Shown piece after piece: positions 1 through 30,085 of a stretch of 30,085 nucleotides of DNA; the first letter of the stretch is position 1; every line of letters starts with the position of its first letter. The translations under genes were made by a program, and so were the position numbers. Under the pieces are notes generated by a model. That model did not search any database. It saw only the letters and a list, made by a program, of their open reading frames with translations, and was not told where the DNA came from. Source of the stretch: a virus; IMG/VR virus record IMGVR_UViG_3300030419_003698, positions 1 to 30,085 of that record; one strand, 5' to 3'.

Positions 1-90
1 TATGACTTAATCAGTTGGGATGATGTAGATTTAAGGTCAGATATAAAAAGAGAAAAACTAAAAAAATGGAGTGGTTTAATTGAAGAATAA
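1..90 (+). CDS. C-terminal end of an unidentified protein (partial)
   Basis: An open frame enters from the left edge and stops at a TAA at 88-90, leaving only 29 residues, which are charged and contain Trp (SWDDVD, KKWSGLIEE). It overlaps the TTG start of the next gene by 11 bases, the same tight overlap used throughout the cassette, so it is probably the last part of another cassette gene. Too little remains to name a family. Confidence 0.55.
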   Translation, partial: YDLISWDDVDLRSDIKREKLKKWSGLIEE

Positions 91-832
91 TGTAGTATTT
101 ATGACATGTATGGATGGGGCACCAGACTATCTTGATTACAAGGAATGGTGTTTTAAATCATGGGACTATTGGTGTAAGAAAAATAATGTAGAATTATTTG
201 TTCTTGATACAGAGATAAGAGATAAATCAATTATGAAACCAACATGGCAAAGATGGTGGGTTCATGAAATACTTGAATCTAATGAGATAGAATATGACCA
301 AGTTGCATTAGTGGATGTAGACACAATGGTTCATTGGGATTGTCCTAATTTCTTTGAACAAACTGATGGTGAGTTTAGTGCAGTGATGGATAAGTTTAAT
401 ATTGAATGGACACACAATAGTATAAAAGGATATCAAGACTTCTGGCCAGATACAAAGTTTGATTGGACAGATTATTTTAATTGTGGATTTATTGTAATGA
501 GTAAAAAACACAAAGATTGGTGTAAAGGTGTTATGGATTTTTATCTTGAAAATGAAGATGAGTTAAGAAGAAGACAACACGAAACATTGAAAAAAGGGTC
601 AGACCAAACACCAATTAATTATATGATAAGGGCAAGTGAACATAAATTAAACTATCTTGATGAAAGATTTAACTTATCACAATTACATTTAAGAGGTGTA
701 TTACAAAGTAATCTATGTCCTATGTGGGAAGTTGGTTATGTTTGGCACTTTAATGGATTTGAAAAGAAAATGAGAAATCAATTAATGATGAATGTATGGA
801 ATGAAATTAAGGAAAACTATGAAGAAAATTAG
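80..832 (+). CDS. GT-A fold glycosyltransferase (GT8-like)
   Basis: 250 aa, probably cytoplasmic. A hydrophobic strand leads into a DxD motif (LVDVDT, D79-D81), the metal and nucleotide-sugar site of GT-A enzymes. It is followed by FNCGF at 133-137, a stretch like the 'NSG' loop of GT8/glycogenin-type transferases, by SDQTPIN at 174-180 and by a His near the C-terminus (WHFNG, 222-226) that could be the third metal ligand. These features suggest a retaining nucleotide-sugar transferase; donor and acceptor cannot be read. The TTG start is chosen because GGAG at 68-71 lies 8 bases upstream. The gene overlaps both neighbours and is the first complete gene of the surface-glycan cassette. The family assignment rests on motifs only. 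Confidence 0.75.
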   Translation: MKNNVVFMTCMDGAPDYLDYKEWCFKSWDYWCKKNNVELFVLDTEIRDKSIMKPTWQRWWVHEILESNEIEYDQVALVDVDTMVHWDCPNFFEQTDGEFSAVMDKFNIEWTHNSIKGYQDFWPDTKFDWTDYFNCGFIVMSKKHKDWCKGVMDFYLENEDELRRRQHETLKKGSDQTPINYMIRASEHKLNYLDERFNLSQLHLRGVLQSNLCPMWEVGYVWHFNGFEKKMRNQLMMNVWNEIKENYEEN

Positions 833-1046
833 ACATAGTAAACTACCAATAGTTTTAGAGTGTAGTGATAGATTGACACCTGATATGTTAGAGACAATAC
901 AATTAAATCTCATGTATGATGAAAAGAGAAGTAAAAGAGAAAATCTTCGTGGATGGGAATTGTGGGTAGATGAATATGGTGAATGGTTTAATCCATATCC
1001 AAAAGATAAAAACCAAATGGAGTTGTTTGATGAACTTAAAAAATAA
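819..1046 (+). CDS. small unknown protein of the glycan cassette
   Basis: 75 aa when started at the ATG at 819, which has AGGA five bases upstream; an in-frame ATG at 792 has no such site. It overlaps the preceding gene by 14 bases and the next by 17, so it is very likely translated by coupling. The sequence is charged and soluble, with LECSDRLTPDMLETIQLNLM near the N-terminus and a Trp/Tyr-rich patch (WELWVDEYGEWFNPYP) near the end, which looks like a small folded domain. I do not recognise the family. Reality is supported by the ribosome binding site, the overlaps and the lack of any competing frame. Confidence 0.6.
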   Translation: MKKIRHSKLPIVLECSDRLTPDMLETIQLNLMYDEKRSKRENLRGWELWVDEYGEWFNPYPKDKNQMELFDELKK

Positions 1047-2055
1047 ATATGCAATAGGTTGTCATGTAATGTTTTATGAGATTGAGATGTTAGATGAGTA
1101 TCTAAATTCAATAAAAAGAGCACTTGAAATAGTAGAAAATCCCAAAAATATAATTGTGGATTTATTCTTTAATATATCAGAATTCTTTGAATCAGTAGAT
1201 GATGATGTAATTACTAAAAAAGAATTAATCAAAAGATTTAATGAAAAATGTTCTGAAGTTAGTAAGTGGGGAGTGTTGGTAAAAAGTAATGTTTATCAGG
1301 CAGATAAACCATATTGTATTGCAGACTATAGAAGAGATTTCAATTTAAAATGGTGTATGCCTTGTGACTATTTAGTGTGGGGTGAAAGTGATTGTTTATT
1401 ACCAAGAGAATTCTTTCATGTATTAGAGGGTGTAAAAGAATATGCAGACTCTCAAGAAATCTACAGATATACATTAACATTTGCACTTAGAAAAATGTGG
1501 GATGAGACTTGGAGAGTTTTAGAACACCCTGAGTTTACTAATAAACCATATTATGATATGGATACAGAGGAAGATACAAGAAAGGCATTAACATCACCTT
1601 GGTCTATTAGATACACTATGACACAAGAAGAAATGGAAGAAGTTAATTCCAAAACAAAAGAACTTGATGTTCAATTGATTACAGAACCAAAATTTGATGG
1701 TAGTTGTTTAGTGATGTCATCAGATTTAGTGAGAGGTGGAGTTAACTTACCACCTGCAGTTTCTATGGTTGGTGATGATACAAGTTTTTTAATATCATGT
1801 ATGAAAATGATGGGTAGTGATTATAGACAATTTGTTATTAAGAATATACTAAAGGTTCATAATAGAAATCATCCAAGGAAAAGACTTTATGTCAAAGATG
1901 AAGACCAAGATAAAATGACACATGAAAAAAGAAGAGATAATAATTGGTTTCAAATAATTACCAAAATGAGTCGTAAGAACATTAAGAGATTTGAAGACCA
2001 AGGACAAGTTAAATTTAATACATATGAGGAGTTTAAAGATGAAGTCAAAAAGTAG
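1030..2055 (+). CDS. glycosyltransferase-like protein (GT-A type)
   Basis: 341 aa from the ATG at 1030, which has GGAG (1019-1022) at proper spacing. Longer in-frame starts at 970 lie inside the previous gene without a ribosome binding site. The N-terminus (YAIGCHVMFYEIEMLDEYL) resembles the start of a Rossmann-like GT-A domain. WGESDCLLP at 117-125 reads like the acidic metal-binding strand, and MVGDDTSFL at 246-254 like the later acidic motif of GT2-type enzymes. It most likely transfers a sugar to a surface glycan. It sits between two small proteins in the overlapping cassette and overlaps the next gene by 17 bases. Confidence in a glycosyltransferase fold is moderate. Confidence 0.6.
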   Translation: MNLKNKYAIGCHVMFYEIEMLDEYLNSIKRALEIVENPKNIIVDLFFNISEFFESVDDDVITKKELIKRFNEKCSEVSKWGVLVKSNVYQADKPYCIADYRRDFNLKWCMPCDYLVWGESDCLLPREFFHVLEGVKEYADSQEIYRYTLTFALRKMWDETWRVLEHPEFTNKPYYDMDTEEDTRKALTSPWSIRYTMTQEEMEEVNSKTKELDVQLITEPKFDGSCLVMSSDLVRGGVNLPPAVSMVGDDTSFLISCMKMMGSDYRQFVIKNILKVHNRNHPRKRLYVKDEDQDKMTHEKRRDNNWFQIITKMSRKNIKRFEDQGQVKFNTYEEFKDEVKK

Positions 2056-2449
2056 AAAGTGGTTACCAACATTAGGTGAATTAATTGATAGATTAAGTAT
2101 TCATCAGTTGAAAGAGGTATTTATACCTGAGAATAAAGATAACTATGCAAAAGAGATGAAAGATATGGTTCATGATATTGAATTAATACTTAAAGAAAAG
2201 GGTGGTAAAATTGATGGTGAATTCATCAGAGCAGTTATAGTTTTATCACAAATGAATGCTCATATTTGGTATAATGAGTCAATGGTTAGGAAAGGTGAAA
2301 GAGGTTCCGATAATTTAATGTTAACACATGGACTTAATGGTATAAGAAACACTGCCGTGAACAAAATTATGGAACGAGTTGGTGGTAGAAAAGACTACAA
2401 GATAGATTGTATTGCATCAGAGTTTAAAGATTGGGAAGTAAGTTGGTAA
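2039..2449 (+). CDS. conserved hypothetical protein with a GELIDRLSI-type N-terminus
   Basis: 136 aa, started at the ATG at 2039 because GAGGAG (2025-2030) is 8 bases upstream. A longer in-frame ATG at 1991 would lie deep in the previous gene. The N-terminal segment LPTLGELIDRLSIHQLK is amphipathic and resembles a motif in small proteins found beside sugar-modification genes. It is followed by a mostly helical sequence, including MNAHIWYNESMVRKGERG. No catalytic residues are obvious. The stop codon TAA is immediately followed by the ATG of the radical SAM gene, with no gap, so the two are probably translated together. A helper or binding role in glycan modification is possible but not shown. 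Confidence 0.6.
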   Translation: MKSKSRKWLPTLGELIDRLSIHQLKEVFIPENKDNYAKEMKDMVHDIELILKEKGGKIDGEFIRAVIVLSQMNAHIWYNESMVRKGERGSDNLMLTHGLNGIRNTAVNKIMERVGGRKDYKIDCIASEFKDWEVSW

Positions 2450-3523
2450 ATGAACGAATTACTTCCAAAGTGTAATATAGGTTATAGATTTGGAAAGATA
2501 ACGCCTGATAAAAAATATTGGTTATGTTGTGGTTCAGTTCCAAGTATAGGTGATTATGGTGAAGATGGTTCATTTAAAAAATTTTGGAATTCTAAAAAAT
2601 ATTTTAAGTTAAGAAAAAACTTAAAAAATAATTTATCTGAAATGAATGAAGAGTGGAATGACTCTTGTGTTCATTGTCCACATTATACCGTAGAAAATGT
2701 TATTCAAGATAATTTAGATAGTTGGGAGAATATAGAGAAATATTTCCCTACAGAAGTTAGACAAGGAATATTGAGTGGTAAACCAATGTCGGCACCAACA
2801 GAATTTCAATTTGAAGTTGGTAATCCTTGTAATCATAGATGTAATTTTTGTTGGTCGTGGTCAAAAGATATGTTAGACGATGGTAAACAATGGGATGGTT
2901 GGAAAGAGTGGTCTAAACATTTTATTGAGTTTGATATATATAAAAATATTATTGATGATTTATATTCTATGGGTGGTTGTAGATGGATATCAATTAGTGG
3001 TGGTGGTGAACCATTTTTAGTTCCTAAAATGACAGAGATGATTAAATACACAAAAGAAAAAGGATTTTACTTAAAGGTATTTACTAATCTATCAAGACTA
3101 ACAGACAAACAATTAAAAGAAATTGTAGATGTAAAGGTAGACAGACTTGAAATTAATATATCTGCAGGAACTGAAAAAACATATTGTGACTCTCGTAGAT
3201 TAAAACCAAAAGATTGGAAACACTTATGGGAAAGAGTTGATTATATTAATAGTCAAAAAGTAGGTTCTAAACCAAATTTAAAGTATGTCGTAATTCTTAC
3301 AAATGAAAATATTGTTGAAGTTAGAGATATTTTTAGACTTGCAGAAGAAAAGGGATTTAATTTTTTAGATTTTAGAGTAATGATACCATCGTATTCTTAT
3401 GATAAATTATTACCAAGTAAGGAACAAATAAAAGTTTTTAATGATGAAGTAAAAGTTTTGTCAAAGAAATATAATTTGGAGTTTTATAATGAGTATGAAA
3501 GTATTCAAAGAGACAAGGAGTAG
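2450..3523 (+). CDS. radical SAM protein with an N-terminal SPASM-like cysteine region
   Basis: 357 aa. The radical SAM [4Fe-4S] motif CxxxCxxC is at C127, C131 and C134 (NPCNHRCNFCW), with the SAM-binding GGGEP at 184-188. A second cysteine set lies before it: C8, C26/C27 in WLCCG and C73/C76 in CVHC. The spacing and context (aromatic-WLCCG, then CxxC) resemble a SPASM auxiliary cluster domain, which normally follows the radical SAM barrel. The enzyme would use SAM to start radical chemistry on an unknown substrate, probably a sugar or small peptide given its neighbours. It begins directly at the stop of the previous gene and overlaps the next by 35 bases. The family is clear, the reaction is not. 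Confidence 0.85.
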   Translation: MNELLPKCNIGYRFGKITPDKKYWLCCGSVPSIGDYGEDGSFKKFWNSKKYFKLRKNLKNNLSEMNEEWNDSCVHCPHYTVENVIQDNLDSWENIEKYFPTEVRQGILSGKPMSAPTEFQFEVGNPCNHRCNFCWSWSKDMLDDGKQWDGWKEWSKHFIEFDIYKNIIDDLYSMGGCRWISISGGGEPFLVPKMTEMIKYTKEKGFYLKVFTNLSRLTDKQLKEIVDVKVDRLEINISAGTEKTYCDSRRLKPKDWKHLWERVDYINSQKVGSKPNLKYVVILTNENIVEVRDIFRLAEEKGFNFLDFRVMIPSYSYDKLLPSKEQIKVFNDEVKVLSKKYNLEFYNEYESIQRDKE

Positions 3524-3701
3524 GTCTACAAGTAAATCAATTAGTTGGAGATTGATTGCATTTAGTAATTCATGGTTAGTATTATCAATGAGTTTTACAG
3601 AGATACCATTTTGGAATGCAGTAATTATGAATGTAACAGGAATGATAATGTTTTATTTTCACGAAAGAGTTTGGAATAGGATAAGATATGGTAAACACTA
3701 A
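3489..3701 (+). CDS. DUF2061-like small membrane protein
   Basis: 70 aa. The pattern TSKSISWRLIAFSNSW, then two hydrophobic stretches (LVLSMSFTEIPFW and AVIMNVTGMIMFYF), then HERVWNRIRYG matches the DUF2061 family. These are short two-pass inner-membrane proteins ending in an H-E-R-(V/I)-W motif whose function is unknown. The start at 3489 is supported by GGAG at 3478-3481, seven bases upstream, despite a 35-base overlap with the radical SAM gene. In bacteria such proteins are often found next to sulfate-assimilation or sugar-nucleotide genes. Here it lies inside the glycan cassette. A role in membrane anchoring or transport is inference. Confidence 0.7.
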   Translation: MSMKVFKETRSRSTSKSISWRLIAFSNSWLVLSMSFTEIPFWNAVIMNVTGMIMFYFHERVWNRIRYGKH

Positions 3702-4362
3702 TTTAATAGTTGCAATAGATGATTTACATCCACAAAAAGGTTGGGGTTGTGAGGGTGATATTCAAGTAGAGTATCTAAAAGAACTCAATGAAAAATATGG
3801 AGTTAAATTTAATTTATTTTGTCCGAGTTATTATCATAATGAATATCCATTAACAAAAGATTGGGTTTCGTATTGGAAACAATTTGATTGGGTAGAGTTG
3901 AGTAATCACGGCCATTATCACGATGTCAAAAAATACACCAAAGAAGAAATAGGTGAACAAGAATTTTTAGAATTAAATAAAGATGAGGCAGTAGATAGAG
4001 TTAGAGATAGTTTAAACCTATGGGAACAATGTGGACACAAACCAAAAGGATTTAGAGCACCAGGTTGGGGAATATCACAAGAGGCTGCAGAGGTAGTTAG
4101 TGAAAACTTTGAATGGGTTGCACAACATGAACAAATAAATCAAGGTATACGATTTGACACTAAATTATTTTGGGGTGCAGATGGTATTCATCAAAGTGAT
4201 GATGTAAAGTTATATGGTAACACATTTATGTTTCAGTCACACATACAGGGAGATTGGAATGATAATACATGGAATGAAGAAAATTTTAACTATTTTCAGA
4301 GAATTTTAGACTATTTATTATTACAATTCACAATAGAGTTCAAAACAATATCAGAGTTATGA
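3688..4362 (+). CDS. polysaccharide deacetylase-like protein (NodB/CE4 type)
   Basis: 224 aa. The order of motifs fits a NodB-homology domain: a double aspartate at 11-12 (AIDD), the His cluster SNHGHYH at 72-78 that would bind the metal with the first Asp, RAPGWG at 123-128 (the 'RxPYG'-type motif), and a late His at 185 (FQSHIQGD). Such enzymes remove N- or O-acetyl groups from polysaccharides using a divalent metal. There is no signal peptide, so it would act on cytoplasmic precursors. Its start overlaps the DUF2061 gene by 14 bases and its stop overlaps the next start (ATGA). The fold is well supported; the substrate is unknown. Confidence 0.8.
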   Translation: MVNTNLIVAIDDLHPQKGWGCEGDIQVEYLKELNEKYGVKFNLFCPSYYHNEYPLTKDWVSYWKQFDWVELSNHGHYHDVKKYTKEEIGEQEFLELNKDEAVDRVRDSLNLWEQCGHKPKGFRAPGWGISQEAAEVVSENFEWVAQHEQINQGIRFDTKLFWGADGIHQSDDVKLYGNTFMFQSHIQGDWNDNTWNEENFNYFQRILDYLLLQFTIEFKTISEL

Positions 4363-5285
4363 ATATAGTATTTTTTTCAGAGAGTCAAATTAGAGGTAAA
4401 GTTCCAAGAGATTTTGAAAATGCCAGAACAGAATTTGGTTGGAGTGTTGCATTAGATGCAGAGTGGTGTCCGATAGGTCAAAGTCCAAGAGAAGCCCCTT
4501 TCACAAATGAACACTTTGACTTGGGTATTGTTATTATACCAAAAAATAATCCTAATGTAGATTTAAATCAAATGAAACAATATTGTGATAAGGTTGCAGT
4601 AATGCAAGAAGGCCCACATTGGTATTTCCAAGACTATACTATTGAAAATCAATTTCATTATTATAATACATTATTAGATGCCGATTGGGTATATTGTCAT
4701 AATGAAAGTGATGTAAATTATTATTTAGGATTAGGTTGTAAAGATGTAAGAGTGATGAGAAGTTTGATGATTCCTGAAGGATTAATTCCACGAAATGAAT
4801 GGGGAGATGCAACAATGATTGGTGGTAACTTTGTTAATTGGTATGGTGGATTTGATTCTTATATGGTGGCAAGAGAGATTGGAGACCCTATATCTGCACC
4901 ATCAATGGGTAGGAAACAAGAACAAGAAAGTTTGATTGAGGATATAAATTATCTACCTTATATGAGTTGGAGAGAATGGATAAATTGTTTATCACAATAT
5001 AATATAGGTGTTCATTTAATGAGAACACATGCCGCAGGGACATTTGCAATGAATTGTGGATTTCATGGAATACCATGTATTGGATACAAGGGATTAGATA
5101 CACAAGAGTTAATTCATCCATTAACTTCAGTAGATGTTGGTGATTTGGATAAGGCAGTTGAATTGGGTAAGAAACTAAAGGATGAAAAGTTTTATAAATT
5201 ATGTAGTGAGACTGCATTGAAAAGATTTAATGATTATTATACAGAGGAGGCGTGGTTAAAACATTGGAACCAAACAAACACATAG
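4359..5285 (+). CDS. GT-B-like glycosyltransferase
   Basis: 308 aa. The start MNIVFFSES and the layout of the C-terminal half suggest a GT-B glycosyltransferase. That half runs through a donor-like region with YNIGVHLM at about 223-230, then AAGTFAMNCGFHGIPCIGY, resembling the 'E..G.P.I' donor loop, and ends in a helical tail rich in Lys, Trp and Tyr. A GT1/GT4-like role with an activated sugar donor is the most likely reading. The first half lacks a signature I can name. It starts within the stop of the deacetylase gene (ATGA overlap) and its end overlaps the next gene by 34 bases, so it is part of one transcript. Confidence 0.6.
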   Translation: MNIVFFSESQIRGKVPRDFENARTEFGWSVALDAEWCPIGQSPREAPFTNEHFDLGIVIIPKNNPNVDLNQMKQYCDKVAVMQEGPHWYFQDYTIENQFHYYNTLLDADWVYCHNESDVNYYLGLGCKDVRVMRSLMIPEGLIPRNEWGDATMIGGNFVNWYGGFDSYMVAREIGDPISAPSMGRKQEQESLIEDINYLPYMSWREWINCLSQYNIGVHLMRTHAAGTFAMNCGFHGIPCIGYKGLDTQELIHPLTSVDVGDLDKAVELGKKLKDEKFYKLCSETALKRFNDYYTEEAWLKHWNQTNT

Positions 5286-6265
5286 AGTTTTATCCAATTA
5301 GAGATATATTAATTGGTGTTCCATCTGAAGATGTTGCAACACATGATGCAGTTAATCCACACTTATCATTAGGTTATGAACCACCAAAAATAGAAGGATT
5401 TCCACTATTTGGTCAGATACAAATTCAAACAATAGAATTTTGTAATTTGAAATGTGACTTTTGTCCTAATCATTATATGATATGGGATAGGTTAGAGGGA
5501 AAGAAAAAAGGTATTCCTTATAATATAATGTCTATTGAAAACTATACCAAAATAGTAAAGAACTTGGCAGACTTAAATTTTACTGGTAGAGTTTCACCTT
5601 ATCTTATGAATGAACCATTAATGGATAAAGATAGAATGGTAGAGATAATTGGAATAACAAGAAAATATTTACCAAAAAATCCAATAAAAATTAATACAAA
5701 TGGAACAGGATTAACCACAGAGTTTCTTGGTGACATGATTGATGCAGGACTAACTTCAATACAAATAGATGATTATTTTGATGATAAATATGCCACTAAA
5801 TTACTAAAACAATTGGAACCATTCCAAGGTGTTAATGGTAAATGTTTCATTACATTATCATCAAATTACAATGTGACACAAATGAAAAAGGGTATGTCAA
5901 AGGATAGTCACTTCGGCCCATTTACATTTTGGAATCGTGGTGGTTTAACAAATGTGAATCCTGATATGCCAGTTCCACAAAAAGATTGTCATTTTCCAAG
6001 TTCACAAATGTATATCAAATGGAATGGGGATGCCTTGTTATGTTGTTGTGATTGGGAATATAAAGTGATACATGGTAATGTATTGAATGAAAGAATTGAA
6101 GATGTATGGATTAATGATTCATATACTCATTACAGAGAGACACTAAAAAAAGGACATAGAGATAAACTTAGAATGTGTAGAAAATGTAATAAAGGAGCAT
6201 TCCCAAGTGAAGAGAAACGATTAGAACATTTAAGAGAGTGGATGGAACAACATGAAACCGATTAG
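5252..6265 (+). CDS. radical SAM/SPASM protein
   Basis: 337 aa in the usual order. The radical SAM cluster motif is IEFCNLKCDFC (C64, C68, C71). The C-terminal SPASM region has C246, the run CCC at 264-266 in the typical WNGDALLCCCDW context, then GNVLNERIEDVW and CRKC (C309, C312). SPASM radical SAM enzymes modify peptides, proteins or small molecules through auxiliary iron-sulfur clusters. The start is uncertain: GTG at 5252 is very close to the strong GAGGAGG at 5244-5250, and TTG at 5264 is rather far from it. With the radical SAM protein at 2450-3523 it makes two different radical enzymes in one glycan cassette, which suggests a modified or unusual sugar. Family assignment is firm. Confidence 0.88.
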   Translation: MVKTLEPNKHIEFYPIRDILIGVPSEDVATHDAVNPHLSLGYEPPKIEGFPLFGQIQIQTIEFCNLKCDFCPNHYMIWDRLEGKKKGIPYNIMSIENYTKIVKNLADLNFTGRVSPYLMNEPLMDKDRMVEIIGITRKYLPKNPIKINTNGTGLTTEFLGDMIDAGLTSIQIDDYFDDKYATKLLKQLEPFQGVNGKCFITLSSNYNVTQMKKGMSKDSHFGPFTFWNRGGLTNVNPDMPVPQKDCHFPSSQMYIKWNGDALLCCCDWEYKVIHGNVLNERIEDVWINDSYTHYRETLKKGHRDKLRMCRKCNKGAFPSEEKRLEHLREWMEQHETD

Positions 6266-7442
6266 TTTTATAATACCAAGTAGAAACAATTTAACTTACT
6301 TGAAATGGTGTTACGAAAGTATTCGTAAAAACTCATCAGTAGAACATGAAATATGTTTTGCAGATGATGCCTCAACAGATGGAACATTAGAACATATATT
6401 AGTTTGGATGAAGAGAGATAAAAATATTAAACTTCATGTAAACAAAGGCCCTGAAAGAGAAGGTCTTACAATACTATATGATAAATTAGTAAATGAATAT
6501 GCAACTAATGATAGAGTTGTGTTCTTTCATTCTGATATGTATTTGTGTCCAAATGCAGATGTAGAGATAGATAATTTATTAGAACCAGGTAAAGTTGTAT
6601 CACTTACAAGAATAGAACCACCATTACATCCTGATGGGCCAGAGAAAATATTACAAGATTTTGGAATAGAACCTGATAATTTTAAGGAACAAGAATTAAT
6701 GGATTGGTTAGAAAATGATAGGGAATATTCAGAAGATAAATACACCGAGGGAGTATTTGCACCATGGGCAATCTATAAAGAAGATTTTCAAAAAATAGGT
6801 GGTCACGATAAATTATTCAGACCACAATCAAAAGAAGATAGTGATATCTTTAATAGACTACATTTAAATGGAACAAAATTTATACAGACTTGGCAAGGAT
6901 TTGTATATCATATGACTTGTCGTGGTAGTAGATTTAACCCAATGTCTGGAGGTGGAGTTGGAAAAGATAGTCCTGAATGGATTGAGACTACCACTAAAAA
7001 CATGAGAAACTTTATCAGAAAATGGGGAAGTGTAGTTCAACATGATGAACATATGAAACCAATCATTTCACCTAAATATGATATTGGTATTGTGATTGAG
7101 AATTATTGTGATTATAGTATCTTATCTAATTGTGAACCATGGTGTAATAATATATTTGTTCCAGATGGTGGTTATCTACAAGAGTATATAAAGAATGAAC
7201 AACCAAGAACTGATTACTCATTAAGAAGAAGAGTTCATCGTGATAGGGCATATCCTAAAAATGGTGTTGTTGTTAGAGTTGATGGTGAAAGATTAAACGA
7301 TGAAAATTTTCAATACATTATGAAGTTACCTGAAATAATTAACGATAGTGGAGACTTTGGTTCTTTTGAGTTAGGTATATTAAAAATTAGAATTACTAAT
7401 CTACAAACTTCAGAAGAGGAGTTAATTAAAAATGATAATTGA
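6252..7442 (+). CDS. family 2 glycosyltransferase with a C-terminal extension
   Basis: 396 aa. The N-terminus is classic GT2: ISFIIPSRNN at 4-13, ADDASTDGT at 37-45, HSDM at 93-96 as the DxD equivalent, and KEDSD at 194-198 as the later acidic motif. The catalytic domain ends near residue 250. About 140 further residues (from roughly ISPKYDIGIVIENY) form an extra domain without a recognised motif. It would move a sugar from a nucleotide donor to a lipid or glycan acceptor in the cytoplasm. The start ATG at 6252 overlaps the radical SAM gene by 14 bases, and its end overlaps the SGNH hydrolase gene by 11. Confidence 0.85.
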   Translation: MKPISFIIPSRNNLTYLKWCYESIRKNSSVEHEICFADDASTDGTLEHILVWMKRDKNIKLHVNKGPEREGLTILYDKLVNEYATNDRVVFFHSDMYLCPNADVEIDNLLEPGKVVSLTRIEPPLHPDGPEKILQDFGIEPDNFKEQELMDWLENDREYSEDKYTEGVFAPWAIYKEDFQKIGGHDKLFRPQSKEDSDIFNRLHLNGTKFIQTWQGFVYHMTCRGSRFNPMSGGGVGKDSPEWIETTTKNMRNFIRKWGSVVQHDEHMKPIISPKYDIGIVIENYCDYSILSNCEPWCNNIFVPDGGYLQEYIKNEQPRTDYSLRRRVHRDRAYPKNGVVVRVDGERLNDENFQYIMKLPEIINDSGDFGSFELGILKIRITNLQTSEEELIKNDN

Positions 7443-8118
7443 TTTGTTTGGTGATAGTTTTATTTATGGGTCATGTGCAGATTACGATAATGATAGAAAA
7501 ATGAACATTGATTACTTTTTAAAAGAAAAAAATTGGAATACAACTAATCATGGTTATAATGGTTCAAATAATACAGAAATATTATCAAGTATAGAACAAT
7601 ATCCATTTGTTGATGAGAGTTTTTGTGTTGTAGGTGTTACTTCTTTTTTAAGGGAAAACTTACCATTTTTAGATTTTGCATCTTCATGGGGAAGAAATAT
7701 ATTAAGAGAGGATAAGTATGACCATCCTAATCTTACAGATACAAAAAATAATGAATTATGGAAAGACTATTTAATTTATTGTTATGATGAGGAGTATTTT
7801 AATACAATATATAAATGTTGGATGTTAAAGGTAAAACACTTACTTGATAATACACCAAATGTTAAAGGTTATTTGTTTGTAAATACGGTAGAGAGTTATA
7901 AAAAACCTGATTTTGTTGATGAGAAAAACTATTTATATACAAATAGTTCTATTACAAATATGTTATTAGATAAGAAAGAACCTACATTATTTGAAAGAGG
8001 ATTGGATATACAAAGTAGAAAGAATGAAGAGAAATTTATCAAAGGAAGAGCACATCCATCAACAAAGGGTTACGAAATAGTAGCAAATGATATTCATGAC
8101 ATACTTTATAATACATAA
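7432..8118 (+). CDS. SGNH/GDSL-type hydrolase
   Basis: 228 aa. LFGDSFIYG at the very N-terminus gives the GDS nucleophile block (Ser9). HGYNGSNN near residue 40 fits the Gly/Asn oxyanion blocks, and HPSTKGY with His208 gives the final catalytic block. The Asp normally three residues before that His is replaced (GRAHP), which is seen in some members but leaves the dyad less certain. SGNH enzymes remove or transfer acyl groups, often acetyl esters on sugars, which fits the deacetylase and glycosyltransferases before it. It has no signal peptide. It overlaps the previous gene by 11 bases. Confidence in the family is good, activity is inferred. Confidence 0.75.
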   Translation: MIIDLFGDSFIYGSCADYDNDRKMNIDYFLKEKNWNTTNHGYNGSNNTEILSSIEQYPFVDESFCVVGVTSFLRENLPFLDFASSWGRNILREDKYDHPNLTDTKNNELWKDYLIYCYDEEYFNTIYKCWMLKVKHLLDNTPNVKGYLFVNTVESYKKPDFVDEKNYLYTNSSITNMLLDKKEPTLFERGLDIQSRKNEEKFIKGRAHPSTKGYEIVANDIHDILYNT

Positions 8119-8353
8119 AAATGAATCAAAAGAAAACCTAATGTTCAGTAGTAATATATTGGGAGAAGAAAGTTTGGGTAAATTCTATCCTGAACAAGGT
8201 TGGGTTGCACTGAACAACATGATGAATATAAGTCCTGAATCAATAGAGAATTATACTATTCTTGATGAGAAAGGAAAAGTATATAGTGTTGAGGAATTTC
8301 TTGATGTTATTGAGAAATTAAAAATAAGAACCATGTGTGGTAAAAGAAATTAA
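8087..8353 (+). CDS. small unknown protein at the end of the glycan cassette
   Basis: Up to 88 aa; an in-frame ATG at 8096 would give 85. Neither start has a clear ribosome binding site, so translation probably depends on coupling to the overlapping SGNH hydrolase gene. The sequence is mixed and soluble (FYPEQGWVALNNMM, VYSVEEFLDVIEKLKI), with no motif I recognise. It is the last gene before the promoter at 8362-8391, so the long leftward operon ends here. No hairpin with a T-run follows it, and transcription may run through into the next genes. Confidence 0.55.
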   Translation: MIFMTYFIIHKNESKENLMFSSNILGEESLGKFYPEQGWVALNNMMNISPESIENYTILDEKGKVYSVEEFLDVIEKLKIRTMCGKRN

Positions 8354-8361
8354 AAAAGTGC

Positions 8362-8391
8362 TTGACATTAACAATAAAAAATTAGTATATT
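8362..8391 (+). promoter_or_regulatory. sigma70-type promoter (TTGACA-N18-TATATT)
   Basis: TTGACA at 8362-8367, an 18-base spacer ending in G, and TATATT at 8386-8391. It lies in a 51-base gap just before the 53-aa gene, and the ribosome binding site AGGAG (8392-8396) follows immediately. The predicted RNA would start very close to the start codon at 8405, giving an unusually short leader. The same layout, with the same spacer length, recurs at 13083 and 14180. Confidence 0.75.
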
Positions 8392-8404
8392 AGGAGTAAT
8401 ATAG

Positions 8405-8566
8405 ATGCCGAAATATGATTGGGAAGAATGGGAAGAACTTGAAGAAGAGACTTTCCGTAAAAGAATACAACCAAAAATAAAACCAAAAAGGAAGAAAAAA
8501 AGTTATGATGAAATTAATAAAAAACAAAACACGAAGTTCAATAAAAAACATCCTAATAGGAATTAG
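8405..8566 (+). CDS. 53-aa charged protein, acidic then basic
   Basis: A short frame from ATG 8405 to TAG 8566. It starts MPKYDWEEWEELEEE, strongly acidic with two Trp, and turns into a very basic Lys/Arg/Gln tail (KRIQPKIKPKRKKK). The start has AGGAG at 8392-8396 eight bases upstream and sits right behind a good promoter, so I consider it a real gene. It overlaps the lipoprotein gene by 62 bases in another frame, and that gene's ribosome binding site lies inside it. The charge split suggests a protein that binds nucleic acid or a basic partner, but function is unknown. Confidence 0.65.
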   Translation: MPKYDWEEWEELEEETFRKRIQPKIKPKRKKKSYDEINKKQNTKFNKKHPNRN

Positions 8567-9089
8567 TTTATTATTATTTATTGGATGTGAGGATACAAAA
8601 TATGATTATCCTGACTTCAATATTGAATTGAGTGTAGAGTTACCACAAGATGAAAATGGTTATTATCATATGTCTCTTGATATGAATAAATGGCAATCAA
8701 TAAAACGATTGACTGCACATATCACAAGTGAGGGTAAAGATTATGATTGGTGGGAAAGAGATGACATGGAATGGTTACCAGTAAGATGGCGTTCTACACA
8801 CTATTGGACAATTGGTGATACACTTGGTTACATAGTTAAACGAGGAGTAACAGATGATTTAGAATATGTCTCTTATGATACAACTTATGTAACACATTTT
8901 AGTGGATTTGAAGTTCCAACCGTAAATGGTTCATCATACCCATCAACACAACCCGAAACATATGGTGAAGTAAATACGATATTTGGGCCAGTAAAAACTA
9001 TGGTTGGAGATACCGTTCATGTAAATGTGTCCTTTACTGATTGGTATGGAGAATATAAAGATAGGACATTCGGAATAATATTAAATTAG
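8505..9089 (+). CDS. putative outer-membrane or periplasmic lipoprotein
   Basis: 194 aa. The N-terminus has Lys/Arg residues, a hydrophobic stretch (ILIGISLLLFIGC) and a cysteine at residue 28 (or 27 from the second Met) that fits a lipobox, although Phe sits at -3. The mature part starts EDTKYDYPDF and is rich in aromatic residues and beta-prone segments (WWERDDMEWLPVRWRSTHYW, TYVTHFSGF), so it looks like a beta-sandwich domain. Two adjacent ATGs (8505 and 8508) follow AGGAAG at 8489-8494. It would be exported and lipid-anchored in the host envelope. Phage lipoproteins often act in superinfection exclusion, so this is a reasonable guess, but no family is recognised. Confidence 0.7.
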   Translation: MMKLIKNKTRSSIKNILIGISLLLFIGCEDTKYDYPDFNIELSVELPQDENGYYHMSLDMNKWQSIKRLTAHITSEGKDYDWWERDDMEWLPVRWRSTHYWTIGDTLGYIVKRGVTDDLEYVSYDTTYVTHFSGFEVPTVNGSSYPSTQPETYGEVNTIFGPVKTMVGDTVHVNVSFTDWYGEYKDRTFGIILN

Positions 9090-9099
9090 GAGTAATAAT

Positions 9100-9402
9100 G
9101 TGGAATATGTATTAGTTAATAAACAAGATGAAATTGTGTTTTCTGCAAACCTTGCAAGTGATGTTGGTATTGGTGGTGCAACAACTTATTTTCAAGGTGT
9201 AAAACAGATGGAAGATAGAGAAGTTTTTAGTACTTTATGGAAAGTTATGACAAGAACAGAATATGATAGAATATATGAGGCAACTACAAGAAAACCATCA
9301 TCACAATCACAAGGATACGATTGGTGGAAAGAAGAAAAGGCAATAGTTGATGATGAAATGTCGTTGTTTGAGAGAAAAAGAAGAGTAGGGCCACCAAAAT
9401 GA
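9100..9402 (+). CDS. conserved hypothetical protein
   Basis: 100 aa starting at GTG 9100, which has AGGAG (9088-9092) seven bases upstream. An ATG two bases earlier is in a frame that stops almost at once. The sequence begins with two beta-like strands (EYVLVNKQDEIVFSA), a Gly-rich turn (VGIGGATTYFQG), then a charged helical part with DWWKEEKAIVDDE and a basic end (FERKRRVGPPK). No catalytic pattern is visible. It lies between the lipoprotein and Smr genes with very short gaps, so it belongs to the same transcript. Confidence 0.6.
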   Translation: MEYVLVNKQDEIVFSANLASDVGIGGATTYFQGVKQMEDREVFSTLWKVMTRTEYDRIYEATTRKPSSQSQGYDWWKEEKAIVDDEMSLFERKRRVGPPK

Positions 9403-9408
9403 TAAAAG

Positions 9409-9630
9409 ATGGTAGAAATTGATTTACATAATTGGAAACACGAAGAAGTAAAAGATAAATTAATAAATTGGGTTATATTACAATATAATATGGGTAATTT
9501 TCCAATTAAAGTTATCACAGGTAATAGTGAAAAAATGAAGAACATTGTGAAAGAGGAATGTTCAAAACAAAAATTTAATGTAGAACCATCATGGGATGGT
9601 AATACAGGAGTAGTAATAATAGGAGAATAA
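9409..9630 (+). CDS. stand-alone Smr-domain protein
   Basis: 73 aa, the size of a single Smr (small MutS-related) domain. The IDLHNW motif at 4-9 fits the conserved LDLH strand. IKVITGNSEKMK in the middle fits the 'V.HG.G...L...V' segment, with TG in place of HG. The end, GNTGVVIIGE, fits the last strand. Smr domains bind or cut DNA or RNA, and in bacteria they occur at the end of MutS2 or as single proteins. The His-Gly replacement makes nuclease activity uncertain. It begins six bases after the previous stop without a good ribosome binding site. Domain call likely, role unknown. Confidence 0.7.
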   Translation: MVEIDLHNWKHEEVKDKLINWVILQYNMGNFPIKVITGNSEKMKNIVKEECSKQKFNVEPSWDGNTGVVIIGE

Positions 9631-9631
9631 A

Positions 9632-9883
9632 ATGATTGAATCGGCATGGATTGCATTTGGATGTGGGTTATTGATTGGTAGTTGTTTAGGAGTATTAGTA
9701 TTAGGGTTTGTTAATATTAATAAAGATAGTAGACAAAGAGACCAAGTTATTGAATTAGATAATAGAGTAGAAGAGTTACTTGCACAAAGAAATGCACTAA
9801 AACAAGAGATATTTAGAGTTACTAAAAAAAGTAAACCACAACCAAGAAAAAGAAGACCTTATAAGAAAAGTTATAAAAAATAA
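9632..9883 (+). CDS. single-pass membrane protein with coiled coil and basic tail
   Basis: 83 aa. A hydrophobic Gly-rich segment at about 5-28 (WIAFGCGLLIGSCLGVLVLGF) is followed by a short coiled coil (VIELDNRVEELLAQRNALKQEI) and a very basic tail (KPQPRKRRPYKKSYKK). The layout suggests an inner-membrane protein with its charged tail in the cytoplasm, but orientation is not certain. Size and layout recall small phage membrane proteins such as i-spanin-like or DUF3789-like proteins; I cannot assign it. It lies directly after the Smr gene and its TAA overlaps the ATG of the sulfotransferase gene. Confidence 0.6.
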   Translation: MIESAWIAFGCGLLIGSCLGVLVLGFVNINKDSRQRDQVIELDNRVEELLAQRNALKQEIFRVTKKSKPQPRKRRPYKKSYKK

Positions 9884-10647
9884 TGAGTATGGCATCAGTA
9901 TTTACAATACCTAAAAGTAAAATAATGATATATACTGGTGCCAAACTTGGTTCAAGTCACATTAGAAACATTTATTTAAAAAATGTTAATTATGAACATT
10001 TTTCATGTGGACATAAGTCAGGTGAATTTTATGGACATGAGATTGATTATGAAAAATATGAAGATTATTTAAAAGTATTTATATATAGAAATCCAATGGA
10101 AAGATTTTTATCTGGTCAAGTCCAAGATTTGAGAGGATATTTTGAGGGTCATGTATGGCATGATAATGTGATTGCGAATAGACCAGATTTAGTTGATAGG
10201 TTATACGATGTCTATACAAAAGAAAAAGATAAAGTTCTTTTTCATAACCATTCAGTTATAGATTTACATACAAGGATAAAACAAGTTAGTGAATTTAAAG
10301 ATTTGAATAAAGTTCATTTTGTTAATCTAAAACGACATTGGAGTTATTATGTAGAATGGTTGTTGTCAAAACAAATTGAGGGTATTGATTGGAAAAGTAG
10401 TTATGGGGATGTAATAAGTCACATGGAAGAAGTAAAATCATTAAAAATTATATTAAGAGATGATGATAGATTTAAAAAAATAGATTTTATGGACAACATA
10501 CTTACTGAAAAATACATTGAATGTATGAACAAATCTATGGAAGTTTTTAACTACATTGAACACAATAATAAAAATAGATTTATCACAAAGAGAATTACAA
10601 AAATCAGTAGAAAAAATAATTTTTTTAATGAGTTGTTTTCCATATAA
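9883..10647 (+). CDS. sulfotransferase family protein
   Basis: 254 aa. The motif KVFIYRNPMERFLSG at 64-78 is the typical 3'-phosphate-binding RNPxxRxxS element of PAPS-dependent sulfotransferases. The N-terminal segment with TGAKLGSSHIRN matches the 5'-phosphosulfate-binding loop only loosely. It would move a sulfate group from PAPS to an acceptor, probably a carbohydrate given the nearby glycan genes, in the cytoplasm (no signal peptide). The ATG overlaps the previous stop by one base and has no ribosome binding site, so coupling is likely. A Trp/His-rich central region (HVWHDNVIANRPD) is unassigned. It is the last of the accessory surface genes before the terminator at 11041. Confidence 0.78.
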   Translation: MSMASVFTIPKSKIMIYTGAKLGSSHIRNIYLKNVNYEHFSCGHKSGEFYGHEIDYEKYEDYLKVFIYRNPMERFLSGQVQDLRGYFEGHVWHDNVIANRPDLVDRLYDVYTKEKDKVLFHNHSVIDLHTRIKQVSEFKDLNKVHFVNLKRHWSYYVEWLLSKQIEGIDWKSSYGDVISHMEEVKSLKIILRDDDRFKKIDFMDNILTEKYIECMNKSMEVFNYIEHNNKNRFITKRITKISRKNNFFNELFSI

Positions 10648-10699
10648 GTTTTTTAGAAGTTAGATATTTATAGTAGAATACAAACTATGGAGAACCACC

Positions 10700-10987
10700 T
10701 TGAACCAAAAAGATAGAACAGAATTTGACTTAATTCATAATAAAATTGATAATATTACACAATCAATTGATGATTTAAAAGTAGAAATGAATGCTGCACA
10801 TGTCAAAACTGAAGAAAATCTAAAGTTTATCAAAGAAAACCTATTTAATCCACACGAGGGATTATGGGCAGAAACAAAACAAAACACACAATTTAGACAG
10901 GATTCTCAAAAATGGAGAGGTGTTATTGGAACAGGTTTTTTAGGATTATTATTTAAACATGTTTGGGATATGTTTAAAGGAGTGTAA
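10700..10987 (+). CDS. coiled-coil protein with C-terminal membrane segment (XhlA/holin-like)
   Basis: 95 aa starting at TTG 10700, chosen because GGAG at 10689-10692 lies seven bases upstream. Residues 5-50 form a heptad-like helix (FDLIHNKIDNITQSIDDLKVEM). The C-terminal 25 residues (VIGTGFLGLLFKHVWDMF) are a hydrophobic helix ending in KGV. The design resembles XhlA-type phage membrane proteins, which work with a holin in lysis, but a plain membrane-anchored coiled coil cannot be excluded. It stands between the sulfotransferase and a strong terminator. Confidence 0.5.
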   Translation: MNQKDRTEFDLIHNKIDNITQSIDDLKVEMNAAHVKTEENLKFIKENLFNPHEGLWAETKQNTQFRQDSQKWRGVIGTGFLGLLFKHVWDMFKGV

Positions 10988-11002
10988 CCACACTTCACAT
11001 AA

Positions 11003-11021
11003 TGTTACATTTAATGTAACA
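11003..11021. promoter_or_regulatory. perfect inverted repeat TGTTACAT-TTA-ATGTAACA
   Basis: Two perfect 8-base arms around a 3-base centre, just after the coiled-coil gene and before the terminator. It could be an operator or a small RNA hairpin that protects the 3' end. The sequence does not decide between them. Confidence 0.4.
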
Positions 11022-11040
11022 ATTCAATACAAAAATAATT

Positions 11041-11063
11041 AACCACCAATTCGGTGGTTTTTT
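11041..11063 (+). terminator. intrinsic terminator
   Basis: AACCACC and GGTGGTT form a perfect 7-bp stem around AATTC, with four more T directly after the stem. It ends the transcript that starts near 8362 and separates it from the pilin-like genes. Confidence 0.85.
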
Positions 11064-11209
11064 AATGCCTAATATTATTTAAAATTTCTCATCTCTAACT
11101 TCACATATATACAGACTTAAAAATAAATTAAATTATTTTTCAAAAATTACGCGGTTTGGTATGCTTTTTGTAGTATATAGGTAACAACATTAATTAAAGG
11201 AGAAAAATC
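11064..11209 (+). promoter_or_regulatory. leader region of the pilin-like genes
   Basis: 146 bases without a gene. A GTATATA element at 11173-11179 sits about 35 bases before the first pilin gene and resembles the -10 element of the other promoters, but no TTGACA lies 18 bases upstream. The 16-mer TATACAGACTTAAAAA at 11108-11123 is repeated exactly at 15474-15489, upstream of the gp32-like gene. A good ribosome binding site (AAAGGAG) lies just before the ATG at 11210. I infer strong expression from an activated or phage-specific promoter. Confidence 0.45.
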
Positions 11210-11866
11210 ATGTTGATAAACCTAATTAAAAAAATAAAAAGTAGGAGTGGAAACTCTCTTGCAGAATTTGCAGTTACTACTGCAATGATGGCAACTCTCG
11301 CGACAACTGCTGCCCCTAAATTTGGTAGTGTTGGTGCAGGTGCCAAGGAAAAGAAAACGATGGCAAACATTGATAAAATTCTAACCGTAGCAAACAACTA
11401 TTATAATGAGGCAGTATCTGAAGAGGGTAAGGGAAGATTTCCTGGACAATCTAAATACGACTCAAAAGTAGGTGGATTTGATTTACCTGCCGATACTGAT
11501 ACAGATGAGGCATTAGAAACATATCTTGAAGATGTTTTAGTTGGTATAACTGGATATACTTCAGACCTAACTGATTTCGTATATGTGTTTTCACCAGCAG
11601 TAGATGATGAAGATGCATTACAAGGTGGTTGGATGAGTGTAGATAGTGATAATGTTCATCAAGTAGATGTTGGTTTTGATGAAGATGGTGCAGTTGCCTT
11701 TAAGAAGAACTTTGGTAATCAAGGAATTGACTCACCCTTTCAGGATGGTGGATACATTTATCTTGTGATACCTGGAAGTGGTAGTGGAACAACTGCAAAG
11801 GCACCTGCCTTACTTGTGGCAGATATTGAGAACCCATTACAAATGCATAAAACACTAACACCATAA
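11210..11866 (+). CDS. type IV pilin-like protein with prepilin cleavage site
   Basis: 218 aa. A short basic leader (MLINLIKKIKSRSG) is followed by NSLAEFAVTTAMMATLATTA. Cleavage after Gly14 would leave Asn1 and Glu5 (E19), the hallmark of class III signal peptides processed by prepilin peptidase, then a hydrophobic helix. The mature part is acidic, rich in Gly and Asp, with a segment near the end (IDSPFQDGGYIYLVIPGSGSG) that looks like a beta-sheet head. It would need host prepilin peptidase and assembly proteins. It is translated from an ATG with AAAGGAG upstream, and the second pilin-like gene follows 22 bases later. It is rare for a phage to carry such genes. Confidence 0.82.
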   Translation: MLINLIKKIKSRSGNSLAEFAVTTAMMATLATTAAPKFGSVGAGAKEKKTMANIDKILTVANNYYNEAVSEEGKGRFPGQSKYDSKVGGFDLPADTDTDEALETYLEDVLVGITGYTSDLTDFVYVFSPAVDDEDALQGGWMSVDSDNVHQVDVGFDEDGAVAFKKNFGNQGIDSPFQDGGYIYLVIPGSGSGTTAKAPALLVADIENPLQMHKTLTP

Positions 11867-11888
11867 GTTAGTAGAGAGGAGATTGGTC

Positions 11889-12323
11889 ATGATAAAAAAT
11901 CAAAAAGGATTTACATTGATTGAGTTAATAATGGTCACTATCATCTTGGGGATTTTAGCCGCAGTGGCAATTCCAAGATACTCTAAAACATTACATCAGG
12001 CAACTGAGGCAGCAGAAAAGACGATGGTAAACCAAATATGGGCAGGATGTGAAGAAGTTGCGAGTACGAGATTGATAGATAATGGAGTAGAAGAATGGCC
12101 TGGTAATCCATTATCAGTTCTAAATAGAACAAGGAATATTAAGGTTAATCTTGAGTTAGGTATACCTGATGAAGATAATGAATGGCAGTTTAGTCGTGAT
12201 ATAGATGGACAAGGTAAATGTGCAATCTTACATCACAGACCAAATGATGAAATATATTATTATGAATATGATTCAACACTATTCTATTTATCTGAAGAAC
12301 CTACTCTTTATATTTCTCAATAG
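11889..12323 (+). CDS. type IV pilin/pseudopilin (GspG-like)
   Basis: 144 aa from ATG 11889, with GAGGAG at 11876-11881. A TTG six bases earlier lies too close to that site. The N-terminus is a textbook prepilin: KNQKG|FTLIELIMVTIILGILAAVAIP, with cleavage after Gly7, Phe+1 and Glu+5 (E12). The head domain is short and has two cysteines (C55 in AGCEEV and one in GKCAIL) that might form a disulfide. The size fits a major pseudopilin or minor pilin. Together with the gene at 11210 it suggests a two-component fibre or an interaction with the host secretion or pilus machine. The end overlaps the next gene. Confidence 0.88.
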   Translation: MIKNQKGFTLIELIMVTIILGILAAVAIPRYSKTLHQATEAAEKTMVNQIWAGCEEVASTRLIDNGVEEWPGNPLSVLNRTRNIKVNLELGIPDEDNEWQFSRDIDGQGKCAILHHRPNDEIYYYEYDSTLFYLSEEPTLYISQ

Positions 12324-12666
12324 TATTATATTAAGTCAAGAGGTAGAGGATGATACTTTATCTCTTGACTTAAATACTATTTGGGAAGAGGCAGTGTGGG
12401 AAGAAATAGAAGATGTTATTGATGTCTATTATGAAGTAGAACAAGTCACTGCAGTTGCAGGTGTTCGTGGTTCAGAGGCAGAAGATGAGGCCCTTCATTA
12501 TTTGTATTATAGGAAATCAATGAAAGGAATATCAATACAAGAATATAAGAAGGCATATGGTAAGTTAAAAAACAAACGAGATGAGTTATATAAAAAAGAT
12601 AAAAATAATCCGAAGTTACAAGAAATGGATAACTATTTATCTTATATAAGAAAGAAAATTATATGA
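12262..12666 (+). CDS. exported acidic helical protein of the pilin cluster
   Basis: The frame is open from 12205. I place the start near ATG 12262 (134 aa), although the signal peptide would look best from CTG 12292 (L-K-N-LLFIFLNSIILSQ). No ribosome binding site is clear, so reinitiation after the overlapping pilin gene is likely. A hydrophobic stretch ends at SQ|EVEDD, a plausible signal peptidase site. The mature part is acidic (WEEAVWEEIEDVIDVYYEVE), then basic and helical (KGISIQEYKKAYGKLKNKRD). It is probably exported together with the pilin-like proteins. No family recognised. Confidence 0.55.
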   Translation: MNMIQHYSIYLKNLLFIFLNSIILSQEVEDDTLSLDLNTIWEEAVWEEIEDVIDVYYEVEQVTAVAGVRGSEAEDEALHYLYYRKSMKGISIQEYKKAYGKLKNKRDELYKKDKNNPKLQEMDNYLSYIRKKII

Positions 12667-13070
12667 AATTAGAAGAAGTTATAGTTGGTGTATTAATTGT
12701 CCTTGTCATTGGATTAACATTATTACCCGAAACAGAAAAAATCATTACAGAACCCGTAACAGAAATATCATTTGAGGCCTATCCATTAAAGGCCTGGAGA
12801 GATGGTAGAGTTGTTAAAATAAAATATAGAGTTGATGAACCTAACAGAAGATTGTGGATTTATAATAATGATACAGGAGAGTTAGTTCATAAACAACCAT
12901 ATGATAGAGACCCAAATGATGATGGAACATCAAGAACATTTACATATCTATGGAAAACATACAAGACAGAACGAACCATTGATTTACCTGAAGGAACATA
13001 TGAGATTGTTTTAGGTGGTCAAAACGAGGGTGGGTTCGGACAAATATCAGTAATATATTATCACATTTAA
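12663..13070 (+). CDS. membrane-anchored beta-domain protein
   Basis: 135 aa. It starts inside the previous stop (ATGA). Residues 6-22 are a single hydrophobic helix (VIVGVLIVLVIGLTLLP) after a short acidic N-terminus. The rest is a beta-rich domain with alternating strands and turns (RVVKIKYRVDEPNRRLWIYN, TGELVHKQPYDRDPNDDG, GTYEIVLGGQNEGGFG), reminiscent of an Ig-like or FlgD-type fold, and would lie outside the cytoplasm. It ends the pilin cluster, just before the promoter at 13083. It may anchor or cap the pilin-like proteins; this is inferred from position only. Confidence 0.6.
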   Translation: MKLEEVIVGVLIVLVIGLTLLPETEKIITEPVTEISFEAYPLKAWRDGRVVKIKYRVDEPNRRLWIYNNDTGELVHKQPYDRDPNDDGTSRTFTYLWKTYKTERTIDLPEGTYEIVLGGQNEGGFGQISVIYYHI

Positions 13071-13082
13071 TTAAAAAAAAGC

Positions 13083-13112
13083 TTGACATATATACTATAT
13101 TTTTCGTATATT
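13083..13112 (+). promoter_or_regulatory. sigma70-type promoter (TTGACA-N18-TATATT)
   Basis: An A-run and GC precede TTGACA at 13083-13088; the spacer is 18 bases and ends in CG, and TATATT is at 13107-13112. The predicted RNA start near 13119 lies just before the ribosome binding site AAGGA (13125-13129) of the phosphatase gene. This excludes the ATG at 13118 as the likely start and favours 13139. Confidence 0.8.
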
Positions 13113-13138
13113 CAGTTATGAATAAAGGACTAAATATA

Positions 13139-13648
13139 ATGAATAAAAAAACGGTTATATTTGATTTAGATGGAACTCTTGCAAATATTGATATTAGGAG
13201 AGATAATTCTACTAAACCAAATGGTAAACTTAATTGGGATATATTTGCATCTCCTGACTCAATTTTGAATTGGGATAAACCAAATCATCCTGTGATTAAG
13301 ATGGCCCAAATGTTCCACAACGATGGATTTAAAGTTGTTATCTTTAGTGGTAGGAATGACAGAGGTTTCTTTGCAACCAAAGAATGGTTGAAGAAACACG
13401 ATGTTCCTTTTGATTTATTGGTATTAAGACCTGATAAGTTTAAGGATAAATCATGGCCTATTGCAGATGGTAATCCTGCAACTTCTGATATGAGATTTAT
13501 GCCTGATGAAATACTCAAGAAAAAGATGTTAGATACTTTTGTAGATATTAATGATGTCTTTCTTGTAGTTGACGATAGGGATAAGGTTGTTAAGATGTGG
13601 AGAGACTTAGGATTAAATACATTCCAAGTAGCCCCAGGTGATTTCTAA
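13139..13648 (+). CDS. HAD phosphatase like the 3'-phosphatase domain of T4 Pnk
   Basis: 169 aa. IFDLDGTLANID at 7-18 gives the HAD nucleophile and acid (D9, D11), FSGRND at 69-74 gives motif II, and VVDDRDKVVKMWRDLG at 143-158 gives the acidic motif IV. The end FQVAPGDF closely matches the C-terminus of T4 polynucleotide kinase/phosphatase. T4 Pnk joins an N-terminal kinase to this domain; here only the phosphatase part is present, with no P-loop. It would remove 3' phosphates (or 2',3'-cyclic phosphates) from DNA or RNA ends during repair, including tRNA repair. The start at 13139 has AAGGA nine bases upstream. A general HAD phosphatase on another substrate is possible. Confidence 0.8.
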   Translation: MNKKTVIFDLDGTLANIDIRRDNSTKPNGKLNWDIFASPDSILNWDKPNHPVIKMAQMFHNDGFKVVIFSGRNDRGFFATKEWLKKHDVPFDLLVLRPDKFKDKSWPIADGNPATSDMRFMPDEILKKKMLDTFVDINDVFLVVDDRDKVVKMWRDLGLNTFQVAPGDF

Positions 13649-14161
13649 ATGACATGTACCAAATGTGAAAATAAGGTAGATGATTACAGATATCACTTGG
13701 GCTACACCGAGTGCACTGATTGTAGTGATACAGAAAAGTATTCTGCACATGTAGTGTATCCACATAAAACAGGTGCCTTCGTCCAACCAGTATCAAATAC
13801 TGCATCTAAAAATCTTAAACGAATGGATAGACGAAGTGTAAGTGGTAATAGAGTTGCCAAGGGTATATATGCAGATAACTCATGGGATAGATGGTTACAA
13901 GATTTTCAAGATGGTAAGTTCAAACCTAAGAAACCTATAGGCCCTAAGGGTAAACCACTCAAGAATAAATCAAGACCATATGATATGGTTGTTGATACTT
14001 GTATTGATTATTATGATAAATGGGGTTATGAACCATCATTGGAGTTTGTTAAAGAATTATACAAGAAAGATAAAATTACATTGATGACAAGAACAAAGAT
14101 TATCAATGATATTACTTCACTTCAGATATTACCTAAGAAACTTAGGAAAAAAATAATTTAA
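13649..14161 (+). CDS. zinc-ribbon protein, conserved phage-type hypothetical
   Basis: 170 aa. The N-terminus has two CxxC pairs (C3/C6 and C22/C25) spaced as a zinc ribbon (CTKC, then TECTDC). A linker follows with AHVVYPHKTGAFVQPV, and a long basic region (FKPKKPIGPKGKPLKNKSRP) leads into a C-terminal helical part. It starts directly after the phosphatase stop (TAA then ATG). The zinc ribbon and the basic linker suggest contact with DNA or RNA. I have an impression of similar proteins in marine T4-like phages, but cannot confirm it or give a function. Confidence 0.65.
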   Translation: MTCTKCENKVDDYRYHLGYTECTDCSDTEKYSAHVVYPHKTGAFVQPVSNTASKNLKRMDRRSVSGNRVAKGIYADNSWDRWLQDFQDGKFKPKKPIGPKGKPLKNKSRPYDMVVDTCIDYYDKWGYEPSLEFVKELYKKDKITLMTRTKIINDITSLQILPKKLRKKII

Positions 14162-14179
14162 AAAAAATGAAAAAAAAGC

Positions 14180-14209
14180 TTGACTTTTATATGTTTTTAT
14201 TCGTATATT
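14180..14209 (+). promoter_or_regulatory. sigma70-type promoter (TTGACT-N18-TATATT)
   Basis: TTGACT at 14180-14185, an 18-base spacer ending in TCG, and TATATT at 14204-14209, with an A-run and GC in front as at 13083. AGGAG at 14220-14224 and ATG at 14232 follow, so the leader is short. Confidence 0.78.
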
Positions 14210-14231
14210 GCAATACTATAGGAGAAATATT

Positions 14232-14417
14232 ATGGATAAATTATTAAAAGAAATATTAAATAAACTTGAAGAAATAGAGGGAACTCTGGATAATGCATTC
14301 TACACTTTACCTGAGTATAATGCAAATGATGAAGGTAGAACTTATGTAGATGGTGCAAGACATGAAGTTTATTGTTTAAAGGAAGAGATTGAGAAAGGAT
14401 TGAAAGATGGCAAATGA
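14232..14417 (+). CDS. small acidic hypothetical protein
   Basis: 61 aa from ATG 14232, preceded by AGGAG at 14220-14224; the frame is open to a TTG at 14208, but that lies on the promoter's -10 element. The sequence is helical (MDKLLKEILNKLEEIEGTL), with a loop (NANDEGRTYVDGARHEV) and a second helix ending in KGLKDGK. The first 20 residues have a coiled-coil pattern. The next gene starts 11 bases before its stop. No family recognised; small proteins behind strong promoters in phages often redirect host functions. Confidence 0.6.
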   Translation: MDKLLKEILNKLEEIEGTLDNAFYTLPEYNANDEGRTYVDGARHEVYCLKEEIEKGLKDGK

Positions 14418-14631
14418 TGCAAAAAGATATTATGTAGATGTGACTTTAGAAATTTATGTTCCTGACCAAGGTTGGGGGCCAAAATCTATCAAAAATGAAG
14501 ATTTAGATGCCGAGTGGTTCTCTAATGAAATATGTTCACAGATACCAAAGGCAATCAACGAGAATTTTAAATTTTCAGAGAGACCATATTCGGTGAATTG
14601 GGCTCATAAAGGAAAAGTTCAAAGAGGCTAA
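14407..14631 (+). CDS. small hypothetical protein
   Basis: 74 aa. Residues 6-20 read as a beta strand pair (KRYYVDVTLEIYVPDQGWG), then an acidic helix (NEDLDAEWFSNEICSQIPKAIN) and a final strand with FSERPYSVNW. It looks like a small alpha-beta domain. It overlaps the preceding gene by 11 bases, with GGA just upstream, and ends directly at the bidirectional terminator, so it closes the two-gene transcript from 14180. No known family seen. Confidence 0.6.
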   Translation: MANDAKRYYVDVTLEIYVPDQGWGPKSIKNEDLDAEWFSNEICSQIPKAINENFKFSERPYSVNWAHKGKVQRG

Positions 14632-14658
14632 AAAAGGGAAGAAAAATCTTCCCTTTTT
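14631..14658. terminator. bidirectional intrinsic terminator
   Basis: AAAAAGGGAAG and CTTCCCTTTTT form a perfect 11-bp stem around AAAAAT. It has a T-run on each strand's 3' side, so it can end the + strand genes and the convergent minus-strand gene that stops at 14669. Confidence 0.9.
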
Positions 14659-14668
14659 AGTTTCAATC

Positions 14669-14866
14669 TTACTTACTTCCAAAGACCTTTGAGAAGAAAC
14701 CTTTTTTCTTCTTCTTACCTTTTTCACTAAGTTTCTTACCTTTCTTCTTTTTCTTTTTCTTTATTTCTTCCATACCAGCTTTATTATTCATATCAGATGC
14801 TTGTGCAGTTGGAACTGAACCAAAGAAAATAAAAAGAGAAAGTATACCAGTTAGTATTGTTTTCAT
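14669..14866 (-). CDS. small secreted lysine-rich protein
   Basis: 65 aa, and the only gene I support on the minus strand. The N-terminus is a clean signal peptide (MKTILTGILSLFIFFGSVPT) with an AQA|S cleavage site near residue 23. The mature part is about 42 residues with many Lys (runs of seven and five), ending FFSKVFGSK. AGGAG lies six bases before the ATG (14873-14878 read on this strand). It would be exported and very positively charged, so it might bind DNA, lipopolysaccharide or cell-wall acids. The stop is followed by the shared terminator. The Lys run is encoded by a low-complexity AAG/AAA tract, so the tail may evolve by slippage. Confidence 0.7.
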   Translation of the reverse strand: MKTILTGILSLFIFFGSVPTAQASDMNNKAGMEEIKKKKKKKGKKLSEKGKKKKKGFFSKVFGSK

Positions 14867-14882
14867 AATACTACTCCTGTAA

Positions 14883-14892
14883 TAACGCGTTA
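14883..14892. promoter_or_regulatory. palindrome TAACGCGTTA
   Basis: A perfect 10-base palindrome with a CpG-rich centre in a very AT-rich region, just upstream of the minus-strand Lys-rich gene. It may be an operator; its partner protein is unknown. Confidence 0.3.
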
Positions 14893-14985
14893 AAATTAAC
14901 TCATAATCGGTTAATCTATAATAAATATCAATTTTTTTTGCTTTTTTTGAAAAAAAAATGTATTTTGAGAATTTATATACATATA

Positions 14986-15008
14986 TATTAATGTATCAAG
15001 TTTGATAC
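14986..15008. promoter_or_regulatory. operator-like palindrome GTATCAA-GT-TTGATAC, with repeat TATTAATGTATCAAG
   Basis: GTATCAA and TTGATAC (14993-15008) are perfect 7-base arms. The 15-base segment TATTAATGTATCAAG that leads into it (14986-15000) is repeated at 15558-15572 on the far side of the structured RNA. The position between the divergent Lys-rich gene and the RNA fits a repressor or activator site. Confidence 0.5.
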
Positions 15009-15029
15009 AAAGTTTTTTGACAATTTTGA

Positions 15030-15420
15030 AATCGGAAAGTACGAGGAGTAATTAACTTCGTATGGGATTGGTCGAATAATGGGTATCCTTTAGAAGCCCA
15101 TAAGACAATCTAAGGTGAGTTCGTGGTGAACCTACAAAGCTGAATGGTGGAGTAGTTGAGACATCAATCATCTAATGTACTTGAAGAAAAAACAATAGAA
15201 ACGATTCTATTGACCTTGTTGTGAGTAAGGGTAATACTGAAATCTCACTTTATGGCTGAATTAATCTAAACTCAGAGAGATAAAGCAATAATACAGGTGT
15301 TGTAACCACTTCAATGAGATTAACCATCTTGAGAAGAATCATCGTAACTGATGGGTGTTAGGTACAAGGTAGAAAAAATCTGAGCTTTAAGTTGTAGGTA
15401 ATCGTTAATCCTACATCCCC
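15030..15420 (+). ncRNA. probable large structured noncoding RNA
   Basis: This stretch has no long open frame, is visibly richer in G and C than the flanks, and can fold into many short helices. Examples: TACGAGG/CTTCGTA (15040-15062), ATGGG/CCCAT (15079-15101), GTTC/GAAC (15119-15131), the 8-bp CAATAGAA/TTCTATTG with ACGA loop (15193-15212), GTGAG/CTCAC (15221-15248), CATC/GATG (15340-15353) and GTAGG/CCTAC (15394-15414). GGGAT at 15064-15068 can pair with ATCCC at 15415-15419 and close the whole domain. ACCTAC at 15130 can also pair with GTAGGT at 15394. I see no tRNA, tmRNA, RNase P or group I intron signature. Large ornate phage RNAs such as GOLLD and ROOL are the nearest known class. Strand is assumed from gene direction and the downstream T-run hairpin. 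Confidence 0.7.
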
Positions 15421-15442
15421 AAAATTTCAAAAATTTAGAATC

Positions 15443-15507
15443 AAGGGTTCAACCTATTTTTAGTTTCCACTTTTATACAGACTTAAAAAAAGACCGAACC
15501 CTTTTTT
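15443..15507 (+). terminator. long-loop hairpin with T-run, possible 3' end of the RNA
   Basis: AAGGGTTC (15443-15450) and GAACCCTT (15496-15503) are perfectly complementary; the T-run (15502-15507) follows. The loop is 45 bases and holds the 16-mer TATACAGACTTAAAAA (15474-15489), so it is not a standard compact terminator. It may be a 3' domain of the RNA instead. Confidence 0.45.
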
Positions 15508-15540
15508 CTTGCAAAAAAATAAAAATAAATTACATTTTTA

Positions 15541-15591
15541 GGTATCGACATGATACTTATTAATGTATCAAGGTTATACTTGATTAATAAA
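15541..15591. promoter_or_regulatory. cluster of GTATC-type palindromes before the gp32-like gene
   Basis: GTATC-GACAT-GATAC at 15542-15556 and ATCAAG-GTTATA-CTTGAT at about 15567-15584 are inverted repeats with the same GTATC/ATCAAG words as the palindrome at 14993. The 15-base repeat TATTAATGTATCAAG is at 15558-15572. They sit 40-85 bases before the gp32-like start, a natural place for a repressor or activator. Confidence 0.5.
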
Positions 15592-15625
15592 TGAAAATTA
15601 AACATAAAATAATGGAGAATATACA

Positions 15626-16396
15626 ATGGACTTAAATGCAATTAAAAAACGCTTAAATCAGTTACAAACAACAAACAATCGCACTTCCAGTTTATGGAAA
15701 CCACAACCAGGAAAAACTCAAATTAGAATTGTTCCTTATGCTTTAAATAAGGATAATCCTTTTATCGAGTTATTCTTTCACTACAATTTAAATAATCGTA
15801 CTTATTTATCACCAACATCTTTTGGTAGACCAGACCCTATTGAAGAGTTTGCAAGTAAACTAAAAGGTAGTGGTAATAAAGAAGATTATCAATTAGCACG
15901 AAAACTTGAAGCAAAGATGAGAACTTTTGCTCCTGTTATTGTTCGTGGTGAAGAGAAACAAGGTGTTAAATTCTGGGGATTCGGTAAGACAGTTTATCAA
16001 GAACTTCTTTCAGTAATCGCTGACCCAGATTATGGTGACATAACAGACCCTGTTAATGGTCGTGATGTAGTGGTTGAGTTTATTTCAGCAGAGGAAAGTG
16101 GAGCATCATTTCCGAAAACTAATATTCGTGTTAAACCAAATCAAACGCCAATTTCAGATGAACCTGATGTTCTTGAAACAGTCAAGAAACAACAGGATAT
16201 TACTGAAATATATCAAGAGTTGTCCTATGAAGACCTTACTGATGTATTAAATGAGTGGTTGAATCCAGATAGTGGAACAGATGAGGCTTCTGATGAAGAA
16301 TCTTCTAAACCTGATACTGTCTCAACTAATGATTTAAAAAATACAAAAGTAGCTTCAACTACTACGGATGCTTTTGATGATTTATTTAATTCATAA
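15626..16396 (+). CDS. 32: gp32-like single-stranded DNA-binding protein
   Basis: 256 aa, somewhat shorter than T4 gp32 (301). The N-terminal KRLNQLQ helix and SLWKPQPGKTQIRIVPY open the OB-fold. The core follows with FFHYNLNNRTYLSPTSFGRPDPI, LEAKMRTFAPVIVRGEEKQGVKFWGFG and YQELLSVIADPDYGDITDP, all typical of phage T4-type SSB. The four-residue Cys/His zinc site of T4 gp32 is absent. The tail is acidic and ends DAFDDLFNS, like the gp32 tail that recruits partner proteins. It coats single-stranded DNA in replication and recombination. The leader is long and holds operator-like palindromes, so regulation here is likely. It stands directly before uvsX. Confidence 0.85.
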   Translation: MDLNAIKKRLNQLQTTNNRTSSLWKPQPGKTQIRIVPYALNKDNPFIELFFHYNLNNRTYLSPTSFGRPDPIEEFASKLKGSGNKEDYQLARKLEAKMRTFAPVIVRGEEKQGVKFWGFGKTVYQELLSVIADPDYGDITDPVNGRDVVVEFISAEESGASFPKTNIRVKPNQTPISDEPDVLETVKKQQDITEIYQELSYEDLTDVLNEWLNPDSGTDEASDEESSKPDTVSTNDLKNTKVASTTTDAFDDLFNS

Positions 16397-16408
16397 ATAA
16401 TAATAACT

Positions 16409-16433
16409 TTGGGGCAGTGTTTATCTGCCCCAA
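16409..16433 (+). terminator. strong hairpin between SSB and UvsX genes
   Basis: TTGGGGCAG and CTGCCCCAA form a perfect 9-bp, GC-rich stem around TGTTTAT. Only a weak T-run follows (TTAATTT), so it may be a partial terminator or a 3' stabiliser that allows more SSB than UvsX to be made. Confidence 0.65.
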
Positions 16434-16455
16434 TTAATTTGATAAGGAGACATGA

Positions 16456-17556
16456 ATGTCATCAGTTAACGATGTATTGGCTACAACTTTAGCCGATACA
16501 CTAAATAAGAAATTTAAAGATACTAAAGTAGCATACTTTCTTGATGGAACAGATAATACACCTACTGATATCAAGGATTTTATTTCTACTGGTAGTTCTA
16601 TGTTGGATTTGGCTATTTCAAATAAGCCAAATGGTGGAATTGCTGTAGGAAGAATCACAGAAATCAATGGATTAGAATCAAGTGGTAAATCATTACTTGG
16701 TGCACACATCCTTGCAGAAACTCAAAAGAAAGGTGGAGTAGCAGTTTATATAGATACTGAGACTTCAGTTTCACAAGAGTTTATGGATGTTATCGGTATA
16801 GATATGAGTAAGATGTTATATCTACATTTAGAGACTGTAGAGGATATCTTTGAGGCTATTGAAGAAATCGTAACCAAAGTGAGAGAATCAGATAAAGATA
16901 GATTAGTTACTATCTTAGTTGATTCATTAGCTGCCGCTACTACGAAAGTAGAATTAGAAGCAGATTTTGATAAGGATGGTTGGGCAACTGCAAAGGCAAT
17001 CATTATATCAAAAGCAATGAGAAAGATTACTCAATTAATTGGTAGAGAACGAATTGCTTTAGTATTTACAAATCAGTTAAGACAAAAATTGGGTGTAATG
17101 TTCGGTGACCCCTGGACAACTTCAGGTGGTAAGGCATTACCATTCCACGCTTCAACTCGTATTCGTTTAAAGAATATGGGACAAATCAAAGATACAGGTA
17201 AAAATGTATTGGGTATGAAGTGTAGAGCACAAATTGTAAAGAATAGATTAGGCCCACCATTACGACATGCAGATTATGATATGTATTTCGATAGAGGAAT
17301 AGATAATTATGGTGCATGGTTGACTGTGTTAAAAGAACACAAGTTAGTAAAAGTTGGTGGTGCTTGGTACACTCTTACAGATGAACAAGGTAAAGAACAT
17401 AAGTTCCAATCAAAAGATTGGGAAGAATTAATTACTGAAAATGATGAATTGAGAGAGTATGTATATCAAATCATTTGTGACAAGGTTATATTACAATACA
17501 AAGAGAAACTTGGTATTGATGATGTAGAGTTCACAGATGAGGTCATCGGTGATTAA
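16456..17556 (+). CDS. uvsX: UvsX/RecA-type recombinase
   Basis: 366 aa. Walker A is GLESSGKS at 72-79, Walker B is VTILVDS at 151-157, and FTNQLRQKLGVMFGDPWTTSGG fits the DNA-binding loop 2 region with the RecA-like 'NQ.R' segment. It forms filaments on single-stranded DNA, pairs homologous strands and starts recombination-dependent replication, working with gp32. The order gp32, uvsX, exonuclease, helicase is coherent. Compared with T4 UvsX (391 aa) it keeps all core motifs. AAGGAG precedes the ATG. The last 20 bases overlap the next gene. Confidence 0.92.
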   Translation: MSSVNDVLATTLADTLNKKFKDTKVAYFLDGTDNTPTDIKDFISTGSSMLDLAISNKPNGGIAVGRITEINGLESSGKSLLGAHILAETQKKGGVAVYIDTETSVSQEFMDVIGIDMSKMLYLHLETVEDIFEAIEEIVTKVRESDKDRLVTILVDSLAAATTKVELEADFDKDGWATAKAIIISKAMRKITQLIGRERIALVFTNQLRQKLGVMFGDPWTTSGGKALPFHASTRIRLKNMGQIKDTGKNVLGMKCRAQIVKNRLGPPLRHADYDMYFDRGIDNYGAWLTVLKEHKLVKVGGAWYTLTDEQGKEHKFQSKDWEELITENDELREYVYQIICDKVILQYKEKLGIDDVEFTDEVIGD

Positions 17557-18610
17557 GAATCAAAAATATTTATCGATACTTAACGAGATTAAAAAATCTG
17601 GCGGTAAAATAGATAGTGGTGAACCAAACGACTCGGTTTTACTTATAGACGGATTAAATACTTTTATTAGAGTATTTTCCGCGATACCAACTACTAACGA
17701 GGATGGAATCCATGTTGGTGGAATAGTTGGTTTTTTAAGGTCAATTGGTTATGCTATAAATATGGTTAGACCTACTCGAACTATCATAGTATTTGATGGT
17801 AAAGGTGGGTCTAACCGCCGTAGAAAAATATTTCCTGAGTATAAAGCTGGTAGAAAAATGTCAGTTCGTTTGAATAGAACTACTGGTGTTTCTCTAACAA
17901 GAGAAGATGAACACAAGATGATGATTGCTCAGTTAAATAGAGTAGTTGAGTATTTAGAATGTTTACCATTAACAATTGTTAATATGGAGAATATAGAGGC
18001 GGATGATGTTATTGGTTATTGTTCTAAACATGTCTTTAAAGATTCAAAAAATACAATAATGTCAGCTGATAAAGATTTCTTACAATTAGTTGATAAGAAT
18101 ATCAGAGTATGGTCACCAACAAAAAAGAAGATGTATGATGAACAAAGAGTAATGGATGAATATGGTATAGCATCTATAAACTTTTTATTATATAGAATAT
18201 TAGATGGTGATAAATCAGATGGAATACCTGGAATACATGGGGCTGGATTGAAAACTATTAAGAAAATATTTCCATGGCTTGGCTCACCACATAAACATAC
18301 AATTGAAGATTTAATTAAAAGTTCAATGCCAAAACAAAAAGAATTTAAAGTTTGTGAAAACTTAATAAAAGATAAAGATAGGTTATTTTTAAATAAAAAG
18401 TTAATGGATTTAGATGATGTAATTATTTCAGGAAATTCTAAATTAAAAATACAAAACATTATGGAACAACCTATACAAAGAATTATAAAACATAAATTCC
18501 AAAAAATGTTTTTGGAAGATAAATTATATACATCACTACCTAACTTAAATAGTTGGTTAATTACTAATTTTAATAGGTTGAATCATATGGCGGAGAAAAC
18601 GCATGGGTAG
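17537..18610 (+). CDS. rnh: 5'-3' exonuclease/flap endonuclease (T4 RNase H type)
   Basis: 357 aa. The FEN/5'-nuclease acidic residues are in order: LLIDGLN (D38), IVFDGKGGSNRRRKIFPEYKAGR (D87 and the basic arch), ENIEADDVIG (E154, D156, D157), SADKDFLQL (D178, D180), then LDGDKSDGIPGIHGAG at 222-237 (helix-hairpin-helix and metal site). It removes RNA primers and 5' flaps on the lagging strand. The first 30 residues before the core look like an extension. The ATG at 17537 lies inside uvsX and lacks a clear ribosome binding site, so coupling is likely. It also overlaps the next gene by 8 bases. Confidence 0.88.
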   Translation: MRSSVIKNQKYLSILNEIKKSGGKIDSGEPNDSVLLIDGLNTFIRVFSAIPTTNEDGIHVGGIVGFLRSIGYAINMVRPTRTIIVFDGKGGSNRRRKIFPEYKAGRKMSVRLNRTTGVSLTREDEHKMMIAQLNRVVEYLECLPLTIVNMENIEADDVIGYCSKHVFKDSKNTIMSADKDFLQLVDKNIRVWSPTKKKMYDEQRVMDEYGIASINFLLYRILDGDKSDGIPGIHGAGLKTIKKIFPWLGSPHKHTIEDLIKSSMPKQKEFKVCENLIKDKDRLFLNKKLMDLDDVIISGNSKLKIQNIMEQPIQRIIKHKFQKMFLEDKLYTSLPNLNSWLITNFNRLNHMAEKTHG

Positions 18611-18791
18611 GAAGAAAAAATATTTTACAAAGAAAGAAAAACAAGAAGCTCAAAGAAGATGGCAAATGGAACATTATAAAAGAAATGCTGCTAAAATTTG
18701 TGCGAAGGCTCGTGAAAAATATAGAGAGAAAAAAAGAAAAGAGTTTTATGACAAAAAAGTTCAAGATTTGTATGGCAATCTTGATATTTAA
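18603..18791 (+). CDS. small basic protein, unknown
   Basis: 62 aa, with nearly half of the residues Lys or Arg. The sequence MGRKKKYFTKKEKQEAQRRW then runs as one long basic helix (KRNAAKICAKAREKYREKKRKEF), and ends DLYGNLDI. It could bind nucleic acid. Short 'GRKKKYFT..EK.EA' proteins occur in many tailed phages, but I cannot name a function. It overlaps the exonuclease gene by 8 bases and is followed, 12 bases later, by the helicase gene. The position between two replication genes suggests an accessory role in replication. Confidence 0.6.
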   Translation: MGRKKKYFTKKEKQEAQRRWQMEHYKRNAAKICAKAREKYREKKRKEFYDKKVQDLYGNLDI

Positions 18792-18803
18792 TACTATAAG
18801 GTT

Positions 18804-20171
18804 ATGAGTAAAAACGAATCACTAATACAATACGGAACATCTTTTCAGAGTAAAATTATATCAAGTTTATTAACTGATGTTAAGTTTACAAAACAGATTA
18901 TTGATATACTTGATGTAAGTTATTTTGATACAGATTCAAATAAATTTTTAGTTAAATCAATTAAAGATTATTTCGCAAAATATAAATCAGAACCAACTAT
19001 GGAAGCCATTAAAATTATGGTTGATGATGTAGATAATGATGTGTTGAAAACATCAATAGTAGATTCACTACGAGGTGCTTGGCAACATAGAGAAGACCCA
19101 GATTTACAATTTGTAAAAGAGAAAACATTAGAGTTTTGTAAAAATCAAGTTATAAAGAATGCCATTATGGAATCGGTTGAGTTATTGGATAATCAACAAT
19201 ATGATGAGATAAAGGGTGTTATTGATAAAGCAATGACCGCTGGTATGGAAAGAGATATTGGCCACGAATACATTACTGGTTTTGAAGAAAGAATGACTCA
19301 ACAAGCAAGAGTAACACAACCAACACAATGGGATAGTGTTAATGATTTAATGGATGGTGGATTAGCTGGTGGTGAACTTGGAGTTGTAGTTGCTCCTGCT
19401 GGTATTGGTAAGAGTTGGACACTACAGGCCTTGGGTGCTCATGCAGTTAAAAAAGGAATGACAGTAGTTCATTATACATTAGAGTTAAATGCTCAGTATG
19501 TAGGATTACGATATGATACAATAGTAAGTGGACAACCAACAGGTAACTTACAATATTATAAAGAAGAAGTATTAAAGAAAATTGGTCAGTTAAAGGGTAA
19601 TCTGATTATCAAATATTATCCAACGAGAACAGCAAGTGTAAATACACTAACCGCACATTTACAACAATGTGAACTACAAGGTATCAAACCTGATATGGTT
19701 ATTGTTGATTATGCGGACATTATGAAATCCACACAACATTTTAGTGAGAAACGACATCAAATAGGTCATGTTTATGAAGAACTTCGTGGTATGGCTGGAG
19801 AATTTGATATTCCTATATGGACAGCCTCACAGGCTAATCGTAGTTCATTAGAAGAGGATGTGATTGGGGCAGAAAAAGTATCAGAGGATTATTCTAAAGT
19901 TATGACTTCAGATTTCGTAATGAGTATGAGTAGAAAAGTAGAAGATAAAATAGCCAATACAGGTCGATTCCATGTGATTAAGAATCGATTTGGTCCAGAT
20001 GGAATCACATTCCCAGCAACCATAAATACTAATACAGGATACATTCAGATTTATGAAAGTGGCACACAAGGTGGTAAGGAAGTTCAAGGTAAAATGAATA
20101 ATGCTGATGAATACATTCGTAAAACATTAGCACAAAAGAAAAAAGATTTTGATGGTGAGGGGTTTGAATAA
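18804..20171 (+). CDS. 41: gp41-type DnaB-like replicative helicase
   Basis: 455 aa, close to T4 gp41 (475). The N-terminal helical domain (1-150) matches the DnaB N-terminal type. The RecA-like C-terminal domain carries Walker A APAGIGKS at 197-204, a Walker B-type MVIVDYAD at 298-305, then the DnaB H4-like stretch WTASQANRSS and a KNRFGPDG arginine-finger region near the end. The hexamer unwinds duplex DNA on the lagging-strand template and recruits primase. The start ATG 18804 has a weak AAGG just upstream. No primase gene lies in the window. Confidence 0.9.
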   Translation: MSKNESLIQYGTSFQSKIISSLLTDVKFTKQIIDILDVSYFDTDSNKFLVKSIKDYFAKYKSEPTMEAIKIMVDDVDNDVLKTSIVDSLRGAWQHREDPDLQFVKEKTLEFCKNQVIKNAIMESVELLDNQQYDEIKGVIDKAMTAGMERDIGHEYITGFEERMTQQARVTQPTQWDSVNDLMDGGLAGGELGVVVAPAGIGKSWTLQALGAHAVKKGMTVVHYTLELNAQYVGLRYDTIVSGQPTGNLQYYKEEVLKKIGQLKGNLIIKYYPTRTASVNTLTAHLQQCELQGIKPDMVIVDYADIMKSTQHFSEKRHQIGHVYEELRGMAGEFDIPIWTASQANRSSLEEDVIGAEKVSEDYSKVMTSDFVMSMSRKVEDKIANTGRFHVIKNRFGPDGITFPATINTNTGYIQIYESGTQGGKEVQGKMNNADEYIRKTLAQKKKDFDGEGFE

Positions 20172-20227
20172 AACTTCAAAGAAAATCTTTTAAAAATTCT
20201 AAGAAAAATAAAAAAACCTGTTTTATA

Positions 20228-20240
20228 TCTTGTATATATG
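20228..20240 (+). promoter_or_regulatory. TCTYGTATATATG element before the ribonucleotide reductase gene
   Basis: TCTTGTATATATG sits 53 bases before the reductase ATG. It matches TCTCGTATATATG before the clamp gene (28709-28721) at 12 of 13 positions, and ATAATTAA follows in both. It resembles the GTATAT -10 core of the TTGAC-N18 promoters, but no TTGACA is present. A TATAAT at 20263-20268 is a second possible -10. Confidence 0.4.
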
Positions 20241-20292
20241 ATAATTAATTATGGATTAAGATTATAATGATTTACAAAGTATAGGAGTTACG

Positions 20293-22302
20293 ATGGAAAA
20301 ATTTAAGTTGTCGGAAAATTTTATAAATAAATATAAAAGAAAAAAGCCACCATTTGGCTTTAACGGATTAGGTGAATTAGTTTATATGAGAACATATTCT
20401 CGTATAAAAGAAAATGGAAAGAATGAAAGATGGTGGGAGACCGTACAACGAGTTGTAGAGGGAACATATTCAATGCAAATGACTTGGATAAATTCTCATC
20501 AATTAGGTTGGAATCCTTGGCAAGCCCAAAAATCAGCCCAAGATATGTATGATAGAATTTTTACAATGAAATTCTTACCACCAGGTCGTGGATTATGGGC
20601 TATGGGAACACCAATAACAGAAGAAAAAGGTTTGTATGCTGCTCTAAATAATTGTGCATTTGTATCTACAAAAACATTAAAAGAGGATTATTCAAAACCT
20701 TTTTGTTTTTTAATGGATGCCTCAATGTTAGGTGTTGGTGTAGGATTTGATACAAAAGGAGCGGGGGAAATAATTGTTAAAGGTATTCAAAAAGATAGAG
20801 ATGAAATAGTTTATCAGATACCAGATACTCGTGAGGGTTGGGTAGAATCAGTTCGTTTATTATTAGAAAGTTATTTTCATGGTCAAGCTCCCGTAGAATT
20901 TGATTACAATTTAATTAGACCAGCGGGTGAGCCAATCAAAGGTTTTGGTGGTGTTGCTAGTGGTTATGAACCATTAGAAGAGGTTCATGAAGATATTAGA
21001 AAAGTATTGGATATAAATACAGGAAAACCAATCACAATCACAACAATCGTAGATATTATGAATCTAATTGGTAAATGTGTTGTAGCAGGTAATGTTAGAA
21101 GAACTGCTGAGATTGTTTTTGGAGACCCACACAACGAAGAATATTTAGATTTAAAAAACTATAAAGTAAATCCACATAGAGACCAATATGGTTGGACATC
21201 AAATAATTCAGTATTTGCAGAGTTGGGTATGGATTATACCGATATCTGTAAAAGAATTGTAGATAATGGTGAACCAGGTTTGGCTTGGTTAGATAATATG
21301 AGACATTTTTCTCGAATGAAAAATGGTGGAGATGATAAAGACCATAGAGTTGCAGGTGGAAATCCTTGTTTAGAACAATCATTAGAATCATATGAGTTAT
21401 GTTGTTTAGTGGAAACATTTCCTAATAATCACGATTCGTTTGAAGACTATGCTCGAACATTGAAATATGCCTATTTGTATGCAAAGACAGTTACATTAGG
21501 TAGAACACATTGGAGTGATACAAATCGTGTGATGTTAAGAAATCGTAGAATAGGTTGTAGTGTAAGTGGTGTTGCTCAGTTTATTACTAATCGTGGATTG
21601 GATAATTTAAGATTATGGTTAGAAGATGGATATGATGTTATACAAGATTGGGATGGAGTTTATAGTGATTGGTTCGCTGTTCCTAAGTCTATTAAGACTA
21701 CAAGTGTAAAACCAAGTGGGACTGTTTCTTTACTGGCTGGTGCAACACCAGGGTTACATTATCCAGAATCAAGATTTTATATTAGAAGAATTAGATTATC
21801 AGTTAATTCGGATTTAATAGAACCATTGAAAAAGGCAGGATATAAAATAGAAAAGGCCTTTGGTTCAGAAGATACCACATTAGTTGTAGAAGTGCCAGTT
21901 GATGTAGGAGAGGGAATAAGAACTGTCAAAGAATTGTCCATTTGGGAACAATTTAGTTTGGCATCATTTATGCAAAGACATTGGGCTGATAACCAAGTAA
22001 GTTGCACAGCAACCTTTGACCCTAAAACTGAAGCAGACCAACTTCCAAATGTATTGAATTATTTTCAGTATAGATTAAAAGGTATTAGTTTATTACCAAG
22101 ACATGATTTAGGTGCTTACAAACAAATGCCATATGAAGCAATCGATGAAAAAGAATACAATAGACAAGTTAAAAAACTTTCAAATCTTTCTTTCGGAGTT
22201 ATTAAAAACGAAGAAGCCGAAATAGATAAATTTTGTAATAATGATAGTTGTGAAATTACACCAATAACAGGTGATAATGACGACCAAGATTATGCAAATT
22301 AG
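20293..22302 (+). CDS. nrdJ: class II (adenosylcobalamin-dependent) ribonucleoside-triphosphate reductase
   Basis: 669 aa, close to the single-chain RTPR type (739 aa in Lactobacillus leichmannii). The catalytic cysteines can be placed: C121 in NNCAF (C119 there), the thiyl radical C359 in NPCLEQSLE with E361, and C370 (C419 there). The C-terminal pair C648/C653 in CNNDSC fits the C-x4-C redox shuttle. VKPSGTVSLLAGATPGLHYP and ASGYEPL are typical of this subclass. It makes dNTPs from NTPs with B12 as radical source and needs no oxygen, which would suit a low-oxygen host. The gene is preceded by a promoter-like region and AGGAG. Confidence 0.9.
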   Translation: MEKFKLSENFINKYKRKKPPFGFNGLGELVYMRTYSRIKENGKNERWWETVQRVVEGTYSMQMTWINSHQLGWNPWQAQKSAQDMYDRIFTMKFLPPGRGLWAMGTPITEEKGLYAALNNCAFVSTKTLKEDYSKPFCFLMDASMLGVGVGFDTKGAGEIIVKGIQKDRDEIVYQIPDTREGWVESVRLLLESYFHGQAPVEFDYNLIRPAGEPIKGFGGVASGYEPLEEVHEDIRKVLDINTGKPITITTIVDIMNLIGKCVVAGNVRRTAEIVFGDPHNEEYLDLKNYKVNPHRDQYGWTSNNSVFAELGMDYTDICKRIVDNGEPGLAWLDNMRHFSRMKNGGDDKDHRVAGGNPCLEQSLESYELCCLVETFPNNHDSFEDYARTLKYAYLYAKTVTLGRTHWSDTNRVMLRNRRIGCSVSGVAQFITNRGLDNLRLWLEDGYDVIQDWDGVYSDWFAVPKSIKTTSVKPSGTVSLLAGATPGLHYPESRFYIRRIRLSVNSDLIEPLKKAGYKIEKAFGSEDTTLVVEVPVDVGEGIRTVKELSIWEQFSLASFMQRHWADNQVSCTATFDPKTEADQLPNVLNYFQYRLKGISLLPRHDLGAYKQMPYEAIDEKEYNRQVKKLSNLSFGVIKNEEAEIDKFCNNDSCEITPITGDNDDQDYAN

Positions 22303-22317
22303 ATTTCACATACCCGA

Positions 22318-22351
22318 ACTGGCAGGCGACACACCAGTATAAAAATGTGTC
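22318..22351 (+). promoter_or_regulatory. H-type RNA pseudoknot before the TonB receptor gene
   Basis: Two interlocked helices. Stem 1 is ACTGG (22318-22322) with CCAGT (22334-22338). Stem 2 is GACACA (22328-22333) with TGTGTC (22346-22351). The first strand of stem 2 lies in the loop of stem 1 and abuts it without a spacer. Loop 1 is CAGGC (5 nt) and loop 3 is ATAAAAA (7 nt, A-rich). This is the ideal geometry of a compact H-type pseudoknot, as in preQ1 or SAM-II riboswitches. It ends 17 bases before the AGGAG (22369-22373) of the receptor gene. I cannot match it to a known riboswitch. Confidence 0.6.
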
Positions 22352-22379
22352 ATAATCAAATAACAATAAGGAGATGATT

Positions 22380-25118
22380 ATGAAATTGAAATATCGTAAT
22401 CTATTAGTATCAGTTATGATGATGACTGGATTGTTTGCTCAATCTATAGTTGGAGTTGTAGGTGATTCTAACTCAGAACCGCTTGAAGGAGCTAATGTTG
22501 TAGTTGAAGGCACTGATTTAGGTGGAATGACCAATTCTGATGGTACATTTTCCATTGATGTCGATGCAGGACAGTACAAAGTAACAGCATCTTTCATAGG
22601 TTACAAATCTTTTACTCAATTAGTTGATGTAAAGGATGTTGCAGTAAGTGTTGATTTCTTACTTGAAATTGATGCGGTTGCATTATCAGATGTTGAGGTT
22701 TTGGCCTCAAGAGCTGATGAGAATACACCTGTTGCTTATACAAATGTAGGAAAAGAAGAAATGGAATTTCGTCTTGGTTCTCAAGATGTTCCGATGGCAC
22801 TTAATACTACACCAAGTGTATATGCAACTCAACAAGGTGGTGGTGCGGGTGATGCTCGTATCAATGTAAGAGGTTTTAATCAACGAAATGTTGCTGTTAT
22901 GATTAACGGAGTTCCCCAGAATGATATGGAGAACGGATGGGTTTATTGGTCTAATTGGGATGGTGTTGCAGATGCAGCCCAATCAATTCAGATGCAAAGA
23001 GGTTTATCCGCCGTTAATTTAGCTACCCCTTCCATTGGTGGAACAATGAACATCATAACCGACCCTGCTCAGTATGAAAAGGGTGGAAAGTTCAAACAAG
23101 AAGCTGGTGATGGTGGTTTTCTAAAAACAACCATTAACTATAATACTGGTCTAATTAATGACAAGTTAGCTTTAAGTGGAACTATTGTTCGTAAAACAGG
23201 TGATGGAATAATCGATGCTACTTGGACAGATGCATGGGCATATTATTTAGGTTCAAGTTATCAACTAAATGAAGATAACAGATTTGAATTATATGCAATC
23301 GGTGCTCCACAACGACATGGACAAAATCTATACAAACAGAATATTGCTACATACTCACAAGAGTTAGCTGGTAGTATTGATGGATATGATACTGAAGCAT
23401 TTGCTGAAGGTAACAAATTCGAAACTGAAGCTGGTAGATTGTTCAATCAGAATTGGGGAGCTGTAGACCCATCATATAAAGGCCAACAATATTGGTATAT
23501 GTATGGTGCAAGAACAACCGATAGGTATAGTCCTAACTTTCTTAATGAAAGGGAAAACTTCTTCCACAAACCATTAGTTAACTTAAATCATTTTATGACA
23601 ATAAATGACCAAACTCGTTTGAGTTCTGTTCTTTATTGGAGTGGTGGTTCAGGTGGTGGTACTGGTACATATGGTAGTGTATCAAGAACACCAGCAGTTG
23701 ATGGTAATTCATGGTGGGCAAGTTCACCCTGGCAATGGGATTGGAATGCTGAGATTGAACAAAATCGTACTAACATAGATGCAGACTGGTCAGAAACAGA
23801 ACATCGTTCAACAGGTATACTTCGTAACTCAATTAATCGTCAAAACACTTATGGTTTGATTTCTAAATTAAACTATGATGTTTCAGATGAACTTGAAGTT
23901 CAAGTTGGTGTTGATTGGAGAACTGCTGGTATAGAACACGCTCGTGAAGTTCGTGATTTATTAGGTGGTGATTATTATGTTGATTTTGCTGACGATAATG
24001 CACCTGATGGTAAGAAAGTTGGTTTAGGTGATATAATTGCTTATCATAATTCAACGACTGTAGATTGGTTAGGTGGGTTCATACAAGGTAAGTATGAAAC
24101 TGAAAAACTAAATGTATATGGTATGGGTGGAGTTTCAAGTATTGAATACTCTTATCAAGACCATTTCACAGTCGAGAATGAAGTGATTAAGGCTGACCCA
24201 ATTACTACTTATCAAGTTAAAGGTGGTGGATTATATAGATTAAATGATGGTTTGAGTGTATTTGGTAATGCTGGATATGTTCAGAAACCACCAATTATGG
24301 ATAATGTAATTTACTATGATGGTACAGTCTCAACAGACCCTGCTAATGAGAAATTTATTTCTACAGAAGCTGGTTTAAACTATTCTGCAGAAAAATTTGC
24401 AGTTAAAGTTAGTGGGTATAACACAGATTGGCAAGATAGAAACTTGACTAAAGCAGTATCTACTGGTCAAGGTTCATCAGGTGATACTGATGTTATCTTT
24501 TTAAGAGGTGTTAACCAAAATCATCAAGGTATAGAAGTTGAAACTAAAGTTCATCCACATGATTTGGTAGAACTTGATTTTATTGCTTCATTTGGTAAAT
24601 GGAAATTCGATGGTGATGCTGATGGAACTTATCAAGAACAAGAGTTCAATGAGAATGGTGAAGTCACAGGATTGACAACTACTGAATATTCTTATGCACT
24701 TGATGGATTGTTTGTAGGTGACCAACCACAAACATCTTATATCTTAGGTTTAACACTTAAACCAGTTAAGGGATTAAGATTACAGGCACTTTACAAAACA
24801 TATGATAAAAACTACTCTGATTGGAGCCCTTCGGCTCGTGAAATTGAAGAGGGAGTTGCTGATAGAGCTCAAGTTTGGGAAGCCCCAGGTTACTCAAAAC
24901 TTGATTTACACGCATCATATAAACTTCCAAGTGTTGCTGGTTTAGATTTGACATTAACAGGTCATATCTTCAATGCACTTGATGAAGTATTTGTTCAAGA
25001 TGCCGTAGATAATAGCCAATATAATGCTTGGGGTGATAAAGTACACGCGGCACACAACGCTGAAGTATTTTTAGGAACACCACGATATGCAAATATTGGA
25101 TTGACTGTTAATTTCTAA
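22380..25118 (+). CDS. TonB-dependent outer-membrane receptor with carboxypeptidase-regulatory-like domain
   Basis: 912 aa from ATG 22380; the ATG at 22374 touches the AGGAG site, so 22380 is preferred. A signal peptide (LLVSVMMMTGLFAQ) is followed by a CarboxypepD_reg-like domain with PLEGANVVVEGTDLGG and TNSDGTFSIDVDAGQY (about 30-95). The plug domain follows (DVPMALNTTPSVYATQQGGG, then RINVRGFNQRNVAVMINGVP), and then a full beta-barrel with aromatic girdles, ending in the outer-membrane signature IGLTVNF. It looks intact, with no frameshift. Such receptors import siderophores, vitamin B12 or glycans using TonB. In a phage it might raise nutrient uptake, replace a receptor or block other phages. 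FCB-type architecture points to the host. Confidence 0.9.
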   Translation: MKLKYRNLLVSVMMMTGLFAQSIVGVVGDSNSEPLEGANVVVEGTDLGGMTNSDGTFSIDVDAGQYKVTASFIGYKSFTQLVDVKDVAVSVDFLLEIDAVALSDVEVLASRADENTPVAYTNVGKEEMEFRLGSQDVPMALNTTPSVYATQQGGGAGDARINVRGFNQRNVAVMINGVPQNDMENGWVYWSNWDGVADAAQSIQMQRGLSAVNLATPSIGGTMNIITDPAQYEKGGKFKQEAGDGGFLKTTINYNTGLINDKLALSGTIVRKTGDGIIDATWTDAWAYYLGSSYQLNEDNRFELYAIGAPQRHGQNLYKQNIATYSQELAGSIDGYDTEAFAEGNKFETEAGRLFNQNWGAVDPSYKGQQYWYMYGARTTDRYSPNFLNERENFFHKPLVNLNHFMTINDQTRLSSVLYWSGGSGGGTGTYGSVSRTPAVDGNSWWASSPWQWDWNAEIEQNRTNIDADWSETEHRSTGILRNSINRQNTYGLISKLNYDVSDELEVQVGVDWRTAGIEHAREVRDLLGGDYYVDFADDNAPDGKKVGLGDIIAYHNSTTVDWLGGFIQGKYETEKLNVYGMGGVSSIEYSYQDHFTVENEVIKADPITTYQVKGGGLYRLNDGLSVFGNAGYVQKPPIMDNVIYYDGTVSTDPANEKFISTEAGLNYSAEKFAVKVSGYNTDWQDRNLTKAVSTGQGSSGDTDVIFLRGVNQNHQGIEVETKVHPHDLVELDFIASFGKWKFDGDADGTYQEQEFNENGEVTGLTTTEYSYALDGLFVGDQPQTSYILGLTLKPVKGLRLQALYKTYDKNYSDWSPSAREIEEGVADRAQVWEAPGYSKLDLHASYKLPSVAGLDLTLTGHIFNALDEVFVQDAVDNSQYNAWGDKVHAAHNAEVFLGTPRYANIGLTVNF

Positions 25119-25128
25119 AATGTAATGT

Positions 25129-25152
25129 TGGGCGGTTGAAATATACCGCCCA
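25129..25152 (+). terminator. hairpin after the TonB receptor gene
   Basis: TGGGCGGT and ACCGCCCA form a perfect 8-bp, GC-rich stem around TGAAATAT, the strongest hairpin in this stretch. The following bases (TATTTG) are a poor T-run, so it may stabilise the receptor mRNA or end it partially before the glutamine synthetase gene. Confidence 0.6.
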
Positions 25153-25180
25153 TATTTGCAAATATTGAGGAACATTAAAA

Positions 25181-26170
25181 ATGCATAAATTAGAATATCT
25201 TTGGTTGGATGGTTGTACACCAACGCAAATAAGGTACAAAACAAAAGTTGTGAAAGATTTTGGCAAATCAGTAGAAGGTGTGCCAGTTTGGGGATTCGAT
25301 GGAAGTTCTACTCAACAAGCAGAAGGTAACAATTCTGATTGTGTTTTAAAACCTGTAAGAGTTTATGAGAATCCATTAGAAAAAGAAAGTTCAATAGTTT
25401 TATGTGAAGTATGGAATGTAAATGATACACCACATGAAACAAATACAAGAAGAAAGTTAGAGGAAACCATTTTAGATATAGAAGATGATATTGACGAATG
25501 GGTAGGATTTGAACAAGAATATACATTCTATGAAAATGGATGGCCTTATGGTTGGCCACCACTTGATGAACCAGCACCACAAGGGGATTATTATTGTGGT
25601 AGAAACATTGGTGATAGAATTTCAAGACAACATTTAAATGCATGTATTAAAGCAGGTATTAGTATTTGTGGAACAAACGCAGAAGTTATGTTAGGACAAT
25701 GGGAATATCAGATTGGTGCAGGTGGTTCAATCCATATGAGTGATGATTTATGGGTAGCAAGATGGTTGATGGAAAGAATTTGTGAAAAATGGGGATTAGA
25801 AGTTTCATTACATCCAAAGCCAATTCAAGGTGATTGGAATGGTGCTGGTTGTCATACTAATTTCTCTACAAAATGGATGAGAGAAGAGGGTGGATGGGAT
25901 AAGATAATTGAAGCTTGTGAAAAGTTATCAGAAAATCCACAAGAACATATTGAAGTTTATGGTGAAGATAACGAACAAAGATTAACAGGTGAACACGAAA
26001 CTTGTTCTATTAATGAATTTCGTTATGGTGTTTCAGATAGAGGAGCATCTATTCGTATTCCATGGCAAGTAGAAGTAGATGGTTGTGGTTATTTAGAAGA
26101 TAGAAGACCATCATCTAACTGCGACCCATATATTGTTGCAGAAAAGTTGGTATCTACGATTTGTAAATGA
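25181..26170 (+). CDS. glnII: type II (eukaryote-like) glutamine synthetase
   Basis: 329 aa, the size of GSII rather than the larger GSI. The family motifs are all there: WGFDGSST at 37-44, FEQEYT with E111 and E113 as metal ligands, GWPPLDEPAPQGDYYCG, NAEVMLGQWEYQIG from 166, GDWNGAGCHTNFST at 217-230, RGASIRIP at 287-294 and EDRRPSSNCDPY at 306-317. The enzyme joins ammonia to glutamate with ATP. GSII lacks the adenylylation site used to switch GSI off, so it would be hard for the host to silence. The start ATG has TTGAGGA upstream. It sits between the TonB receptor and the DNA polymerase, so nitrogen supply for nucleotide synthesis is a reasonable role. Active residues appear intact. Confidence 0.92.
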   Translation: MHKLEYLWLDGCTPTQIRYKTKVVKDFGKSVEGVPVWGFDGSSTQQAEGNNSDCVLKPVRVYENPLEKESSIVLCEVWNVNDTPHETNTRRKLEETILDIEDDIDEWVGFEQEYTFYENGWPYGWPPLDEPAPQGDYYCGRNIGDRISRQHLNACIKAGISICGTNAEVMLGQWEYQIGAGGSIHMSDDLWVARWLMERICEKWGLEVSLHPKPIQGDWNGAGCHTNFSTKWMREEGGWDKIIEACEKLSENPQEHIEVYGEDNEQRLTGEHETCSINEFRYGVSDRGASIRIPWQVEVDGCGYLEDRRPSSNCDPYIVAEKLVSTICK

Positions 26171-26193
26171 TATTTATGTTAAAGAGGTTATAA

Positions 26194-28698
26194 TTGTATC
26201 AAGCTATACATTACGAAAAACGAAAAAATAAAATACACTTATGGGATGACCGAAAAGGACATTTAGTCATCCCATATAAAAAATACGCCTACATTAAAAA
26301 TTCCACAGGACAACATTATTCTCTTGATGGTGATAAGGTAAAAAAGATTTATAAATGGGAAGATGAAGATTATCCAAATCTATTTGAGAGTGATGTTCCT
26401 ATCACTACAAGATTTTTAGTTGACCAATATACAGATAGTGATGAACCGAGTGAAGGTATAAGAACTTTATTTTTTGATATTGAGGTAGAAGTAGTTGATG
26501 GTTTTCCTGATGTAACTAAAGCGAATGAACAAATAACTTCAATCGCTATGTATGATGAAGTTGCAAAACAATATTTGTGTTACACTTTAGATACTAAAGA
26601 TAGAGTTCAGAATTATGAACATGGTGATACAAAGGTTAAATTATTTAAAACAGAATATGAATTGTTAACACAATTTTATAGAAAGTATGCTGAGATACAA
26701 CCACATATATTAAGTGGTTGGAATTGTGAATTTTTTGATGTTCCATATCTTTATAATAGAACAGTCAAAGTTTTGGGTGTAGAGGTTGCAAATATGTTAT
26801 CACCAATTCGTGATGTTTATTATAATGAATATAAAAAGAAACATAATATTGCTGGTGTAAGTGTTTTAGATTATCTCACATTATATAGAAAGTTTTCTTT
26901 CATTCAACAATCAAGTTATCGTTTAGATTACATTGGAGAAGTTGAAGTTGGTATGAAAAAAATTGAGTATGAGGGAACACTTAATGATTTATATGAAAAT
27001 GATTTAGATAAGTTTATTGAATATAATATTCGAGATGTAAGAATATTGATTGAATTAGATGAAAAGTTAGATTTTATTGAAATTGCTCGTGGTATTGCTC
27101 ACTTAGGTCATATACCATATGAAGATGTGCATATGAGTTCAAGATATCTTGAGGGAGCTATTTTGGTTTACTTGAAAAAAATTGGAGTTGTTGCACCAAA
27201 CAAACCACCACGACCTAAAAAAATAAATGAAGAACAATTTGCTGGAGCTTATGTTCAAGACCCACAACGAGGCAAACACGATTGGGTTTACGATTTAGAT
27301 ATCACAAGTATGTATCCGAGTGTTATTCGTTCTTTAAATATATCACCAGAAACTAAGGTTGGTAAAGTTGATGGTTGGAATGCAGAAGAGTTCTTGAAAA
27401 AAGATTTAGTAAAAACCTATACCTTAAAAAATAGACATGGTAAAACTATTGATACCATTAGTAATACAGATTTTGGAAAGTATTTAGAAACTTCAGGTTT
27501 GAGTATTGCAAGTAATGGTGTAATGTATAGAACTGATAAACAAGGGTTGATTCCTGCTCTACTTACAAAATGGTTTAATGAAAGAGTTGAGATGAGAAAA
27601 CTCGTGAAGAAATTCCACGAACAAGGTGATAAAGTTAAAGAAGATTATTTTGATAGAAGACAATATTTACAGAAGATTTTGTTAAACTCATTATATGGTG
27701 TATTAGGTTTACCAGTATTTAGATTTTATGATTTGGATAATGCTGAGGCAACCACATTAACAGGTCAATCATTAATTAAATTTAGTAAGAAAATTACTAA
27801 TCATTTTTATAATAAAGAATTGAATAACAATGAAGATTATGTTATATACATCGATACAGATAGTATTTTCGCATCGGCAGTTCCATTAATTGAAAAAAGA
27901 TTTCCAAATCAAAAATTATCAGATACAATGATGACACAAAGAATTATGGAAGTGTGTGGTGAGGTTCAAGATTTTTTAAATATAAGTTATAATTATTTCG
28001 CAAAGAAGTTTTTGAATATCAATGACCATGTATTTGATATTAAACAAGAGGTGGTTGCTAAGACTGGATTGTTTGTTACTAAGAAAAGATATGGGTTAAA
28101 AATTATTAATGATGCTGGTAGAAAAGTAAATAAAATTCATGTTAAGGGATTAGATACTGTCCGAAGTAATTTTGCAAAGGCAATGAAAGGATTATTAACT
28201 AATGTATTAGAGGATATTTTGGCTGATGTTCCAAAGGAACAGATAGATGAGAGAATTAGTAAATTTAAAAGAAATATGCATAATTTACATTATGATGTAA
28301 TGGCAAATCCTATCGGTGTAAAAGGTATAGGAAAATATGAAGTAAAGGATACAGATACACCATTCTCATCATACAAAAAAGGATGTCCTGTTCATGTAAA
28401 ATCTGCAATCAATTATAATTCATTATTAGACTATTGGTATGAGGGTAGAAAATATGAAAAGATTACTAATGGTAATAAAATTAAGTGGGTTTACTTAAAG
28501 AACAATGAGTTTGGATTTGATACAATAGGTTATAAAGGTTATGAAGACCCACCACAAATATTAGAATTAATCAAAAATTATATAGACCATGATAGAATGT
28601 TTGAACAAGCAATGAGTAAAAAGATAGGAATGTTCTATGAAAGTATGAATTGGGAAGCTGTAGTTGATAAACAGCAAAGTATTGAAAGATTTTTTTGA
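26194..28698 (+). CDS. 43: family B DNA polymerase (T4 gp43 type)
   Basis: 834 aa, near T4 gp43 (898). Exonuclease motifs: FDIE at 94-97, NCEFFD at 177-182 and YNIRD at 277-281. Polymerase motifs: A is DLDITSMYPS at 367-376, B is KILLNSLYG at 494-502, C is IDTDS at 553-557. The last residues QQSIERFF (827-834) form a textbook PIP-box (Qxx[ILM]xxFF) that would bind the sliding clamp encoded next. TTG 26194 is the start, as GAGG (26184-26187) lies six bases upstream. The enzyme replicates the genome with proofreading. The stop precedes the clamp gene by 67 bases containing a promoter-like element. Confidence 0.93.
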   Translation: MYQAIHYEKRKNKIHLWDDRKGHLVIPYKKYAYIKNSTGQHYSLDGDKVKKIYKWEDEDYPNLFESDVPITTRFLVDQYTDSDEPSEGIRTLFFDIEVEVVDGFPDVTKANEQITSIAMYDEVAKQYLCYTLDTKDRVQNYEHGDTKVKLFKTEYELLTQFYRKYAEIQPHILSGWNCEFFDVPYLYNRTVKVLGVEVANMLSPIRDVYYNEYKKKHNIAGVSVLDYLTLYRKFSFIQQSSYRLDYIGEVEVGMKKIEYEGTLNDLYENDLDKFIEYNIRDVRILIELDEKLDFIEIARGIAHLGHIPYEDVHMSSRYLEGAILVYLKKIGVVAPNKPPRPKKINEEQFAGAYVQDPQRGKHDWVYDLDITSMYPSVIRSLNISPETKVGKVDGWNAEEFLKKDLVKTYTLKNRHGKTIDTISNTDFGKYLETSGLSIASNGVMYRTDKQGLIPALLTKWFNERVEMRKLVKKFHEQGDKVKEDYFDRRQYLQKILLNSLYGVLGLPVFRFYDLDNAEATTLTGQSLIKFSKKITNHFYNKELNNNEDYVIYIDTDSIFASAVPLIEKRFPNQKLSDTMMTQRIMEVCGEVQDFLNISYNYFAKKFLNINDHVFDIKQEVVAKTGLFVTKKRYGLKIINDAGRKVNKIHVKGLDTVRSNFAKAMKGLLTNVLEDILADVPKEQIDERISKFKRNMHNLHYDVMANPIGVKGIGKYEVKDTDTPFSSYKKGCPVHVKSAINYNSLLDYWYEGRKYEKITNGNKIKWVYLKNNEFGFDTIGYKGYEDPPQILELIKNYIDHDRMFEQAMSKKIGMFYESMNWEAVVDKQQSIERFF

Positions 28699-28702
28699 TT
28701 TT

Positions 28703-28727
28703 GAGAATTCTCGTATATATGTATATA
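28703..28727 (+). promoter_or_regulatory. promoter-like region with GAGAATTCTC palindrome and TCTCGTATATATG
   Basis: A perfect 10-base palindrome (28703-28712) runs into the TCTCGTATATATG element (28709-28721) shared with 20228-20240. No TTGACA-like box lies at the 18-base distance used elsewhere. The palindrome could be a binding site for an activator or repressor that controls the clamp gene. Confidence 0.4.
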
Positions 28728-28765
28728 TAGAGATAATTAACAATTAACAAATAGAGGAAATGGTT

Positions 28766-29494
28766 ATGAATAAACAAGCACTTCTTAGGTATATTAACAA
28801 ATACACATTAGGTGGAGAAATTAAATCAGTAAAATGGGTTAGTAATGGTAAATCACTTGCAACTCGTTTTATTAGTGGAGATAAATCACTTGTTGGTTCT
28901 GTTAAACTAAATAATTTTACAGATGTAGAACCATCTGAAATTGGAGTTTACAATACAACACAATTTATTTCACTTTTATCTATCTTAGGTGAAGATGTAG
29001 ATTTTAATTTACAACAGATTGGTGATAAATTTGTTAGTGTGGATATGTCAGATACACAAGGAACTAAAACTAAATATATGTTGAGTGACTTATCTGTTAT
29101 ACCTACACCACCTGAATTAAAAAACTTACCAAGTGATTTTGAATTGGAACTACAAGTTGATTCTTATTTTATTAACACTTTCATTAGTGGTAAATCTGCA
29201 TTACCAGATACCGATACTTTTACTATTCTTACAGAGAATGATAAGGTTAGTTTAGTAATTGGATATAGTAATGTGGCTACTAATAGAGTTACACTTCCAG
29301 TTGAACATACTGAATATAAGGATATTGAACCAATATCTTTTAATGCAACAATGTTTTCAAATGCATTACAGGCAAACAAAGAATGTCAGAAGGCTACTTT
29401 GAAAGTTAGTTCACAAGGAATAGCAACTATTAGTTTTAATATAGATGATTATGAATCAGAATATTATTTTGTAGCGACACAACAAGTAAATTAG
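28766..29494 (+). CDS. 45: sliding clamp (T4 gp45 type)
   Basis: 242 aa from ATG 28766; GAGGA (28754-28758) lies seven bases before it, while the ATG at 28760 is too close. The length is near T4 gp45 (228). Repeated beta-rich segments (FISGDKSLVGSVKLNNFTDV, GVYNTTQFISLLSIL, FELELQVDSYFINTFISG) and the internal near-repeat pattern fit the processivity clamp fold, which closes as a trimer around DNA and holds the polymerase. Context is strong: it directly follows the polymerase gene, whose C-terminus has the matching PIP-box. Clamp-loader genes (gp44/gp62) are not in this window. The next gene begins right after its TAG. Confidence 0.85.
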   Translation: MNKQALLRYINKYTLGGEIKSVKWVSNGKSLATRFISGDKSLVGSVKLNNFTDVEPSEIGVYNTTQFISLLSILGEDVDFNLQQIGDKFVSVDMSDTQGTKTKYMLSDLSVIPTPPELKNLPSDFELELQVDSYFINTFISGKSALPDTDTFTILTENDKVSLVIGYSNVATNRVTLPVEHTEYKDIEPISFNATMFSNALQANKECQKATLKVSSQGIATISFNIDDYESEYYFVATQQVN

Positions 29495-30085
29495 ATGTAT
29501 TTAGATTACTTTGATAAATTCTTAGATATGAAACCATATCTTGAAATCAAAGAAGATGAATGGGATTATATAAAGAATACTTTTGACAAAGAAGATGTCA
29601 AAGAAAGTTTAGCCCAAGTGGCTATGACTTATGAGATTCCTTACGCCGAAATTTCGGAAAATGATGCTTATAAAGCTTTAATGAAGTTAAAGGGTATGAG
29701 ACATAATGAAATTTTAGTTGATGGTGAATGGTTTGCTAGAGAGGGTTCTGAATATAGATATGATTTATCTTTTCAAGGTAAACAACAATACTTCCGAAGA
29801 ATAAATACAGGTAATTCCGCAAGTAATTACTTTCAACAAAAGAATAGGTGGAGTGTTGATGGAACTATTGCACCTGGACCTGAAAGAACTTGGAGTAATA
29901 AAAAGTTTATGACAAGTTTGATGGGTGCCGCTTACACATTGAAGTTACCTAAAATTGATAGAAAGTATTTTAGAACAATGATTGGATTGAGAAAGTATAT
30001 TTGTTCTCAGTTTAAACCAAATGTGGCAAAAGTATTATATGATAAGTTAGGTAGTGAAAACATATTAGACTTTAGTGCAGGTTGG
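29495..30085 (+). CDS. methyltransferase-like protein (partial at window end)
   Basis: 197 residues are visible, from the ATG touching the clamp stop, and the frame runs off the window. The first 150 residues are a charged, mostly helical domain (YLEIKEDEWDYIKNTFDKED). It reaches FRTMIGLRKYICSQFKPNVAKVLYD and then ILDFSAGW, which looks like motif I of a SAM-dependent methyltransferase of the DFSAGWGDRL type seen in some phage and large-virus DNA methylase-like proteins. The catalytic motifs would lie beyond the window, so the call is tentative. No ribosome binding site; coupling to the clamp gene is likely. Confidence 0.5.
   Translation, partial: MYLDYFDKFLDMKPYLEIKEDEWDYIKNTFDKEDVKESLAQVAMTYEIPYAEISENDAYKALMKLKGMRHNEILVDGEWFAREGSEYRYDLSFQGKQQYFRRINTGNSASNYFQQKNRWSVDGTIAPGPERTWSNKKFMTSLMGAAYTLKLPKIDRKYFRTMIGLRKYICSQFKPNVAKVLYDKLGSENILDFSAGW

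Follow-up and report, generated by a model that had tools for sequence, protein, structure and literature searches.

A tandem manA RNA with predicted exchange of P4 strands upstream of gp32 in T4-like phages

The window, meaning the whole stretch of DNA that was analysed, is a 30,085-base fragment of a T4-like marine virus which encodes gp32, UvsX, an exonuclease, a DnaB-type helicase, a DNA polymerase and a sliding clamp. Beside these replication genes, where the original prediction had placed a structured RNA of ~390 nt, lies a conserved RNA of ~385 nt with comparative support from 32 homologues (Table 1). The stretch is free of genes as had been stated, with no open reading frame of 60 or more amino acids and with indels among the homologues that are not multiples of three, and its G+C content (36.6%) is indeed higher than that of its flanks (19.9% upstream, 23.0% downstream).

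Table 1. Positions of the RNA, its predicted parts and its neighbours in the window
Feature	Position	Strand	Evidence
Promoter-like block TTGAGA...TATATATT, 5′ of the RNA	14965..14989	+	Consensus in 39/46 relatives
Tandem manA (predicted), whole structured domain	15037..15421	+	Two Rfam matches; 18 helices
5′ hairpin P0	15039..15063	+	97% paired; 5/8 pairs changed on both sides
First manA copy	15040..15251	+	cmscan of 5′ half, 31.0 bits; 39–40 bits in relatives
P1 5′ strand GGGAT, closes domain	15064..15068	+	Pairs with 15415–15419 in 32/32; covaries
P4 strand a1 of copy 1, predicted to pair with b2	15179..15186	+	8/8 pairs covary, 89% paired
P4 strand b1 of copy 1, predicted to pair with a2	15213..15219	+	95.5% paired, 4 pairs double-changed
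P5 hairpin of copy 1, GGUA...AAUC signature	15221..15248	+	Rfam matches and covariation structure
Second manA copy	15235..15419	+	RF01745, 66.6 bits
P4 strand a2 of copy 2, predicted to pair with b1	15364..15370	+	95.5% paired, 4 pairs double-changed
P4 strand b2 of copy 2, predicted to pair with a1	15385..15392	+	8/8 pairs covary, 89% paired
P5 hairpin of copy 2	15394..15414	+	100% paired, covaries
P1 3′ strand ATCCC	15415..15419	+	Pairs with 15064–15068 in 32/32; covaries
Terminator-like hairpin AAGGGTTC/GAACCCTT, T-run, conserved apical A+T stem	15443..15508	+	55/59 tandem relatives
Conserved block GATACTTATT between terminator and gp32, possible gp32 promoter	15552..15561	+	20/45 relatives
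gp32-type single-strand DNA-binding protein, usual neighbour	15626..16396	+	PHROG 1192, E 3.8e-20

The RNA had been taken to belong to no recognised family, a view that did not survive comparison with Rfam. A scan of the window against Rfam release 15 returned a single match, to manA (RF01745), which covers only the 3′ half of the RNA and exceeds the gathering cut-off of 55.2 bits. When the 5′ half was scanned alone it aligned to positions 1–192 of the same model (E 1.4e-6) with a score below that cut-off, and its absence from the joint scan is presumably owed to overlap with the stronger 3′ match. Relatives G005, G007 and G012 each give two separate manA matches (39–40 and 53–61 bits), as do G029 and G035. 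As both halves match the full-length RF01745 model, the RNA is, by covariance model, two manA cores in tandem, and it is the doubled form that is previously unlisted, not the family. manA was described in 2010 by Weinberg et al. (PMC2864571), who, like Rfam, class it as a cis-regulatory element and candidate riboswitch. Beyond that description, our search of the literature for tandem manA or manA function found only Rfam/CaCoFold updates and one cyanophage annotation, and blastn against named phage records found no homologue of the RNA.

Relatives were collected from IMG/VR in two steps, first by a search with UvsX and gp32, the proteins encoded next to the RNA, and after that by DNA patterns taken from the RNA itself. 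This yielded at least 85 distinct tandem sequences like that of the window (clade 1) and, among the matches listed, 19 full-length tandem sequences of a further clade that is more diverged (clade 2); a separate pattern fetched at least 104 distinct single manA RNAs. The long contigs of the tandem clade carry one tandem manA site apiece. Chance resemblance of an unrelated, new RNA family to manA is extremely improbable: the low score of the 5′ half and the scores of 34–45 bits in clade 2 would suit it, but several relatives have two adjacent full-length matches, the helix order and signature loops are those of manA, and the tandem profile also matches a single cyanophage-type manA (L164, E 3e-4). 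A new family was accordingly ruled out on the Rfam matches to both halves. GOLLD and ROOL, previously suggested as the nearest class, resemble this RNA as large structured phage RNAs that are probably expressed separately, but neither gave an Rfam match in the window even at E 5, manA alone reaching the cut-off, and in size and helices the RNA agrees with manA. No tRNA or tmRNA was found by ARAGORN or Rfam, as had been anticipated.

The TonB-dependent receptor of the window is closest to Marinimicrobia sequences, which account for most of its 58 matches (a few records carry other labels and are possibly misbinned), and for this reason the host is likely to be a member of the Marinimicrobia. 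In 25 host-type genomes with related TonB receptors, a search for manA gave no match in 24 and one weak match of 24 bits in the other. A host origin of the RNA was rejected on this count, which argues that the RNA is the phage's own. With this RNA the known range of manA extends from cyanophages to phages probably infecting Marinimicrobia. The receptor itself (22374–25118) has plug and carboxypeptidase-like domains and is unusual cargo for a T4-like phage; the phage also carries a class II (B12-dependent) ribonucleotide reductase (20293–22302), a glutamine synthetase (25181–26170) and two prepilin-like proteins (11210–12323), one of which has the N-methylation motif PF07963.

The evidence for the fold comes from an alignment (A1) of 32 tandem homologues. 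Its 18 helices and 99 pairs are formed in 94.8% of cells, against 77.7% in shuffled alignments and 38–45% in slid controls, and the covariation score is 0.548 against 0.10–0.14 for the slid controls, over which a structure partly derived from A1 itself is favoured. Changes on both sides were seen in 68 pairs, and double-sided compensations amount to 596 cells against 167 when shuffled, counted as sequences and not as independent events. The key helices are repeated in clade 2, which lies mostly outside A1. The folding energy of −88.1 kcal/mol is within chance (16 of 100 dinucleotide shuffles were as good; z = −0.93), and the proof is therefore comparative, not thermodynamic; the energy z-score was dropped as evidence of structure. 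The closing GGGAT/ATCCC helix was correctly foreseen and occurs in three versions (GGGAU:AUCCC, GGAAU:AUUCC and GGGGU:ACCCC), while a second long-range helix, proposed between ACCTAC at 15130 and GTAGGT at 15394, was rejected, as it pairs in 74% of cells and competes for bases used by well-supported local helices.

This closing helix, P1, takes its 5′ strand from copy 1 and its 3′ strand from copy 2, which leaves neither copy with a separate P1. Inside it, the predicted structure places two successive cores, each made up of P2/P2a, a P3 domain of three hairpins, P4 and P5. Single manA RNAs share with this structure the helix order P0–P1–P2/P2a–P3(abc)–P4–P5, the GAAUAA and UAAGG internal loop and the GGUA...AAUCC loop of P5, along with their occurrence in T4-like marine phages and a frequent gp32 neighbourhood; the tandem form differs in enclosing two cores in one P1. 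P1, P2/P2a, P3 with its hairpins and P5 are present in both copies, the P1 being common to the two. The Rfam model (192 positions) spans a single copy per match and sets the 5′ hairpin of copy 2 in the wrong place, taking the P5 hairpin of copy 1 for it.

The most marked departure from single manA concerns P4. In single manA RNAs (n = 88) the two strands of P4 pair with each other (mean score 15.7), whereas in the tandem RNA self-pairing within each copy is poor in every register and was rejected, and by covariation the strands are swapped between the copies, the 5′ strand of copy 1 (a1) pairing with the 3′ strand of copy 2 (b2) and the 3′ strand of copy 1 (b1) with the 5′ strand of copy 2 (a2). 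The best 6-bp registers pair in 89% (a1:b2) and 97% (b1:a2) of cases, compared with 73% for a1:b1 and 64% for a2:b2. Pairing scores are 17.4 and 15.8 for the exchanged helices against 8.3 and 6.9 for self-paired ones in clade 1, and 16.1 and 15.0 against 7.6 and 8.1 in clade 2. Within clade 1 the complementary variants of a1:b2 include ACTTTCAG/CTGAAAGT, ATTTCCGT/ACGGAAAT and ATCTTCTG/CGGAAGAT, and a1:b2 spans 8 bp in 17 of the 17 group-2 sequences scored; it is broken in L014 and partly kept in L002 and L010. Minimum-energy folding of the window's RNA without constraints gives these exchanged helices as well, in an arrangement that is nested and without a pseudoknot.

Since its P4 strands pair across the copies and not locally inside one core, the RNA is a variant of manA and not a plain member. 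In the predicted structure, exchange of P4 joins the two cores into one fused, dimer-like fold; an equivalent description is that of one manA core, circularly permuted, inside the P4 of another. We hold this architecture alone (the doubling, the fold and the exchanged helices) to be highly probable from the comparative data; the original prediction had overlooked both the tandem cores and the exchanged strands. Tandem riboswitches, e.g. those for glycine, also have two homologous domains in one RNA, but these stand side by side, each with its own helices, while in tandem manA the two copies contribute strands to common helices and neither a ligand nor an expression platform is evident. A broader idea, which we regard as unlikely, is that manA RNAs, encoded by phages, act in trans and require two cores to work, with single copies pairing through P4 exchange and the present lineage having fixed the dimer as one molecule. 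If manA did need two cores in trans, the riboswitch label of the family would be wrong.

On both sides the RNA is bordered by conserved elements. A block of the form TT[TG]RR-N13-20-TATATA is present upstream, with little variation in distance, in 39 of 46 relatives (shuffled 1.5), and a hairpin with a T-run, the predicted 8-bp one with arms at 15443–15450 and 15496–15503, is found within 160 nt downstream in 55 of 59 tandem relatives (shuffled 1.4) as against 18 of 89 single manA RNAs (shuffled 3.0), the −35/−10 and terminator calls being consensus matches. An own terminator is therefore a nearly constant feature of the tandem form. The basal stem of the hairpin varies freely in sequence between relatives, and the apical stem follows the pattern ATTTTTAGTTTCCAC...AAACTTAAAAA. 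Between terminator and gp32, the motif TA[TC]A[CT]TTAT[TA] stands at a fixed distance in 20 of 45 relatives (shuffled 0.8); in L332, L375 and L377, which have another neighbour in place of gp32, a promoter-like TTGAC...TATATT precedes the next gene. Operators had also been proposed on both sides: palindromes are present, but their sequence varies between close relatives and a 5′ hairpin of the transcript explains them equally well. As covarying 5′ hairpins, the upstream palindromes are suggestive by eye, with stems of 7.7 bp against 7.0 bp when shuffled in what is a weak test.

Unlike the variable basal stem, the apical part of the terminator (15456–15495, ATTTTTAGTTTCCAC...ACTTAAAAA) has a conserved sequence. 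There is one occurrence of it per genome, which led us to reject a genome-wide repeat. In most long contigs it adjoins tandem manA, and it is found without manA in L042 and L094, upstream of gp32. It is possibly a protein site or a specialised terminator.

With a promoter-like block before it, a terminator after it and no antiterminator pairing, tandem manA appears on balance to be a non-coding RNA gene in its own right and not a switch at the head of an mRNA. The conserved flanks suggest a transcript of ~0.4–0.5 kb running from its own promoter to its own terminator. This reading has to be weighed against its main rival, a cis-acting leader in which a ligand- or protein-responsive attenuator decides passage through the terminator into gp32–uvsX, either as a tandem riboswitch-like element or through gp32 autoregulation as in T4. 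The classification of manA as cis-regulatory speaks for such a leader, as do the position of RNA and terminator, which in most tandem relatives immediately precede gp32, and the frequent placement of cyanophage single manA just before gp32-like ORFs starting MSFxxLKK. Many single manA RNAs are followed by an ORF at 25–40 nt, so action in cis is possible for the family, and among the tandem loci L293 and L349 lack a terminator and have a start codon ~60 nt downstream, the layout of a 5′-UTR, while L459 also lacks a terminator; these three count against a separate unit. In most relatives the terminator and the promoter-like block after it separate the RNA from gp32. Complementarity between terminator arms and RNA is no greater within a locus (12.41) than between loci (12.45), and without such locus-specific complementarity, and with a variable stem, an antiterminator switch of the riboswitch kind is not supported. 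Nor is the spacing of RNA and terminator fixed, and an extra element of ~135 nt intervenes in five clade 2 loci (L453, L454, L456, L461 and L484), and the downstream gene is a different one in L293, L296, L332, L375 and L377. We therefore rate the leader as rather unlikely, though it is the strongest of the alternatives. The ~135-nt element (CTCGGAGGATAACCGATGAC...CGGATGGTATCTAAAGAGGGACGG) occurs in 15 contigs in all and has a predicted fold and no Rfam match.

The neighbourhood of single manA bears on the same question. Many of the ORFs directly downstream start with MSFxxLKK and are presumably cyanophage gp32, and other neighbours are unrelated (transaldolase-like, HAD-like, tRNAs), which again sits poorly with a gp32 leader. 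The association with gp32 thus spans single and tandem forms, yet gp32 is not the sole neighbour, a point against a regulator specific to gp32. In T4 the gene 32 mRNA leader is an autoregulatory pseudoknot, likewise a structured RNA upstream of gp32; tandem manA is far larger, is separated from gp32 by a terminator and is not confined to gp32.

A third explanation, that manA is a general module of the 5′ ends of phage transcripts that was doubled in this lineage, draws on the same loci. The module might act in stability or processing, or as a put-like RNA antiterminator letting RNA polymerase pass nearby terminators. A TATA-type box stands immediately upstream of single manA in 69 of 84 loci (shuffled 16), unrelated genes follow, and terminator-like hairpins follow single manA in 18 of 89 cases and tandem manA in 55 of 59, all of which would fit. 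Most single copies, however, have no such hairpin, and the promoter-like block after the terminator in the tandem clade would be unnecessary if polymerase read through; we consider this explanation improbable.

We favour, as somewhat more probable than not being so, the composite reading of a tandem manA with exchanged P4 strands that is transcribed separately as a non-coding RNA and acts in trans as a two-sited scaffold. Such a structured scaffold might hold a protein or another partner during infection, and it would not serve to switch gp32 in response to a metabolite. For manA, a riboswitch candidate that has lacked a ligand since 2010, a doubled form with shared helices, its own terminator and no constant downstream gene places a strong constraint on what the family does; the alignment of natural variants is now on offer for structure work.

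Two further observations concern single manA. In L163, L183, L198 and L228 it is followed directly by a tRNA gene or tRNA-like sequence and not by a protein gene. Just 3′ of it in L171, L172, L174, L177, L199, L229 and others is a hairpin, AGACCTAAGATGCAACTC...GAGTGGGGCAGATGGTCT, without an Rfam match at gathering, often with a T-run and conserved in sequence among cyanophage-like contigs.
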